Of a DNA stretch of 64,000 bases, positions 1 through 64,000 are shown piece by piece; within the stretch, counting starts at the first letter, position 1; each line of letters starts with the position of its first letter. Both the position numbers and the translations under genes were made by a program. Origin of the DNA: a bacterium (lineage in GTDB: Bacteria; Acidobacteriota; Polarisedimenticolia; Polarisedimenticolales; Polarisedimenticolaceae); the NCBI GenBank assembly GCA_024226515.1, contig JAAELQ010000146.1, positions 62,001 through 126,000 of the forward strand, in the 5' to 3' direction. Under the pieces are notes generated by a model. That model did no database searches. It saw only the letters and a program-made list of their open reading frames with translations, and was not told the DNA's origin.

Positions 1-115
1 GATCCGCATCCGCGCGGAGGCCCCGGGGCACGAGCCCACGGTGCAATCCGTGACGCTGACCCCGCGCCGGGAGTTCGACGTCGTCGTGAAGCTGCCGGTG
101 GTCGAGAAGGACTGA
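1..115 (+). CDS. C-terminal end of an unidentified protein (cut by window edge)
   Basis: An open frame (codons from base 2) runs in from the left edge and stops at a TGA at 113-115, giving 37 residues that end in LPVVEKD. The alternating polar and hydrophobic residues, with the pattern APGHEPTVQSVTL, look like the last strands of a small beta-sandwich such as a PEGA or carboxypeptidase-regulatory-like domain. That resemblance is an impression only and no function is assigned. It is co-directional with the toxin-antitoxin pair but separated from it by about 390 bases. Confidence 0.5.
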   Translation, partial: IRIRAEAPGHEPTVQSVTLTPRREFDVVVKLPVVEKD

Positions 116-130
116 CCGGGCTCCCGGCCG

Positions 131-232
131 CTTCGGGCACGGGTTCGATTCCCGCCGCCGGCCTTCGGCCGTCGCCACGTCTCGCTAGCGTGTCCTCGCT
201 TTGCTTCGGACACGGGTTCGATTCCCGCCGCC
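131..232 (+). repeat. Two copies of a tmRNA/tRNA 3'-end-like sequence
   Basis: A 29-base sequence occurs at 131-159 and again at 204-232 with a single mismatch. Its core GGGTTCGATTCCCGCC is a perfect T-arm (stem, TTCGATT loop, stem). The surrounding CTTCGGACAC before it and CCGCC after it match the way bacterial tmRNA (ssrA) genes end. No body of a tmRNA or tRNA precedes either copy, and neither is followed by a CCA end. They are therefore fragments rather than genes. The 3' ends of ssrA and tRNA genes are the usual targets of integrases, so these may be old attachment sites. Confidence 0.5.
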
Positions 233-440
233 CTCGCCGTCTGGGGCTCCAACGACGCGCGACGCGGCCGTTCACTGTTCGCCAGCGAAGAACCTGCCTA
301 GCAGCGGGCACCGTCACCGGACTCGAAGTCCGGTAGTGGTTTTCGCGCGACGAAACTCTACGGGTTCTTGTCCAGGTGGGTGTTCCCAGCGTGTGCGAGC
401 GATGAGGCGAGCCCACTCGAACGCTCTAGGCTCCGCCGCC
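233..440. other. Non-coding stretch between att-like repeats and toxin-antitoxin promoter
   Basis: I see no convincing gene here. It holds one tidy hairpin at 317-333 with a 5-bp stem and the 7-base loop CTCGAAG, shaped like a tRNA anticodon arm (CGA, serine). No intact T-arm or acceptor stem surrounds it. It may be a decayed tRNA or chance. Confidence 0.4.
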
Positions 441-469
441 TTGAAATCTGCAAGAGCAACCTGTACATT
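441..469 (+). promoter_or_regulatory. Sigma-70-like promoter of the toxin-antitoxin operon
   Basis: A TTGAAA -35 box at 441-446 (5 of 6 to consensus) is followed after exactly 17 bases by TACATT at 464-469 (4 of 6 to TATAAT). The -10 box lies inside the inverted repeat described at 459-483, which would let a bound repressor block polymerase. Confidence 0.6.
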
Positions 470-483
470 AGTAGTGTACAGGT
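459..483. promoter_or_regulatory. Operator: 9-bp inverted repeat with two TGTACA cores
   Basis: ACCTGTACA (459-467) and TGTACAGGT (475-483) are perfect reverse complements separated by 7 bases. Each arm contains the hexamer TGTACA (462-467 and 475-480), with centres 13 bp apart, close to one helical turn. TGTACA is the known recognition core of YefM antitoxins. The site overlaps the -10 box and ends 21 bases before the antitoxin start, so autoregulation by the antitoxin-toxin complex is the natural reading. Confidence 0.7.
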
Positions 484-504
484 CGTTGAGGTAGGAGTTT
501 CTCC

Positions 505-795
505 GTGGCCAATCGAACCACCTACACCCGCGCTCGAGCCGAGCTCGCCGGGCTCTGTAATCACGTCGCCGAGACCCGCGAGCCCTATATCATCGAGCGC
601 CGCAACGGTGAGAACGTCGCCCTCATCTCGGAGGCGGAGCTGAACTCGTTGCTCGAGACGGCGCATCTCCTGCGCTCGCCGAAGAACGCCCGCCGCCTGG
701 CCGACGCCCTTGAGCGCGCCCGGGCAGGGGAGATCCCGGCAAGCTCGCTCGAAGAACTGCGCGAGCGCATGGGACTTGACGATCTCGAAGCGTAG
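505..795 (+). CDS. YefM/Phd-family antitoxin
   Basis: A 96-residue protein of the Phd/YefM antitoxin family, which folds into a DNA-binding N-terminal half and a flexible tail that neutralises a partner toxin. The N-terminal segment, with the run VAETREPYIIERRNGENVAL followed by ISEAELNSLLET, is the typical YefM core. The C-terminal part from about residue 55 is charged and helical, as expected for the toxin-wrapping tail. The GTG start at 505 is chosen because AGGAG at 493-497 sits 7 bases upstream. It overlaps the downstream toxin by 20 bases. Regulation is probably through the TGTACA inverted repeat at 459-483. Confidence 0.85.
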   Translation: MANRTTYTRARAELAGLCNHVAETREPYIIERRNGENVALISEAELNSLLETAHLLRSPKNARRLADALERARAGEIPASSLEELRERMGLDDLEA

Positions 796-1060
796 GCCTG
801 CCCGGCGAGAGGCCGTCTTCCAGCCCGAGTTCCTCGACGACCTCCGCTACTGGGTGCGCACCGATCGCAAGATCGCTCTGCGTATCCTCGGTCTCGTCGA
901 GAGCGCGCTCCGCGATCCGTCCGGCGGCACCGGAAAGCCGGAACCGTTGAAATTCTACCTCGCCGGTTGCTGGTCGCGTCGCATCACCCAAGAACATCGG
1001 TTGGTCTACCTCGTCCGCGAAAAACAGATCGACTTCTTGCAGGCCCGATACCACTACTGA
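776..1060 (+). CDS. YoeB-family ribosome-dependent mRNA endonuclease toxin
   Basis: A 94-residue toxin of the YoeB/Txe branch of the RelE superfamily, which cuts mRNA in the ribosomal A site. The second half is diagnostic: GKPEPLKFYLAGCWSRRITQ, followed directly by EHRLVY and ending in ARYHY. The Glu, Arg and His of RRITQEHRLVY and the C-terminal histidine-tyrosine correspond to the family active site. The start is inferred to be TTG at 776, inside the antitoxin gene. The frame also opens further upstream (710), but that would overlap most of the antitoxin tail. The 20-base overlap implies translational coupling, keeping antitoxin in excess. All key residues are present, so it looks active. 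Confidence 0.85.
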   Translation: MTISKRRPARREAVFQPEFLDDLRYWVRTDRKIALRILGLVESALRDPSGGTGKPEPLKFYLAGCWSRRITQEHRLVYLVREKQIDFLQARYHY

Positions 1061-1210
1061 CCCGATCCGGCGTCGGTCGCTGGTTGGCGTGGTTTTGGCA
1101 GGAAGCCGTGTGCCATCCGGAGGGGATTCGCGGTATGTTCAGGGCGTAGTATCGCTCGCCTCCCCCGGCGATCGGTGGTCAGGCAGGCGATCGTCGCGTG
1201 GGGGAGCGCC

Positions 1211-4200
1211 ATGAATCGACGTACGCGCCGGAAAACGGTGGTTTTCGCGGGCCTCGCAACCGTCCTCATCCTCGGAACGAACAGCATCCTCCCGATCGAG
1301 TCGCCGGACTCGACGGAGTGGCTCGCGGGCGTGGTACGCGAGATCGCCCAGCAGCAGCAGGGGATCGGGAACCCGGTCTGGACGTATGAGGCGGATTCGA
1401 CGTTCGCCCGGCTGGGCGTCTCCGTGGGCACGGCCGGCGACGTCAACAACGACGGCTTCGACGACGTGATCGTCGGCGGGAACAGCTACTCGAACCCCGA
1501 GACGGTCGAGGGGTTCGCCTTGCTCTTTCTCGGTTCAGCGTCGGGACTCTCCACGACTCCGGACTGGGTCGTGGAGGGTGGCGATGTGGGCGCGGGTAAT
1601 CTGGGACGTTCGGTGGGCACCGCCGGTGACGTGAACAACGACGGCTTCGATGACGTGATCGTCGGGGCGTCGACGACCTCCTTTAACGGCAGTGCGATGG
1701 TGTTCCACGGATCGGCGACCGGGCTGTCGTCGGCGCCGGACTGGACGGTGGTCGGTACGGATTCGGTGGAGCGTTTCGGACAGGCGGTGGGCACCGCCGG
1801 CGACGTCAACAACGACGGCTTCGACGACGTGATCGTCGGAGCTCCCGAATTCGACGACGGGCAGAACGGCGAGGGGCGGGCGTTGATCTACTTCGGCTCG
1901 GCTACGGGGCTGCAGACGAGCGCCGCCTGGACCACCGAGGGCAACCAGAACTTCATCAGGCACGGCGCCTGTGTCGGCACCGCGGGAGACGTGAATCTCG
2001 ACGGCTACGCGGACGTGATCGTCGGCGCGCCGAACTTCCGCAACGGCGAGTCGGGGGAAGGTCGAGTCGCGGTTTACTACGGCTCGCCCACGGGCCCCGT
2101 GACCACGGCAGACTGGGTCGCCGAGGGTGGGGATATCGGCGTGGCCCTGGGGACCTCCTGCGGGACCGCCGGAGACTTCAACAAGGACGGGTTCAGCGAC
2201 GTGATCGCCGGCTTCCCCTACTGGGACGGCCCGTCCGACCAGGGCCGGGTGAGCGTCTATTTCGGGGGCCCGACCGGTCTCGAGGCCTCTCCCTCGTGGT
2301 CGGCCTTCGGCGGCCAGTCCGGCGGACGGATGGGGACCACGGTCGCCTCGGCCGGGGATTTCAACGGCGACCTCATCGATGACGTGATCATCGGCGCCGA
2401 GGGCTACGACACCCAGGCCAACGGCGGCGGACGCGTCTGGATCTACTACGGCGCCTCGGGCACGCCGGACACGACGGCGGACTGGGAGCTCTCGGGGACG
2501 ATCCCGTTCATTCCGATCGGCTCCAGCCTGGGCGCGGCCGGGGATGTCGACAACGACGGCTTCGGCGAGGTGATCATCGGCCAGATGGAATACTCCAATC
2601 CCGAGGAGGACGAGGGCCGCGCGCTGGTCTACGACGTGCTCGCTCCGACGTGTGTGGACGAGGACGGGGACGGATTCGGTCAGCTTCCGGATGCGACCTG
2701 CCCCGGCGGCCCGGTCGTCGACTGCGACGACAGCAATCCGAACTGCGCCGTCGACTGCACCGACGTCGACGGGGACGGCTACTGCGTGACGGCGGATTGC
2801 GACGACTCCCTGGACTTCTGCCTGGGCGACTGCTCCGATGCGGATTCGGACAGCTACCCGGACTGCAAGGACAACTGCCCCGCCGATCCCAACCCGGATC
2901 AGGGTGACAGTGACGGTGACGGCTTCGGAGATGTCTGCGATCCGTGCAGCGCTGCCGACGCCGATGGCGACCAGGTCTGTGACGTCGACGACAACTGCAT
3001 CACGACGCCCAACAGCGATCAGAGCGACGCAGACGGGGACGACGTCGGAGACTCGTGCGACGGCTGTCCGGGCGGCGCCACCCAGGATGTGGACGGGGAC
3101 GGCGTCTGCGACGCCTTCGACAACTGCCCCACGGATCCCTCGGAGACGCGCGCGACCCGGCTGAACGCTCCCCTCACGCTCCACGGCGACGTCGCGCGCT
3201 ACGGCGGAAGCGACGACGGGCAGTGGGTCGTCTACATGGCCGACCAGGACACCGCCGGAACGATCGAGCTGTACAGCGTTCCCGCGGGCGGCGGCAGCGT
3301 GATGAAGCTGAACGGCCCCCTCGTCGTCGGCGGAAACGTTGTCGACTTCGTGGTTTCCCCCGACAGCCGGTCGGTCGTCTATCGCGCGGACCAGGACAGC
3401 GACGAGCGCTTCGACTTGTACAGCGTGCCGATCACGGGTGGAACCGTGGTATCGCTGACCTCGTCCGGAGGCACCGGCGTGGAGTCGGATTTCGGCGTTT
3501 CCACCGACAGCTCGCGCGCGATCTTCCTCCGTCGCGAGCCGACCTGGTTCGACAACTTGATCTACTTCAGCGCGCCCCTGTCCGGAGGGACGCCGGACGC
3601 GATCAACCCGTTGCTCGGAAGCGGTCTCGACGCGATGCCACCGTTCGTGGTCAGCGCCGATGCGAGCCGCCTCGTGTTCAAGTCCGAGGGCGCAGGCTCG
3701 CTGCCCCGGCTCTGGAGCGCGACACTCGACGGCTCATCGATCGTCGAGCTGCTGCCCCCGTCGGGCGTTCCGATCATCGGCGCCTTCGCCGTCTCGCCCG
3801 ACAGCTCGCGCGTCGTCTTCAGCGCCGACGCGGTCACGTTCGGGCTGCTCGCCAGCGCGCCGCTCGCGGGCGGCTCCACGATCGGACTCGGAGGCGGCGG
3901 TCTCGACGAGATGCTCTACGGATTCCGCATCAGCCCACAACCGGTGAGTGGTGCGCATCGTGTCGTGTTCTCGACGTCTCTTGCGGGACTGCGCAGCTCG
4001 TCCGTGTCCGGAGGCGGCGGTGCGCTGCTCGACGGATCGTTCCTCGCCGGGACGTCGTTGTCCATCACCGACAGCGGCCAGGTGGTCTACAAGCCGAGCT
4101 TCATCGACGAACTGCGCAGCGTCCCGGTCACAGGGGGGGCGCCCGCAGATCTGACGCCGCCCCTGGCGGGCGGCGAGCTGCAGCCTTTCGGCGTGACCCA

Positions 4201-4990
4201 CGACGACGGAACCGTCGTCTATCGCGCGGACCAGGACACCGCGGATCTGCCGGAGCTGTACAGTGTGCCGATCGGCGGAGGGAACTCGATCAAGCTGAGC
4301 GGTACGCTGACCAGCGGCGGAGAGGTCGCACAGTTCGCCATCTCTCCCGGTTCCGACGTGGTGCTCTATCGCGCCGATCAGGAACTGGACGATCGGTTCG
4401 ACCTGTTCGGCGTCCCGTCCGGCGGCGGGGCTGCCCTGCAGCTGAATCTCCCGCTGCCGAGCGGGGGCAACACGTTCGACGACATCGCGATCAGCGCCGA
4501 TTCGATCTACGGACTCTACAGCGCGGATCAGTTCACGATCGATGTCGACGAGCTGTTCAGCGTGCGCCTCGACACCGACGGGGACGCCGACGGCGTGCTC
4601 TCGAGCTGCGACTGCGACAGTGGCGATGCCGACAGCTGGTCGATTCCCGGCGAGGCGTCGGCGTTGCTTCTCTCACACTCCGGCGGAGCGGGGGGGACGA
4701 CGACGCTGACCTGGGCTCCGCCCGATTTTCTCGGAGCGGCCGCGCTGACCTACGACACCCTGCGCACCGATCGGCCCGACGGGTTCGATCCGGCGTCGGG
4801 GGCCACGGTCGATGTGATCGAGCCGGGCGGCTCGGATGAGATCTCGGTCGACGGCGACGACCCGTCCTTCGTCTTCTACTACGTCATCCGTCCGCTCAAC
4901 GCGTGCGGGGCAGGCTCGACCGGCTGCGGACGCGATTCCGGAGGCGGTCTGGACAGCGATCTCGACGGCATCACCGACGACTGCGAGTAG
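1211..4990 (+). CDS. Giant secreted FG-GAP / thrombospondin-3 / propeller protein
   Basis: A 1259-residue exported protein. ATG at 1211 has GGGGGAG upstream and gives a basic N-terminus with a hydrophobic stretch at residues 8-25 (signal peptide or anchor). Residues about 57-475 hold seven FG-GAP (integrin-alpha-like propeller) repeats with the calcium loop DVNNDGFDDVIVG. Residues 480-643 are a thrombospondin type-3 array rich in DxDxDG calcium motifs and cysteines. Residues 647-1117 form a second propeller of TolB/WD-like repeats carrying YRADQD and LYSVPI. The last 130 residues return to Asp-rich and fibronectin-like sequence ending with LDGITDDCE. Likely a cell-surface calcium-dependent adhesin or polymer-binding protein; the ligand is unknown. 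No enzymatic motif is visible. Confidence 0.8.
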   Translation: MNRRTRRKTVVFAGLATVLILGTNSILPIESPDSTEWLAGVVREIAQQQQGIGNPVWTYEADSTFARLGVSVGTAGDVNNDGFDDVIVGGNSYSNPETVEGFALLFLGSASGLSTTPDWVVEGGDVGAGNLGRSVGTAGDVNNDGFDDVIVGASTTSFNGSAMVFHGSATGLSSAPDWTVVGTDSVERFGQAVGTAGDVNNDGFDDVIVGAPEFDDGQNGEGRALIYFGSATGLQTSAAWTTEGNQNFIRHGACVGTAGDVNLDGYADVIVGAPNFRNGESGEGRVAVYYGSPTGPVTTADWVAEGGDIGVALGTSCGTAGDFNKDGFSDVIAGFPYWDGPSDQGRVSVYFGGPTGLEASPSWSAFGGQSGGRMGTTVASAGDFNGDLIDDVIIGAEGYDTQANGGGRVWIYYGASGTPDTTADWELSGTIPFIPIGSSLGAAGDVDNDGFGEVIIGQMEYSNPEEDEGRALVYDVLAPTCVDEDGDGFGQLPDATCPGGPVVDCDDSNPNCAVDCTDVDGDGYCVTADCDDSLDFCLGDCSDADSDSYPDCKDNCPADPNPDQGDSDGDGFGDVCDPCSAADADGDQVCDVDDNCITTPNSDQSDADGDDVGDSCDGCPGGATQDVDGDGVCDAFDNCPTDPSETRATRLNAPLTLHGDVARYGGSDDGQWVVYMADQDTAGTIELYSVPAGGGSVMKLNGPLVVGGNVVDFVVSPDSRSVVYRADQDSDERFDLYSVPITGGTVVSLTSSGGTGVESDFGVSTDSSRAIFLRREPTWFDNLIYFSAPLSGGTPDAINPLLGSGLDAMPPFVVSADASRLVFKSEGAGSLPRLWSATLDGSSIVELLPPSGVPIIGAFAVSPDSSRVVFSADAVTFGLLASAPLAGGSTIGLGGGGLDEMLYGFRISPQPVSGAHRVVFSTSLAGLRSSSVSGGGGALLDGSFLAGTSLSITDSGQVVYKPSFIDELRSVPVTGGAPADLTPPLAGGELQPFGVTHDDGTVVYRADQDTADLPELYSVPIGGGNSIKLSGTLTSGGEVAQFAISPGSDVVLYRADQELDDRFDLFGVPSGGGAALQLNLPLPSGGNTFDDIAISADSIYGLYSADQFTIDVDELFSVRLDTDGDADGVLSSCDCDSGDADSWSIPGEASALLLSHSGGAGGTTTLTWAPPDFLGAAALTYDTLRTDRPDGFDPASGATVDVIEPGGSDEISVDGDDPSFVFYYVIRPLNACGAGSTGCGRDSGGGLDSDLDGITDDCE
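1424..1839 (+). repeat. Near-identical 53-base repeats encoding FG-GAP loops
   Basis: Three copies at 1424-1476, 1613-1665 and 1787-1839 encode VGTAGDVNNDGFDDVIVG with only a few silent differences. The later blades of the same propeller (from 1974 onwards) have diverged much more. This suggests recent internal duplication or gene conversion within the gene. Confidence 0.75.
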
Positions 4991-5038
4991 GGACCGGCCC
5001 GGCGCGACTCCTCTGGAGGCGGCACAGAACCGGTCGCC

Positions 5039-6706
5039 TTAGCGGATCGTCTCGGCCTCCGGCACAGGAGCTGTGGCGCCTGTCCCGATCCCTCCGTCGA
5101 GCTCCGGGTGGTTCAAGCGAGCGAGGAGGTCGGGGCGACGGCCGAGCTTCAGGCCGAAGGTGATCGTGAGCAGCCCGCGCTCGATGACCTGCCCCGGCGC
5201 GTCGCGCAGGCCCGTGACCGGGGCGCCCGAGAGAACCTCGGCGACGAGGCACGCGGTGTCGGCCTCCGGAGACATCTCGCGCAGCGTGGATTGCTCCGCC
5301 AGCACCTCTTCCGGCTCGTCTTGCAGGAAGCGCACGACGGCCTTGGACAGCAGCGCCTGCCCCCAACCGGGCACCAGGGCCAGTGCGCTCGTGATGCACT
5401 CCAGGGCCTGATCCGGTTCTCCGACGACGTTCAGCAGCTGACCTACGCCCAGCCAGGCTTCCGGGTCGTGATCGTCGGCTTTGAGCCCGTCGTAGTAGGC
5501 GCGAAGGCCTTCGGGGGCTCGGCCGCGCAGCAGCTCCACCTCCGCGCGCCGGATCCACGGTCCGGCGTAGGACGGGTGATCCTCCGTGGCCTGATCGAGC
5601 AGCGAGAGCGCCTCGTCGAAACGCCCGCAGCGCCCCAGCGCCTCGGCACGCCGCTCGATGGCGAACACGCCGCACATGCGAGCGTCGGCGTCCGTGAATC
5701 CTGTCCGTGGCCGGCGGCCGGAAAGCTCTTCGAATCGTGCGACGGCTTCCTCGAGCAGCTCCCGATCCTCTCCCGCCGCGGCGAGCAGCGCCCGAGCCTC
5801 GGTGAATCCGATGAGGATCGCCCCCGCGTCGTCGGCGTGGAGAGTTTCGATCTCGGGTCGCTGCCGGAACGCAGCGAGCAGTTTCAGCCCATCCTGGGGC
5901 CGGAGATCCGCGGTCATGGCCGCCGCGAGGGTGGCCGTGATCGATGTGGCCAGGTGCAGCGGCGAGGACTCCTGTTCCGCCGCCTCGCGCGCACGTTCCA
6001 GCGCCGCCAGCGCATCGCGGAAACCGGTTCCGGGGAAGATGCGTTCCCCCGAGACGATGAACTGCTCTCGCGCCAGCGCGAACTCGAGCAACGCTCGCCT
6101 CGGATCGGTCTTGAGCGCCCGCCGCAGCAACCGCAGATTGCGCTGCCGCTTGTCTCCGCCCTGCCGGCGCTCGGCAGCGTAGCCGTCGTGGGTCAGGACC
6201 AGGGACGTCGGCTGCGGTTGGACCGGTCCGCCCTGCAGCTCGGCCATCGACGAGGTGACCTCCTCGTGAATCCTCCCGCGATAGCGGATCTCGGGGCGGT
6301 TGCGGAACAGCCGCACGGCGAGGAAGGGTGAGATCCCGCCTCCATCCATGACGTTGTCGATGCGCACCGTGAACGCGTCGGGGCCCTCCTTCACGGAGGC
6401 ACGCAGTGTCTCCCTGAGCGCCCGGGCATCGCCCTCGGCAATCTCCTCGTCGGCGTCCATGACCAGGACCCAGGGCGTGCGCACCTGCTCCAGCGCCTCG
6501 TTGCGCGCGGCGGAGAAGTCGTCCTGCCATGGTTCGTGATAGACCCTCGCGCCCAGCCGTGCTGCGATGGAGCGGGTCCCATCGGCGGAGCCGGTGTCGA
6601 GGACGACCGTCTCGTCGACGAGCTCCCGTGCGGAGAGCAGGCAGCGCTCGAGCGTCGCCTCCTCGTTGCAGGCGATCACACACAGCGTCAGCAGGGGTTC
6701 ACTCAT
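5039..6706 (-). CDS. Family-2 glycosyltransferase with C-terminal TPR repeats
   Basis: A 555-residue cytoplasmic glycosyltransferase. Residues 5-160 are a GT-A fold with CVIACNEEATLERCL, the nucleotide-sugar region VVLDTGSADGT, an EPWQDDFSAARNEAL segment and the metal-binding VMDADEE. This is the SunS/KdtX-like type that is often fused to TPRs. From about residue 240 to 520 the sequence is helical TPR-like repeats that could hold a protein or glycan acceptor. ATG at 6706 is chosen because it overlaps the stop of the upstream glycosyltransferase by 4 bases (ATGA). The acceptor and sugar are unknown. The pair lies about 43 kb from the exopolysaccharide locus, so it may glycosylate a surface protein or a second glycan. 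Confidence 0.85.
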   Translation of the reverse strand: MSEPLLTLCVIACNEEATLERCLLSARELVDETVVLDTGSADGTRSIAARLGARVYHEPWQDDFSAARNEALEQVRTPWVLVMDADEEIAEGDARALRETLRASVKEGPDAFTVRIDNVMDGGGISPFLAVRLFRNRPEIRYRGRIHEEVTSSMAELQGGPVQPQPTSLVLTHDGYAAERRQGGDKRQRNLRLLRRALKTDPRRALLEFALAREQFIVSGERIFPGTGFRDALAALERAREAAEQESSPLHLATSITATLAAAMTADLRPQDGLKLLAAFRQRPEIETLHADDAGAILIGFTEARALLAAAGEDRELLEEAVARFEELSGRRPRTGFTDADARMCGVFAIERRAEALGRCGRFDEALSLLDQATEDHPSYAGPWIRRAEVELLRGRAPEGLRAYYDGLKADDHDPEAWLGVGQLLNVVGEPDQALECITSALALVPGWGQALLSKAVVRFLQDEPEEVLAEQSTLREMSPEADTACLVAEVLSGAPVTGLRDAPGQVIERGLLTITFGLKLGRRPDLLARLNHPELDGGIGTGATAPVPEAETIR

Positions 6707-8601
6707 GGTTTCACTCTCGTTTCGGTAGGATCGATGGGGATCGTGTGCAGGGCGGGATCGAACGGCTGCTGCAAGACGCTGTCCAGAGGGACCGGGGCTC
6801 CGTAGGCCAGGTCTTCGTCGATGGACCATTTCTTCTTGAACACTTCCCAGTTCGCCGCAAGGAACCCGGAGTAGTCGAGCTTCGCCGCCTGAGACGTCTG
6901 GCTGCCGGTGTGATGGATGAAAACGTCTTCGGCGACGCGGCTGCGGTATCCGGCGATGCCGGCGCGGAGGCAGAAGTCGTCGTCCTCGAATCCCCAGCGA
7001 CCGAAAACGGGATCGAATCCGCCGATGGTGTCCAGCACGCGACGCTGGACGAGAAGGCAGAACAGGATCAGCCGAGCCGTGTAATGGTGCCCGCCGGGCC
7101 GCTTCCGACTCAGCGTGCGAGCGTACTCGTCGAGCCTGTCGGGATCGTAGCCCGGATCGTGTTCGAACTGGGTTCCGGAGACGTGGTTCGACATCGGACC
7201 CACGAGCCCGACGCGGGGATTGACCCAGGTGTGGGCGGCCATCGACGACAGCCAGCCCGGGGTCACCCGGGTGTCGTTGTCGAGGAACACGAGAGGGTCG
7301 CCCTGCGAGACCGCCACTGCGCGATTGCGCGCGAGCGGAGCGCCGATGTTCTCCCCCATCTCCAGCAGCTTGATGTCGTCACGCGCGCGCAGCGCTTCCA
7401 GCGTGCTCGCATCGGAGCCGTTGTCGACGACGAGGATCTCGTGCGGCTCGGGGGTGTGCTCCGCGATGCTGTCCAGGCAGCGCCGCGTGTGCTCGAACCC
7501 GTTGATGCAGGGAATGATGATCGAGGTCAACGCCTGCTCACCGGTGACGACGCAGCCACGGTCGGTGTCGCGAAAAATCGCAGGCGCGTTGCGGCCCTCC
7601 TCCGGGCGGCCGTGTCGGCGGATCCACTCCTCGACCAGACCCGTCCGGAACTGCGCATGGGAGATGCGCTGCGTCAGGGTCTCCATCTCGTCGAGGAACT
7701 GAAGCCGGGACTCGGCGTCGTCGGGGAGGTTCTGCCCGTTCAACTCGATGAGTTTCTGCAGATCGGCCTCGACCGGGGCAGCCTCCTTGAGTGTCAGACG
7801 TTCCAGCGACTGGATCGCGGGGGCCTCGAGCGACGAGATTCCCCAGACACGGCGCATCTCCGGTTCCGTGTGCTTCTCGCACATGGCCAAGACGTTTCGG
7901 CCCAGGGCGAGCGCACGTTTTGCGTAGCGCTCCGGATCCATGTCGTGGTCGTGAACGCAACGTGCTTCCGGCAGGTAGAGCACGGGAATGTCGAGCTTGC
8001 CCAGTCGGTAGCCCAGCTCGATGTCCTCGCAGAGCGCTTCCTTGAAATCCTCGTCGAAGCCTTCGACGGCGAACAGGCTCTCGAGTGGAAGACTGATGTT
8101 GCAGGTCCAGAAGTAACGCCAGTCGTACAGCCGGCCGGGCACCATCGAGTTGTAGGCGAACAGCAGGTCGGTCTCTTCGAGCAGGCGGACGAACGGGATG
8201 TCGAGGCTCTGCTCGACGAAGGGGAAGCTCCCCAGGACGGCGACCGCCGCGTTCTGACGCAGGTGGGCTTGAAGATGAACGTGGAACAGGTCGGAAGCCG
8301 GGACGGCGTCGTCGTTGAGGATCAGCGCGAGTCGCCCCCGCGCGCGCTCGATCGCCCGGTTGCGTGCCGCCCCCGGGCCGGCGTTGTCCTGGCGCATGTA
8401 GGTCAGATCGAAAGGCAGGTCGAGATCCCGCAGCGTCTGCTCGACCGGGTCTGTCGAGCCGTCGTCGCTGACCAGGACCTCGAAGCGGTCCGCGGGGACG
8501 GTCTGGACCGCCAACCCCCGGAGAAGCGCCACCAACTGAGGAATCCGGTTGTACGTGGGGACGATCGCGCTGATCAGCGGACGTTCCTGGCTTCCGGGCA
8601 T
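6703..8601 (-). CDS. Twin family-2 glycosyltransferase
   Basis: A 632-residue protein with two complete GT2 domains in tandem. The first (about residues 8-230) carries IVPTYNR, the nucleotide-binding VSDDGSTD, NDD as metal motif and a C-terminal segment SLFAVEGFDEDF with CEDIELGYRL, typical of the galactosyltransferase C-terminal type. The second (about 353-600) has IIPCINGFEHTRRCLDSI, VVDNGSDAST and the metal motif LDNDTRV. ATG at 8601 is preceded by AGGGGGA at good spacing; the frame continues upstream without a plausible start. Two catalytic centres in one chain usually alternate two linkages during polymer synthesis. It is coupled by ATGA to the TPR glycosyltransferase downstream. Confidence 0.85.
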   Translation of the reverse strand: MPGSQERPLISAIVPTYNRIPQLVALLRGLAVQTVPADRFEVLVSDDGSTDPVEQTLRDLDLPFDLTYMRQDNAGPGAARNRAIERARGRLALILNDDAVPASDLFHVHLQAHLRQNAAVAVLGSFPFVEQSLDIPFVRLLEETDLLFAYNSMVPGRLYDWRYFWTCNISLPLESLFAVEGFDEDFKEALCEDIELGYRLGKLDIPVLYLPEARCVHDHDMDPERYAKRALALGRNVLAMCEKHTEPEMRRVWGISSLEAPAIQSLERLTLKEAAPVEADLQKLIELNGQNLPDDAESRLQFLDEMETLTQRISHAQFRTGLVEEWIRRHGRPEEGRNAPAIFRDTDRGCVVTGEQALTSIIIPCINGFEHTRRCLDSIAEHTPEPHEILVVDNGSDASTLEALRARDDIKLLEMGENIGAPLARNRAVAVSQGDPLVFLDNDTRVTPGWLSSMAAHTWVNPRVGLVGPMSNHVSGTQFEHDPGYDPDRLDEYARTLSRKRPGGHHYTARLILFCLLVQRRVLDTIGGFDPVFGRWGFEDDDFCLRAGIAGYRSRVAEDVFIHHTGSQTSQAAKLDYSGFLAANWEVFKKKWSIDEDLAYGAPVPLDSVLQQPFDPALHTIPIDPTETRVKP

Positions 8602-9493
8602 GGGTTTCCCCCTGTGATCTCCCGGCCACGTTGCCGGCAGGCGGGCAGAGAATTGCAAGGAGGGTGCCAGGGTGATCGTGTCTGTTTTCGGGAGTCCGGG
8701 CCCGCAACGTGTCGGGATACCGTCCGTCGCGCACGCGATTGCGCCGGGATTCCCACGCGATGGCGGCCAAGGCCACAGAAAGAGCCGCATCCTGTCGCCG
8801 CCATGCTGCCACGAGAAACGCCGCATCTTCAGCCTCGTGCCCAAGTCGGGCGGCACCCTGTGTGTTCGGGATCCGGACTACTTCGAACGGAGTCTTGTGC
8901 AGAAGCACGCGACGCAGGTCGAACTGGTGGAGCAGGTCGGCGCAGAGCGCGAGTTGTCGTGGACGGGTGTGGCGGGCGCGGATCGGGCCTCCTGCTCGAA
9001 GGGCAGACGATCCTGCGCCGAAGGGAGGGTGTTCTTCACCGTGCGGTAGCTTACGAGCGCAGATGCTCGGCGCGCAGGCCCGCTGCCTCGAGCCGCTGCT
9101 CGCCGCAGCGCCGCCCCAACCGCATCAGACCCAGGCAAGCTCGGTAGCCTTGCTCGGGATGCGGCCGACTGCGTAGGATCTCGGCGACCAGTCGGGGGTC
9201 CACTCGGCGTGGGCGCGGTGCGAGCTGGGCATATCGGGTGAGGTAACTTGGGACCATCAGTGTTGGCCGTGATCGCAGGCTTTCGCGGGTTTGATGCTGG
9301 TTGAGTGAAAGGCGCGCTGGTATGGTGCGCGGCACAGGCGTGATGCTCGTGGTCGTTGCGAGTGCGGGCATTCTGTGTGTGGCGCGTTCCGACTCATTGA
9401 TGGCAAGCAAGCGAGAAGCGCCTGAACTACTCGATTCCATCTGCGAGTGAGTCCGGTTGACTGGCTACTGCACCCGATTGATGGGGCTTGCAG
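8602..9493. other. Gene-poor stretch with a transposase relic
   Basis: About 890 bases without an intact gene. The middle (8949-9240) holds a broken IS21-type transposase, annotated separately. The part 8602-8940 has an open frame on the minus strand but with third-codon use unlike the neighbours and no family resemblance, so I read it as non-coding. 9241-9493 shows nothing I can name; it must contain the start signals of the CPBP gene. Confidence 0.6.
8949..9240 (-). pseudogene. IS21-family transposase (IstA) C-terminal relic, frameshifted
   Basis: Reading the minus strand from about 9240, the sequence RPHPEQGYRACLGLMRLGRR, then EQRLEAAGLRA (to about 9070), is the hallmark C-terminal end of IS21 IstA transposases. 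The match then jumps to another frame (about 9066 to 8949) with SALVSYRTVKNTL and PVHDNSR, which match the following IstA segment ending in the family's HENIRG-like motif. The N-terminal integrase core with its DDE residues is missing, and no istB ATPase follows. This is an inactivated remnant marking a past insertion. Confidence 0.7.
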
Positions 9494-10279
9494 ATGAAGT
9501 GGGATTCTCGTACGCAACGCGTTGCGGGCTGGGCTTTTCTTCTCGGGATCAGTGTTTTCTATGCCGTTCTCAATCTGGGCGGAACCGGTTTCCTTCTTGC
9601 CCCGCTGGCGCTGCTGTTCGATCGGGGAGCGATGGCCGACGGCAGTGAACCTGCGTTGTGGCAGCTCGCTCTGGCATGGTTCACGATTTGCCTGATCTAT
9701 GTGCCTGCCTACTGGGTGCTGGCATTCAGTACGAAGCGTCTCGGCTGGTCGTTGCGTGAGTGGGGGTTTGGTTTCTCGGGCCGGTCGTGGCTGGCCATTG
9801 GCCCTTCCATCTTGCTCGTCGTGTTGGCGTGGTTTCCGGCCACATCGGCGCCCTCGACCGGTAAGATCTCGACCGACATTTTCGAGTTGCGCGAGGCCTT
9901 CAGTGAGGTTGGCGTGCCGATGCTGCTTTTTCTCGGCTACGCCCGCATCGCGGAGGAGTTGATCTACCGGGGATTTGCACTCGTGTTTCTGCGTCGGTTC
10001 CTTCCGCCGGCGCGGTATCGAGCAGCCATCGCCGTCGTGATCTCCTCGGCGCTGTTCTGTCTGGTGCACGCTCATTTCTCGCCGGGCGCGATTCTGGCAC
10101 TGTTCGTTGGCGGTGCGGTTCCTCTGGCCGTCGTGACGGTATGGAGCCGTTCTTTGAGTCTTGCGCTCGTCATGCACGGTGCTGTTGGCGGGGGACCCGT
10201 GGGGGCTCTCCTGGCCCTGTTGTTCTTCTTCGTGCTGGCTCTCGCCGGTCGGCCCGTTCGCCGCAACGCCGAATCGTAG
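9494..10279 (+). CDS. CPBP-family intramembrane metalloprotease (CAAX protease-like)
   Basis: A 261-residue polytopic membrane protein of the CPBP (Abi/type II CAAX endopeptidase) family. About seven hydrophobic segments are visible. The catalytic signature EELIYRG (EExxxR) lies near residue 154, preceded by a hydrophobic helix, and is followed by HAHFS in the next helix, supplying the expected metal-ligand histidine. The last segment ends RPVRR on the basic side. ATG at 9494 is used; a TTG six bases earlier is possible. Members process or mature proteins, or act in bacteriocin immunity; the substrate here is unknown. Base composition is visibly lower in G+C than in the flanking genes, consistent with the accessory character of this patch. 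Confidence 0.8.
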   Translation: MKWDSRTQRVAGWAFLLGISVFYAVLNLGGTGFLLAPLALLFDRGAMADGSEPALWQLALAWFTICLIYVPAYWVLAFSTKRLGWSLREWGFGFSGRSWLAIGPSILLVVLAWFPATSAPSTGKISTDIFELREAFSEVGVPMLLFLGYARIAEELIYRGFALVFLRRFLPPARYRAAIAVVISSALFCLVHAHFSPGAILALFVGGAVPLAVVTVWSRSLSLALVMHGAVGGGPVGALLALLFFFVLALAGRPVRRNAES

Positions 10280-10367
10280 AGGCCGCGAGGCACGGTTGTA
10301 GCGTTCATCCGGAATCACGTGCGATCCTCGATCGATCTGCAAATCGCAACACGAATCGGTGGCCATC

Positions 10368-11834
10368 ATGAACGCTTGGAGCCCGCTCACCAAGTCGAAG
10401 TACATGGCCGGGCTCCAGTGCCTGAAACAGCTGTGGTGGCGTGTCCACGAACCCCGGGCGGACGAACTGACTCCTGGGCCGACCCTTCAGGCCGGCTTCG
10501 ACCAGGGACATGAAGTCACGGCCAAAGCGCGCGAGTACGTACCGGGTGGCCTCCTCGTTGACGGCGCCACGCGTCGGGAGCGAGTCGAGAGAACCAGGGC
10601 TGCGATCGCCGGTGGTGAGCGAGTGATCTACGAGGCCGCCATCGAGCACGACGGCGTGCTGGTCGTCGCCGACATTCTGCAGAGATCCGGCTCACGCTGG
10701 AGTCTCGCCGAGGTCAAGTCGTCGACCCGGGTGAAACGCGCGCACCTGCCGGACGTCGCCGTCCAGTGCTGGGTCCTACGGCAGGCGGGGCTCGACGTCG
10801 AGCGAGTCGAAGTGATGCGCCTCAACCGAGAGTGCCGGTATCCGGATCTCTCCCGCCTGTTCGTTCGGGAGGATCTGACGACGAGGGTGACGGAACTCAT
10901 GCCCGGCGTGGGTCGAGAGCTGGGGTCCTTCTCCGATGCGCTGGAACAGCCGCAGCCCGAGGTCGATCCGGGAGATCACTGCTCGCGGCCGTACGTGTGC
11001 CCGTTTGTCGGACGCTGCTGGTCGGAAGCGGAGCCGGATCCGTTTTCCATCGATAATCTCTATTCGCGCACGAAACGCCAAACCGAGTACTTGCGGGCCC
11101 TCGGGTGTTCATCGCTGCGAGATATTCCTGCATGCGTTTCGCTGTCCGACATACAGCACCGCCAACGCGCCTCGGCCATCGCCCGGGACATGATCGTTGT
11201 AGACGGGCTGGATGAGAGACTGTCGCGGCTGTCCTACCCGATCGCCCATCTCGACTTCGAGACGGTTCAACCGGCAATCCCGGTCTGGCCCGGTTGCCGG
11301 CCCTACGATCACATTCCCGTTCAGGTCAGCGTCCACGTCGAAGACGGCCTGGGCGGCGTGACGCACGCAGATTGGATCGCCGACGGTCCCGGTGATCCGC
11401 GCGACGAGATCGCGCAGCAGATCGTGCGCATGACCCATCCTGCCCGCACGGTCCTCGTCTACCATCAACCCTACGAAGAGTCGCGGATTCATGAGCTGCA
11501 ACAGGCCGTCCCGGAGATGAGAGCCGAGCTTCAAGGTGTGCTGGACAGGATGGTGGATCTGCTGCCGATCGTCCGGGAGCATGTCTACCACCCGGAGTTC
11601 CATGGGTCGTTCAGCATCAAGCGCGTCTTGCCGGCCCTGGTGCCGGATGTCGGTTACGCGGGATTGGATGTCGCGGATGGACTGACCGCCAGTGCCGTGC
11701 TGAAGCGGATGTTGCTGGACGATGGGGTCGGCGCCGGGGAGCGACAGGCGATGCGGGAGTCACTTCGAGCGTACTGCCGGATGGACACCTACGCCATGGT
11801 GCGCCTGCTCGGGCGTTTGCGTGAACTGGTGTAG
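10368..11834 (+). CDS. DUF2779 protein: PD-(D/E)XK nuclease joined to an RNase H-like exonuclease
   Basis: A 488-residue protein of the DUF2779 family. Residues about 5-60 contain the opening SKYMAGLQCLKQLWW, resembling Cas4/RecB-like nucleases. Residues 95-120 carry the restriction-type core: an Asp at about 102 and EVK at about 115-117. A cysteine cluster CSRPYVCPFVGRC (about 204-216), with earlier cysteines, could hold an iron-sulfur cluster as in Cas4 and AddB. The C-terminal half (about 290-480) has HLDFETV, YHQPYEESR and YCRMDTYAM, spaced like a DEDD-type exonuclease. ATG at 10368 is preferred over GTG at 10359. A role in DNA or RNA processing or defence is plausible, but none is established. 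It ends 8 bases from the convergent protease gene. Confidence 0.8.
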   Translation: MNAWSPLTKSKYMAGLQCLKQLWWRVHEPRADELTPGPTLQAGFDQGHEVTAKAREYVPGGLLVDGATRRERVERTRAAIAGGERVIYEAAIEHDGVLVVADILQRSGSRWSLAEVKSSTRVKRAHLPDVAVQCWVLRQAGLDVERVEVMRLNRECRYPDLSRLFVREDLTTRVTELMPGVGRELGSFSDALEQPQPEVDPGDHCSRPYVCPFVGRCWSEAEPDPFSIDNLYSRTKRQTEYLRALGCSSLRDIPACVSLSDIQHRQRASAIARDMIVVDGLDERLSRLSYPIAHLDFETVQPAIPVWPGCRPYDHIPVQVSVHVEDGLGGVTHADWIADGPGDPRDEIAQQIVRMTHPARTVLVYHQPYEESRIHELQQAVPEMRAELQGVLDRMVDLLPIVREHVYHPEFHGSFSIKRVLPALVPDVGYAGLDVADGLTASAVLKRMLLDDGVGAGERQAMRESLRAYCRMDTYAMVRLLGRLRELV

Positions 11835-11842
11835 CGTGCGCG

Positions 11843-14800
11843 CTAGGGGCAGGCCCCCGAGAGATTCTTGAGCGTGCTGCCGCACGTGCCGCTGGCGGTC
11901 GTTCCGTTCCGCTCTCCCGAGGTCGCCGAACCCCAGGAACTCTCCGCGCCGAGACCGTCGTCGGCGATCAGCAGGAACCACAGATCACCCGTCGGCGCCG
12001 GATCCCAGACGTGCGGCTGGGCGATCCCGCACGTCGCTCCGTCGAAGCCGTGCGAGGACACGTTGCCCAGCGAACCGTAGAGCAGCTTCGTGCTCTGCGG
12101 CGAGCATTGCGGATCCCAGCGGATCAGCAGCGCCGTGCCCGCCACGTCGAGCCGGTCGGCCAGAACCGGAAGCGTGGACAGGCTGCCGTCGGGAATCGGC
12201 GGCGGCGAGCCCGCGGCCGCCGCGCAGACCGGCATGTCACAGGAAGCCGCCGACGTGGTTACCACCTCGACGTTGTCGATGTGCCAGAACCACTCGAAGT
12301 CGGCGTCGTAGTAATGCCAGCGGAGCTGCAGGTCGCCGGCGCCCGCCGCCGCGGACGTGATGTCGAGAGACACGTGCTCCGGATTCGGTGAGTCGGCGGT
12401 CCACTTGCCGACGTTGATCCACTCGCCGCCGGTCGAGGACGAGCGCACGTCCACATCCGCCGTCTCGGGCCCGAGGTGGTTGTAGTAGTGGTCGAACTCG
12501 AGCGACACGCTCAACGCGGCCGAGACGTCGATCGGCGTGGAGATCAGCTCCTCGTCCATCGCCACGCCCGAGCCCGTGCAATCGGAGTCGACGGTCATCC
12601 AGTTGCCCGCGAGGGGCGGGTTCGGGTCGGTGTTGGAGCACCCGCCCGGATCGGACGTGTTGTCGATGTACCACGTGTTGCCGTCCGCCAGACCGTCCAC
12701 CATCGTCCAGCCGGCGGGCAGCCCACCCTCGAAATCCTCGAACAGCGCCGTCCCCACACCCGGGATGGTCCGGCCGATCTCCTGCGCGAAGCCGCCCGTC
12801 CAGGATCCCTGGTCGGCGTGGATCGCGACCGCGAATTCGATCGTGTCGCCGCAACCGAACCCGTCGGGAATCTGCGCGGCGAACGCGGGCGGTAGCGGAT
12901 GCGCCGATCCCGACTCGGGAATGTCCGGATAGGCCGCGTCGCCCTTCAGCATCACCACGCCGGGATTCAGCGGAACGATCTCGGCCCATACGCCGCTCAG
13001 CGGGTCGGTCCCGTCGTTCTCGAGCTCGAGCGCGAAACGAATCTCCTCGCCGGCGTCCCACTGCCCGTTGCCCGCGCCGATTCCGCCCGTCGTGCAGACG
13101 TCGTCCTCCACGAGATGCTCGGTCGACCGCGCATGCGGGCCGCACGCCTGGGCCGGGTAGAGCAGGGTCAGGGTCCAGTCGTTCAGCGTGCCCTGGTCAC
13201 CGCCCGCGAGGTCCTCGACGCGCAGCGTCCAGTCGCCGGCGGCGTCGATTCCGTCGACGTCCGAAAGCGGGGTGTCCGGAATGAAGGAACCGCTGAACGG
13301 GGCGCTGCCCGAGGAGATCGGGGTCGTGGCATCGTCGTCGAACACGGTGCCGGCGAAATCGTTGCCGCTGCTGCCTCGACGGTCGGACAGCGTGATGGCC
13401 GTGCCCGTCGGCGAGATCAGCGACAGGCGCAGATCGCCGTCGTAGGTATGCGTGATGTCCACGTGGACGATCGCGTCGAGCACCGTCTTGTCGTCCGTCA
13501 CCGAGATCACGCTGTCGACCGTCGTGTTGTCGTCGATCGCCCGCGGCGTATCGCTGCTGTCGTAGGACGGGTTGACGTTGCGTCCCGTCTCGAACGAGTA
13601 GTACGCGCCGCCGTTGTTCGCCGAGGCCGTGTTGCCCACCGCGTCCGCCGAGGCGACCCAGAAGTAGTGCGCGCTGCATTCATCCAGACCGGTCAGGCGC
13701 ACCGCGTGCGACTCGACCAACTCCGTATCGACCGACATCTCCGTGCCGGGAGGGCTCGTCCCATAGTGCACCGTGCTGTCGGCCGGCTCGCCCGTCAGCC
13801 AGCCGACCTGGGCCGACCTGCCCGTGACGTCGTACGACTGGACGCCGGTGATCACCGGTGGCGCGCAGTCCAGGTCGGCGTTGTCCGTGACGTTGACGTC
13901 GGTCCCGCCCGCGCCGTCGTCCGCGTCCGTGTACTCCACGGTGAGAACCCCGCCGTGATTCACCGAGAGAGCGCCGTCGCCGTTCAGCGGCGGGTTGGGC
14001 GTCGTGGGGAACGTTGCCGCATAACGCCCCTCGCCCGGAGCGACCTGCGTCAGCGTGACGAGCTCGGGAACGACCTCGGTCGTCGACGAGAGCTCGATGG
14101 TGATCGTCGGCGGATCCCCGGGGATGTTGTCGTCGCGGACCGTGATCGCGAGCGTGTCGTCGCAGGAGTAGGCTTCGTCCTCGAGCAGCACGAACCCGGC
14201 CGGCGCGTAGGCATTGACGTGAGTCGCCAGGGCGTCGACGATCCCGTAGCCGCGAACGTACTCGGGATCGAACCCGAGACCGCCCGGATCGTAGTCCGCG
14301 TTCGTGAACAACTCCTCGCGCATCCGCTGTACGGTCCAGTTCGGGTTGGCCTGGATCAGGCATGCCACGGCGCCGGCGACGAGCGGGGTCGACAGCGACG
14401 TGCCGTTCGCGGTCGTGAACGCGGTCGTGCTGGTCGAGCTGATCGTCGCGGTGCTCGAGCCCTGCGCGAGCAACTCGGGCTTGACCCGTCCGTCGGCCGA
14501 AGGGCCGTCGGAGCTGAACGAGGAGATGCTTCCCGAGCTTGTCACGGCCCCGCCCGTGATGACGAAGTGCGCATCGGCCGGAGCGATGATGCTCGACGTT
14601 GCGGGGTTGGTGTCGTGATACTCGTTGCCGGCCGCGGTGACGCTGTGCACGCCGGCGTCGCTTGCGGCGTTGATCGCGATCGTCGTCACGGCCGTCTCGC
14701 CGTCCAGATCGGCCTGCGTGTACCAGTCGATGTACCCGAGCGAGGAGGTCGTCATGTCGACGCCCTGCGCCTCGAGGAACTCGAGGCCCGCGACGTAGTT

Positions 14801-15697
14801 GTCCTCTTCCGCCTGATACTCGCCGGTCGTGTCCTCGGTCTTGGCCAGCGCGAAGGAGGCGCCGAATGCGCCGCCCACGAGCTCGCCCGGGAAATACGAG
14901 CCGAGCGTTCCGAGGATCTTCGTCCCGTGATCGTGCTGGCTCGAGGGATCTCCCGGCTGGTTGCTCGTGTCCGGATCGTCGTCGACGAAGTCGTACTCCG
15001 CAACCACATCGACTTCGTGCCCGGGCTGATTGAACGCCGCGTGGTCCCGCCGAAAGCCTGTGTCGAGAATGCCGACGATCACGCCTTCTCCGGTATAGCC
15101 GGCCTCGTGCAGCGCGATGAGGTTGATCTGGGTCAGCTGGGCCGTCGAGCGGCCGTAGTCCAGCGCGGGCGATCCCGCCGTGGGCTGCGCGGACTGCTCG
15201 GCCTGCGCCTCGACGAGCTCCGGGCGCCTCGAGCGCGCCACGGGTTGAACCTTGACCACTGCAGACAGCGCGGCGATGGCGTCGATCTGCGGGCGCGTGG
15301 CCTCGGCGCTGACCGCGTTGACCCAGCGGCTGCGGATCCGCACGCGCGCGCCCGTGTCGATCACCTGTTCTACGTAGGACTCGTGCAGCGGCAGGTCACG
15401 AACGTCGAACAGCGGGCCGCCGTCCACCGCGTGGCGGCCGCGCAGCCGTCGTCGCTCGACCGCGCGTGGAGAGTGGGACTCCGCGACCCGGGCGAGGGCC
15501 TCGTCGCGCGCCCTGCCGTCGGGCAGTCCCTTGTCGACGAAGAAGATCCAGACGCGGTACGGACCCGCCTCGGCCTCGAACAGACGGTTCATCGCGGGGG
15601 AGAGCTTGGACGGCGGCTCGGCGTTCGGCCCGGCTGCCGGGATCAGCGACGGGACGAGCAAACAGAGCAGAACGAGCGAGAGGCGAGTTCTCGACAT
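11843..15697 (-). CDS. Secreted subtilisin-like serine protease (S8) with P domain
   Basis: A 1284-residue exported protease. Residues 1-23 are a signal peptide and 25-170 a propeptide. The catalytic domain has Asp212 (GILDTGF), His257 (DHGTKILGT), the oxyanion Asn358 (AAGNEY) and Ser434 (GTSLSTP), so the triad is complete. A fibronectin-like region follows. Next comes a proprotein-convertase P domain with THTYDGDLRLSLISPTGT and WTLRVEDL, then a jelly-roll segment starting FEDFEGGLPAGW. The final 120 residues share WDPxPxGDLWFLL, AESSWG and a Cys-Pro end with the M28 peptidase at 22112. GGAGGT sits just before ATG 15697. It probably degrades extracellular protein. The gene converges on the DUF2779 gene. 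Confidence 0.9.
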   Translation of the reverse strand: MSRTRLSLVLLCLLVPSLIPAAGPNAEPPSKLSPAMNRLFEAEAGPYRVWIFFVDKGLPDGRARDEALARVAESHSPRAVERRRLRGRHAVDGGPLFDVRDLPLHESYVEQVIDTGARVRIRSRWVNAVSAEATRPQIDAIAALSAVVKVQPVARSRRPELVEAQAEQSAQPTAGSPALDYGRSTAQLTQINLIALHEAGYTGEGVIVGILDTGFRRDHAAFNQPGHEVDVVAEYDFVDDDPDTSNQPGDPSSQHDHGTKILGTLGSYFPGELVGGAFGASFALAKTEDTTGEYQAEEDNYVAGLEFLEAQGVDMTTSSLGYIDWYTQADLDGETAVTTIAINAASDAGVHSVTAAGNEYHDTNPATSSIIAPADAHFVITGGAVTSSGSISSFSSDGPSADGRVKPELLAQGSSTATISSTSTTAFTTANGTSLSTPLVAGAVACLIQANPNWTVQRMREELFTNADYDPGGLGFDPEYVRGYGIVDALATHVNAYAPAGFVLLEDEAYSCDDTLAITVRDDNIPGDPPTITIELSSTTEVVPELVTLTQVAPGEGRYAATFPTTPNPPLNGDGALSVNHGGVLTVEYTDADDGAGGTDVNVTDNADLDCAPPVITGVQSYDVTGRSAQVGWLTGEPADSTVHYGTSPPGTEMSVDTELVESHAVRLTGLDECSAHYFWVASADAVGNTASANNGGAYYSFETGRNVNPSYDSSDTPRAIDDNTTVDSVISVTDDKTVLDAIVHVDITHTYDGDLRLSLISPTGTAITLSDRRGSSGNDFAGTVFDDDATTPISSGSAPFSGSFIPDTPLSDVDGIDAAGDWTLRVEDLAGGDQGTLNDWTLTLLYPAQACGPHARSTEHLVEDDVCTTGGIGAGNGQWDAGEEIRFALELENDGTDPLSGVWAEIVPLNPGVVMLKGDAAYPDIPESGSAHPLPPAFAAQIPDGFGCGDTIEFAVAIHADQGSWTGGFAQEIGRTIPGVGTALFEDFEGGLPAGWTMVDGLADGNTWYIDNTSDPGGCSNTDPNPPLAGNWMTVDSDCTGSGVAMDEELISTPIDVSAALSVSLEFDHYYNHLGPETADVDVRSSSTGGEWINVGKWTADSPNPEHVSLDITSAAAGAGDLQLRWHYYDADFEWFWHIDNVEVVTTSAASCDMPVCAAAAGSPPPIPDGSLSTLPVLADRLDVAGTALLIRWDPQCSPQSTKLLYGSLGNVSSHGFDGATCGIAQPHVWDPAPTGDLWFLLIADDGLGAESSWGSATSGERNGTTASGTCGSTLKNLSGACP

Positions 15698-15945
15698 GCC
15701 TACCTCCACCGCGGGCGAGGGCCTCGGTCGGGACCCTAATCATTCTGCGAAAACGGTGAAGCAGCAATTCGAATAGGGGATAAGCCGTGTCTCCCCAGCG
15801 CGGCGCCCCTTCCCGATCGTGAGCGTCGAGCGGGGCGCGTGCGATGTTCGGACCTTCGACGGCGCAGTCGCAGTCGGGGAGGCTTGAAATACAGTCCTGA
15901 GCTTCGTTGGCCGCTCGGCGGGCCTCGTCTGCCTCGTTCACAACG

Positions 15946-18900
15946 TCACGGGCAATCCGGTATGAACCGCGGCAGAATCTGGATCCGATCTTTGCTCGGT
16001 TCCGATACGAAGAGGCGGCCCAGCGGCCCGATTGCCAGGCCCTTGGCCTTCAGGGGACCGCCATCCGCCGTGTCCGAGCCATCGATCGAGAGGACCCTGC
16101 CGTCGTTCCTGATCACGAGCTTCGGACCCAGCCCTGACGCGCCACAGCTGTCCAACGCAAGCAAGTCATCGTATTCGCGAGACGCGAAGCCTCGAAACGT
16201 ACGAGGGGTGCCGCCCTCGTCACCTACGAGGATCCACCCGAAGTTGCTCGAGGGGGTTTCCAACCAGGATTGGACGTCCTCCACCATCTGCTGGGAAGTC
16301 CAAGAGAACGTGCCGTACTGACCGGGAACCTGTTGTGTTGCCGTCGCGAGGGGATCGAAGGCGCCTCCGAGTGACGACCACAACGAATCATCCCAGAACC
16401 TGTGAGACCAGGTCGCATCTGGAGCCACCGCGGGGACGCCTACTCCGGCCCAGGTTGCCGAGGGGCCCTCGCCCCAGTCCTCCGTGACTCGATGGAGACT
16501 GAACTCCTGAGGGACCGGGTTTTGCTGGGGGAGGTTGTTGACGGCCAGGCTCAAGACCACATGGCTGGCCGTGAACCCGTCCGGCAACCCGCCAGCGACA
16601 TCGAAAGCGATCAAGGCCCGCCGCAGCGAGTAGTTGTGATTGTTTCCGGAGCGCCCGGAGAAGATCGCCCCTCCGGAGCCGTTGCTGTAGTCCTGGTGCT
16701 CCTCGAATATCGTGTTGTCCTTGCTCGGGCTCAGACAATACGAAGCCGCCAATCGCTCGGAATCGAAGACCTGGATGCGATCACCCGCGAGCTCCACGAC
16801 ATAGAATTTGCCGGTCGCGTCCACCTCCACGGTTCTTGCGTTCTGGAACTGGCCGTCGCCCGGCCCGGGGATCCCGGCGTGGCAGGGCAGCGTTGTCGCA
16901 TCGCACACTTCGAGCGCTTCGAGCCCCGTGTCCACACCCCAGCCCGCCGCGTATGCGAAGGCCCCGTTCGGCTCGAAGACCTGGATGCGGTTATTTCGGG
17001 TGCCGCCAACGACGATCGATCCCGACGGGGTAACGGCGACACCCGCAGGCCCAACAGAGAATTGTCCGGCACCATCACCCTCGATCCCCGGGTGGCAGGG
17101 CAGTGAGTTATCGGTACACACCTCGAATTCGGCTGCGTTCGTATCGACTCCCCAGCCGAGCATGAAACGGAAGTTGTGATCGTCATCGAACACTTGAAGC
17201 CGAGATTGTTGGGGGTCCGAGGCATAGACCCAACCTCGCTGGTCCACGTGCAAGTCATATGGCCCGACGTTCGCGAACTCTCCTGCTTCGGTTCCCGCAC
17301 TCCCGAACTCGGCGAGGTACTCCCCGTCGCCGTCGAATACGAGGATCCGATTCCCACCCCGGTTCGCCACATACACATCGCCTTGGGGCGCGATCGCCAC
17401 GTCCTGCGGATTCCAGATCTGGCCGGTTCCCGGTCCCGGCTGGCCCGGAAAACAGGGCAACGAGGAGATGTCACACACCTCGAGCTGCGGCGTGCCGGTA
17501 TCGACACCCCAACCGAACATGAACAGGAACTGGCCTGCGGAATCGAGTACGTGGATCCGATGTTGGGAGTACTCGCCCACGTAGAGGCGGCCCGACGGAC
17601 CCAATGCGATGCCGGATGGACCGTCGAACTGTCCGGGTCCTGAACCCGGTCCCCCGACGATCCTCGGCGCGGGTGCTGCGCCACATCCATTCTCGGCGCG
17701 AACGAGATAGTATCGGATTCCGTCTCCGGGAGGCATGTAGGGATCGAGTGCCACGAGGTCGGTGTCGTCCGACTCGACGCAGGCATGTGCGAAGAATGAA
17801 TCCGCCCGATCGGAGCCGATGACGTCGTAGGAGACCACTGCGCCGCCAGGGTCTGCGGAGGAGTCCCACGCCAGTGTCACCTTGTCGCCGTGCATGACGA
17901 GGTTCGTCGCGGTATCGGGATGCTCCCAAACCTGATCGTCGGCATCGTTGCAATCGAAGCCGGCGCAGTCGTTGCCGCCGAGGCCCGGGTCACCGTAGCC
18001 GTCGGCGTCGCCGTCAAGACAACTGTCCAGGCAATCGAGCAGGCCATCTGAATCGACGTCCTCGTCCGGAACGCCGCATCCACAGGTTCCCGGAGCGATC
18101 TTCAGCGGATCCAGCGGACAGCCGTCGACGCAATCCGGTGTGCCGTCGGCGTCGGCGTCGGATTCCGCTTCGCCGCATCCGCAGGCTCCCGGGTCGGTCT
18201 TGTTCGGGTCCAGTGGGCATCCGTCGCCCGGATCGCAGGCGCCGTCGCCGTCCGAGTCCGGGCCGTCATTCGCCGGAACCCCGTCCGGCAGGAGTCCGAA
18301 TCCATCGACTCCGATGGTGCAGTCGTCGCACGTGTCCGCGTCGGAGTCGCCGCACAGATTGGGATTCAGCGTCGCCGGGTCCGATCCATCGGCGACCCCG
18401 TCGTTGTCATCGTCAGGATCCAGACAGTTGACGTCGCCATCCATGTCCGTGTCGTTCACGTCCTCGGTCACCCCACAACCACAGACCCCGGGGGCCGTCT
18501 TTTCCGGATCCTCGGGGCAGCCGTCCGTGGCGTCGCACGTTCCGTCCCCGTCGCCATCGGGGCCGTCGTTCCACGGATTCGAGTCATCCAGTGGACCGAA
18601 CCCATCGACTCCGACGCTGCAGTCGTCACAGGTGTCCAGGTCCGCGTCGCCACACTGGTTCGGATCCAGTGGATCCGAACCGTCGGCGATCTCGTTCGCG
18701 TCGGACACGCCATCGTTGTCATCGTCCGGATCGATGCAATCCGGGTCGTCATCGCTATCGGTATCCGTTTCCGGGTTGCCGCAGCCGCAATGCTCCGGTT
18801 CCGTCTTGTCGGGATCGTCGGGACAATCGTCACAGGCGTCTCCGACACCGTCTCCATCGCCATCGTCCTGATCGAGATTGGCGTCGTCGGGGCAGTTGTC

Positions 18901-20982
18901 CCCCGCGTCGCAAATCGTGTCGCCATCGGTGTCCGCGCCGTCCTGGCTCGGATCGAACGCTCCCGAGGAGCAATCGTCACACAGGTCGCCATCCGAGTCG
19001 ACGCACACGAGCGGATCGTCGTCCGCGCTGTCGGTACACGCATACTGCGGCAGGTTGCCGTCGCACTGTCCGTCGCACACGGCAACGCCGTCCTCGTCCG
19101 CATCGATGCACGGTCGCCAGTACAGCTGACCGGCGAGATTGTTCGAGAAGTCCAGTTCCGGCCAGAGGACGAAGTACTGGTTGTTCGCCGTATTGTGGGA
19201 GATCGCCAGTTGCGAGCGACCGACCACGTCCGCCGTGGAGATCGTCGGCGAGTCCGGGAGCATCGAACCGTCACTACAGACCACGCGGATCTCGATCTCG
19301 TACGGTGTTCCGCCGCCGACCTCATCGAGCATGGCGATTCCCCAGCAGCCATCGATTCCGGCGCCTGCGATCCGCCCGTCGTATGCGTCGTCTTCCTCTG
19401 CGAGGATCGCGACCTCGCTGAGACTGGCCGCGGGGCTGTGACCCAGGACGAGGTCGCCGACGATATCGGGACCAGGAAACGAGTCCTCGGTCTGCTGCAC
19501 GATGAGGCAACGCTCTGCCGTGAGGTCGCAGGAAACATCGGTCGGATGTCGCACGATCGGGGACGATGGCCTGAAGTCATACTGGAGCGCGGAGCCTAGT
19601 CGCCAACTGACCACCGACGTCTCACCCCGGGGATTGGTTCCCCAGGCGATCACGAAACGATTCGAGCCACTGAGGGCAATCGACGGGTCCACCTCGTCCT
19701 CGGGTTGCTCGGAAACGGTGTTCACTCCGTAAAGGCCGGTCGTCATACTCACGTTGGCCACACGGATGTCCCGATTGAGAGGGTTGCCGTTGTTCTGGTC
19801 TTCATAGACGACCTGACATGTGTCACCGAAGCAGGCGATGTCCGGGTCGAACTGATTGTCGAAGCTACCGTCGACCGGAAACGCATCTAGATAGGTCGCC
19901 CCGTTCTCGTCGAGGATCTCGCAGTAGATGTCGATGTCGCCGGTCCTGCTGTCTTCCCAACAAACCAGCCAGCGGTTGAACTGCGAGCACCATCCCACTG
20001 CAGGCGCTCGCGATTGCGATGTTGACGCGTCGATCAGTATTGGAGTCGCAGTTCCGACAGACCCCGAGACGAGGATTCCGAGGATATCCCAATCCGTCGG
20101 ATCGTTGTCATACTCGTAGGCGACGAGATACTTGTCTGACGTAGGGTTGTAGGCGACCCCGAGCTCCCGAGCCTGGTTGTTGGTTAGCCAGTAAACCGGA
20201 CCGTAGAGTGGGTCGATTTCCACCGGATACGATGCCGCGTTCAGCCAATTGCCATCGAGCAGGATGGCCAGGTGATCGCCCGACAATCGTAGCTGTCCGC
20301 GTAACTCCCGGTCGGAGGCGTCCCGAACCCGTACGCTTCCGACACTGAAAACATGGCGTTCGTCGTCGAGGAAGCGCAAGGGCTCCCCAGGTCCGGGATG
20401 GGAATTCTCTACGGTCAAAGTCGTTCGAACGATCCCGCGGATTTCCAGGTCACCGGTCAAGGTCGCTGGACGCTCCTCGAGCACGAATATCTGCTCCAAG
20501 CCTTCCGGTAGTATCTCGTATCGCTCGGCAACAGCATCCGCATGCCGGGTTTCAATCCAGTTCGCGGCGTTTCGAGTCGAGCGCTGCTCCGGAACGGACC
20601 GGTGTAAGGCCTTGCCCTCGGAGAAGATCCCGGAGAAACGGTACGAGAAACGTGGCTCGATGGATTCGTCGCTCGCTCGCGGCCACGTCATTCCCCACTG
20701 ATCGTGGTCGAATCGAACGTGATAACGCCCCGGGCCGGCAATCAGAGCGCCTGTTTCTGTGGGGACCAGTTCTAGTTGGCGGAGATCCACGGGTCTCAGA
20801 ATCGGTAGTGGAACTCCCACGGGATCGTTCGTGAGTGCACTCCCTTCGGGTTCCGTCTCGGCCAGTTCGGCATCGCGGGTGACGTTGCGTTCGTAGAGCC
20901 GGAACGTCCGGGTCTCTCCTCGGGTAAGAAAAACCGACAAGCCGATCAGAGCGAGAACTGGCACGAGAACAGAGTGCTTCAT
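15946..20982 (-). CDS. Giant secreted thrombospondin-3 / NHL / DNRLRE protein
   Basis: A 1678-residue exported protein. Residues 1-22 form a signal peptide. Residues about 40-230 are unassigned beta-rich sequence, followed to about 600 by propeller-like repeats. Residues 627-1017 are a long thrombospondin type-3 array of Asp-rich calcium loops with cysteines. A fibronectin-like segment ending RYYLVRAENGCG leads into NHL repeats (about 1100-1412), several bearing a Cys-Cys loop of the form GWGVDT..EVC..LPC. Then comes a DNRLRE-type beta-sandwich (about 1414-1624: SKDNTIFEE, RALIAFDV, GFASREYDD). A last NHL-like strand set closes the chain. No catalytic motif is visible. Adhesion or polysaccharide binding at the surface is the likely role. 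The 5' half looks somewhat less G+C-rich than its neighbours. Confidence 0.8.
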   Translation of the reverse strand: MKHSVLVPVLALIGLSVFLTRGETRTFRLYERNVTRDAELAETEPEGSALTNDPVGVPLPILRPVDLRQLELVPTETGALIAGPGRYHVRFDHDQWGMTWPRASDESIEPRFSYRFSGIFSEGKALHRSVPEQRSTRNAANWIETRHADAVAERYEILPEGLEQIFVLEERPATLTGDLEIRGIVRTTLTVENSHPGPGEPLRFLDDERHVFSVGSVRVRDASDRELRGQLRLSGDHLAILLDGNWLNAASYPVEIDPLYGPVYWLTNNQARELGVAYNPTSDKYLVAYEYDNDPTDWDILGILVSGSVGTATPILIDASTSQSRAPAVGWCSQFNRWLVCWEDSRTGDIDIYCEILDENGATYLDAFPVDGSFDNQFDPDIACFGDTCQVVYEDQNNGNPLNRDIRVANVSMTTGLYGVNTVSEQPEDEVDPSIALSGSNRFVIAWGTNPRGETSVVSWRLGSALQYDFRPSSPIVRHPTDVSCDLTAERCLIVQQTEDSFPGPDIVGDLVLGHSPAASLSEVAILAEEDDAYDGRIAGAGIDGCWGIAMLDEVGGGTPYEIEIRVVCSDGSMLPDSPTISTADVVGRSQLAISHNTANNQYFVLWPELDFSNNLAGQLYWRPCIDADEDGVAVCDGQCDGNLPQYACTDSADDDPLVCVDSDGDLCDDCSSGAFDPSQDGADTDGDTICDAGDNCPDDANLDQDDGDGDGVGDACDDCPDDPDKTEPEHCGCGNPETDTDSDDDPDCIDPDDDNDGVSDANEIADGSDPLDPNQCGDADLDTCDDCSVGVDGFGPLDDSNPWNDGPDGDGDGTCDATDGCPEDPEKTAPGVCGCGVTEDVNDTDMDGDVNCLDPDDDNDGVADGSDPATLNPNLCGDSDADTCDDCTIGVDGFGLLPDGVPANDGPDSDGDGACDPGDGCPLDPNKTDPGACGCGEAESDADADGTPDCVDGCPLDPLKIAPGTCGCGVPDEDVDSDGLLDCLDSCLDGDADGYGDPGLGGNDCAGFDCNDADDQVWEHPDTATNLVMHGDKVTLAWDSSADPGGAVVSYDVIGSDRADSFFAHACVESDDTDLVALDPYMPPGDGIRYYLVRAENGCGAAPAPRIVGGPGSGPGQFDGPSGIALGPSGRLYVGEYSQHRIHVLDSAGQFLFMFGWGVDTGTPQLEVCDISSLPCFPGQPGPGTGQIWNPQDVAIAPQGDVYVANRGGNRILVFDGDGEYLAEFGSAGTEAGEFANVGPYDLHVDQRGWVYASDPQQSRLQVFDDDHNFRFMLGWGVDTNAAEFEVCTDNSLPCHPGIEGDGAGQFSVGPAGVAVTPSGSIVVGGTRNNRIQVFEPNGAFAYAAGWGVDTGLEALEVCDATTLPCHAGIPGPGDGQFQNARTVEVDATGKFYVVELAGDRIQVFDSERLAASYCLSPSKDNTIFEEHQDYSNGSGGAIFSGRSGNNHNYSLRRALIAFDVAGGLPDGFTASHVVLSLAVNNLPQQNPVPQEFSLHRVTEDWGEGPSATWAGVGVPAVAPDATWSHRFWDDSLWSSLGGAFDPLATATQQVPGQYGTFSWTSQQMVEDVQSWLETPSSNFGWILVGDEGGTPRTFRGFASREYDDLLALDSCGASGLGPKLVIRNDGRVLSIDGSDTADGGPLKAKGLAIGPLGRLFVSEPSKDRIQILPRFIPDCP

Positions 20983-21306
20983 GGTGCATCTCCTCGGCAG
21001 GTGCGCTGTGCCAGGACTGGCGTCTCTGATCTTCAGTCGATGCGACGCGCAAGAACGCTACAGAGTCGGGGCGTTGATGCCCGCGATGTTCTCGTCCGGG
21101 GAAACGCTTGTCAAGGAGTTTCTCGTCGGGTTTGGGGATTCGAATGATCTCGAAAACAACGGAGCACGCCCCGCGAAGCGTGATCTGCCGAAGCGTCCAG
21201 CGCGCCGCGAGCTCCGCTCAGGACCGCGAGCCTTCTTGGCCTCCGACGGGAGGGCCTCCCTGCACCACTGGGGTGGGGGAGACGCGATGATCGGGGCCGG
21301 ATGCAG
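20983..21306. other. Intergenic region upstream of the NHL/DNRLRE gene
   Basis: No gene is evident in these 324 bases. On the minus strand a perfect TTGACA at 21114-21109 is followed after 17 bases by GAACAT, a weak -10. It could start transcription of the 1678-residue protein about 100 bases further on. Nothing else stands out. Confidence 0.4.
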
Positions 21307-21903
21307 TCACTGCTGGAAGCAGTAGAGAGGGAGCACCGCATCACAGCCGAAGTAGATGTCGGCGGTCCAGGTCGAGTCCGTGGCCGCGTGGTCCCCCACG
21401 TACCCGGCACCCGTACCCACGGCGCTCAGGGTCCAATCCATGCAGGAAGCTTGCGGAGTTCGAGCCGTGCCGTTCACTGCCACGTTGCTCCACGCCGCGT
21501 TCCAGGAAGACGTGACCGGCACACCGTTCTCGTCGACGCTGATCGGGTTCTGGAGGTCGCCGTCCGTCAGATCGAACCAGTCGTCCGCGACCAGGGCGCC
21601 GTCGGTACGCACGTACCCCGGACCCGACTTGATGAAACGCGTGTCCGGGCTGCCGGTCGAGTCGGCCAGCCACGCCTTGTACGAGCCGAGGAGGCCGGCG
21701 GCAGCGGCCAGATCGCTGCAGTGCTGATCCGCCCCGTCGAGCCCCATCATGTCCGGCGCGTACTGAACGCTGGACAGGAACACGACCCTGCCGGCCATGG
21801 GATCGTCGCCGGAGTCGTCATCGTCGAGGATGTCGCACGATCCGATCAGTGCGACCGCGGCCAAGATTATGCCGGCCGCGATCGAGCGTTGGGCCGTCAG
21901 CAT
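21307..21903 (-). CDS. DUF1554-type lipoprotein
   Basis: A 198-residue lipoprotein. The N-terminus has a hydrophobic signal ending in a lipobox (LIGSC), followed by an Asp-rich linker DILDDDDSGDD. The remaining chain from VVFLSSVQYAPDMMGLDGAD to the end YCFQQ matches the DUF1554 fold known from Leptospira and other bacteria. It shows AAAAGLLGSYKAWLADS, YVRTDGALVADDW, DLTDGDL and two paired cysteines (in SCMDW and FGCD). This fold is related to collagenase-like C-type lectin domains, so ligand binding at the cell surface is likely. It is co-directional with the M28 peptidase but separated from it by a long palindrome. ATG at 21903 has GGAGG just upstream. Confidence 0.8.
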   Translation of the reverse strand: MLTAQRSIAAGIILAAVALIGSCDILDDDDSGDDPMAGRVVFLSSVQYAPDMMGLDGADQHCSDLAAAAGLLGSYKAWLADSTGSPDTRFIKSGPGYVRTDGALVADDWFDLTDGDLQNPISVDENGVPVTSSWNAAWSNVAVNGTARTPQASCMDWTLSAVGTGAGYVGDHAATDSTWTADIYFGCDAVLPLYCFQQ

Positions 21904-22030
21904 GGTTGTCCTCCCGGATCCGGGCTCCAGTTGCAGTATGCATCAGCGAACGCGGCGGCTACACGACGATAGAAGACCGACTCGGTCGAGTCTGGTCCTG
22001 CACCGGATCAACCACGACAGGGCCGAGCGG

Positions 22031-22107
22031 GTTCTTGAACAGGCACAACGTGGTGCGCAGAATGCGGCGCCGCAAGCTTCGCACCACGTTGGCGCTGTTC
22101 GAACAAC
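22031..22107. repeat. Long palindrome: 12-bp perfect arms around an inner palindrome
   Basis: CAACGTGGTGCG (22046-22057) and CGCACCACGTTG (22080-22091) are perfect reverse complements. The 22-base spacer contains the 12-base palindrome TGCGGCGCCGCA (22063-22074). The flanks extend the symmetry imperfectly: 22031-22045 and 22092-22107 both contain TTC/GAACA elements in mirror order. The element starts 5 bases past the M28 stop on the minus strand and has no T-tract. It could be a terminator-like or mRNA-stabilising hairpin, a REP-like element or a protein-binding site. The spacing of its AAC/GTT ends is reminiscent of an integron attC, but the conserved heptamers do not match. Confidence 0.7.
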
Positions 22108-22111
22108 GACC

Positions 22112-24748
22112 TCACGGGCAGCTGGCGGACAGCTCCTTTTGCGTGCTCCCGCAGGTGGCACTGGCGACCGGGCCGTTTCGCTCCCCGGACGATGCTTCGC
22201 CCCACGAGCTCTCTGCGCCCGCATCGTTGCCGGCGACCAGCAAGAACCACAGGTCGCCGGCCGGCACCGGGTCCCACGTTGCCGGGTTGTCGATGGTGCA
22301 AACCGCATCGCTGATCGTCCAGGTCGACACCTCGCTCAACGGGCCGTAGACGATCTTCGTTCTCGCCGGTGCGCACTGGTCGTCCCAGCTCACCTGGATT
22401 TGCGTTCCGCCGGCAGCGATTCGCGACGCCCGCATCGGCGAGGTTCCGGGACTGCCGTCCGGGATCGGCGGCGGTGCGCAGCCGGGGCAGCCTAGGGCTC
22501 GGATTCTCACGTCATCGATGTTCCAGCCGGAGTACTGCCAGCCGCCGTCGGTGGACCCCTGGGTCCAGCGCAGGTAGACCGCCGGCTGCCCGTCGGCCAC
22601 CTCGGAGATGTCGTATTCCACCATCGTCCAGGCCGCGTCGGTCAGCTCCGCACTGTTGTCCCACACCGTGGTCCAGCCGGTGCCGTCGTTGCTCACCCGG
22701 AGATAGGCGTGATCGTAGGTCGGCTGTTCCACGTTGAGGTAGCGCTGGAACTGCACGCTGACCTCGGCCAGCCCGGTGCAGTCGATGGCGCCGGTGGTCA
22801 GGTGGGTCTCGGGCAGGCTGTTCTCGTAGTCGCCCGAGAGGTTGTAGCCGTAGACGTTCGCCCCGGTGGCGCCGCCGATGGGGTCGGCATTGCCGTGCTC
22901 GCCGCCGCCGCCGGTGGGTGCGCCCCAGGCCCAGAGGCCCTCGGCGGTCCAGCCGGGATCGTCGTCCATGTTCCACTCGTACTGCAGCAGCGGCACGCCG
23001 ACCCGGAGCTTCACCTCCCGCGAGGTGTCGCCGTCATGGGAGGAGGTGTTGACGAAGGCGACCGTGTCGGTGTGCGTGCCGTCGGGTAGCGCATCGGCGT
23101 TGGCAGCGAGCGAAACGGCGACGGTGTCCGTGGCTCCCGGGGCCAGGCTGCCGCCGGTGGTGGAGAGGGTGACCCAGCTCTGAGCCTTGCTCACCGTGTA
23201 GTCGATGGTGCTGTCCCCGGTGTTCTCCACGGTGTAGTCCATGCTCGCCGGGGTGAAGGGACCGCCGCTCTGGCCTGCGGCATCGAACGAGCCGAACGGG
23301 GTGACCCTGAAGGAAGACGACGACTGCAGGCCGGCCACCTCGGCCAGCGTCGCCGCACAGGCCTGGGTGATCTCACTGCCGATATGGGCGGTGGCGGCCA
23401 CGTTGGTCCAGTCGTCGGTACTCTCGTGGTAGTGCGGGTAGCTGCTCCAGTCCCAGTCGATGGCCAGGAAGGCGGGGATGCCCGCCTGCTGGAAGGGGAC
23501 ATGGTCGCTGCCCCAACTGCTGTATTCCTTGCGGCTGTTCAGCGTGGTGTAGTCGGCAACGGCGTTCTCCATCGCCGCCATCAGGGACTCCCAGGGCGTC
23601 TCGCCCTCGATGATCACGCCGTAGTCGTCATCGTAGAAGCAGACCATGTCGGCGGTGATGGCCGAGACGATCGTCCGGCCGTCGGCCACCGCCTCGTCCA
23701 CGAAATGCTCGCTGCCACGAAGCCCCACCTCTTCCGCATCGAAGAGCACGAACTGCACCGAGCGGTCGAACTCGAGCGCCGCGGCCATCCTGGCCACCTC
23801 CAGCACCAGGCTGGAGCCGGAGCCGTTGTCCTCCGTGCCCGGGGCGAGCGTGCCGGGCTGCTCGCTCGTCGAGTCGTAGTGCGCGCCCAGCACAACGTAT
23901 TCGTTCGGTGAGGTGACGCCGGTCTTGGTGGCCACCACGTTGCGGCAGGGCGTGCCGTTATAGATGAAGTCGTCGAATTCCACCGTGTAGCCGTAGCCGG
24001 CGAGCTTCTCGAAGAGGTAGCCCCCCACCAGGTTCTTGTCGGCGCTGTTGTAGTAACGGGTCTTCACCTTGTGCGAGCCGCCGTCATGATCGAACGGCAC
24101 CGCTCCGCTGATCTCCTGCAGTAGCTGCTGAAAGGCCGTCTCGTCGAAGAGCGCGACGAACGCCGCCACGTCGTCCGGATCGGCAAGCCGGCTGCGGCGT
24201 TCCACCGCCGCCGACACCCGTGCACCGTAGCGTTCCCAACCTGCCGGCGGTGGGTCGGTGGGGATCCGCTGGAGATCGAACCGCGCGGCCAGGAAGGCGG
24301 ATAGATGTTCGATCGGGACCTCGCACAGGGCGAAGTCACCTCCCAGCCGGTGCACGGCACCGAACTCCTCGAGACGCTTCAGCGTCAGCCGGGCCGGCGC
24401 CGCGCCGAGCCGCCGGGCCCGGGCATCGACCAGGAACCACTCGCCGGAAGCGTATGCGGATGTGATGTGAAGAGCAGCGGCCAACGGGTCTCGCTCGGCC
24501 ACCCGGTCAACCGCCAGCAAACCGCCGGGCAGCTCCCAGGTGAGCAGGGCCGGGGACGGTGCGAGGCCTAGCTGCGTCGCCACGTAGCGGTCGACTTCCG
24601 GTAGGTAATAGATCTCCGCGGCTCGGGCCGCGGCGGGAACGAGAAGCACCGTCAACAGAAGGGCAATCGACGCCAGGGTCCGGCTCTCCTTCCTGACAGT
24701 TCCGATCCACAAATGACGGACGGCAAGGCGTGCCGGCGAGAGTTTCAT
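22112..24748 (-). CDS. Secreted M28-family zinc aminopeptidase
   Basis: An 878-residue exported metallopeptidase. ATG at 24748 gives a basic N-terminus and a hydrophobic signal ending in AAARA at about residue 43. The M28 domain (about 245-500) shows the di-zinc ligands in GAHYDST, TEDNGSG, FDAEEVGLRG, TADMVCF and the final HYHESTDD, so both metal sites appear complete. A BACON/ASPM-like beta-sandwich (about 510-610) follows, then a jelly-roll segment beginning WNMDDDPGW. The C-terminal module shares WDPVPAGDLWFLL, AESSWG and a Cys-Pro end with the S8 protease at 11843. It probably trims peptides released by that protease. The palindrome at 22031-22107 follows the stop. Confidence 0.88.
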   Translation of the reverse strand: MKLSPARLAVRHLWIGTVRKESRTLASIALLLTVLLVPAAARAAEIYYLPEVDRYVATQLGLAPSPALLTWELPGGLLAVDRVAERDPLAAALHITSAYASGEWFLVDARARRLGAAPARLTLKRLEEFGAVHRLGGDFALCEVPIEHLSAFLAARFDLQRIPTDPPPAGWERYGARVSAAVERRSRLADPDDVAAFVALFDETAFQQLLQEISGAVPFDHDGGSHKVKTRYYNSADKNLVGGYLFEKLAGYGYTVEFDDFIYNGTPCRNVVATKTGVTSPNEYVVLGAHYDSTSEQPGTLAPGTEDNGSGSSLVLEVARMAAALEFDRSVQFVLFDAEEVGLRGSEHFVDEAVADGRTIVSAITADMVCFYDDDYGVIIEGETPWESLMAAMENAVADYTTLNSRKEYSSWGSDHVPFQQAGIPAFLAIDWDWSSYPHYHESTDDWTNVAATAHIGSEITQACAATLAEVAGLQSSSSFRVTPFGSFDAAGQSGGPFTPASMDYTVENTGDSTIDYTVSKAQSWVTLSTTGGSLAPGATDTVAVSLAANADALPDGTHTDTVAFVNTSSHDGDTSREVKLRVGVPLLQYEWNMDDDPGWTAEGLWAWGAPTGGGGEHGNADPIGGATGANVYGYNLSGDYENSLPETHLTTGAIDCTGLAEVSVQFQRYLNVEQPTYDHAYLRVSNDGTGWTTVWDNSAELTDAAWTMVEYDISEVADGQPAVYLRWTQGSTDGGWQYSGWNIDDVRIRALGCPGCAPPPIPDGSPGTSPMRASRIAAGGTQIQVSWDDQCAPARTKIVYGPLSEVSTWTISDAVCTIDNPATWDPVPAGDLWFLLVAGNDAGAESSWGEASSGERNGPVASATCGSTQKELSASCP

Positions 24749-24928
24749 GCTCAGGGCTCCGCGGCGAACGTCGGCCGGAGAGTTCTTCCCCGGTTTTCCG
24801 GAGATGTACGCCGATCCATCCTCGTGGTGTACTGCAAGACGACGGCCGGTTTCAAGGGCAGAGAGAGACTCCACGACTCGCCCTCGAGCCGTCGTGTCTT
24901 CCCCAACCTGCGGGCGCCTGCTCTCCGC

Positions 24929-25966
24929 TCACTCCCCGTAACGCGGAAACCGCACGCGGAACGGGCGCTTGCGCGGCTGCACCAGCTCGGGCGCGTCGGG
25001 CTGCGTGAGGTCGACCGCGGAGAATCCCACCACGCCCAGCGCCGAGAAGGCCCACCCCTCGCGCAGGACGGTGTGTCCGGCCGCGGCGGAGCCCGGCAGA
25101 TCGACCTCGGACAGGACGCGCGGTTTCTCGGGTCGCGAGATGTCGATGACCTGCAGCCCGCCCGAGCCGTTGGCGACGACGGCGACCGCGCCGAGCAGCG
25201 CGACGTTCAGCGCCGAGCGCAGCGGCGGCACGTGGGCCACCTCGCGGGCGCGACCGGCCCGGTCGACGCGATGGATGCGCAGTCCGCGCCGCCCGCAGGC
25301 GGCGAGCAGCAGGTCGCCCGACAGCACCACGTCACGTGCGCCCTCGGTGTCGGGCGCCGTCGACAGTCGGTCCGGGTACGCGGGGTCCTTGACGTCGAAC
25401 AGCCGCACGCCGGTCTCTCCCTCGGCCGTCGCGAGGCGCGTGCCGTCGAGGTGCAGGGCGCGCATCTCGAAGCGGGTCGAGATCACGGTCACGGGCAGCG
25501 GCTCCGCCACGTCGGCGATGTCGACGATGCGCAGGCCGTGGTCGTCGTCCGCCAGCAGCGCATGGTCGGCGAACAGCTCGATGCCGCGAATGCTGCCGCC
25601 CGAGTCGAAGTGGTGCAGGGGCACCGGGGCGGCGGGGTCGGAGACGTCGACGATGTAGACTCCGTGGCTGCCCGCGGCCAGGAAGGCGCGCGTGCCGTCG
25701 ACGAGCACGTCGAGCACGGGGGCGCCCAGCACCAGCTTGCTCACCTCGAGCGGCTCGGCGGGGTCGGAGACGTCGACGATCAGCAGCCCGTCGCTGCGGC
25801 CGAGCAAGGCCCGATCGCCGTCGAGGGTGATCGAATGCACGGCGAGCGGCATCGGCAGGACGGCGCTCTTCTTCGACTTCTTCTTGCCCGCCGCCGCGGG
25901 AGAGAGCAGCAGCGCGGCCAGCAGCGCCAGCGTCGGAAAGAGCCGTGGTCGCAGCGTGAATCTCAT
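24929..25966 (-). CDS. LVIVD-repeat propeller protein, exported
   Basis: A 345-residue protein with a signal peptide (residues 1-26) and then a lysine-rich linker KKKSKK. The rest is built of about seven repeats of roughly 40 residues with cores LLIVDVSDPAEPLEV, VYIVDVSDPAAPVPL and LRIVDIADVAEPLPV, the LVIVD repeat. These form a beta-propeller found in secreted and surface proteins; no catalytic residues are seen. The ATG at 25966 overlaps the leucyl-tRNA synthetase stop by 4 bases (ATGA), so it is translated from the same message although functionally unrelated. The binding partner is unknown. Confidence 0.8.
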   Translation of the reverse strand: MRFTLRPRLFPTLALLAALLLSPAAAGKKKSKKSAVLPMPLAVHSITLDGDRALLGRSDGLLIVDVSDPAEPLEVSKLVLGAPVLDVLVDGTRAFLAAGSHGVYIVDVSDPAAPVPLHHFDSGGSIRGIELFADHALLADDDHGLRIVDIADVAEPLPVTVISTRFEMRALHLDGTRLATAEGETGVRLFDVKDPAYPDRLSTAPDTEGARDVVLSGDLLLAACGRRGLRIHRVDRAGRAREVAHVPPLRSALNVALLGAVAVVANGSGGLQVIDISRPEKPRVLSEVDLPGSAAAGHTVLREGWAFSALGVVGFSAVDLTQPDAPELVQPRKRPFRVRFPRYGE

Positions 25967-28560
25967 CGCACGACGAAGTTGACCAGTCGCCCCGGGACGA
26001 CGATCGTCTTGACGACCTGTTTGCCGGCGAGCTGCTCGGCGACGGTCTCACGCGCCAGCCGTTCCAGCTCCGCCTTGTCCGCGGTGCGCGACGCTCGCGC
26101 GCGCCCGCGCAGCTTGCCCATCACCTGCACGACCAGCTCGAACTCGTCGTCGATCAGGTGCTTCGCGTCGGCCTGGGGCCAGGGGGCGTAGCAGACCGAC
26201 GTCTCGTGTCCCAGTCGCGACCAGAGCTCCTCGCAGACGTGCGGGGCGAACGGCGACATCGCGCAGACGAGGCGTTCGGCCTGGCTGCGCGTCAGCGCCT
26301 CCGGACAGCGCACGGCCTCGTTGAGAAACGTCATCATCGCCGCGATCGCGGTGTTGAAGTTGAACTGCTCGAACGAGTCGTCGACGCGCTTGAGCGCGCG
26401 GTTGAGCTGACGCTCGAGCTCGAGCGTCGGCCCGGTCGGCTCGCCGTCGGCCTCCTGCAACAGATCGGGGCGCACGGGCGGTCCGTCCTCGTCCTTGCCG
26501 ACGACGAGGCGCCACACGCGCTCGATGAAGCGCCGGCAGCCGGAGATGCCCTGCGGGTCCCACTGCCGCCCGTCGGCCAGCGGCGCCATGAACATCTCGT
26601 ACAGCCGGAACGTGTCCGCTCCGAACTCCGCGATGACGTCGTCGGGGTTGATCACGTTGCGTAGCGTCTTCGACATGTTGGCCGTGATCTGCTCGACGGC
26701 GCGGCCCGTCGGTTCGTGGATGTAACCCTCGCCCTCCGGCCGCACCTCGTCCGACGGCACCTTGCGTCCCGTCTCGTCCTTGTAGGCCGGGGCGGTCAGG
26801 ATGCCCTGGTTGAACAGCTTCTGGAACGGCTCGGCCTGCGACACGACGCCGAGATCGAACAGCACCTTGTGCCAGAACCTCGCGTAGAGCAGGTGCAGCA
26901 CGGCGTGCGACGCGCCGCCGATGTACAGATCGACGGGACCCCAGTACTTCTCGGCCTCCTCCGAGAACGCGGCGTCCGCGTTGTGCGGGTCCATGAAGCG
27001 CAGCCAGTACCAGCACGAGCCGGCCCAGCCGGGCATCGTGTCGGTGTCGCGCCGCGCGGGCGCGCCCGTCTCGGGGTCCTTGGCGTTGACCCACTCCTCG
27101 GCGCGCGCCAGCGGAGGCGACCCGTCGGCCGAGGGCGTGAACTCCTCCATCTCCGGCAGCTCCACCGGCAACTGGTCGTCCGGGACGCGGAGCACGGTGC
27201 CGTCCTCACGGTGCAGCAGCGGGAACGGTTCGCCCCAGTAGCGCTGACGGCTGAACAGCCAGTCGCGCAGCTTGTACGTCACCTTCGGCCGGCCGCAGTC
27301 CTGCTCGCCGAGCAGGCGGATCGTCTCGGCCGTTGCCTCGGGAGTCGGCTTGCCCTCGATCGGCGCGGAGTTGACCGCCGTGCCGTGGCCGGTGAAGCAG
27401 ACTCCGTCGTCGAGGCCCGGCGTGCCCTCGGGCGGTCGGACCACCTCGATGATGGACAGGTCGTACTGCTTCGCGAACTCGAAATCGCGCTCGTCGTGAC
27501 CCGGCACGGCCATGATGGCGCCGGTACCGTAGCTGTACAGCACGTAGTCCGCGACGAACACCGGGATGCGCGCCGCGGGATCGTCCGCGGGCAGCAGGGG
27601 ATTCAGCGCGAAGCCGCCCGTGCGCACGCCGGTCTTTTCCTTGGCCAGGTCGGTGCGCTCGAGGTCCGACTTGTTGACCGCGGCCTCGACGTAACGCTCG
27701 ACCGCGTCACGCTGCTCGTCGGTCGTCAGGCGCTGCACGATCGGGTGCTCGGGCGCGACGACCATGAAGGTGGCGCCGAACAGCGTGTCCGGCCGCGTGG
27801 TGAACACGGTCAGCGACTCGCCGTCGAGTCCCTCGAGCGGGAAGTCGATCTCCGCTCCCTCCGAACGGCCGATCCACTCGCGCTGCATGCTCTTGATCGA
27901 CTCGGGCCAATCTACCGTTTCGAGCTCCTCGAGCAGTCGGTCGGCGTAGGCCGTGATGCGGAACATCCACTGCTTCAGCGGACGCCGCACGCAGGGGTGG
28001 TCCTTGCGCTCGCAGCGCCCGTTGATCACCTCTTCGTTGGCGAGCACCGTCTTGCACTCGGGGCACCACCAGACCGGACGGTCCGCGCTGTAGACCAGGC
28101 CGCGATCGTACAGCTGCGCGAAGATCCACTGCGTCCAGCGGTAGTAGGCGGGGTCGCTGGTGTTGATCTCGCGGTCCCAGTCGTACGAGAGTCCGATCAG
28201 CCGCAACTGGCGGCGGAAGTTCTCCGTGTTCTCTCGCGTCGTCTCTCGCGGGTGCTGGCCGCGGTCGATCGCATACTGTTCCGCAGGCAGGCCGAACGCA
28301 TCCCAACCCATCGGGTGCAGCACGTTGAAGCCGTCCATGCGCTTGCGGCGTGCGACGATGTCGCTGCCGATGTAGCCCACCGGGTGGCCGACGTGCAGGC
28401 CGGATCCGGAGGGGTAGGGGAACATGTCCAGCACGTAGTACTTGGGCTTGCCGGCGTCGAACTCCGCGTCGCCGGGGTTGGCGACGGCGAACGTGCGGCG
28501 CTTGAGCCAGCTCTGCTGCCAGCGTGTCTCGATCGTCGTCGGGTCGTAGGCCTGGCTCAC
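25963..28560 (-). CDS. leuS: Leucyl-tRNA synthetase
   Basis: A class I synthetase of 865 residues that charges tRNA-Leu. The ATP-binding HIGH motif appears as HVGH within PSGSGLHVGHPVGY. A zinc-type set CPEC with two further cysteines follows at about 160-195. The CP1 editing domain contains TTRPDTLFGATFM and GTGAIMAVPGHDERDFEFA. The KMSKS loop reads NMSKT: the catalytic second lysine is kept but the first lysine and last serine are replaced. GTG at 28560 is chosen because GGAGGA lies 5 bases before it; a GTG 15 bases upstream is the alternative. The anticodon-binding helical domain and C-terminal domain are present, so the length is normal for the bacterial family. Confidence 0.95.
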   Translation of the reverse strand: MSQAYDPTTIETRWQQSWLKRRTFAVANPGDAEFDAGKPKYYVLDMFPYPSGSGLHVGHPVGYIGSDIVARRKRMDGFNVLHPMGWDAFGLPAEQYAIDRGQHPRETTRENTENFRRQLRLIGLSYDWDREINTSDPAYYRWTQWIFAQLYDRGLVYSADRPVWWCPECKTVLANEEVINGRCERKDHPCVRRPLKQWMFRITAYADRLLEELETVDWPESIKSMQREWIGRSEGAEIDFPLEGLDGESLTVFTTRPDTLFGATFMVVAPEHPIVQRLTTDEQRDAVERYVEAAVNKSDLERTDLAKEKTGVRTGGFALNPLLPADDPAARIPVFVADYVLYSYGTGAIMAVPGHDERDFEFAKQYDLSIIEVVRPPEGTPGLDDGVCFTGHGTAVNSAPIEGKPTPEATAETIRLLGEQDCGRPKVTYKLRDWLFSRQRYWGEPFPLLHREDGTVLRVPDDQLPVELPEMEEFTPSADGSPPLARAEEWVNAKDPETGAPARRDTDTMPGWAGSCWYWLRFMDPHNADAAFSEEAEKYWGPVDLYIGGASHAVLHLLYARFWHKVLFDLGVVSQAEPFQKLFNQGILTAPAYKDETGRKVPSDEVRPEGEGYIHEPTGRAVEQITANMSKTLRNVINPDDVIAEFGADTFRLYEMFMAPLADGRQWDPQGISGCRRFIERVWRLVVGKDEDGPPVRPDLLQEADGEPTGPTLELERQLNRALKRVDDSFEQFNFNTAIAAMMTFLNEAVRCPEALTRSQAERLVCAMSPFAPHVCEELWSRLGHETSVCYAPWPQADAKHLIDDEFELVVQVMGKLRGRARASRTADKAELERLARETVAEQLAGKQVVKTIVVPGRLVNFVVR

Positions 28561-28657
28561 TCCGTCCTCCTCCACGTGACAGGAAGGTTAGGAAGCGCCG
28601 CCCGCCGCGTCAACCGCGGCTCCTCGCCCCGGACGAACCCGGCAGGTTCGGCGCACG

Positions 28658-30373
28658 CTACAGCCGGCGACTCTGCGGGTAGGGCAAGACGTCCAGGATC
28701 TCGCCTTCGGCGTGCCGCCGTTGCAGGTCGCACCAGAACTCGGCCGTGAACAGGTCGGCGTGGTGCTCGTCGAACACCCGGCGCAGGTCGGGCGTCAGCC
28801 CGAGAAAGCGCGGGAACTCCTCCGGGAAGACGTCGTTCTCGGCGACCGAGTACCAGGGCTCGGCCGCCATCTCGTCCTCGGGGTTGCGCGCCGGCGGCAG
28901 CTTGCGGAAACGACAGTCCTCGAGGTGGCACAGCTCGTCGTAGTCGTAGAACACGACGCGCCCGTGGCGCGTGACGCCGAAGTTCTTCAGCAGGAAGTCG
29001 CCGGGGAAGATGTTGGCCGCCGCCAGCTCCTTGATCGCAGCGCCGTAGTCGATCAGCGCCCGGTGCCGTGCCGCCGTCTCGGCCTGCCGTAGGTAGACGT
29101 TGAGCGGAGTGATGCGGCGCTCGGTGTACAGGTGTGAGACGACGACGCGGTCGCCCTCCAGTCGGACGGTGTCCGCGGTCTCGTTCAGCAGGATGTCGAG
29201 CAGCTCGTCCGAGAACCGTTCGCGGTCGAACTCGAGCTGCTTGAATTCCTGGGCGTCGATCAGACGCCCGACGCGGTCGTGGCGGAACACCAGCCGGTAG
29301 CGGTCGATCACGCGCTGTCGCGTGATCGTCTTGGGATAGGCGAACCGGTCGCGGATCACCTTGAACACGATGTCCAGCCCCGTCAGCACGAAGACCAGCA
29401 TCACCATGCCCTGATCGCCCTCGGCGAGCTCGAAGCGGTCGTTCGAGCCCCGCAGATGCTCTTGCAGGCTGCGGTACAGCTCGGTCTTGCCACGCTTGTG
29501 AAACCCGAGCGAGGTATTGAGCTCCGCAATCGGCTTCTTCGGCAGGACCTGCATCAGGAACGCGATCACGTCGCGCGGCCGCTGCGTGGCTACGTTGAAG
29601 TACGAGCGGGTGAAGCTGAAGACGATGCTGGCCTCGTCCTCGTCGGTCAGCACGGCGTCGAGCGCGATGCCGTCGTCTCCGTGGAGCAACGGCAGCACGA
29701 GCGGGAACTCCCGCTCGCCCGCGACGAGCCGGCCCACGAGGTAGGCTCCCTTGTTGCGGTAGAACACGGTGTCGATCAGCTCGGCAAGCTCGATCTTCGC
29801 CGTGCCCGTCTGGTCGCGCAGCCGCGCAGCTCCTCGTCGAACGTCGTCGTCGAGGCTGCGGAACGGGGCGGCAAACCCCTGGTCGCGCAGAATCTCCGCC
29901 AGCATCGACTCGACTCCGTCGGCGGGTTCGTATCGCCGCGCGACGCGCTCCGGACGCGATGGCTCCAGGTGGGTGGCTTCGGTCGCGACGAATTCGGTGT
30001 CGGGTTGCACGCCGACGGTGGTGAGCAGCCGCCGCACCACGGAGTTGAAGAACGTGCGGGCGAGCTCGATGTGGGTCGTGCCGTGAATCCGCTCGCTGTA
30101 CGCCCGTTTCAGCGCCGGCCAGAGCTCGTCGTTCGCCTCGCGAGCCCCGATCGTGTCGGCGATCTCTCGCTCGAGCGAGGCGATGCGGGTCGGATACAGC
30201 TCGAGCCTCTCGCGGGCGTCGGCCTGCGCCCCGACCCAGTCGCGATTCTCGAAGCGCATGCGCGCGCGAAGCGTCACACGGCGGAAGGCGTCGCCGTGGG
30301 CGCGAAACGAGGCGAGGATCGAGTCGACCACGCGCCCCACGAGCGCGTCGAGGTCCCGCGTGCCGGGGCTCAA
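28658..30373 (-). CDS. aceK: Isocitrate dehydrogenase kinase/phosphatase
   Basis: A 571-residue bifunctional enzyme that phosphorylates and dephosphorylates isocitrate dehydrogenase, steering carbon between the TCA cycle and the glyoxylate shunt. The regulatory N-terminal half is recognisable. The kinase-like C-terminal half includes NKGAYLVGR, LPLLHGDDG, FSFTRSYF and the catalytic-loop region PGDFLLKNFGVT followed by HGRVVFYDYDEL, all typical of AceK. The start is taken as TTG at 30373, overlapping the oxidoreductase stop as TTGA; this gives the usual AceK length. The frame stays open upstream only as a shadow of the oxidoreductase gene. No isocitrate lyase, malate synthase or icd gene lies in the window, unlike the classic ace operon. 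Confidence 0.93.
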   Translation of the reverse strand: MSPGTRDLDALVGRVVDSILASFRAHGDAFRRVTLRARMRFENRDWVGAQADARERLELYPTRIASLEREIADTIGAREANDELWPALKRAYSERIHGTTHIELARTFFNSVVRRLLTTVGVQPDTEFVATEATHLEPSRPERVARRYEPADGVESMLAEILRDQGFAAPFRSLDDDVRRGAARLRDQTGTAKIELAELIDTVFYRNKGAYLVGRLVAGEREFPLVLPLLHGDDGIALDAVLTDEDEASIVFSFTRSYFNVATQRPRDVIAFLMQVLPKKPIAELNTSLGFHKRGKTELYRSLQEHLRGSNDRFELAEGDQGMVMLVFVLTGLDIVFKVIRDRFAYPKTITRQRVIDRYRLVFRHDRVGRLIDAQEFKQLEFDRERFSDELLDILLNETADTVRLEGDRVVVSHLYTERRITPLNVYLRQAETAARHRALIDYGAAIKELAAANIFPGDFLLKNFGVTRHGRVVFYDYDELCHLEDCRFRKLPPARNPEDEMAAEPWYSVAENDVFPEEFPRFLGLTPDLRRVFDEHHADLFTAEFWCDLQRRHAEGEILDVLPYPQSRRL

Positions 30374-33093
30374 GGGGTGTCGTCCCCGATGCGATAGGCA
30401 TCGGCGTGCGGGTGCAGCGGGCGGTTGAGCCACAGCGGGCGGCGCAGGCCGCCGGGCCCCGGGGCCGGCCGTGTGCGTTCGAGCCACGCACGGTACACAC
30501 GCTCGGACTCCCGCGTATCGACGAACACGTCGCCGAATCGATCGTCGGCCTGTGCCGGCGCGACGCGCACCCGCTGATGCCAGCAGTGCATGCCGCTGAT
30601 CGGATCGGGCTGGACGGGGAACGTCAGGTTCTGATTCACCCCCGCCTCCTGCCACCAGACGCGCGTCGTGTCGGGGTCGCTGCTGGCATACGGCTGCACC
30701 GGGGACTGCTGCCGGAAGCGGAACGTCCCGTCGCCCCGCTCGAGCGCGACGCGCACCGACGCCTGGTGATCGACTCCGGCCTCGTCGTGCAGGCGCCAGC
30801 GGCCGACGTGGTGCGAGCAGGCGACCACGCCCGGGCGGATCCCCTCGGTGATCCAGACGCGGGGAATGAAGTGGCCGATCTCCGTCGTGACGCGGGCGAG
30901 CTCGCCCGCCGCCAGCCCGATCCGCTCGGCGTCCTCCGGGTGGACCCAGAGCGGGTTCGTGTGCGAGATCTCCTGCAACCACTTCGCGTTCGACGAGCGC
31001 GTGTGGATCAGCGTCGGCAGCCGGAAGGTCGGCAGCAGGACCAGCTGGTCCTCGTCGAGCTCGCGCCAGTGAACGTGCGAACGAATGTAGGCCGGGCACG
31101 CCTGATCGGCGTGACCCCAGTCGACGAGGGTCGACGAGAAGATCTCCAGTCGGCCGCTGGGCGTGCGGAAGCCGACCCGGCCCGCGACGCCGGCGCCCTC
31201 GGTCGTGGCCAGCGCGGGTCCCTCGCGCTCGAACCGCTGTTGCCCGGCGTACGGCACGTCGAACGCGCCGTAGCGTCGCATGTACTCGAGCGGCGTCAGT
31301 CCCTCGCGCTCAGCGGCGGCGGGCAGCCCGGGCACGGCGTTGTCGAAGATGTCGGCGTAGTACTCGTCCAGCGAGACCGGCTCACCGGGCCGCTCGGCCG
31401 ACTCGTAGTACTTGCGAATGCCGCGTGACCCGTCGGGATCGATGCGGTGGGTCAGCGCGATCCAGAACTCCGCCTCCTCCCACACCTCGCCGGGGTTGGC
31501 GTCCAGCGTCGTCGCGGAGGGAGAGCCCTCGCGCCGCATGTGCTCGCGCAGTACCGGTTGCCGGAAACCGATCCACGTGCCGGCGTGCGTTTCCTGACTC
31601 ATCAGGTCGTGCCGCTCGGGGCCGAGGCCCATCGGCAGGACGTAGTCCGCCCACTGCGCGGTCTCGGACCAGATCGGCGTCAACGCGACGTGGCAGCCGA
31701 CGGCTTTCTCGTCCTCCAGCATACCGATCCACGAGCAGCCGTCCGGATTGGTCCACACCGGGTTGTAGACGCGCGAGAAGTAGACGTCGATCTTCTTCCC
31801 CTGATCGCGCAACAGGTGCGGTAGCAGGAAGCTCATCTCGTAGTGCGCCAGCGGGAACTCGCGCGGCCAGATCAGCTCGTTCCAGCGCGGCAGCGGCGGC
31901 GGCGAGAGCGTCGGGCGGGGCACGAACTTGTCCCAGCTGTTTGGGTTCACGCCTCCGGGGACGCCGATGCTCCCGGTCAGCGCGTGCAGCAGGAACAGGC
32001 TGCGCGCGATCTGCCATCCGCCGAGGTTGCCCGACGCGGCGTTGCGCCACAGGTGGCTCGAGAAACGCGACCCGGCCGCGGCGATCTCGTCGGCCAACGT
32101 GTCCACGAGGCCCGGGGCGATGCGGCACTCCTCGGCGACGTACTCCGGAGTGAAGCGCGCGTAGGTCGTGGTCAGCTGCTCGAGGAACCGATCGAACGTC
32201 CCCGGACCGTCCGGGTCGAGCGCGGCCAGGTAGCTCTCCCAGTTGACCCAGCGCTCGAGGAACGCGTGGTCGATGCGTTCGGATTCAAGCAAGCGGTGCG
32301 CGACGCCGAGCAACAGCGCGGCCTCGCTGCCGGGCCAGGTCGCGATCCAGTGGTCGGCGTGCGTCGCGGTGTTGCTCAGCCGGCTATCGACGACGGCGAC
32401 GCGCGCGCCGCCCTGCTTGGCCTCGATGATGCGCTGGGCGTGCGGGTTGAAGTAGTGGCCCGTCTCGAGGTGCGCGGAAAGCAGCAGCGTGAAGCGCGTT
32501 TCCGAGAAGTCCGGAGACGGGCGATCCGCTCCCATCCAGAACGCGTATCCCGTGCGCGCCGAGGCGCTGCAGACGTTGGTGTGGCTGTTGTGTCCGTCGA
32601 CGCCCCACGCGCCGAGCATGCGCGTGACGAAGTGATCGTCGCCCGGGCGCCCCACGTGGTACATCACCTCGTCGTGCCGACCGTCGTCCAGCGCGCGGCG
32701 GATACGGCCGCCGATGTCGTCCAGCGCCGACTCCCAGCTGACGGGCTCGAACTTGCCCGAGCCGCGCGGGCCGCTGCGCTTGAGCGGCTGCAGGATGCGT
32801 TCCGGAGAGCGGACCTGGTTCAGCGTCGCAGGTCCTTTTGCGCAGGTCCGACCGCGGCTTCCGGGGTGCACCGGGTTGCCCTCGAACTTGCGAATCTCGC
32901 CCGTCGACTTGTCGACGAAGGCGAGCAGCCCGCACGCGGACTCGCAGTTGAAGCAGATCGTGGGGACGCAGCGGTAGCGGCGTTCGACGCGCTCGGGCCA
33001 CGCCGTCCCGTCGAACTCGACCCAGTCCTCCCACTGCTCGGGCGGTGGGCCTTCGTTCAGTTCCCAGGGTGTGTTTCGCGGACGGCGCGACAT
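30370..33093 (-). CDS. Molybdopterin oxidoreductase, catalytic subunit (PsrA/DmsA superfamily)
   Basis: A 907-residue molybdenum/tungsten-bis-MGD enzyme. An N-terminal [4Fe-4S] motif is formed by Cys47, Cys50, Cys54 and Cys84 (CFNCESAC, then TCAKG). Cys175 in HTNVCSAS is the likely metal ligand, as in polysulfide/thiosulfate reductases and formate dehydrogenase-like relatives. The C-terminal beta-barrel that binds the cofactor is present (THTNPLWVHPED-like region near 690). No twin-arginine signal is visible: the N-terminus is MSRRPRNTPWELNEG without a hydrophobic run. The enzyme may therefore face the cytoplasm. It follows its Fe-S/NrfD partner by 7 bases with GAGGT as ribosome site. The substrate cannot be told from sequence. 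Confidence 0.88.
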   Translation of the reverse strand: MSRRPRNTPWELNEGPPPEQWEDWVEFDGTAWPERVERRYRCVPTICFNCESACGLLAFVDKSTGEIRKFEGNPVHPGSRGRTCAKGPATLNQVRSPERILQPLKRSGPRGSGKFEPVSWESALDDIGGRIRRALDDGRHDEVMYHVGRPGDDHFVTRMLGAWGVDGHNSHTNVCSASARTGYAFWMGADRPSPDFSETRFTLLLSAHLETGHYFNPHAQRIIEAKQGGARVAVVDSRLSNTATHADHWIATWPGSEAALLLGVAHRLLESERIDHAFLERWVNWESYLAALDPDGPGTFDRFLEQLTTTYARFTPEYVAEECRIAPGLVDTLADEIAAAGSRFSSHLWRNAASGNLGGWQIARSLFLLHALTGSIGVPGGVNPNSWDKFVPRPTLSPPPLPRWNELIWPREFPLAHYEMSFLLPHLLRDQGKKIDVYFSRVYNPVWTNPDGCSWIGMLEDEKAVGCHVALTPIWSETAQWADYVLPMGLGPERHDLMSQETHAGTWIGFRQPVLREHMRREGSPSATTLDANPGEVWEEAEFWIALTHRIDPDGSRGIRKYYESAERPGEPVSLDEYYADIFDNAVPGLPAAAEREGLTPLEYMRRYGAFDVPYAGQQRFEREGPALATTEGAGVAGRVGFRTPSGRLEIFSSTLVDWGHADQACPAYIRSHVHWRELDEDQLVLLPTFRLPTLIHTRSSNAKWLQEISHTNPLWVHPEDAERIGLAAGELARVTTEIGHFIPRVWITEGIRPGVVACSHHVGRWRLHDEAGVDHQASVRVALERGDGTFRFRQQSPVQPYASSDPDTTRVWWQEAGVNQNLTFPVQPDPISGMHCWHQRVRVAPAQADDRFGDVFVDTRESERVYRAWLERTRPAPGPGGLRRPLWLNRPLHPHADAYRIGDDTP

Positions 33094-33100
33094 GTATACC

Positions 33101-34618
33101 TCAGCTGATCGCGGTTGCCTGACCGGCGCGCACGAGATCGTCCTGCTCCAGCACCAGGCCGACGAGCGCCAGCACGGCGGCGAGAATCCAGACGGCAGGA
33201 AACGGCACCAGGAACAGTACGAGCGGAAGCAGCGTTCCGACGAGCAACGTGGTGCGATGGCGGCCGGCGAGCGGCCCGTGGGTCAGCACGCGCATGCTGC
33301 GCGCGTACTCGCGTTCGCGCCCGCGCGGCGCGAGGCGGCCGGCGACGCGACCCAGGGCGAGGGACGCCAGCAGCATCGACGCGGCCATCGAGCGGAAGAC
33401 GTCCGGCGATCCGCCGAGATCGCTCAGCGAGGCCGCGAGCAGCCAGAACGACGCGCCGGCGAGGATCGCGTGGATCACCAGCAGCGGCGCCATCCCGCGC
33501 CCCATCCACAGCACGCGCCCCCTGGACTGGGCGAACAGCCAGGCCGTGTAGGCGGCGGTCAGCACGCCCAGCGCGGCCGTGCCGTAGACGAGCGCGATCC
33601 GCGTCGCGGCGGCCGGTCGAAGCTCCAGCAGCGCCAGCGCGAGGCAGCCCGTCAGCAGGGCGCCGTAGCCCATCAGAATCAACGTCCCTCGCGTCAGCCA
33701 CGAGCTCCAGTTCGGGTAACGCAAGATGTACCAGAAGCGCTCGGGTCGCTTCAGGTCGGCGACGAGCAGCACGGAGGTCAGCGCGAGCATGAGCAGCGCG
33801 GTCAGCGAGGCCAGCGCCAGGCTCTTCGGGCTCCCGTCGCCCGTCGTGAACAGCGGCAGGCCCGCGACGAACGCGCCCGCGGCGAGCGACTTGGTGCCGA
33901 GGTAGGCCGACACGCGCGTGCCCCATGCGGGCGGGTGCGTCACGTCGTAGACGGTTCGCGGCGCCGCCCGATCCTCGAGTCGCTCGAACATCTGCGTGTC
34001 GAGCTGCAGCCCGGCTTGCTGCTGGGCCCAGATGAAGCCGCTGCCGGCATTGGTCGTCAGCGGCGCGATGCCGGCGTCGTCGACGTCGCGGTACCAGACA
34101 TTGGGCGACGTGCCGGCCTCCTGCTTGCGCGCCGCGAGCCCGCCCTCGCGCTTCATCTGAGAGACACGGCTCTCGGGATCGTCGAAGTCGCCGGGGATGA
34201 TCGCCTCGGTCGGGCAGACGACGGCGCACGCCGGCGCGAGGCCGCGCTCGAAGCGGTGCGCACAGAAGTGACACTTCTCCGCGGTGCCGGTGGCGTCGTG
34301 GATGTACAGCGCGTCGTAGGGGCAGGCCTGCAGGCAGCTCTTGCAGCCGATGCAGCGCTCGGAGTCGATGTCGACGATGCCGTCGTCACGTTTGTGCAGC
34401 GCTCCGACGGGGCAGATCGTGACGCACGGTGCGTCGCTGCACTGGTTGCAGCGCAACACGGCGAACGACCGGCGAGTCTCGGGGAACTGCCCGCGCTCGG
34501 TGTACTTGACCCACGTGCGAAAACTGCCCAGGGGGACATCGTTCTCGGACTTGCACGCGACGGTGCAGGCGTGGCACCCGATGCATCGGGAGTGGTCGAT
34601 CACGAAGCCTTGCTGCAC
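33101..34618 (-). CDS. Fused 4Fe-4S electron-transfer and NrfD-like membrane subunit
   Basis: A 505-residue protein combining the B and C subunits of a complex iron-sulfur molybdoenzyme. Residues 12-170 contain four ferredoxin-type cysteine sets: CIGCHACTVAC, CNQCSDAPCVTICP, CIGCKSCLQACP and CHFC with ACAVVCP. Together they would bind four [4Fe-4S] clusters. A linker follows, then from about residue 225 seven to eight membrane helices of the NrfD/PsrC type that exchange electrons with quinones. ATG at 34618 is used. It is the first gene of the minus-strand set and immediately precedes the molybdenum subunit, so together they form a membrane-bound quinone-linked redox enzyme. Confidence 0.88.
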   Translation of the reverse strand: MQQGFVIDHSRCIGCHACTVACKSENDVPLGSFRTWVKYTERGQFPETRRSFAVLRCNQCSDAPCVTICPVGALHKRDDGIVDIDSERCIGCKSCLQACPYDALYIHDATGTAEKCHFCAHRFERGLAPACAVVCPTEAIIPGDFDDPESRVSQMKREGGLAARKQEAGTSPNVWYRDVDDAGIAPLTTNAGSGFIWAQQQAGLQLDTQMFERLEDRAAPRTVYDVTHPPAWGTRVSAYLGTKSLAAGAFVAGLPLFTTGDGSPKSLALASLTALLMLALTSVLLVADLKRPERFWYILRYPNWSSWLTRGTLILMGYGALLTGCLALALLELRPAAATRIALVYGTAALGVLTAAYTAWLFAQSRGRVLWMGRGMAPLLVIHAILAGASFWLLAASLSDLGGSPDVFRSMAASMLLASLALGRVAGRLAPRGREREYARSMRVLTHGPLAGRHRTTLLVGTLLPLVLFLVPFPAVWILAAVLALVGLVLEQDDLVRAGQATAIS

Positions 34619-34689
34619 GCGCGGGATCGTACCAGATCGGCTCCGAGGCCGACAGCTCCTGTTACAATGCGGGGTCCTGGAGGTCAGCC

Positions 34690-35031
34690 GTGCTTCGAAG
34701 GGTCGCCCTCGGGGCGCTCGCGGTCGCCTCGCCGTTGCTCGTCGTCGCCTGCGGGATCGGCGGAACGTCGAGTTGGTTGTTCGTGATCCCGTCGCTGCTG
34801 GTGCCGGTTGCCCTGATCGCGCTCGCCGCGTCCACGCTGCGTGATTCGCGGCGCGTGCTGCTGCCGTTGCTGGCGCTCGGCGCCCTGCTCGTCGGCTCCG
34901 GCGCCGGAATCCTCTGGCTACCCGCCCCCGCCTCGACCTGGCTGATGGCGTTCGGGCTCGGCCTGCTGCCGTTGCTCGTCGTGGGACTGGGCTTTGCCGT
35001 CACGTTCGACGCCGGGGGCGACCGCGAATGA
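34690..35031 (+). CDS. Small membrane protein partnered with a sodium:solute symporter
   Basis: A 113-residue, very hydrophobic protein with about four membrane segments: GALAVASPLLVVACGI, LFVIPSLLVPVALIALAAS, VLLPLLALGALLVGSGAGIL and WLMAFGLGLLPLLVVGLGF. The GTG start at 34690 is set by GGAGGT 5 bases upstream. Its stop overlaps the symporter start as ATGA. Short membrane partners of this kind precede some SSS transporters (the PanF/YhdT and DUF4212-type arrangements). I do not recognise the family itself, so the accessory role is an inference from position. Confidence 0.7.
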   Translation: MLRRVALGALAVASPLLVVACGIGGTSSWLFVIPSLLVPVALIALAASTLRDSRRVLLPLLALGALLVGSGAGILWLPAPASTWLMAFGLGLLPLLVVGLGFAVTFDAGGDRE

Positions 35032-36530
35032 GCCCGAGCGGAGGCAGCTCGGCGTGGTGGGTCGCGCTGGCCTACCTGCTGCTCGTCTTCGCCATCGGCT
35101 GGTGGTCCGCGCGGCGGACGAGGACTCCGCGGGACTTTTTCATCGCCGGACAGGGGATCGGCCTGTTCGTGACCGGACTGGCCACGATGTCCGCCGCCTT
35201 CAGCGGCTTCGTGTTCCTCGGGGGGCCGGGCCTGACCTATCGCATCGGCGTGGGATCGCTGTTCATCGTGCTTCCGGCGGGGTACACGGCGGGGATGCTG
35301 TGCTGGGTGCTGGCGGGCAAGCTGCGGGCACTGGCCGGGGTGCACGAGGTGTTCACGATTCCCGACGTCGTCGCGCTGCGGTACCCCGGGCGCGCGCCGC
35401 GCGGGCTGGCGGCGATCGGCGTTCTGCTGGGCAGCGTCGCCTACCTCGGGTTGCAGATCCGCGCGCTCGGACTTCTGCTGCAGATGATGCTGGGGCTCGA
35501 CAGCGCGTTGTGGGCAATGTTGCTCGGCCTGCTGGTGCTGACGTTGTACTCCGCGGTCGGGGGGATGATCGCTGGAGTGTACACGGACGTCGCGCAGGGA
35601 TTCCTGATGGTCGTCGGTGCTGTGGTCGTGTTCCTGATCGCGTTGCGCTCGACCGGCGGGTGGGGTGAGATGACCTCGGCCATCGCCGCTTCCGAGACGT
35701 TCGGCCCGTCGTTCCTCGATCCGCTGGGACGCATCGGAGCGCTGCAGGCCTTCGGCTACTTCTTCGTCTTCGGCGTCGGTGTCCTCGGACAGCCGCAGAT
35801 GTTGCACAAGTTCTTCATGATCGCCGACGCGAGGAAGCTGCGCTGGCTGCCGCTCGTGCTGGGCGGCAGCCAGGCGCTGTGCCTGCTGATCTGGATCGGG
35901 ATCGGCCTCGCCGTTCCCGCCCTCGTCGCGTCCGGAGCGCTGGCCGCGCCGGCGCGTCCGGACGAGGCGGCGCCGCTGTTCCTCAGCACCCAAGCGCCGG
36001 AGCTCGTCACCGGCCTCGTCTTCGCGGCAATCGTCTCCGCGATCATGTCCACCGCGGACTCGTTTCTCAACATCGGTTCGGCCGCGCTGGTGCGCGACCT
36101 GCCGCGCGCGCTTGGCCGACGCGTGCACGACGAGCTGCTGTGGGGCCGGCTGGCTGTGTTCGTCATCTCGGCGCTCGCCGCTCTGTTCGCCTGGTTCTAC
36201 GGCGACCTGATCGCGATGCTCGGCACGTTCGCCTTCGGCGTGTTCGGCGCGGCGCTCGCCCCCGCGCTGGCCGTCGGATCGAGCTGGGCGCGCCCGACCG
36301 CCACGGCGGCCACGGCGTCGATCGCGACGGGTCTCGTCGCCACGGTCGCCCTCGAGTTGCTCGCGCGCTGGGGCAAGAGCCCGCTGGCCGAGGGAGCCGT
36401 GCCGGCGGCCGCCGCGCTGGGCTGCTCGCTGACCGTGTTCCTGGCGGTGAGCTGGTGGACGGGAGCGTCGGGCCGCTGCGGGGCCGCGCCCGGCGTGGCG
36501 CGGCAGCTCGGCATTGACGATCCGTCCTGA
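35028..36530 (+). CDS. Sodium:solute symporter (SSS family)
   Basis: A 500-residue transporter with about 13 membrane helices. SSS family marks include a helix-1 SARRTRTPRDFFIAG segment, the TM2 region GLATMSAAFSGFVFLGGPG, TDVAQGFLMVVGAVVV, and the sodium-site stretch SAIMSTADSFLNIGSAALVRD. It couples substrate uptake to sodium flow. The substrate is unknown; the adjacent aldehyde dehydrogenase suggests an organic acid or amine, but this is only context. Translation is coupled to the 113-residue membrane protein by ATGA overlap. Confidence 0.9.
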   Translation: MSPSGGSSAWWVALAYLLLVFAIGWWSARRTRTPRDFFIAGQGIGLFVTGLATMSAAFSGFVFLGGPGLTYRIGVGSLFIVLPAGYTAGMLCWVLAGKLRALAGVHEVFTIPDVVALRYPGRAPRGLAAIGVLLGSVAYLGLQIRALGLLLQMMLGLDSALWAMLLGLLVLTLYSAVGGMIAGVYTDVAQGFLMVVGAVVVFLIALRSTGGWGEMTSAIAASETFGPSFLDPLGRIGALQAFGYFFVFGVGVLGQPQMLHKFFMIADARKLRWLPLVLGGSQALCLLIWIGIGLAVPALVASGALAAPARPDEAAPLFLSTQAPELVTGLVFAAIVSAIMSTADSFLNIGSAALVRDLPRALGRRVHDELLWGRLAVFVISALAALFAWFYGDLIAMLGTFAFGVFGAALAPALAVGSSWARPTATAATASIATGLVATVALELLARWGKSPLAEGAVPAAAALGCSLTVFLAVSWWTGASGRCGAAPGVARQLGIDDPS

Positions 36531-36571
36531 TCGAACCGGAAGTCGTCCACCACGATGGTATTCTGCGGCCG

Positions 36572-37933
36572 ATGGGGTACAGAACGCTGAACCCGGCGAC
36601 CGGAGAGCGGATCGAGAGCTTCCCGCCTGCCGGTGAGGTCGAGCTCGAGGCGGCGCTCGATGCGACCGACGAGGCGTTTCGCGCATGGCGCCGGGTGCCG
36701 GTCGAGGACCGCTGCGAGCGGCTGGCTCGCACGGCCGGGGCGCTCGAGGAGGGCGCGGACGAGCTGGCGCGCATGATGGCGCTGGAGATGGGCAAGCCGT
36801 TGCCTCAGGGCAGGGCCGAGGTCTTCAAGTGTGCCGCGGGATGCCGCTTTTACGCCGAGCAGGCACCGGCGTGGCTCGCGGACTCGCCGCGTCCGTCCGA
36901 CGGGGCGGCGGCGTTCGTCCGGCACGAGCCGCTGGGACCGCTGCTGGCGATCATGCCCTGGAACTTCCCATTCTGGCAGTTCTATCGTTTCGCCGCTCCG
37001 GCACTGGCCGCCGGCAACACGGTGTTGCTCAAGCCGGCGCCCGGCACGCCGCGCTGCGGTCTCGCGATCGAGCGGATCATGCGGCGGACGCTCGGCGCCG
37101 CCGACGCGGTGCGCACCCTGTTCTTGACCGACGGGCAGGCCGCGGATGTGATCCGCGATCCGCGCGTGCGGGGTGTGACGCTGACCGGAAGCACGGACGC
37201 GGGGCGTGCCGTGGGGCGCGTGGCGGGAGAGGCGCTGAAGCCGATCGTCCTCGAGCTGGGCGGCAGCGACCCGTTCGTGGTCCTCGACGACGCCGACCTG
37301 GACCTCGCGGTGCGGGTCGCCGTCGCGGCCCGCTGTCAGAACTCGGGGCAGAGCTGCATCGCCGCCAAGCGCTTTCTGATCCAGCGACCCGTGTTCGATG
37401 AGTTCGTGCAGCGGTTCGTCGAGGCCATGCGTGCGCAGACGTGGGGCGACCCTTGCGGCGAATTCGATCTCGGGCCGCTGGCGCGGGAGGATCTGCGCGA
37501 CCGGCTCGCGTGTCAGGTGGACGACAGCGTGCGCGCCGGAGCGCGCGTCCTGTGTGGGGGGGAGGTGCCGGCGACCCCGGGCTTCTACTACCCGCCGACC
37601 GTGCTGGTCGACGTGCCGCACGATTGCCCCGCCGCGCGCGAGGAACTGTTCGGCCCCGTGGCCGTCGTGTCGAGCTTCGACACCGACCGGGAAGCGATCG
37701 ACCTCGCCAACGATACGGAGTACGGTCTCGCTGCCGGCCTGTGGACGGGCGATGCGAAACGCGCCGCCGCACTACTCGGCAAGATCGAGGCCGGCGCCGT
37801 GTTCGTCAACGGGCTGGTCAAGTCCGCGCCAACGCTGCCGTTCGGCGGGGTCAAGGCGTCGGGCCACGGGCGCGAGCTGTCGCGCGAGGGGCTGATGGAG
37901 TTCGTCAACTTGAAGACCGTGTGGATCGGGTGA
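36572..37933 (+). CDS. NAD(P)-dependent aldehyde dehydrogenase, succinate-semialdehyde type
   Basis: A 453-residue aldehyde dehydrogenase closest in style to the E. coli Sad/YneI branch, which oxidises succinate semialdehyde to succinate. [12 protein letters not shown] is the branch signature around the catalytic-site Asn. LTGSTDAGR is the cofactor loop and ELGGSDP supplies the general-base Glu at about 227. [11 protein letters not shown] contains the nucleophile Cys at about 262. The C-terminal [15 protein letters not shown] ends as expected. Length and motifs are complete. The gene begins 41 bases after the symporter and ends 4 bases before the HEAT-cyclophilin gene. Other semialdehydes are possible substrates. 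Confidence 0.9.
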
Positions 37934-37937
37934 TCTC

Positions 37938-39884
37938 GTGAGAGTCGTATTCCTGCTGTTGTCGATCGTCGTTTTCCTTAGCGGTTGCGGGAGCGTCCCC
38001 CCCGAGGAGGTCGCCCGCATCGAGGACGGCCGCGAGGCCGAGTCACGTGCGCTCGTGCGCACGCTCGATTCCGGCGACCCCGGGGAGCGCGCGCGCGCCG
38101 CACTCGCCATGGGACGCATCCAGTCGCCGTACTACGCCGCGTCGCTGGCGCGCGCGTCCGCCGCCGAGCCGCGCGAGGTGCGGCTGGCATCGTTGTTCGC
38201 GCTGGGGCAGCTCGGCCTGCGCGAGGGGGCGGTCGTCCCGTCGGCGGCGCCGGAGGCCTGCCTCGCGGCGTTCGAGGACCCCGACCCCGAGATCGTGGCG
38301 ACGGCGGTCGAGGCCTTCGGCAAGCTTGCGCCGTCGGGAGCCGAGGAGCGAATCGTGCCGCTGCTCGAGCACGAGAGCGCCACCGTGCGCGCCGAGGCGT
38401 GCCGCGCCCTGTTCCGGCTGCGCTTCGTTCCGCTGTGGCGCAAGGAGGCGGAGGCTCCTCCGGAGCTGTCGGACGAGACCGTCGCCGCGCTGTCCGAGCG
38501 TCTCGAGGACGTGGCCGCGGAGGTGCGGGAGGCCGCGGTGTACGTGTTCTCACGCTACGGCGACCAGCGCATCGCGATCGAGTTGCTCGATCGATTGACG
38601 GACGATGCCGAGTGGGTGCGGCTGTTCGCGATTCGCGGCCTGGGGCAGGCGGGCTACGTGCGCGCTGCTCCGCGGATCGCGGCGGCCCTGGCCGACGAGA
38701 GCTCCCGCGTACGTGTCGAGGCGGTCTCGGCGCTGGACCGTCTGGATCGTCCCGATCTGTTGCCCGCGACTCGCGACGCGGATCCCTCGTTTCACGTACG
38801 TGCCGCGCTGGCCGACGCGCTCGGCGGCGCGGCGGGCGCAGGCGACGAGGCACGGCTGGAGGCGCTCGCCGCCGACCCGTCGAGCAGCGTGCGCGCCGCG
38901 GCGATCGAGGCCTTGGCGCGACGCCGCAAGGCGGCGTATCGCGACGAGCTGGCGCGGCTGCTGAGAGACGACTCGTGGACGGTGCGCGCGGCCGCCGCGC
39001 GCGCGACGGCCAGCCTCGACGAGCACGACGCCGAGCTGTTCGATCTCGCCTTCGCCGACGCCGACACACGTGTGCGTACCGCCGCGCTCGGGGCGCTCGA
39101 GGCCCGCGACGGGGTCGACAGCGCGATTCAGGTCGCGATCGCCTCCGACGACCTCGCGGTTCGCGGCAGCGCGGTCGCGCTGGCGGCGCAGCTCGACGCC
39201 GCCGCCAGGCTTCCGTTGTTCGAGCGAGCGTACGACGACTCGCCCGGGGAGAGCTGGATCGAGATCCGCGAGAGCATCGTCGATGCGCTGGAGGACGAGA
39301 CGGAGGCGGAGGCTCTGCTGCGTCGCATCGCCGAGGACGACACCGCGCCGTCCGTGCGCTCGCGCGCGGCGCTCGTGTTGCGCAAGCGGGGGCTCGACGT
39401 GCCGCAACCCGGGCCGCGCAAGGTGGAACGGTCGCGCTTCCTGCGAGAGCCTCTCGACGGCTCTTCGCTCGTCGTGCTCGAGACGAGCAAGGGGACGATC
39501 GAGATCCGGGTCTTCGCGGACCGCGCCCCGGTCCACGCCGCCAGCTTCGTCGACCTGGTGCGCAGCGGGTTCTACGACGGGCTGATCTGGCACCGCGTCG
39601 TCCCGAACTTCGTCATCCAGGGCGGAGATCCCCGAGGGGACGGCTGGGGCAGCCACGGCGAGACTCTGCGCGACGAGATCAACCGCGCGCGCTACGGGCG
39701 CGGCGCGGTCGGGATGCCCAAGGCGGGCAAGGACACGGGAGGGTGTCAGATCTTCATCACGCACGTGCCGACCCCGCACCTGGACGGGAATTACACCATT
39801 TTCGGGCAGGTCACGGCTGGGCTGGACGTCGTCGACGAGATCGAGGTCGGAGATCGCATCGTGTCGGCCCACGTGCGGGAATAG
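37938..39884 (+). CDS. HEAT-repeat lipoprotein with C-terminal cyclophilin domain
   Basis: A 648-residue predicted lipoprotein. The signal FLLLSIVVFLSGC ends in a lipobox. Residues about 45-490 are HEAT/PBS-lyase-like repeats (cores VRAEACRALFRL, VREAAVYVFSRYG, VRVEAVSALDRL), forming a helical solenoid. From about residue 500 to the end is a cyclophilin-type peptidyl-prolyl isomerase: ETSKGTIEIRVF, FYDGLIWHRVVPNFVIQGGD, GGCQIFIT and HLDGNYTIFGQV. The active-site Arg of HRVVPNF and the Gln of IQGGD are present. It would catalyse proline isomerisation in the envelope, with the solenoid holding clients. Start is GTG at 37938, 4 bases after the dehydrogenase stop; the ribosome site is weak. Confidence 0.88.
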   Translation: MRVVFLLLSIVVFLSGCGSVPPEEVARIEDGREAESRALVRTLDSGDPGERARAALAMGRIQSPYYAASLARASAAEPREVRLASLFALGQLGLREGAVVPSAAPEACLAAFEDPDPEIVATAVEAFGKLAPSGAEERIVPLLEHESATVRAEACRALFRLRFVPLWRKEAEAPPELSDETVAALSERLEDVAAEVREAAVYVFSRYGDQRIAIELLDRLTDDAEWVRLFAIRGLGQAGYVRAAPRIAAALADESSRVRVEAVSALDRLDRPDLLPATRDADPSFHVRAALADALGGAAGAGDEARLEALAADPSSSVRAAAIEALARRRKAAYRDELARLLRDDSWTVRAAAARATASLDEHDAELFDLAFADADTRVRTAALGALEARDGVDSAIQVAIASDDLAVRGSAVALAAQLDAAARLPLFERAYDDSPGESWIEIRESIVDALEDETEAEALLRRIAEDDTAPSVRSRAALVLRKRGLDVPQPGPRKVERSRFLREPLDGSSLVVLETSKGTIEIRVFADRAPVHAASFVDLVRSGFYDGLIWHRVVPNFVIQGGDPRGDGWGSHGETLRDEINRARYGRGAVGMPKAGKDTGGCQIFITHVPTPHLDGNYTIFGQVTAGLDVVDEIEVGDRIVSAHVRE

Positions 39885-39954
39885 ACCGGGGCGGCGCAGC
39901 GGTTCACGACGGGGGATAATGGAGCCGGTCCGAAACGTCAACCGAGGAGATGCC

Positions 39955-40647
39955 ATGCACCGCGAAACTCGCAGACTCGTCCTACCGATCCTCCTGTCCG
40001 TGATGTTGCCGCTGATGGCGCTCGCGTCGGGCGGCAGCTCGCGCACCGTCCCGGGCGGATCGGCAACCGAGGCGCCGCAGCAGAGCCCGGAAGCACAGGC
40101 GATCGAGCACTACAACACCGGCATCATGATGCGCGATCGAGCCTGGAAACTCGAGACGAAGGCGGAGAAGGCCGCCACCGACGCCGAGCGCGCGAAGCTG
40201 GAAGGCAAGGTCGGGAAGCAGTACGCGCGGGCGCTACGCGAGTTCGAGTCCGCGGTATCGCTGAACCCCGAGTTCCACCAGGCCTACAGCAGTCTGGGTT
40301 ACGCGGCCCGCAAGACAGGCGACTACGACAAGTCGGTGCAGGCCTACGACCGAGCGCTGGGACTCGCGCCGGACTACGCGGAGGCGATCGAGTACCGCGC
40401 CGAGGCGCACCTGGCGCTCGGCCGCCTGGACGACGTCAAGTCCGCCTACATGAAGCTGTTCGAGATCGACCGCAAGCGCGCCGACGAGCTGATGGCCGCG
40501 ATGAAGACCTGGGTCGGACAACGCGGTTCCGATCCGGGAGACGTCAGCGAAGCGGCGCTGCGTGAGTTCGGCGGCTGGGTCGAGCAGCGCGAGCAGATCG
40601 CGCGGCAGACCGCGTCGCTGTCCGGGCAGAGTCGGGAAGGCTGGTAG
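39955..40647 (+). CDS. Exported TPR protein
   Basis: A 230-residue protein. ATG at 39955 is chosen because GAGGAG lies 5-6 bases upstream and a signal peptide (LVLPILLSVMLPLMALAS) follows. After a low-complexity Gly/Ser/Pro linker, residues about 55-170 contain two to three tetratricopeptide repeats (YARALREFESAVSLNPEFHQ, YDKSVQAYDRALGLAPDYAE, RLDDVKSAYMKLFEID). The remainder is helical. TPRs bind other proteins; a scaffold role in the periplasm fits its place between a cyclophilin and a di-haem peroxidase. The partner is unknown. Confidence 0.8.
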   Translation: MHRETRRLVLPILLSVMLPLMALASGGSSRTVPGGSATEAPQQSPEAQAIEHYNTGIMMRDRAWKLETKAEKAATDAERAKLEGKVGKQYARALREFESAVSLNPEFHQAYSSLGYAARKTGDYDKSVQAYDRALGLAPDYAEAIEYRAEAHLALGRLDDVKSAYMKLFEIDRKRADELMAAMKTWVGQRGSDPGDVSEAALREFGGWVEQREQIARQTASLSGQSREGW

Positions 40648-40661
40648 CGGACCGGACCGCG

Positions 40662-41879
40662 GTGCTGCGACCCGTGGAGTGGCGCATCGCGTCCATGGCG
40701 GCGGTCGTCCTGTTCGCCGTGTCCTGCGTGCAACGCGCCGGATCCGACGCCGGTTTCGCCGCAGCGCAGCCGCGAGAGGATGCCTGGCGCTGGGACTTGC
40801 CCGCGGGCTTTCCCGAACCCGTCGTGCCCGCGGACAACCCGATGAGCGTCGCGAAGGTCGAGCTCGGCCGGCGACTGTTCTACGACCCGCGTCTGTCGTC
40901 CACCGGCGAGGTGTCGTGCGCGACCTGCCACCGGCAGGAGCTCGCTTTCACCGATGGGCGCGCGCGCGCCGAGGGGGCGACGGGCGAGCTTCACTCGCGC
41001 AGCGCGATGAGCCTGGCCAACGTGGCCTACGGCGCCAGTCTGACCTGGGCCGACCCCGGGCTGTCGACGTTGGAGGAGCAGGCGCTGGTGCCGCTGCTCA
41101 ACGAGCACCCGGTCGAGATGGGCGTGGCGGGCAACGAGGAGCGGATCCTGGCCGCGCTGCGTGAGGACGCCGAGTACGCGGCGTCGTTCCGCGATGTGTT
41201 TCCCGGCGACGCTGCGATCGACCTGCGCAACGTCGTGCGGGCGATCGCGGCGTTCGAGCGGACGATGCTCTCCGGAGACTCGCCGTACGACCGGCTGGTC
41301 TTCGGCGGAGAGATGGACGCCCTGTCGCGGAGCGCGTGGAGCGGGATGGAACTGTTTTTCTCCGAGCGCCTGGCCTGTTCGGAGTGCCACTCGGGTTTCA
41401 CGCTCTCCGGTCCCGTGCGCTTCGTGGGCGCGGAGTCCGTCGAACCGACGTTCCACAACACCGGGCTGTACGACCTCGACGGCTACGGCGCCTATCCGGC
41501 GGAGGATCCCGGCCTGGTGCTGCGGACCGGCGAGGCACGGCACATGGGCGCGTTCCGCGCGCCGACGTTGCGCAACATCGCCCTGACGGGGCCGTACATG
41601 CACGACGGCAGCGTCGGGACGCTCGACGAGGCGTTGCAGCACTACGCCGCCGGCGGGCGGACGATCCCCGCCGGGCCGGTTGCGGGCGACGGGAGCCGCA
41701 ACCCGCTGAAGAGTCCGAAGATCCGCGGCTTCGAGCTCGACGCGGACGAGCGCGCCGCACTGCTCGAGTTCCTGGAGGCCCTGACCGACCCGGGCCTCGT
41801 GACCGACCCGGCGCTGTCGGATCCGAGGGCGACGCTGCCGTCCGGGCCTGGCCGATCCACGCGGGCTGCGTCAGAATAG
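40662..41879 (+). CDS. Di-haem cytochrome c peroxidase (CcP/MauG family)
   Basis: A 405-residue periplasmic protein. Two haem-binding CXXCH motifs, CATCH at about residue 86 and CSECH at about 241, define the two c-type domains. RLFYDPRLSSTGEVS before the first, and FRAPTLRNIALTGPYMHDGS late in the chain (carrying the distal methionine), are classic for this family, which reduces hydrogen peroxide or, in MauG-like members, oxidises protein substrates. The N-terminus has a hydrophobic export signal with a possible lipobox (FAVSC). The start is GTG at 40662; ATG at 40695 is possible but loses the basic residues. It sits 14 bases after the TPR gene and 5 bases before the FKBP gene. Confidence 0.9.
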   Translation: MLRPVEWRIASMAAVVLFAVSCVQRAGSDAGFAAAQPREDAWRWDLPAGFPEPVVPADNPMSVAKVELGRRLFYDPRLSSTGEVSCATCHRQELAFTDGRARAEGATGELHSRSAMSLANVAYGASLTWADPGLSTLEEQALVPLLNEHPVEMGVAGNEERILAALREDAEYAASFRDVFPGDAAIDLRNVVRAIAAFERTMLSGDSPYDRLVFGGEMDALSRSAWSGMELFFSERLACSECHSGFTLSGPVRFVGAESVEPTFHNTGLYDLDGYGAYPAEDPGLVLRTGEARHMGAFRAPTLRNIALTGPYMHDGSVGTLDEALQHYAAGGRTIPAGPVAGDGSRNPLKSPKIRGFELDADERAALLEFLEALTDPGLVTDPALSDPRATLPSGPGRSTRAASE

Positions 41880-41884
41880 GCACC

Positions 41885-42631
41885 ATGATGAAAGCAGCAA
41901 CGTCTCGCCGCGTCTCCGTGGTTCTGGGTCTCGCGTTTCTAGTGTCGGCGCTCGCCGCCGGGGCCGCGGAGATCCCGCTCGACACCGAGGACCAGAAAAC
42001 GCTCTACGCGGTGGGCCTCGTGATGGCCCATCGATTCACGACGCTCGACCTGAGCGACGCCGAGCTGGCTGCCCTGATCGACGGCCTGGCCGACGGGGTC
42101 CGCGGCGAGCCGTCGCGAGTCGCGGCGTCCGAGTACCAGTCGAAGATCCAGGGTTTCCTGCGTCAGCGGCTGTCCGGACTCGCCGAGCGCGAGGCGCAGG
42201 CGGGCAAGGAGTTTCGCGACAAGGTCTCCGCCGAGCCGGGGGCCGTGACGACCGACTCGGGCCTGATCTACTTCGAACTCGCAGCGGGTGACGGTCCCAG
42301 CCCCGTCGCCACGGACAGCGTGCTGATTCACTATCACGGCAAGCTGCGCGACGGCACGGTCTTCGACAGCTCGCGGCGCTCCGACGAGCCCGCGACGTTC
42401 GTGCTGGCCAAGGTCGTGTCGTGCTTCTCCGAAGGACTGGTGCGGATGAAGGTCGGCGGCAAGAGTCGCTTCGTCTGCCCACCGGAGCTGGCCTATCGCG
42501 ATGTGGGGTCGCCGCCGAAGATCCGTCCGGGTGCCACGATCGAGTTCGAGGTCGAGCTCCTCGAGATTCTGCCGGAGGGCACGGCAGGCACGGGGCACGG
42601 TCCCGGCGACGGGCACGACCACGATCACTGA
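41885..42631 (+). CDS. FKBP-type peptidyl-prolyl isomerase, Mip-like, with His-rich tail
   Basis: A 248-residue exported foldase. ATG at 41885 gives a basic start and signal peptide (residues 8-26). Residues 30-115 are the helical FKBP N-terminal dimerisation domain (LYAVGLVMAHRF, SEYQSKIQGFLRQR). Residues 125-225 are the FKBP domain with VLIHYHGKLRDGTVFDSS, FVLAKVVSCFSEGLVRMKVG and CPPELAYRD, retaining the core aromatic and acidic pocket residues. The last residues GHGPGDGHDHDH could bind nickel, copper or zinc, as in SlyD-like proteins. It closes a seven-gene run that also contains a cyclophilin, so two unrelated proline isomerases are probably co-expressed. Confidence 0.9.
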   Translation: MMKAATSRRVSVVLGLAFLVSALAAGAAEIPLDTEDQKTLYAVGLVMAHRFTTLDLSDAELAALIDGLADGVRGEPSRVAASEYQSKIQGFLRQRLSGLAEREAQAGKEFRDKVSAEPGAVTTDSGLIYFELAAGDGPSPVATDSVLIHYHGKLRDGTVFDSSRRSDEPATFVLAKVVSCFSEGLVRMKVGGKSRFVCPPELAYRDVGSPPKIRPGATIEFEVELLEILPEGTAGTGHGPGDGHDHDH

Positions 42632-42641
42632 TCGAGTGACA

Positions 42642-44720
42642 CTAGGACGTCGCCGGTACCTTGGCTCCGGGGACGAGCTGGCCGGAACGCGCGCGCTCGA
42701 TCAGCTCCTCTGCGGCGTTCTTGTCCACCGGCTTCGCGAACAGGTAGCCCTGCCCGTAGTGGCACTTCAGCTCGCGTAGGCGCTCGAGCTGTTCCACCGT
42801 CTCCACGCCCTCGGCGACGACCTTGATGTTCAGTGCCCGCGCGAGCAGCAGGATCGTCTGCACGATCTCGGAGTTGACGTCGCCGTTGTCCATGTGGCTG
42901 ACGAAGCTGCGGTCGATCTTCAGCATGTCGATCGGCAGGCGGTGCAGGTAGCTCAGCGACGAGTAGCCGGTGCCGAAGTCGTCGATCTTGACCTGGATCC
43001 CGAGCGTCCGCAGCTCGCGCAGTGAGGCGGCGGCGGCCTGGACGTTCTCCATCAGCACGCTCTCGGTCAACTCGAGCTTGAGCGACTGCGGGGCCAGGCC
43101 CGTCTCGCCGAGCAGCTCCTTGACGAACGAGATGAGGTCCGAGCGCGCGAACTGCTTGCTCGACAGGTTCGCGCTGATGATCAGCGGCGGGTGTGCCGGG
43201 TAGCGGTGCTGCCAGTCGAAGGTTTGCTCGCACGCTTCGCGCAGGACCCAGCGGTCGAGCGCGATGATCAGGCCCGTCTCTTCCGCGAGACCGATGAACT
43301 CCGGTGGCGCGATGAAGCCGCGCTGCGGGTGGACCCAGCGCACGAGCGCCTCGAAACCGATCAGCGTGCCGTGCTCGAGCTCGATGATCGGTTGGTAGAA
43401 CACGCGAAGCTCGTCGCGCTCCAGCGCGCGGCGCAGGTCGGTCTCCAGGCTGAGACGGTGGGTCATGCGTTGCAGCATGTCCTTGTCGAACACCTCGTAC
43501 CGCGCCTTGCCGGTCGTCTTGGCGCGGTACATTGCGATCTCCGCATCGCGCAGTACGTCCTCGGCGCGTTCGTACCCGGTCTCGCTGAGTACGATGCCCG
43601 TACTCATCGTGATGAAGAACTCCTGACCCTCGATCTCGAACGGCGCGGCCAGCTCGCGATCTACGCGATTGACCACGCGGATCGCGTCGGTGATGTCCTT
43701 GATCTCTTCGAGCAGAATGACGAACTCGTCGCCGCCGAGGCGGCCGACCGAGTCCGTGTTGCGCATCGTGTCCTGCAGGCGCTTACCGACCTCTTCCAGC
43801 AGGCGATCGCCGGCCAGTCGCCCCAGGCTGTCGTTGACCAGCTTGAATCGATCGACGTCGATGTGCAGCACCGCGAACAGATGGTCCTCGCGCCGTTGTG
43901 TGTACTTCAGCACGTGGTCCAGGCGGTCCATGAACAGCGTGCGGTTCGGGAGGCCCGTCAACTGATCGTGGAGCGCGCGGTGCTCGAGACGCTCGGCGTT
44001 CTCCTTGGACGCCGTGATGTCGGTCTGTGAGCCGCCGACGCGGTACGCCTTACCCGTCGTGTCGCACAGCGCCAGGGCGCGCGTCAGGACCCAGCGGTAG
44101 TCGCCGTCGTTGTGCAGCATGCGGTGTTCGGTCGCGACCTCGGCGCTGCGGCCGTGGATGAGGTTATCGATCTGCCGTTCGACGTGGTCGCGCTCCTCGG
44201 GGTGGATCAGTTCCATCCACGATTCGTGGTCGGGCACCTCGTGATCGCGGTAGCCGAGCATCGCCTTTAGCCGGCTGGACAGCTCGACAACGCCGCTGCG
44301 CAGGTCCCAGTCCCACAGGCCGTCGCGCGAGCCCTCGACGACGAGCGCGTGTCGCTCGCGGATCTCCCGCAGCTCTCGGCGCGAGGCCTCGAGCTCACCG
44401 ACCGGGCGAACGACCACGAGGATGCCCAGCGACCGTCCCTCGTGCTCGTGCAACTGCGACGGACAGAGCGATACCGGGATCTCGCGGCCACCGCGCGTGA
44501 TCAGCGCGGCGTCGATCAACCGCAGAGCGCCGTTGAGAACGCCCTCGAAGTTCTCGCGAATCAGCGCCGGATCGGAGAACAGCTCGGCCAGCGGGCGTCC
44601 GCGGAGTTGATCGACCTCGAATCCGCCGAGATCGACGGTGGCCCAGTTGCAGGTCTGGACGACGAGATCCGCGTCGACGACGAGGACCGGATCGGGCAGG
44701 GCGTTGAGAACGTATCGCAT
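42642..44720 (-). CDS. PAS-PAS-GGDEF-EAL cyclic-di-GMP signalling protein
   Basis: A 692-residue protein combining synthesis and breakdown of cyclic di-GMP. Two PAS domains occupy about 1-115 and 130-255 (the second with WDWDLRSGVVELS and a PAC segment GGSQTDITASKENA). The GGDEF domain (about 260-425) is intact (GRLGGDEFVIL). The EAL domain (about 435-690) keeps its metal and catalytic residues: EALVRW, NLSSKQF, ELTES, DDFGTGYSSL, LKIDRSF, VAEGVET. No transmembrane segment is seen, so it senses a cytoplasmic cue. ATG 44720 is chosen; the upstream frame to 44831 has atypical codon use, and GTG 44738 with AGGTGG is another option. It may regulate the exopolysaccharide locus. Confidence 0.9.
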   Translation of the reverse strand: MRYVLNALPDPVLVVDADLVVQTCNWATVDLGGFEVDQLRGRPLAELFSDPALIRENFEGVLNGALRLIDAALITRGGREIPVSLCPSQLHEHEGRSLGILVVVRPVGELEASRRELREIRERHALVVEGSRDGLWDWDLRSGVVELSSRLKAMLGYRDHEVPDHESWMELIHPEERDHVERQIDNLIHGRSAEVATEHRMLHNDGDYRWVLTRALALCDTTGKAYRVGGSQTDITASKENAERLEHRALHDQLTGLPNRTLFMDRLDHVLKYTQRREDHLFAVLHIDVDRFKLVNDSLGRLAGDRLLEEVGKRLQDTMRNTDSVGRLGGDEFVILLEEIKDITDAIRVVNRVDRELAAPFEIEGQEFFITMSTGIVLSETGYERAEDVLRDAEIAMYRAKTTGKARYEVFDKDMLQRMTHRLSLETDLRRALERDELRVFYQPIIELEHGTLIGFEALVRWVHPQRGFIAPPEFIGLAEETGLIIALDRWVLREACEQTFDWQHRYPAHPPLIISANLSSKQFARSDLISFVKELLGETGLAPQSLKLELTESVLMENVQAAAASLRELRTLGIQVKIDDFGTGYSSLSYLHRLPIDMLKIDRSFVSHMDNGDVNSEIVQTILLLARALNIKVVAEGVETVEQLERLRELKCHYGQGYLFAKPVDKNAAEELIERARSGQLVPGAKVPATS

Positions 44721-44891
44721 CTGGTCGCCGCGCAGCACCGATCCACCTCGTACCGTCCGAGACGCGAGTCGAATGACGAAATCGAAATCGTGCGCCTGCC
44801 CCGGTCCTTGCAAATATGGCCGCCGAGTCATCCCCACGCAACCGCGAGGCTCGTTGCGGCCGGGACCCTCCGGACGGAGCATAATGAGCGC

Positions 44892-46055
44892 ATGGGAGAG
44901 CGAGACCGCATCGAGGCCCTCGGCGAGACGGCAGGGGAGGCGATCGAGCGCATGGTGCGCGAGCTCATGGCGCGCAAGCCGGGTGGTCACCTGCTGGAGT
45001 CGAGCCTGCGCGACCTCGAGCTGCGGGTTCCGCTGCTGCTGCGCGACTCCCAGGACGGGAAGCGTGAGTTCGCGCGACGCATTGCCGAGACGGTCGATCG
45101 TCTGCTCGACGACGCCGTGCAACAGGTCGCGGCGTTCCGCCCCGGGCGCACGTACTGCCATCGTTGCGCGAGCGCCGTCTGCGAGCATTCGCAGCCGGCG
45201 TCGGGGCGCGAGGTGTTCTGTGGCTACGCGCCGACCGGAACCCCGCGCTGGATCGATTTCGCGCAGTACTGTCTGGACCGACGGCATCCCGAGGTCGACC
45301 GACTGTACGCAACCCCTCCCGCGTTGCTCACGCTGGTCCAGACTCGCACGGAGCTGGGCGGCGAGATGCTCAACGCGTTCCGTGACGGCACGTACGAGCT
45401 GATGGGCCAGGTCACGGCCGGGTTCTTCGCGGTCCAGACCCGGGCGGAGGAGGGGCGGGGAGTCGTGGCGCTCACCGCACAGGCCGCCGCCGCCGGCTCC
45501 CGCCGCGGGCGCCTGCGGCTCGGGTTGAATCTCCTCGGCCGCGCCCCCGGTGGCGAGCCGCTGGACGCGTTGTGGGATCGCGAGGTCGATCTCCCGTGGC
45601 GCCGCGCGGTGCGCTGGGCCCAGCACGCGCTGGAGAGTCTGCCGCCCAAGCTCGCGCGCCGCGACCGGCGCGGCGGATTCCCGCCGGCGCTCGAGGCGCG
45701 TATCGACGGCATCCTGCGCGGCCTGGGCCGCCGGCTCGAGCAAGGACGCCGAGCTCGTTCGCGACGCACGAACCACGCCGAGGGCCGCCACGCGTCGGGG
45801 CAACGTCCGACGAGAAAAGCCGTCGACGACGCCCGCGGGGCGACGCTGGACACCTGCATGGTCGACGATCGCAGCGGCGCGCTCGTCGTGCTCGGCGATC
45901 GGGGCCGCACGCACTTCTTCACCACCGACGGGCGACTGGTGTCGAGCGTGCGCTACAGCAAGGATTCGATCGCGCGCAAGGTCAAGGCCGAGCTGTGGCG
46001 GCCCGCGTCGAGCGGCGACCTCGAGCAGCTACTGGCGAACCTACCGGAGTCGTAG
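44892..46055 (+). CDS. Uncharacterised protein with a cysteine cluster
   Basis: A 387-residue soluble protein that I cannot assign to a named family. It has a helical N-terminal region (1-85), then YCHRCASAVCEHS at about 97-109, whose three Cys and one His could bind zinc. A further FCGYAPTG and QYCLDRRHP follow. A central region (160-250) is helical and Arg-rich. A basic low-complexity linker occupies about 270-310 (RRLEQGRRARSRRTNHAEGR). The last 75 residues form a small domain with VDDRSGALVVLGDRGRTHFF. ATG at 44892 is used. It is divergent from the GGDEF-EAL gene and may share its control region. No signal peptide is seen. The pattern suggests a nucleic-acid or protein-binding factor, unproven. 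Confidence 0.7.
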   Translation: MGERDRIEALGETAGEAIERMVRELMARKPGGHLLESSLRDLELRVPLLLRDSQDGKREFARRIAETVDRLLDDAVQQVAAFRPGRTYCHRCASAVCEHSQPASGREVFCGYAPTGTPRWIDFAQYCLDRRHPEVDRLYATPPALLTLVQTRTELGGEMLNAFRDGTYELMGQVTAGFFAVQTRAEEGRGVVALTAQAAAAGSRRGRLRLGLNLLGRAPGGEPLDALWDREVDLPWRRAVRWAQHALESLPPKLARRDRRGGFPPALEARIDGILRGLGRRLEQGRRARSRRTNHAEGRHASGQRPTRKAVDDARGATLDTCMVDDRSGALVVLGDRGRTHFFTTDGRLVSSVRYSKDSIARKVKAELWRPASSGDLEQLLANLPES

Positions 46056-46085
46056 GCCGTATAACCGGTGCGAAGGGAGGGGATC

Positions 46086-46607
46086 ATGAGCTACCGAACT
46101 CTGGGGTTGGCAGCGCTGGTCGGCTATGTCGTTTGCTTCGGGACGATCCACGCCGCCGAGAGCCTGTGTTGCACTCACGAGACCTATATCTGTTTCTCGG
46201 CGCCCACGCCCGTGGCGTGCGGGATCAACGCCGCCGGCGTCGATTCGTGCGACGAGTGCTTCGCGCCGCAGGCGGCCGGCTCGGTCGAGCCGTTGACGCT
46301 GGACAAGGTCACGGGACCCGGCATCCGGTTGAGCTGGGGTGCGTCGTGCATATCGAGCGACTCGGACTACGCGGTCTACGAGGGGCTCCTCGGCAGTTTC
46401 AACAGTCACGTCCCGGTCGGCGACGCGTTCTGCAGCACGCAGGGGATGCGGCAGGTGACGATCACCCCCGCCGACGGAAGTCGCTACTACCTCGTCGTGC
46501 CGTTCGGCGCGATGCGCGAGGGATCGTACGGGACCGACGGGGACGGCGCTCCGCGCCCTCCGAGCGCGCAGGCCTGCCTGCCGCAGCTCGTCGGGGACTG
46601 TCCGTAG
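46086..46607 (+). CDS. Small secreted cysteine-rich protein with fibronectin-like module
   Basis: A 173-residue exported protein. GGGAGG just before ATG 46086 sets the start, and residues 1-23 are a signal peptide. Eight or more cysteines follow (SLCCTHETYICF, SCDECF, GASC, FCSTQG, QACLPQLVGDCP), suggesting disulfides. The body (about 65-160) is a single fibronectin-like module with GIRLSWGASC, DSDYAVYEGLLG and RYYLVVPFG followed by REGSYGTDGDG. The chain ends in Cys-Pro, like the C-terminal modules of the S8 and M28 proteases. It appears to be a free-standing version of that module. Function unknown. Confidence 0.75.
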   Translation: MSYRTLGLAALVGYVVCFGTIHAAESLCCTHETYICFSAPTPVACGINAAGVDSCDECFAPQAAGSVEPLTLDKVTGPGIRLSWGASCISSDSDYAVYEGLLGSFNSHVPVGDAFCSTQGMRQVTITPADGSRYYLVVPFGAMREGSYGTDGDGAPRPPSAQACLPQLVGDCP

Positions 46608-46617
46608 CCACGGCCTG

Positions 46618-47964
46618 TTATTCGGCGTCGCCCGACAGCTTCGACCTGGCCTTCCGGCGCCGCGCCAGTCGATCGTCTAGCTCGCGCTCGAAGCCCCGCG
46701 TCGTCGGCTCGTAGAACCGGCGCCCGCGCAACCGCTCGGGCAGGCACTCGAGGTCGGTCACGGCGTCGGCGTGGTCGTGCGCGTAGCGATAACCCTTGCC
46801 GTAGCCCTCGGCCTTCATCGCGCCGGTGGGCGCGTTGCGCAGGGCGAGCGGTACGGGGTCCGTGGCGCCCTGCTCGATGGCGCCTCGGGCGGCGGACCAG
46901 GCCTTCGTGAGCGCGTTCGACTTGGGCGCCGTCGCGCAGTAGATCGCGGCCTGGGTGAGGGCCAGCGCGCCCTCGGGCAGGCCGAGGAAGTGCAGCGCGT
47001 CCCGCGCGCTCGTCGTCACCGCCAGGGCCTGAGGATCGGCCAGGCCGACGTCCTCGCTGGCGAAGCGTACGATGCGGCGCGCAACGTACATCGGATCCTC
47101 GCCGGACTCGATCATCCGCGCCAGCCAGTAGACCGTGGCGTCCGGGTCCGAGTCGCGCATCGATTTTTGCAGGGCGCTGATCAGGTTGAAGTGCTCTTCG
47201 CCCGCCTTGTCGTAGCGCAGCGCCGGGGCCTGCAGCGCGTCCTTCAGCATCTCGTCGTCGACCGTGCGGGCGCCCGCGGGCGATTCCGCCAGTCGGGAGG
47301 CCAGCGTCTCGACGACGTTGAGCACGAAGCGCGCGTCGCCCGCTCCCTGCCGCGCCAGCTCGGCGACGAGCCGCTCGGGGCAGTCGATGCTCAGCTCTCC
47401 GACGCCGTTCTCGGCGTCCCCGAGCGTGCGGCGGATCAGCTCGGCCAGATCGTCGTCACCCAGCCGCTCGAGCCGGTACACGCGGGAGCGTGACAGCAGC
47501 GCGGAGTTGATCTCGAACGACGGGTTCTCGGTCGTCGCCCCGATCAACACGATCGTGCCACGCTCGACGTGGGGCAGGAACGCGTCCTGCTGCGCCTTGT
47601 TGAAGCGGTGGATCTCGTCGACGAACAGCACGGTTCGTCGTCCCTGCGCGCGGTGCAGGCGCTCGGCGTCCTGCATCACGGCGCGCACTTCCTTGATCCC
47701 CGACATCACGGCCGAGAAGGGGAGGAAGGGCGCCCGCGTGTTCGAGGCGATGATGCGGGCCAGCGTCGTCTTGCCGCAGCCCGGTGGGCCCCAGAGCACG
47801 ATCGAACCGAAGTCGTCGCGTTCCACGGCGCGGCGCAGCGAGGCGCCGTCACCGAGCAGGTGCCGCTGCCCGAGAAACGCCTCGAGCGTCCGGGGCCGCA
47901 TGCGCTCGGCTAGCGGCGCCGAGGCTCCCGAGGGGGAAGCAGTGTCGTCGTCAAAGAGTCCCAC
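46618..47964 (-). CDS. rarA: Replication-associated recombination AAA+ ATPase
   Basis: A 448-residue RarA/MgsA/WRNIP1-family ATPase that acts at stalled replication forks. The N-terminus has RPRTLEAFLGQRHLL. Walker A is GPPGCGKTT, Walker B LFVDEIHRFN and sensor 1 IGATTENPSFE; the arginine finger lies in LLSRSRV. The C-terminal tetramerisation and DNA-binding region includes MIESGEDPMYVARRIVRFASEDVG and the terminal YEPTTRGFE. All are typical and complete. Start is GTG at 47964. The gene is convergent with the small secreted protein (10-base gap) and follows the carboxypeptidase-regulatory-like gene by 16 bases on the same strand. Confidence 0.95.
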   Translation of the reverse strand: MGLFDDDTASPSGASAPLAERMRPRTLEAFLGQRHLLGDGASLRRAVERDDFGSIVLWGPPGCGKTTLARIIASNTRAPFLPFSAVMSGIKEVRAVMQDAERLHRAQGRRTVLFVDEIHRFNKAQQDAFLPHVERGTIVLIGATTENPSFEINSALLSRSRVYRLERLGDDDLAELIRRTLGDAENGVGELSIDCPERLVAELARQGAGDARFVLNVVETLASRLAESPAGARTVDDEMLKDALQAPALRYDKAGEEHFNLISALQKSMRDSDPDATVYWLARMIESGEDPMYVARRIVRFASEDVGLADPQALAVTTSARDALHFLGLPEGALALTQAAIYCATAPKSNALTKAWSAARGAIEQGATDPVPLALRNAPTGAMKAEGYGKGYRYAHDHADAVTDLECLPERLRGRRFYEPTTRGFERELDDRLARRRKARSKLSGDAE

Positions 47965-47980
47965 GCCGACCCGGCCGGGC

Positions 47981-48490
47981 TCAGAATCCGCTGGCCGGGG
48001 CCTCGTCGTCTTCCGTCAACTCGTCGATCGCGAACAGGGACACGACGACGATGCCGCCGGTGATGATCCAGCCGAGGAGGTTCGATCCGCCGGCCGCGGC
48101 GCCGGACGTGCCTCCGCTGCCCTGGTAGTTCGGGGCGTTCGAGGACAGCTGCAGCGCGACCGGCCGGTTCGAGCCCTTCGCGATCTGCATGTTGTTCGAG
48201 GCCAGGAAGGCGCCCTCGGAGGTGTCGATCAGCAGCGTGTAGCCGCCGGCCGGCGCGGCGTCGATGCGGAAGTTACCGCTGTTGCCCGTGGGCTGGGATT
48301 CGAACGTGCGCCCCGTCTTCTGGTCGAGGAGGGTCACCACGGCACCGGTCCGCGGGGTCACCCCGTCGGACTGGACCACGCGTCCGCTGAACACGGCACC
48401 GGTGGACGCCTGGACCGGCATGACAGACAACGAGACGATCGAGACCGTCAGCAGGCAGGCCAGGGCGTGCCGGATTCGACTGGACGACAT
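47981..48490 (-). CDS. Exported carboxypeptidase-regulatory-like domain protein
   Basis: A 169-residue protein with a signal peptide (1-28). It then has a carboxypeptidase-regulatory-like beta-sandwich (about 33-115: FSGRVVQSDGVTPRTGAVVT, GNFRIDAAPAGGYTLLI). A Gly/Ser-rich spacer leads to a C-terminal membrane segment LLGWIITGGIVVVSLFAI and an acidic tail. GGAGGAG upstream of ATG 48490 fixes the start. It is therefore membrane-tethered with the sandwich outside. A longer relative follows at 48584, and both are co-directional with rarA. Such proteins are numerous in Acidobacteriota; the specific role is unknown. Confidence 0.75.
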   Translation of the reverse strand: MSSSRIRHALACLLTVSIVSLSVMPVQASTGAVFSGRVVQSDGVTPRTGAVVTLLDQKTGRTFESQPTGNSGNFRIDAAPAGGYTLLIDTSEGAFLASNNMQIAKGSNRPVALQLSSNAPNYQGSGGTSGAAAGGSNLLGWIITGGIVVVSLFAIDELTEDDEAPASGF

Positions 48491-48583
48491 CGGGGACTCC
48501 TCCTTAGAAGGTCGGGCACCACACCGGTACCGAGGCCGGTCATTTTCGGGCCGTATGGCGGTTCTGTCAAGGCGAAGCGGGGA

Positions 48584-49171
48584 CTACGGCTGCGACGCGC
48601 TGGCCGGTGGGCCGTTGGAACTGCTGCTGCTGCCGCCGGCGACCGACAGCAGAACGACGGCAGCGCCGCCGGCCACGATCGCGACGCCCTTCGGGCTGCG
48701 CCAGAAAGCGCGTCCCGTCAGTTTTTCCTGCACCACCGCGAGGCCCGAGGGGTCGGCGGAGGAGCCGGGGAACGATCGGCGCTGCGGATCGTCCGCATCG
48801 GCCTGGTCGCTGAACGTCGAAAGCGTCATGTTCGCGGACGCTTTGCCGCTGGGGGGCAGGTTGATCACCTGGTTTGCCACGAAGATGCCGTCCGGGGTCT
48901 CGATCGCCAGGTCGTAGTAACCGAAAGGCAGCTCGTTCAGCGCATACTCGCCCTTGCCGGAGGTCGGTTCGGACGTGTAGGTCGTCTCGGTCGAGAGGTG
49001 ATACGCGATGACGCGCACGCCGGCGGCAGGGCTCTTCCCGTCCGCGCCCAGGATCCGGCCGCTCAGGCGGGAGAAGGTCTGCTCCTCCGCGGGTTGGGCG
49101 ACGACGACCGTCGAGAGGCAAGCGAGCAGGGCGAGGGATAAGCCCAGGCCTCGAATCCGGCGAGATTTCAT
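48584..49171 (-). CDS. Exported carboxypeptidase-regulatory-like domain protein, second copy
   Basis: A 195-residue relative of the protein at 47981. ATG at 49171 is followed by a basic start and signal peptide ending VVVAQ. The beta-sandwich (about 33-115) contains LSGRILGADGKSPAAGVRVI, GEYALNELPFGYYDLAI and ETPDGIFVANQVI. A linker of about 40 residues leads to a C-terminal membrane helix (GVAIVAGGAAVVLLSVAGG) and a Ser-rich end. The two copies are only distantly similar, so the duplication is old. A role in outer-surface or periplasmic assembly is possible; nothing in the sequence shows an enzyme. Confidence 0.75.
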   Translation of the reverse strand: MKSRRIRGLGLSLALLACLSTVVVAQPAEEQTFSRLSGRILGADGKSPAAGVRVIAYHLSTETTYTSEPTSGKGEYALNELPFGYYDLAIETPDGIFVANQVINLPPSGKASANMTLSTFSDQADADDPQRRSFPGSSADPSGLAVVQEKLTGRAFWRSPKGVAIVAGGAAVVLLSVAGGSSSSSNGPPASASQP

Positions 49172-49268
49172 CGATTGACCTGCAGGGATAACCAGAATTA
49201 AAATTCCACAGTCCAATTTAGGACTTCGACGCCACTGTGCGCAACCCGGGGGGAGAACGAGGGATGCG

Positions 49269-49586
49269 TTGGAGCATCAAAACGCCCGAGTAGAGCCGAA
49301 TCCAGACGATCCCGCGACCCGGCGCCGCCGGCGTTCCTCGGGCAGACGGCGCCGCCGTCGACGAAAAAGCGGCGGCCGCCGGAGCCTGCGTGGGATCTAC
49401 TTCGGCCTCGCCGCCCTGTGGGGTTTCCTGATCGGGAGCGGGGCGATCGTCGCGGCCCTGGTTCTTGCCGGGCAGCAGGTCCGCTCCAGCCCGACGCTTG
49501 CCGGCGTGCTCGCCGGGGGATCGCTGCTCGCCGTGGGTGGGGGCGGCATCGCCGCCCGGGCCTACCGCGAGGCCTCGGGCCGCTAG
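49269..49586 (+). CDS. Small membrane protein with Arg-rich cytoplasmic head
   Basis: A 105-residue protein with an extremely basic N-terminal segment (residues 19-42, containing RRRRRSSGRRRRRRRKSGG) and two membrane helices (GIYFGLAALWGFLIGSGAIVAA and LAGVLAGGSLLAVGGGG). The start is taken as TTG at 49269 with an AGGGA-type site upstream; an ATG in another frame at 49264 stops after ten codons. By the positive-inside rule the Arg cluster lies in the cytoplasm, where it could touch DNA, RNA or acidic lipids. I do not recognise a family. It is convergent with the glycosyltransferase at 49598. Confidence 0.6.
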   Translation: MEHQNARVEPNPDDPATRRRRRSSGRRRRRRRKSGGRRSLRGIYFGLAALWGFLIGSGAIVAALVLAGQQVRSSPTLAGVLAGGSLLAVGGGGIAARAYREASGR

Positions 49587-49597
49587 TCGGCGACGCC

Positions 49598-50305
49598 CTA
49601 GTCGAGGCGGAGCAGGCCGTATTTGAGGATGCAGCGCAGTGCGGACACACCGTCGCGCCAGTTGATCTTCTTGCCTTCCTCGTAGGTGCGGCCCCAGTAG
49701 CTGATGCCGACCTCGAAGATGCGCGGGTTCAATCGCGAGATCTTCGCCGTCACCTCGGGCTCGAACCCGAAGCGGCACTCACGCAGCTTCAGGCCCTTCA
49801 ACAGATCGGCGCGGAAGAGCTTGTAGCAAGTCTCCATGTCGGTCAGGTTGAGGTTCGTGCAGGCGTTGGAGAGCAACGTGAGGAACCGGTTGCCGATCGA
49901 ATGCCAGAAGAACAGGACGCGATGGGCGTCGGCTCCGATGAAGCGCGAGCCGTAGACGACGTCGGCCTTGCCGGCGAGCACCGGAGCCAGCAACTTGTTG
50001 TATTCGCCGGGGTCGTACTCCAGATCGGCGTCCTGGATGACGATGTAATCGCCCGACGCCTCGGCGAAGCCGCGATGCAGCGCTGCGCCCTTCCCGCGGT
50101 TCTCCGGCTGCAGGAAGACCCGCACGCGTGGGTCCCGTCCCAGATCGGCGAGGATCTCCCGCGTGCGATCCGTCGACCCGTCGTCGACGATCACCAGCTC
50201 GCGCTCGACTCCCTCGGGGAGGGACACCGTGAGAACGGCGTCGACCAGGCTGGCGACCGTCGCCTCCTCGTTGTACGCCGGAATCACGATGGACAGCAGC
50301 GGCAA
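49598..50305 (-). CDS. Polyprenyl-phosphate sugar transferase, GT2 DPM1-type
   Basis: A 235-residue glycosyltransferase of the dolichol-phosphate mannose synthase type. It has [66 protein letters not shown] and [19 protein letters not shown]. These are the UDP/GDP-sugar binding, DxD and C-terminal motifs of enzymes that load one sugar onto a polyprenyl phosphate on the cytoplasmic face. No C-terminal membrane anchor is present. TTG at 50305 is used as start because AGGAG lies about 5 bases upstream. It forms the end of the exopolysaccharide region, about 70 bases after the flippase gene on the same strand. Confidence 0.88.
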
Positions 50306-50371
50306 GGGATCTCCTGTGGAAACCGCAAAACACCCGCGGGACGGCGAGGTTATTGGATGGCCCGCATCAGG

Positions 50372-51613
50372 TCAAGAACGCCAGGACCAGCACAGTCCGG
50401 TCCAGTTGACCGTTGCCAGGACCGCCACGGCCAGAGCGAAACCCGCCGCAGCCCCCTCGAGTCCGTAGCGCGCCGTCAGCCAGGGCCCGGCCGAGAGCGT
50501 CGTGACCGTGGCCAGCAGGTGGCCGACGAAAGCGATCTGCGGCTGCTGCCGGCTCATCACGAGGATGCTTGCGGGGTAGAGCGCTGCCCGCAGCAGCGGA
50601 ATCATGGCGAACACGGGCAGGATCGACGCCGCGGCGCGCGCGTCCTCGGTGAAGATCCGCAGCATCACCCACTCGCCGAACAGCAGCACCGCCGCCGCGT
50701 AGGCCAGCCCGATCGCCCCGTAGATCGCCACGAGACGCAGGGCGAGACGGCGCTCGCCGCGAAGATCGAGGTTCGGCAGATCCCTCGCCGCCTCGGGGAG
50801 GAACAGCAACCCGAGCCCGACGGCGATCTGCTCGTAGGGCAGCACCAGCGTGTCGGCCGCCTTCAGGTGCCCCGCGGCGGTCTCCGACAGCATCGCGCCG
50901 GCGATCAGGTAGTACGCTCGGTGCCCCCCGAGGACGAACGGCACCGAGAGCAGGATCCAACGTCCGAACACCCAGTGCCGGGCGAGGAGCGGACGGATCT
51001 CGTGCGGGGAGCGCAGAAAGGAGCCGCGCCATTGCACGGCGCAGACCGCGAACGACGCGGCCGCGAGGACGAGGTAAACGCGAGGGATCGATCCCTGGCC
51101 GGTCACGGCGAGAGCTCCCAGTCCGACTGCGACCAGGGTCACGAACGCCGAGGATTGAATCGCGGCATCTCGGGGCGAGCGCTCGATGTAGAACCTGCGG
51201 CGCAAGATGTTCTGCATCGTGCTGAAGTTGGAGTACAGCAGCGCGCATAGAACCGCCGGGAGCAGCTCGGCGGTGCGCTCGTGCCACTGTGCGACGACAA
51301 TCGCCGCGACGGCGAGCAGCAAGGTCAGCGGGACGATGCTCGCCAGTTGAACGCGGAAGACGAATGCGTAGTATCCGGGGCGTTCGTCGTCCGCTGTCTG
51401 GGGGCCGAAGACCGACATCGCCTGCAATAGAAAGCCGTTCTGCACGCCATGGACGGCCAGCACGAGCAGGTACGTCATGGCGTACGTTCCGAGCGCGGCC
51501 AGGCCCAGCGAGTGGCCGATCCAGATACTGACGAGAAACCCGACCAGGGCGGACATCCCCTGATCGAACACGCTGGCCAGCGGGCGAAGGAGCTTCTGTG
51601 GACCCGAGTTCAT
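50372..51613 (-). CDS. Wzx-like polysaccharide flippase
   Basis: A 413-residue membrane protein with about 12 helices, of the oligosaccharide flippase (MOP/PST) family. The opening SALVGFLVSIWIGHSLGLAA and the middle motif AAGHLKAADTLVLPYEQIAV fit Wzx-like proteins that move lipid-linked repeat units across the inner membrane. ATG at 51613. It is divergent from the Wzy-like polymerase gene with a 120-base spacer that should hold both promoters. The C-terminal tail is short and basic. Length and topology are normal for the family; sequence alone does not give the glycan. Confidence 0.85.
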   Translation of the reverse strand: MNSGPQKLLRPLASVFDQGMSALVGFLVSIWIGHSLGLAALGTYAMTYLLVLAVHGVQNGFLLQAMSVFGPQTADDERPGYYAFVFRVQLASIVPLTLLLAVAAIVVAQWHERTAELLPAVLCALLYSNFSTMQNILRRRFYIERSPRDAAIQSSAFVTLVAVGLGALAVTGQGSIPRVYLVLAAASFAVCAVQWRGSFLRSPHEIRPLLARHWVFGRWILLSVPFVLGGHRAYYLIAGAMLSETAAGHLKAADTLVLPYEQIAVGLGLLFLPEAARDLPNLDLRGERRLALRLVAIYGAIGLAYAAAVLLFGEWVMLRIFTEDARAAASILPVFAMIPLLRAALYPASILVMSRQQPQIAFVGHLLATVTTLSAGPWLTARYGLEGAAAGFALAVAVLATVNWTGLCWSWRS

Positions 51614-51732
51614 GAAGCAACCAGGCTAGCAGGCGCGCCCGGGGAGGTTTGCGAATCCCCAGGGTTCCCGGTAGGTTGCGCAGGGGTGCGGCGACGCCCA
51701 CTGCTCCGCACCCCGGAGTATCCGGCGCTTTC

Positions 51733-53184
51733 GTGAGCAACGACAGTCAAATCCGAACTCTGCTGGCGTTCTACCTGCTGATGGGGTTGGCGCTCGTCCT
51801 GCCGCTCTTTCTGTCGCATCGCGTCGCAGGTGCCACGATCTCCCTGCCGCTGTTCCTCTCGTGGGGCGTCGTGGCCGTCTCTGCCACGCAGCTTGCTTAC
51901 TTCACCTTTCTCGGCGAACGACGGTGGATGAGCCTGACGTTCTGGGTCTTCACCTATGTCTGGATGGGACTCGCCGGATTCCAGCAGATCGCACACGGCC
52001 ATTTTCCACTTCCGGATTCGTTCTACGACGATCGCCTGCTCAACCGAACCAACAGCGTCTTGTTGCTCGGCCTCGGGGCCCACATCGTCGGCTTCCACTG
52101 GCGTCGCGGTTCGCCGGCCCCACGCTGGGTGCGATCGCTGGAGCAGCGAGTGCTCGACTCGCGTCGAGCGTTCGTCGTGGGCATCTGCGCCGCAGGAGTT
52201 GCAGTGGCGTTGATCATCCTCCTCGGCGGTGCTGGGCAGATGCTCACCTCGCGTCGCGAGTTCTTCTCCCTCGTGGCGGATTTTGCCGGCACCGAGACTC
52301 AGGCAAGGCTGCGCGTGATCTTCGTCTCGTTGATCGTGGCGCCCTTCGTCTCGGCATATCTGCTCTGGGTCCTGTGGATGCGTAAGCGTGACACGCTGGG
52401 GGTTCACGCGAGGCTCCTCCTCGTGGCGCTACTCGCCGGTCTGGTGCTGATCAACGTGATCGTGAACAACCCGGGCAATCGCGCTCGTTACTGGTTCGGC
52501 ACGATCGTATTGAGTCTGATCTTCGTCACTCTTCGCTGGAGCAAGCGTCTGTCCTTCCCGGCATGGTCCACGGCGTTGATCGTCGCCCTGCTGTTCGTGT
52601 TCCCTTACGCGGACATGTTCCGACTGAATCTCAATGCCGACGCGTGGAACTACCGCGGGATGCAGGCGATCGTGGACGAGGGTGACTACGACGCATTTCA
52701 GCAGACGACCAACGCGTTGATCTACGTCGACGACAACGGCGTGCGTTGGGGGCGCCAGGCCGCAGGGACGTTCTTCTTCTTCGTCCCGCGTTCGGTGTGG
52801 GCCGGGAAGCCGCCGGCGTCGGGGGAGATGGTGGCCCAGCACATGGGCTACGCGCACCAGAATCTGTCGATGCCGATCTGGGGCGAGGCCTATCTCGATG
52901 GTGGGCTGCCTCTCGTGCTGCTCGTCTGTCTGGCGTACGGTCGGTTGACACGGCTCGTGGAGGACTCGTGCGTGTCCTTGCCCGGAACCTCGCTGTCGTT
53001 GACCTCGATCGCGCTCCCGGTCTATGCGGCCTACCAGCTGTTTCTGCTGCGCGGTAGCCTGATGGTCGGGTTCGCTTACCTCGTTCCCGTCCTGCTCTTG
53101 TTCTGGGTCCACACGAGTCTCCCCCTTCAAGCCGATCGGCAGCGGGCGGAACTGGTCGCGACGGACAATCCGGCCACTCCATGA
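51733..53184 (+). CDS. Wzy-like oligosaccharide repeat-unit polymerase
   Basis: A 483-residue membrane protein with about 10-12 helices and a large periplasmic loop (about residues 300-385). The loop contains DAWNYRGMQAIVDEGDYDAF and FFFVPRSVWAGKPPASGE, a pattern seen in O-antigen/EPS polymerases. The start is GTG at 51733; upstream codons in the same frame do not look coding. It overlaps the sulfotransferase by ATGA at its end. Paired with the divergent flippase it supplies the Wzx/Wzy polymerisation step. Wzy proteins are poorly conserved, so the assignment rests on topology, motif style and context. Confidence 0.75.
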   Translation: MSNDSQIRTLLAFYLLMGLALVLPLFLSHRVAGATISLPLFLSWGVVAVSATQLAYFTFLGERRWMSLTFWVFTYVWMGLAGFQQIAHGHFPLPDSFYDDRLLNRTNSVLLLGLGAHIVGFHWRRGSPAPRWVRSLEQRVLDSRRAFVVGICAAGVAVALIILLGGAGQMLTSRREFFSLVADFAGTETQARLRVIFVSLIVAPFVSAYLLWVLWMRKRDTLGVHARLLLVALLAGLVLINVIVNNPGNRARYWFGTIVLSLIFVTLRWSKRLSFPAWSTALIVALLFVFPYADMFRLNLNADAWNYRGMQAIVDEGDYDAFQQTTNALIYVDDNGVRWGRQAAGTFFFFVPRSVWAGKPPASGEMVAQHMGYAHQNLSMPIWGEAYLDGGLPLVLLVCLAYGRLTRLVEDSCVSLPGTSLSLTSIALPVYAAYQLFLLRGSLMVGFAYLVPVLLLFWVHTSLPLQADRQRAELVATDNPATP

Positions 53185-53996
53185 GCGGGGCTTCGCCGGA
53201 CAGCCTGATCGTCGTCTCGCATCGTCGCTCCGGAACGCATCTGGCGCTCGACATGCTGCGGGGCAACCTGGCGCGCGCGGCCGAGGAGCCTTACCGGAAT
53301 CTCGATCGGTGCCTTCCCGATCATGCCGAGCGGCGCGACGTTGCCTGGGTCACGCGTCCGGGACGTGGCCTGGTCGTGTTCAAGTCGCACAGCCCGGGAG
53401 AACTGAGCGCCTTCTTCTCCGGCGCCGGCGGCGAGGCCGGGCGGGTGAACGATCTGGTTCAGCGCTCGCCGGTGGTCTACGTCTACCGCGACGGACGCGA
53501 CGTGATGGTGTCGCAGTACGAGTACGAGAAACGCTTCGATCTCACCGTGCGGGCGATGACGTTCTCCGAGTACCTGCGTAGCGAACACCGGCTGGATCCC
53601 GGCAACGTCGCCGGAGCGCAGAATCGACCGGCCTACTGGGCGCAACACGTCGTTTCGTGGCTCGATCGGCCGAACTGTATCCCGACGGCCTTCGAGGATT
53701 GGCGGACAAGACCCGAGGAGGTCGTCGACCGAGTTGCGAGCCTGAGCGGAGTCCGACGCCGAGAGGAGTTCTTCGACGCGCGAGTCGTCCGCGCCCGGGG
53801 CTCCTTGCGGCGGATGATCCAGCGCGTTCGGATGAGATGGTCGAGCCGTCACACGTCGGTCGAGTTCCGGCGTGGGCGTTCCGGTGCCTGGCGCAGCGAG
53901 TTCGACGGCGATGCGCTGGAGCTGTTCGAGGCCCATGCGGGCCGGGTGATGGATCGCCTGGGCTACGCGAAGGACCGCACGCGACAACTCGGGTGA
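53181..53996 (+). CDS. PAPS-dependent sulfotransferase
   Basis: A 271-residue cytosolic sulfotransferase. The 5'-phosphosulfate loop is SHRRSGTHLALDML near residue 13 and the 3'-phosphate site is YVYRDGRDVMVSQYEY near residue 100. The conserved Lys-Ser-His KSHSP lies between them at about 69. These are the hallmark motifs of the family, which transfers sulfate from PAPS to hydroxyls or amines. It is translationally coupled to the Wzy-like polymerase by ATGA, strongly suggesting that sulfate is added to the exopolysaccharide repeat unit. It contains an Arg-rich patch (RMIQRVRMRWSSRH) toward the C-terminus that could bind an acidic acceptor. Confidence 0.9.
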   Translation: MSGASPDSLIVVSHRRSGTHLALDMLRGNLARAAEEPYRNLDRCLPDHAERRDVAWVTRPGRGLVVFKSHSPGELSAFFSGAGGEAGRVNDLVQRSPVVYVYRDGRDVMVSQYEYEKRFDLTVRAMTFSEYLRSEHRLDPGNVAGAQNRPAYWAQHVVSWLDRPNCIPTAFEDWRTRPEEVVDRVASLSGVRRREEFFDARVVRARGSLRRMIQRVRMRWSSRHTSVEFRRGRSGAWRSEFDGDALELFEAHAGRVMDRLGYAKDRTRQLG

Positions 53997-54011
53997 TCCG
54001 GAGCGCGGCGG

Positions 54012-55118
54012 TCAACCGCCGTGCAGCCGGTCGACCTCTTGCAGGGCCTCGCGATCGTCCGGAGCGAGCGCCAGCAGCGAGTGCCAGTGACGCAGGGCGA
54101 CTCCGGAGTGTCCCGTGCTCGCCTCCATGCGTGCAAGCCGTCGCAGGGCGTCGATCCGGGCCCCCGCGGACGAATCGGGCAACTCGTACAGCAGGCGATT
54201 CCATTCACGGCGTGCGCCGTCGATGTCTCCGAGCTGCTCCAGCGTCTCTCCGGCGAGCGCTCGAGCGAGGGCCGGGACGTCCTGGGTGTCGAGTGCCCGC
54301 CGAAGATCGCGCTGTGCCCCCGCGCGATCACCGCGCGCGGCTCGAAGCCGGGCGCGCAAGGTGAACGATGTCGCGCTGAACGTGGCTTCCCGATCGTCCT
54401 GCGGCGGAAACAACGCCGCGAGATCGTCCCAGTTCCGGGTGCGCACGGCTGCCGCCGCAAGACGGTCGAGCGCCGGGACGTGATCGGGCCAGCGATCGTG
54501 AAGCTGCTGCAGGCAGGCCAGTCCTTCGTTCGTACGCGCGTCGACGCGAAGCTGAAGACACCAGGCCATCCACGCCGAGGCGTTGTCGGGAATTGCGTCG
54601 TGCAACTCCGCATCGTAGAGCAGAGGCTCCAGCTGCGACAGCAGGCGAGCCGCCGCGTCGGGATCGTAGCCGAACATCCGCCGCGTGATGGCCTGCGCGT
54701 GGTCGACGTCCCGGCAGCGCGCCAGTACGATCGCCGATCGACGCACGACGGGAACCGTCACGGGTGAGAGCTTCGCGGCAATCCGAGCGTGGAACGCCGC
54801 GGCGGAAGACTCTTCGATGTCGGCGGCGACCGCGAGGATCAGGGCCGCATAGTCGACTCGTGCCCGTGCGTTCAAGGGTCTTTGCTCGACGATCGTGCGC
54901 AGACTACGCAGGGCATCGCGCACGGCCGGCGATCGACCTTCCGTCTCCAGCGATCGGTCGACGGCGTCCCGTGCCCTCGTGCGCGTTTCGTTGCCGCTGC
55001 GAGCGGCGTCGGCACCGGCGAGTGTCGCCAGAGCTGCCGCGAAGAACAGCGCGCCGGCAAGCGTGACGCTGACGACGCGTTGCGCCGACCGGTCGTCGAT
55101 CTGTTGGGCCGGCTTCAT
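54012..55118 (-). CDS. Membrane-anchored TPR protein of the exopolysaccharide locus
   Basis: A 368-residue protein with one membrane helix (about 21-40, VVSVTLAGALFFAAALATLAG) and a long helical periplasmic part of TPR-like repeats. Recognisable repeats are MARLAAAGDR-type and REWNRLLYELPDSS, VALRHWHSLLALAPDDREA near the end. ATG at 55118 overlaps the stop of the ligase-family gene by 4 bases (ATGA). TPR partners often accompany O-antigen ligases and polymerases and may regulate glycan length or acceptor choice; that role is inferred from position only. A second TPR protein with the same layout lies at 62561. Confidence 0.8.
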   Translation of the reverse strand: MKPAQQIDDRSAQRVVSVTLAGALFFAAALATLAGADAARSGNETRTRARDAVDRSLETEGRSPAVRDALRSLRTIVEQRPLNARARVDYAALILAVAADIEESSAAAFHARIAAKLSPVTVPVVRRSAIVLARCRDVDHAQAITRRMFGYDPDAAARLLSQLEPLLYDAELHDAIPDNASAWMAWCLQLRVDARTNEGLACLQQLHDRWPDHVPALDRLAAAAVRTRNWDDLAALFPPQDDREATFSATSFTLRARLRAARGDRAGAQRDLRRALDTQDVPALARALAGETLEQLGDIDGARREWNRLLYELPDSSAGARIDALRRLARMEASTGHSGVALRHWHSLLALAPDDREALQEVDRLHGG

Positions 55119-56584
55119 CGCTTCGCGGTCACTCTCGGCTCCCGCCACGCGCAGCCGAACAGCCCTCCGGCGAGCACGACTGCCGTCGCGGCATTTGCCG
55201 GAATGTGGAAGCCGAAATCAATCAGGGCGTGAAGCAGCATCGCGCTCAAACCCGCGGCGAAGCCGATCGCCACCGTGCCGCGGGCTCCGCGGAAACCGTC
55301 GACGACCGCGGCCAGGACGGAACCGAGAGTCAGCAGGCCGAAGGCCAGGCCGATCACGCCGGCCTCGGCCAACGCCTGAATCCAGTCGTTGTGCGCGTGG
55401 GCGTAGAACAGGCGGACCTCCGAGCTGCGGAACAGGGGATAAACCGCCGCAAACGTCCCCCAACCGCTTCCCGCCACGGGGAACGCACGGAACAGGAGCA
55501 GCGTGTTGGCCCAGACTCGCGCCCGCCCTCCGGCGGCACTCAGCCCGGAGGCCGAGTCGGCGTAGCGCTCGAGCAGGTGTGCGCCGCCCACGTGAAGCAG
55601 AGGGACGAGTGCGACGCCGACGATGAGCAGCGCGACCACGGCGCGCAGCGGCAACTCGCGCCGCCGGCCACAGGCGAGCAGCGTCAGAGTCAGCGCGATG
55701 AGCCCCAGGGCGATCCCCGCGCGCGACATGGACAGGAACAACCCCGCGAGGCCGAGCACCAGCGCGAGGCCGAGCAGCAGAACGCGGCTCCCTTCGCCAC
55801 CGACGAGTTCGATCCAGCGCCGGCGTAGGTCGCCGCCGGTCGCGTGCCGCAAGATGCGGTCCGCGATCACCGCCGCGCCACAGCACAACGCCATCGAGAG
55901 GTAGCCGGCAAAGTGGTTGCGGTTGACGAACGTCCCCGTCGCGGAGTCGAGGTACGCGCGCTCGACGCCCGCGAGCAACGTCGTCTGCCCGGATGTGTAG
56001 ACCAGGATGCCGTAGAGCGCCTGCAGTCCCCCCGAGAGCAACAGCGCCGTACCGATGCCGGTCAGCCCGCGTGTCCCGCCGACGGTCGTGGCCACGAGAA
56101 GCAGGACGGCCAGCGCGCACCCTGTACGCACGGCGGATGCCGTCGCCCGAGAGTCGACGGACAGCGTCGTCGGGCGTCCGAGCGTTCGCGGATTCTGGCC
56201 GAGCAACCTCGTCTCGGCCGCGAGAATCCGATCGTCGGGCCGTGTCTGTTCCTGGATGGTCATGGCGTTCGGCGAGATCAGGCCGACGCCGCGGTCGCCG
56301 ATGGGAGCGATCTGGACCATACCGAGTGCGATCAGGCCGACGAGCCCGATCAGGCAAACGCGGGGTGGTAGTGCGACCGGGTAGCGTAGCGCACGCAGGA
56401 ACCACACCGCACCCAGCGCGAGGCTCCCGAGCTCGAAGGCCAGACGTCCGCGAGGTCCGACGGAGCCGAACGGCAACGGCGCAAGGACGAGCAGGACGAT
56501 CAGGCCGATCTCGAGCGCTCTCGCGAGCGTGTCGGCCTCCTCTGCGTGTGACGGGAACCGCTCGCGATCAGGCGCTTGCGCCAC
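55115..56584 (-). CDS. O-antigen ligase/polymerase family membrane protein
   Basis: A 489-residue polytopic protein with about 12 helices. The large loop and flanking segments contain TFVNRNHFAGYLSMAL, SMSRAGIALGLIAL, GGRARVWANTLLLFRAFP and FYAHAHNDWIQALAEAGVIGL, the pattern of the WaaL/O-antigen ligase family. Such proteins join polymerised glycan to an acceptor or act as polymerases. The start is uncertain. GTG at 56584 overlaps the kinase gene by 17 bases and has GGAG upstream; ATG at 56629 would overlap it by 62. The window thus has two candidate polymerase/ligase proteins (this and 51733). It is coupled to the TPR gene downstream. Confidence 0.85.
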   Translation of the reverse strand: MAQAPDRERFPSHAEEADTLARALEIGLIVLLVLAPLPFGSVGPRGRLAFELGSLALGAVWFLRALRYPVALPPRVCLIGLVGLIALGMVQIAPIGDRGVGLISPNAMTIQEQTRPDDRILAAETRLLGQNPRTLGRPTTLSVDSRATASAVRTGCALAVLLLVATTVGGTRGLTGIGTALLLSGGLQALYGILVYTSGQTTLLAGVERAYLDSATGTFVNRNHFAGYLSMALCCGAAVIADRILRHATGGDLRRRWIELVGGEGSRVLLLGLALVLGLAGLFLSMSRAGIALGLIALTLTLLACGRRRELPLRAVVALLIVGVALVPLLHVGGAHLLERYADSASGLSAAGGRARVWANTLLLFRAFPVAGSGWGTFAAVYPLFRSSEVRLFYAHAHNDWIQALAEAGVIGLAFGLLTLGSVLAAVVDGFRGARGTVAIGFAAGLSAMLLHALIDFGFHIPANAATAVVLAGGLFGCAWREPRVTAKR

Positions 56585-58814
56585 CGGTCCGGCCCAGCTT
56601 CTCCGTCGACTCTGAATCCAGTTCGTCATTAGAGCGACCGTAGTAGCGGTGTCGCATGTAGGCGTCCGGTCCACCCGCATCGACTCCGTTGAGGATGGTA
56701 CCGAGGTGCTGCATGCGCGCCTGCCTCAGCTTGTCGGCGGCCGCCTTGATCGATTGTCGCGGAGTCTTTCCGGCGCGAACGACGAGCACGCCGATGTCGA
56801 CCTTGCTCGCCAGCACGACCGGGTCCGAGACCGAGAGCGCGGGCGGTGAGTCGAGCACGACGTGGTCGTACCCCAGCTCGAGCAGGTCGCGCACCATCGC
56901 GTCGAAGCGCGGAGAGTTGAGCAGCTCGGACGGGTTGGGCGGCACCGGCCCGCTGGGCAGAACATCGAGGCCGGGCACCTGCGTCCGCACCACGAGACGC
57001 CCCGGATCCCGCTCGAGTCCGGCGAGCACGGTGCTGACGCCACGCGAGTTGTCGATGTCGAACGGTGCGTGCAGGCGCGGGCGCCTCAGGTCGGTGTCGA
57101 TCGTGACGACCCGCCGTCCGAGTTGCGACAGCACGACCGCGAGGTTGATCGCGGTCGCCGTCTTGCCCTCCTCGGGCATCGCGCTGGTGATCATGATGCG
57201 CCGCGGCGCGCCGTCCGGCGTGAACAGCAGGATCGAGGTTCGCAGCTCGCGATAGGCCTCGCCGGCCGGAGTTCGCCCGTCGGTGTGCGCGATCAGGTCG
57301 ATGCTCGACGTGAGCGCGAGCGTCTCGCGGCGTCGCACGCGCGAAATGCCGCCGGACGCGCTGCCGTGCTCGGGGATTACTGCCAGATTCGGCAGGTCGA
57401 CGACGCGACTCAGGTGCTCCGCGCTGCCGATCGAGTTGTCCAGGTAGTCCAGCGCGACGGCCAGGCCGATGCCTGCCATCAGGCCCAGCGTCAGCGCGAT
57501 GAAGACGTTCCACCTGGTGCGCGGACGGAAGTGGCCGGCGGGCGCTCGAGCCTCGTCGACGACGCGGATGTTCGTGGAGCTGTCCACGTCGCGTAGCCGC
57601 GTCGAGAGCGACATCTCGTTGTGTCGCTGGATCAGGGCGGTCAGCGTCTCGCGCTTCTTGTCGACCTCGGACTGCAGGCTCGCGTACTCGACCGCGTCGC
57701 GCTTCAGCTTCTGCGCGGCCGTCTCCTGCTGGTTCAGCAGGTGCTCGAGATTGTCCACCTCGTCGCGAGCGCGGAGAAACTCGGCGTGGGCCGCCGCCAC
57801 CACCTCGTGCGCCGTGCGCTCGGTTTCCATGCGCAGTCTCTCGCGGGCTTGCTCCAGTTTGGACTCGAGGGTCTGCAGCCCGGGCCAGTTCTCGCCGAAC
57901 GTGCGCGACGTCTCCGATTGCTCCGCTTCGTACGCGGCGTACTCGCGGCGCAGCCCCGCGATCAGCTCCGACCGTGCGACCTCGGGCAACGCCTCGGCCG
58001 GAGACTCCAGCGCGGCCTTGTACGCCGCGTCGGCCCGGGCCAGCGTGGCCTGTGCGGCGGTGCGACGGGAGGCGAAGTCCTGCAGCGCCTGCAGCGTGAG
58101 GTTGTTCGTGTCGTCGATCGAGATGATGCGCCGCGACTCGCCGTAGTCCTGCAGCCGCTCCTCGTGGCGCGCGATCTCACGCTTGAGCTCGCCGATCTGA
58201 TCCAGCAGGAACTCCTCGGCGTGATCGGTCGTCACGTAGAGCGAGTCCATGCTGTGCGCGACGTAGGCGCCGGCGATTCCGTTGGCCACCCGCGCCGCCA
58301 GTTCGGGATCGGTCGACGTCCAGGAGATGCGCACCAGGTGCGAGTTGCGCACCGGTTCGACCTCGAGCTTGCCCAGCAGCCAACCGGCCAGGACGTCCTC
58401 GGGGTCCTGCTCGACCGGTGCTGTTCGGCTCGGGATCAGTGAGCGGATTCGTTGCAGCAGTCCGGGCTTGGAGGAGCCCGGCGCGAGGTCCGGGTGGCTG
58501 GCGAGTTGCAGGTGTTCCACCGCGCGGCGCGCGACCGAGCGACTGGAGATGATCTTGTACTGCGTCTGATAGAAGTCGGAGTACGCAGCCCAGTTCGAGT
58601 CGGTCATGCCGAGATCGCGGAAGGTGAGGATCTCGGGGTTGTGACGTTCGATCTGCAGCGTCGTGGACGAGCGGTACTGGGGTGTCGACAGGAAAGACCC
58701 GACGAGGGCGACCAGCCCGAACAACGCCACGGTGAGATAGACGGCCCAGCGTCGACGGACGAGGACGTTCCAGTACTCGCGCAGCTCTTCGTTGGGCGCG
58801 GGGATCGGGAGCAT
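56568..58814 (-). CDS. Wzc-type chain-length regulator and tyrosine kinase
   Basis: A 748-residue inner-membrane protein. The Wzz domain has membrane helices at about 24-43 and 435-455, flanking a long periplasmic coiled-coil part (about 195-400). The cytosolic BY-kinase domain (about 500-730) has Walker A SAMPEEGKTATAINLA, Walker A' TIDTDLRRPRLH and Walker B VVLDSPPALSVSDP. Members control polymer length and drive export by cyclic autophosphorylation of a C-terminal tyrosine cluster. Here the tail contains only three or four tyrosines, in YMRHRYYGRSND, fewer than in classic Wzc. ATG at 58814 shares one base with the stop of the exporter gene, so the two are coupled. Confidence 0.9.
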   Translation of the reverse strand: MLPIPAPNEELREYWNVLVRRRWAVYLTVALFGLVALVGSFLSTPQYRSSTTLQIERHNPEILTFRDLGMTDSNWAAYSDFYQTQYKIISSRSVARRAVEHLQLASHPDLAPGSSKPGLLQRIRSLIPSRTAPVEQDPEDVLAGWLLGKLEVEPVRNSHLVRISWTSTDPELAARVANGIAGAYVAHSMDSLYVTTDHAEEFLLDQIGELKREIARHEERLQDYGESRRIISIDDTNNLTLQALQDFASRRTAAQATLARADAAYKAALESPAEALPEVARSELIAGLRREYAAYEAEQSETSRTFGENWPGLQTLESKLEQARERLRMETERTAHEVVAAAHAEFLRARDEVDNLEHLLNQQETAAQKLKRDAVEYASLQSEVDKKRETLTALIQRHNEMSLSTRLRDVDSSTNIRVVDEARAPAGHFRPRTRWNVFIALTLGLMAGIGLAVALDYLDNSIGSAEHLSRVVDLPNLAVIPEHGSASGGISRVRRRETLALTSSIDLIAHTDGRTPAGEAYRELRTSILLFTPDGAPRRIMITSAMPEEGKTATAINLAVVLSQLGRRVVTIDTDLRRPRLHAPFDIDNSRGVSTVLAGLERDPGRLVVRTQVPGLDVLPSGPVPPNPSELLNSPRFDAMVRDLLELGYDHVVLDSPPALSVSDPVVLASKVDIGVLVVRAGKTPRQSIKAAADKLRQARMQHLGTILNGVDAGGPDAYMRHRYYGRSNDELDSESTEKLGRTGGASA

Positions 58815-59752
58815 CAGAAGAAACCCTCGGGGACGAGGACGATGTCGTCGGCCTTGAGGATCGGGTCCTCAGTCTTGCCGCGTTTGACGTGGCGCAGGTT
58901 CACCTCGAGCGTGAGCCGCGATCCGTCGTCGTTGGTGCGCATGATCTGTATCCGTTTCTGCGCAGCGCGATCGGTCGTTCCTCCCGCCAGCGTGATCGCC
59001 TTGAGCACCGTCACCGGTTCGCTGCGCGGGACCTCGTACAGGTCGGGGTTCTTCACCGCGCCGGTGACGAAGATGCGGACCTTCTCGATCGCCGGGACGT
59101 AGATGATGTCCGACGGGGCGACTACCAGGTTCAGCGCGGGGTCGGCGGCGTAGACCAGTCGCTCGAGGTCGACCTCGAGCCGTTCGCTGTTCTCGTTCTC
59201 GTCGCGGCGGAAGATCACGATCTTGTCGCCCATGCCGGCGTCGAGGCCGCCGGCCGCCGAGATCATCTCGAGCAGCGTCTTGCGTCCGAGCATCGCGTAC
59301 GTTCCCGGCTTCTTGACCGCGCCGCTGACGGCCACCTTCTTCGATTCGAACTCCTTGATGAACACCGTGACCTGGGGGTCGCGCACGTAGCCCTGCTCGA
59401 GCAGGCGAGCGATCAGCCCCTCGAGCTCCGACTTGGTCAAACCGGCGACGACGAGGCGGCCGAGCAGCGGCATGGTGATCGCGCCGTCGTCGGCGACGCG
59501 GACCGTCTGGTCCAGTTCGTCGACGTCGAACACCTTGATCTCCAGCAGATCCTGCCGGCCGATGTGGTAGTCGTCGCCGCCGGAGTCGAGAAACGACGGC
59601 GGTGGAGGCGGAATCGGCCGGCTCACGGGCCGGGCCTCGAGGCGCAGCGTTTTCGGTTCCGTCGGCGTGTCCTCCGCCTGTGCGCCGACGGGCCAGGCGG
59701 CGAACGACAGCAGCAGAAGCAGAAGGAGCGGCCGAAGACAACGGTTCTTCAT
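58814..59752 (-). CDS. Wza-type polysaccharide export protein
   Basis: A 312-residue exported protein of the polysaccharide biosynthesis/export family. ATG at 59752 is followed by a signal peptide (LLLLLLLSFAAWPVGAQA). A Pro-rich stretch follows, then the export domain: YHIGRQDLLEIKVFDVDELD, TMPLLGRLVVAGLT and RDPQVTVFIKEF. Two SLBB domains come next (KVAVSGAVKKPGTYAM and RIFVTGAVKNPDLYEV), each followed by an AGG motif. There is no obvious lipobox cysteine, unlike E. coli Wza. It would form the periplasmic/outer-membrane conduit for the polymer together with the Wzc-type kinase. The gene follows the barrel gene by about 85 bases. Confidence 0.92.
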   Translation of the reverse strand: MKNRCLRPLLLLLLLSFAAWPVGAQAEDTPTEPKTLRLEARPVSRPIPPPPPSFLDSGGDDYHIGRQDLLEIKVFDVDELDQTVRVADDGAITMPLLGRLVVAGLTKSELEGLIARLLEQGYVRDPQVTVFIKEFESKKVAVSGAVKKPGTYAMLGRKTLLEMISAAGGLDAGMGDKIVIFRRDENENSERLEVDLERLVYAADPALNLVVAPSDIIYVPAIEKVRIFVTGAVKNPDLYEVPRSEPVTVLKAITLAGGTTDRAAQKRIQIMRTNDDGSRLTLEVNLRHVKRGKTEDPILKADDIVLVPEGFF

Positions 59753-59837
59753 CGGGATCCCATCGGAGTGCTTGAAAATCCCGCTCAGTATAGCGAACGG
59801 GGCTCTGTGGCGGCCATGATTCATAGGTCGTCCCTGA

Positions 59838-61076
59838 TCAGAATCCGACCACCGCCCCCATGCCGATGCTCGTTTGCGAGCGATCCAGGCCGGGGATGGT
59901 CGATTCGCGGTTGTAGTGGCGCAACCCGAATCGGTATTCGAGTTTGCGGCCGAGGGAGTTCTCCATCATCCGGAGGCGGACTCCGGCGCTGTAGCGTCTG
60001 AGGTCGTCTTCCCTTCGGGTGGTGGATCCGGGGAAGGTGAGCGTCCCGTCACGGATGCCCGCCTCGATCCCGATGACGCGGTTGAAGTAGTGCACGCCGA
60101 GGAGGGCGACCTCCGAGTTCAGGTAGTAGGTCGTGTCCTCGTAGACCGAGAAGCCCGGGCGCCGCTCGTAGTCCAGGCGGAAGCGTGTGCGCGAGCTGAG
60201 GCGATAGGCCAGCGACCCTTCGCCGATCCAGCCGCGGAAGTCGACGCGTGCGGGATCGCGCGCATCGATGTCGCTGACCCCGATCAGGAACGTGCCGGTC
60301 AGCGGTCCGCCCTGACGGAACTCGACGCCCACGCGCCAGCGTAGCTCGTCGGTGTCCTGGACGATGGGTTCGCCCGTGCCGTCGTCGAACGGCTGGTCGA
60401 AATCGATGTCCGCGTCGCGCAGCTCCAGCACCGCATGGGTGCGGCCCTTCAACGCGTAGTTCACGGAGAGGGTGGTCGCGCGCTCGAGGCGATCCAGCAG
60501 GTCGGAGATCGTCTGCCCCCCGCTGGAAAAGTCGGGGTCGGAGTGCTCCTGGTTCTGCCGCGTGCGCATGATCTCGATCTCGGTGCGCCACGCGGGGCGG
60601 TACACCGCGCCAAGGTCGAGCCCTCGCGTCTTGCGCGTGGGACGGATGTCCTCGAGATCGATGGGGCGCAGGTCGGCGCGTTCGAGGCGGTAGCCCGCGA
60701 ACACGCCGGATCGCTTGAACGGGACCGTGATCCGGCCGTTTCCCCTATGATCCAGGTAATTCTGATCCTCGTTCTCGACGTACAGGTGGTAGTCGAAGCG
60801 CTCGGTAAAGGTGAAGAACGCCCGGCTACCGAACAGCAGTAGGCCGTCGAGCCTGGGAGACAGCGTGGCCGTGGTGTCCGAGACCTTCCGCTCGTCCGTT
60901 CCGAGCAGGATGTTGTCGTCGTAGCCCAGTTGGCTCAGCTCGAAGCCGGGCCGCACGCGGAGCGGACCCCAGCGGAGGTAGCGCGACAGGTCGGGCGGCT
61001 CGAGACGGGTCGTCGCCGACGTGTCGGCCACCGCCAGCGTCAGCAGCACGGCGACGAGGAGGAGGGGCCTTTTCAT
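59838..61076 (-). CDS. Outer-membrane beta-barrel protein of the exopolysaccharide locus
   Basis: A 412-residue protein with signal peptide (1-20, MKRPLLLVAVLLTLAVADTS). A body of alternating amphipathic strands ends in the terminal phenylalanine GMGAVVGF typical of outer-membrane barrels. Aromatic girdle positions are evident (FFTFTERFDYHLYV, YRLSSRTRFRLDYE, YRFGLRHYNRES). The ATG at 61076 is preferred to upstream codons because it starts the signal peptide. Such barrels accompany EPS export loci in several phyla and may form the exit pore or a docking site for Wza-type proteins lacking their own barrel. The specific family is not recognised. Confidence 0.8.
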   Translation of the reverse strand: MKRPLLLVAVLLTLAVADTSATTRLEPPDLSRYLRWGPLRVRPGFELSQLGYDDNILLGTDERKVSDTTATLSPRLDGLLLFGSRAFFTFTERFDYHLYVENEDQNYLDHRGNGRITVPFKRSGVFAGYRLERADLRPIDLEDIRPTRKTRGLDLGAVYRPAWRTEIEIMRTRQNQEHSDPDFSSGGQTISDLLDRLERATTLSVNYALKGRTHAVLELRDADIDFDQPFDDGTGEPIVQDTDELRWRVGVEFRQGGPLTGTFLIGVSDIDARDPARVDFRGWIGEGSLAYRLSSRTRFRLDYERRPGFSVYEDTTYYLNSEVALLGVHYFNRVIGIEAGIRDGTLTFPGSTTRREDDLRRYSAGVRLRMMENSLGRKLEYRFGLRHYNRESTIPGLDRSQTSIGMGAVVGF

Positions 61077-61205
61077 GAGAGGACACGAGTTTAGCAGCCG
61101 GTCGGACGCGGTTGACCGGCGCGCCGGCTTCGGGCGGGGGGAGAACTCCGCAAAGCGCAAGGCCTTAGATTGTAATTCATATAATTAGCTCAACTCAGTT
61201 CACAC

Positions 61206-61235
61206 TTGTAATTCACCCCATCTGAGACTCATAAT
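61206..61235 (+). promoter_or_regulatory. Promoter of the hybrid histidine kinase gene
   Basis: TTGTAA at 61206-61211 and CATAAT at 61230-61235 (5 of 6 to TATAAT) are separated by 18 bases, about 35 bases before the TTG start at 61270. The surrounding 60 bases are strikingly A+T-rich. The decamer TTGTAATTCA occurs at 61170-61179 and again at 61206-61215, overlapping the -35 box, and could be a regulator-binding site. Confidence 0.5.
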
Positions 61236-61269
61236 TGTCATCTTCAGAGCTCCTGGGGAGGGTGGGGTT

Positions 61270-62556
61270 TTGGAACCAAAGGGAAATCCGCGACTGAGCG
61301 GAATGCCGTCGGGCCCGGGACGGTCACGGCCGGCCGGAAAAATCGACGCCAACGCCGCTGCTCGGCCGGACAGGCTGGCGGGGCGGGCCCTCGTCGGCCC
61401 CGACGACGCGCGCCGAGCGCACCGGATGGAGCTGCTGGGGCAACTCGCCGGGGGTATCGCCCACGACTTCAACAATTTCCTCACCGCGATCGACGGCCAT
61501 CTCGAGATGGCTCTGGACCAGACGGGCCTCGATCCCGACCTGCAGCGCAACCTCCAGATCGCCCGCCAGTGCAGCTCGCGAGCCGAGGCCCTGACGCGGC
61601 GGCTCCTCGACTTCAGCCGCGACCGATTATCGCCACCGGAGCCGGCGTCGCTCAACGAGATCGTCCGCGATGCGGCACAGTTCCTCGGCGGGTTTCTCAG
61701 CCGCGACATCGATCTGCGGGTCGATCTACGCGCCGCACCGGACCAGGTGCTGGTGGAGAAGAACCAGATCGAGCAGGCCCTGATGAACCTCGCGATCAAC
61801 GCGCAGGCGGCGATGCCCGAGGGCGGAACGATCGTCATTCGCACGCGAAACCAGATCGTCGACGAGAGTTTTCAGCGCAGCTGTCCGTGGGCGCGCCCCG
61901 GCTTCTACGTCGCTCTGGACGTCGAAGACGCCGGCGTGGGCATTTCACCCGAGATGCAGGCACGCATCTTCGAACCGTACTTCACGGCACGAGCCGATCG
62001 CAGTGGAACCGGGCTGGGATTGCCGATCGTCTACGGCATCGTCAAGCAGCACCGGGGCTTCATCGGCGTCGACAGCGATCCGGGCAACGGATCCCGCTTC
62101 TGGATCCTGCTTCCGATGGGCCGTCCGCCCGTGGCGGCCGGGCGCGCCGTGTCCGACGGTTCCGCCGCCCCGCGCGACGAGACCGAGGGGCAGGGTACGG
62201 TATTGCTCGTCGAGGACGAGGATGTCCTGCGCGAGCTGGTGTTCACGGTGCTGTCCGAGCGCGGCTGGGTCGTGCTGCCCGCCAGTTCGGCCGAGGAGGC
62301 CGAGGCGATCTTCACCGCGCGGTCGGGGAACGTCGATCTATTGCTGACCGACCTGATGCTCTCGGGCTCGAGCGGCCGCCGCCTGGCGCAGGAGCTGAGG
62401 ACGCGGAAGCCCGAGCTGAAGATCGTCTACACCAGTGGCTACGATTCCGACAGCTTCCCGCTCGATCTCTCTCCCGAGGGTGGGGCGGTCTTCCTCGAGA
62501 AGCCGTACAGCCTCCGTGGGCTGTCGGAGCTGGTGCACCGACTGGTGGCGGGTTAG
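61270..62556 (+). CDS. Hybrid sensor histidine kinase with C-terminal receiver domain
   Basis: A 428-residue signalling protein without a membrane segment. The dimerisation helix holds phospho-acceptor His65 in LAGGIAHDFNNFLTAI, the NtrB/HWE-like H-box variant. The ATPase domain has the N-box LMNLAINAQAAMPEGG, the G1 box DAGVGISPEM, an F-box (IFEPYFTAR) and the G2 box GTGLGLPIVYGI. A receiver domain (about 305-425) has the acidic pair VEDEDVL, phospho-acceptor Asp at about 361 (LLTDLML) and conserved Lys in FLEKPYS. TTG at 61270 is preferred because GGAGGG lies upstream; ATG 61303 is an alternative. It sits alone on the plus strand inside the exopolysaccharide locus and likely regulates it. 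Confidence 0.9.
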   Translation: MEPKGNPRLSGMPSGPGRSRPAGKIDANAAARPDRLAGRALVGPDDARRAHRMELLGQLAGGIAHDFNNFLTAIDGHLEMALDQTGLDPDLQRNLQIARQCSSRAEALTRRLLDFSRDRLSPPEPASLNEIVRDAAQFLGGFLSRDIDLRVDLRAAPDQVLVEKNQIEQALMNLAINAQAAMPEGGTIVIRTRNQIVDESFQRSCPWARPGFYVALDVEDAGVGISPEMQARIFEPYFTARADRSGTGLGLPIVYGIVKQHRGFIGVDSDPGNGSRFWILLPMGRPPVAAGRAVSDGSAAPRDETEGQGTVLLVEDEDVLRELVFTVLSERGWVVLPASSAEEAEAIFTARSGNVDLLLTDLMLSGSSGRRLAQELRTRKPELKIVYTSGYDSDSFPLDLSPEGGAVFLEKPYSLRGLSELVHRLVAG

Positions 62557-62560
62557 CGCT

Positions 62561-63757
62561 CTAGCGCGACAGGCCGCGCGGAGCCCCGACCGAGGTGCGC
62601 ACGCGCTCCATCGCCCGCGCAGCCACGGGGTCGTCCGGGGCCAGTTCGTGCGCCGTGCGGTAGGCCTTGTGCGCGCTCCCGGCCCGGCCCCTGGCCTCTT
62701 CGGCTTCCCCGATCAGCAGATAGAGTGAGGCGCGTGCGGCGCGAGATGCCCGCTGACGCCCGAGAACCGCCAGCACGCGTCTCGCCTCCTCGATTGCCTG
62801 CTCGTGGCGTTGCGCCCGGAGGTGGGTGCGCGCCAGGTGTCGGCCGTAGCGCGCCACTTCGGGTTGGAGCTCCCGCGCCGCCCTGGCGTCGATCAGCGCG
62901 GCCTCGACTTCACCGAGCTCGAAGCGCGCGGAAGACTGCTGCAGCAAGCGTTCGGCCTCGAGCTCGGGATCGTCGTATGCACCACGGTCGGTCAGGCGCC
63001 CGATCAGCTCGGCATGAGCGCGACGCCGAAGGAACGACCGCGAGTAGGCTCCGAGCAGGTGCGAAGTCGCCCGATCCAGCAACGGCTCCACCTCGTTCGC
63101 GTATTCGACCTCCAGCCCCTCGTCGAAGAACGCCCACTGCAGGGCGACCAGTGTGTCGGGCGTTCGCGGCAAACGATCGAGCATCTCCCGCGCGGGGATC
63201 AGGTGCTGTCGCAGGACCTCGACCACCTCGCGGGACCGCCCGGGGTCGAGCTCGAGGGTCCGCACGAAGTACGCCATTGCGCGCTCCCAGCGTCCCATCT
63301 TGACCAGCAGCTCTCCGATGTCCTTCTGCAGTCCGGGTACCGCAGGGGCGAGTGTCGCGGCACGCTCGATCATCTCGAGGTGCGTCGACGCCGCCACGTC
63401 GTCGAGCGGGGGATCGAGTTCCCAGCGCACCGCGGCGAGCTTGTACAGCGTCTCGGCGCGGCCCGGCTGCGCAACCAGGCTGCGCTGCAGCAGTCGCTCG
63501 GCCCGCTCGAGTCGGTCGCGATATGCATCGAGGCGAACGGCCGGCGGCAACGCGGAGTCCCCGAGGGCGTCGAGACCCGACTGCAGCAGCTCGTCCACTT
63601 CGCGTTCCATGCGCAGCGGCGTCGGGCCGAGGACGGTCGCCGCGGTCCCTAGACGATCGGTCGCCGCCGACGGGGAGCGCTCGGACAGGTAGAACACGGT
63701 CGCCAGGGTCGCGTAGGCCGGGACGGCGACGGCGGCGAGAACCAGCCCGACTCGCAT
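62561..63757 (-). CDS. Membrane-anchored TPR protein
   Basis: A 398-residue protein with an N-terminal membrane helix (about 3-24, VGLVLAAVAVPAYATLATVFYL) and a large helical domain of tetratricopeptide repeats. Clear repeats include LYKLAAVRWELDPPL, KDIGELLVKMGRWERAMAYF followed by VRTLELDPGR, and AHKAYRTAHELAPDDPVAA. It follows the sugar-phosphate transferase by about 12 bases on the same strand, so it belongs to the exopolysaccharide transcription unit. It is laid out like the TPR protein at 54012, though not closely similar. A scaffold role between membrane enzymes is the likely function. Confidence 0.8.
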   Translation of the reverse strand: MRVGLVLAAVAVPAYATLATVFYLSERSPSAATDRLGTAATVLGPTPLRMEREVDELLQSGLDALGDSALPPAVRLDAYRDRLERAERLLQRSLVAQPGRAETLYKLAAVRWELDPPLDDVAASTHLEMIERAATLAPAVPGLQKDIGELLVKMGRWERAMAYFVRTLELDPGRSREVVEVLRQHLIPAREMLDRLPRTPDTLVALQWAFFDEGLEVEYANEVEPLLDRATSHLLGAYSRSFLRRRAHAELIGRLTDRGAYDDPELEAERLLQQSSARFELGEVEAALIDARAARELQPEVARYGRHLARTHLRAQRHEQAIEEARRVLAVLGRQRASRAARASLYLLIGEAEEARGRAGSAHKAYRTAHELAPDDPVAARAMERVRTSVGAPRGLSR

Positions 63758-63769
63758 CGCTTCGTCCGT

Positions 63770-64000
63770 TCAGTGCGCGCCGCGGGTCAACAAGACGGCG
63801 GGCAGCGTTCGCAGCAGGATGATGATGTCGAGTTTGATCGACCAGTTGTCGATATAGGCAAGGTCCAGCTTCATCCACTCGTCGAATCCGACCTTGTTCC
63901 TGCCGTTGATTTGCCACAGACAGGTCAGACCGGGCTTCATCGACAGGCGGCGGCGTTGCCAGCGCTCGTACTGCCGTACTTCCTGTGGGACGGGCGGGCG
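63770..64000 (-). CDS. Undecaprenyl-phosphate sugar-phosphate transferase, C-terminal part (cut by window edge)
   Basis: The last 76 residues of a bacterial sugar transferase (WcaJ/WbaP/EpsB type), entering from the right edge. SMKPGLTCLWQINGRNKV, then FDEWMKLDLAYIDNWSI and a hydrophobic end DIIILLRTLPAVLL, are the family's C-terminal signature. These enzymes start repeat-unit synthesis by moving a hexose-1-phosphate onto undecaprenyl phosphate. The N-terminal membrane domains and catalytic Lys/Asp-Glu region lie outside the window. It is the first visible gene of the minus-strand exopolysaccharide unit. Confidence 0.92.
   Translation of the reverse strand, partial: RPPVPQEVRQYERWQRRRLSMKPGLTCLWQINGRNKVGFDEWMKLDLAYIDNWSIKLDIIILLRTLPAVLLTRGAH

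Follow-up and report, generated by a model that had tools for sequence, protein, structure and literature searches.

Two genes for secreted proteases, an S8 (subtilisin-type) protease and an M28 peptidase, lie on the minus strand of the window, the 64,000-nucleotide stretch of DNA analysed here (Table 1). Their products end in ...CGSTLKNLSGACP and ...CGSTQKELSASCP, respectively. A first-pass annotation had noted that the two tails share a series of motifs, and the motifs and coordinates that it gave all proved correct on re-reading. The tails are homologous, with 56% identity across 121 residues (E = 8e-42), and a profile made from 26 copies (A1) matches the S8 module at E = 1.7e-37, the S8 tail itself being among the A1 sequences. 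A free-standing protein of 173 residues, starting at the ATG at 46086, had been proposed as a more distant relative. It was not retrieved by a single-sequence search with one tail; a profile built from 25 other copies, with the protein itself excluded, detects it at E = 9e-21, compared to E ~1 for the best of 500 shuffled sequences, which bears out the relationship.

Between the two proteases is the gene (15946-20982, minus strand) for an exported protein of 1678 residues that contains TSP3-like repeats, an NHL propeller and a DNRLRE domain. This protein has a Cys-Pro terminus, yet its sole module copy is weak and internal, located 575 residues ahead of the stop codon. The C-terminus of the protein encoded at 1175-4990 is possibly another, very divergent copy, judging from a borderline profile match. 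Directly downstream of the M28 gene is a gene (21307-21903, minus strand) for a 198-aa probable lipoprotein, whose signal peptide ends in ...LIGSC.

Table 1. Module-bearing proteins in the window and the module copies and neighbouring domains within them.
Feature	Position	Strand	Remarks
S8 protease	11843..15709	minus	1288 aa; signal peptide, Peptidase_S8, P-domain, choice-of-anchor J, module
Module of S8 protease, C-terminal	11846..12205	minus	four-Cys type; 56% identity with M28 tail
Choice-of-anchor J, directly N-terminal of S8 module	12263..12745	minus	NF038128, 35.7 bits, above cut-off
Weak internal module copy in NHL/TSP3 protein 15946-20982	17674..17892	minus	two-Cys type; A5 profile, E = 1.6e-6 genome-wide
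M28 peptidase	22112..24748	minus	878 aa; signal peptide, Peptidase_M28, BACON-like and choice-of-anchor J-like regions (both below cut-off), module
Module of M28 peptidase, C-terminal	22115..22474	minus	four-Cys type; profile match; copy used for AlphaFold model
Choice-of-anchor J-like region preceding M28 module	22502..22849	minus	NF038128, 28.7 bits; cut-off 30
Free-standing 173-aa protein	46086..46607	plus	signal peptide, short Cys-rich stretch, module at about 46281-46601
Candidate very divergent module copy, C-terminus of 1175-4990 protein (...DDCE)	4690..4990	plus	two-Cys type; A5 profile, E = 0.011, borderline

The host assembly, from the phylum Acidobacteriota, comprises 6.5 Mb in 320 contigs and is 97.5% complete and 5.2% contaminated. 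A search of this genome with a single tail gave 37 places at E ≤ 1, while the A1 profile gave 99 places at E ≤ 0.01, 45 of them below 1e-10. A second profile (A5), built from weaker matches, gave 142 places at E ≤ 1e-5. The two profiles were found by profile comparison to be homologous to each other (probability 98.6%, E = 1e-15). When the matches to both were merged and placed in open reading frames, at least 149 distinct copies were found on 66 contigs, a lower bound that comes from scoring part of the search candidates and reading part of the listed places. The first observation was correct but understated the scale of the phenomenon in this same genome.

A copy was considered terminal if it ends no more than 25 residues before the stop codon. 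By this definition, 125 of the 149 copies are terminal and 24 are internal. When the copies are assigned to their best-matching profile, the A1 type has 42 terminal and two internal copies and the A5 type 83 and 22. Nearly all the open frames (145 of 147) contain a single copy. A cysteine is present among the last five residues, 0 to 4 residues from the stop codon, in 124 of the 125 terminal copies, and 73 of them end exactly in Cys-Pro; among the remaining open frames at these loci, of which many are spurious, the corresponding values are 11% and 0.9%. Since the copies are numerous and mostly terminal, the module is neither restricted to the proteins in which it was first seen nor internal as often as terminal. 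The genome search that the annotation had called for thus yielded many proteins, mostly exported, that end in the module.

The module is about 95–120 amino acids in length. The four-Cys copies have invariant cysteines at positions 36, 61, 110 and 121 of the M28 tail, two invariant glycines and the signature E-G/S-S-W/Y-G...G-x-E-R, in which the Glu and Arg are near-invariant. Inspection of 81 copies showed the full set of four cysteines in 43, the second and the last alone in 36 and an odd pattern in two. Cys 1 and Cys 3 are kept or lost jointly (Fisher p = 1e-20, with relatedness ignored), which suggests that these two form one disulfide and the remaining two a second. The last cysteine of the short type can also be aligned to Cys 3, which leaves room for a different pairing, of Cys 1 with Cys 4 and of Cys 2 with Cys 3. 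Because internal copies carry Cys-Pro as well, this end looks less like a cleavage motif than like the terminus of a fold locked by disulfides.

AlphaFold predicts a confident β-sandwich for both the four-Cys and the two-Cys type, with pLDDT values of 88 and 90. The nearest folds in the PDB are mostly fibronectin type III (FN3) domains, with probability near 1 but of modest significance (E values of 0.01–0.1 and TM scores of 0.4–0.5), and the module is predicted to be an FN3-like β-sandwich. It differs from the FN3 family itself (PF00041) in its conserved Cys pairs, its E-G-S-W/Y-G...E-R signature, its terminal position and its single copy, and the PF00041 model matches none of 26 modules even at E ≤ 1. 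The module matches no sequence family in Pfam, NCBIfam or the PDB, and the NCBIfam search gave nothing beyond two single matches at chance level. The module thus appears to belong to no named family in the libraries searched; NCBI may annotate such proteins generically. Nothing about it was found in open-licence full texts, and it may be described elsewhere.

The suggestion that the module is lineage-specific agrees with its concentration in one class. The A1 (four-Cys) profile matches 38 of the 41 genomes of the host's class, with up to 45 matches per genome, whereas in other classes of the phylum it was found in at least 12 of about 219 genomes, with no more than 18 candidates scored in each. 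All 41 class genomes have matches to the A5 profile, at 5 to 121 places each. The copies that were read in other classes are likewise C-terminal with a Cys end. A search of plasmids for the module gave no match. One genome from another class (L188, G092:C2:20000-39900) encodes a cluster of three module proteins spanning less than 16 kb, next to an open frame of 1562 codons that is related to one of the three. An apparent open frame of 24,905 codons in a relative (L287-L290, G018:C63:1-78500) was rejected as an artefact produced by 72,000 bases masked as N.

The passengers that carry the module are diverse. Where the start of a module protein is visible (70 cases), a signal-peptide-like segment is present in 59, whereas the same rule, which is crude, picks out 12 of 31 open frames in the window, two of them being the module-bearing S8 and M28 proteins. 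Peptidase passengers include S8, M28, M12B, M43 and trypsin-like enzymes, and other enzymes are di-haem oxidoreductases, arylsulfotransferases and one PAD-type deiminase. Multi-haem cytochromes are also found, as are laminin-G, PKD, NHL, Kelch and TSP3 repeats, some of the passenger domains being lectin-like or propellers. At two loci (L080 and L082), the module is carried by multi-haem cytochromes that each contain five CxxCH motifs; one of the two has a weak MtrC/MtrF-like match, and they could be surface electron carriers. Passengers of the M28, S8 and M12B families are found with two or more module groups, which means that there is no fixed link between group and passenger. Homologues of the M28 core at E = 1e-20 are present in four of the 41 class genomes, too few to compare anchors across the class.

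Among 41 passengers compared with NCBIfam, choice-of-anchor J was found in six, choice-of-anchor Q in three and rhombotarget A-like regions in two. The choice-of-anchor models name domains that precede different C-terminal anchors in different lineages, and their location ahead of the module therefore fits an anchoring or sorting role. Five of the nine choice-of-anchor J open frames in the host genome carry the module. Another choice-of-anchor J protein (L165, G000:C245) has two dockerin-like repeats at its end and is without the module; its contig is possibly foreign, given the 5% contamination of the assembly.

The explanation that seems probable, if only just, is that the module is a folded, disulfide-locked and uncleaved C-terminal domain, specific to this lineage, that serves in the sorting, targeting or retention of exported proteins. 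What makes a sorting signal likelier than a binding domain is the combination of a single terminal copy, exported passengers that are unrelated to one another, neighbouring choice-of-anchor domains and concentration in a single lineage. The annotation had offered both a surface-retention or sorting signal and a substrate-binding tag; the former is the better inference from the distribution, short of a demonstration of function, and the latter is kept as a rival. Terminal position by itself does not prove sorting. Also counting against the sorting reading are the lack of any reader, processing enzyme or recurrent neighbour in the searches described below and the 24 internal copies, 22 of which are of the two-Cys type.

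Glycans and proteins are frequent ligands of FN3-like domains, which commonly bind their partners through loops. The module might accordingly bind an extracellular glycan, protein or mineral surface and keep enzymes there, with no role in export, and the lectin-like and adhesive domains among the passengers, as well as the internal two-Cys copies, are consistent with such a role. However, those passengers that are enzymes act on a wide range of substrates and others have no enzymatic function, and the module is nearly always present as one copy at the extreme end, whereas binding modules are often in tandem or at either end. The choice-of-anchor neighbours also argue against a binding domain, which we consider unlikely, albeit deserving of serious weight.

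A lower probability still is given to a purely structural role, in which a cystine-locked last domain would shield extracellular proteins from proteolysis and would have spread by duplication and domain shuffling, without any targeting. The placement of the last cysteine so close to the stop codon, the joint gain and loss of cysteines and the frequency of proteases among the passengers and their neighbours all point in this direction. Yet a cap alone would explain neither the presence of the module on choice-of-anchor passengers nor the E-G-S-W/Y-G...E-R signature that is common to both types, and this explanation appears rather improbable.

The annotation had also recommended looking for a co-occurring processing enzyme or secretion pore, and none was found in searches that covered SprA, exosortase and rhombosortase. 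Sortase-type signals consist of a short motif, a transmembrane helix and a basic end (PMC3237569, PMC11980579). The module resembles LPXTG, PEP-CTERM, GlyGly-CTERM and MYXO-CTERM in being a lineage-specific C-terminal homology on many exported proteins, with choice-of-anchor domains among the passengers, but unlike them, it is a folded domain. Only one of the 125 terminal tails has a 17-residue window with a mean hydropathy of ≥1.6, and none has two or more Arg or Lys residues among the last six. Without a membrane helix or a basic end, the tails do not fit the described substrates of sortase, exosortase, rhombosortase or myxosortase, and the described membrane-sortase processing is thus not involved.

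Exosortase-like genes are present in nine and rhombosortases over the cut-off in four of the 41 class genomes, compared to 38 with the A1-type module. These enzymes do not track the module, and a sortase-type signal was rejected on co-occurrence as well as on anatomy. In two relatives, a module protein is encoded just upstream of a rhombosortase region, but rhombosortase was rejected as the cognate enzyme because the adjoining gene bears its own GlyGly-type tail. Rhombosortase-type genes adjoin a gene with a GlyGly-type C-terminus in these relatives (L196/L197, genomes G005 and G001) and in the host genome (L202), an arrangement that suggests a system dedicated to one target and existing alongside the module. 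Rhombosortase itself was traced through gene adjacency in genomes that have a single target (PMC3237569). Around the module, no recurrent gene family was found at 20 loci from relatives, mostly genomes with few copies, in a survey whose greedy gene calling missed some short module genes.

That the terminal cysteine is cleaved, lipidated or covalently attached by some enzyme, as proposed for MYXO-CTERM with its likewise invariant Cys (PMC11980579), is highly improbable in spite of the near-invariance of this residue and the frequent Cys-Pro ends, given the anatomy of the tails, the retention of the Cys in internal copies, the distribution of exosortase and rhombosortase and the lack of a conserved neighbour gene.

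Among known systems, the C-terminal domain (CTD) of the type IX secretion system (T9SS) is a folded β-sandwich of about 70–100 residues that acts as a signal for outer-membrane export (PMC4804311, PMC11285876). Like the T9SS CTD (TIGR04183/TIGR04131), the module is a C-terminal β-sandwich found on many unrelated, predicted Sec-exported proteins of one genome. Unlike it, the module has conserved cysteines and no match to any NCBIfam model, and its best fold matches are FN3-like rather than T9SS CTDs. There is no sequence match between the module and the CTD models, and membership of T9SS was accordingly rejected. A search for SprA, for which there was no positive control, gave matches in none of the 41 class genomes and in none of 14 control genomes.

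The type II secretion substrates PelI and Pel3 offer a second comparison. PelI interacts with GspC and GspD, and a loop of its FN3 domain is the key signal (PMC7949064). The predicted fold of the module is FN3-like, as in these proteins, and PelI is the third fold match of the short (two-Cys) type. A further literature search for FN3 domains as secretion signals gave no match. However, the FN3 domain of PelI and Pel3 is N-terminal, belongs to one enzyme family and is not sufficient alone, while the module is C-terminal and found on many families. Matches to a GspD-like secretin were obtained in 40 of the 41 class genomes, none of them above the family cut-off, and the secretin is too widespread to discriminate. 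By analogy, the module may be said to work like the known C-terminal sorting domains while being a member of none of those tested.

If the module is a sorting domain, its passengers would leave the cytoplasm via Sec, by way of their predicted signal peptides. The FN3-like tail would then fold in the periplasm, where one or two disulfides may pin the fold and the last cysteine would seal the C-terminus. Recognition of this folded tail, for which the conserved E-G/S-S-W/Y-G...G-x-E-R face would probably serve, would fall to machinery for outer-membrane export or for retention at the surface, which would bring the passenger to the cell surface or keep it there. The weakest step is the identity of the exporter. 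The likeliest candidate might be a type II system, as an FN3 domain already carries part of the type II signal in PelI and Pel3.

A more far-reaching version of the sorting reading is that the class has a sorting code of its own, unrelated to sortase-type signals and to T9SS, in which as many as about 150 proteins per genome would carry a cystine-locked FN3-like tail for a dedicated outer-membrane receptor or translocon to read. This proposal is tentative, and we regard it as doubtful on the whole.

To our knowledge, the placement of enzymes on or beyond the outer membrane has hardly been studied in Acidobacteriota. Even if the module is merely a binding or capping domain, it constitutes a very large unnamed family that is missed by current libraries. 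If it is an address label, a single profile would predict much of the surface proteome across the whole class. The module would then be usable as a reporter tag for localisation, and the search for its reader would become a defined genetic and pull-down problem.
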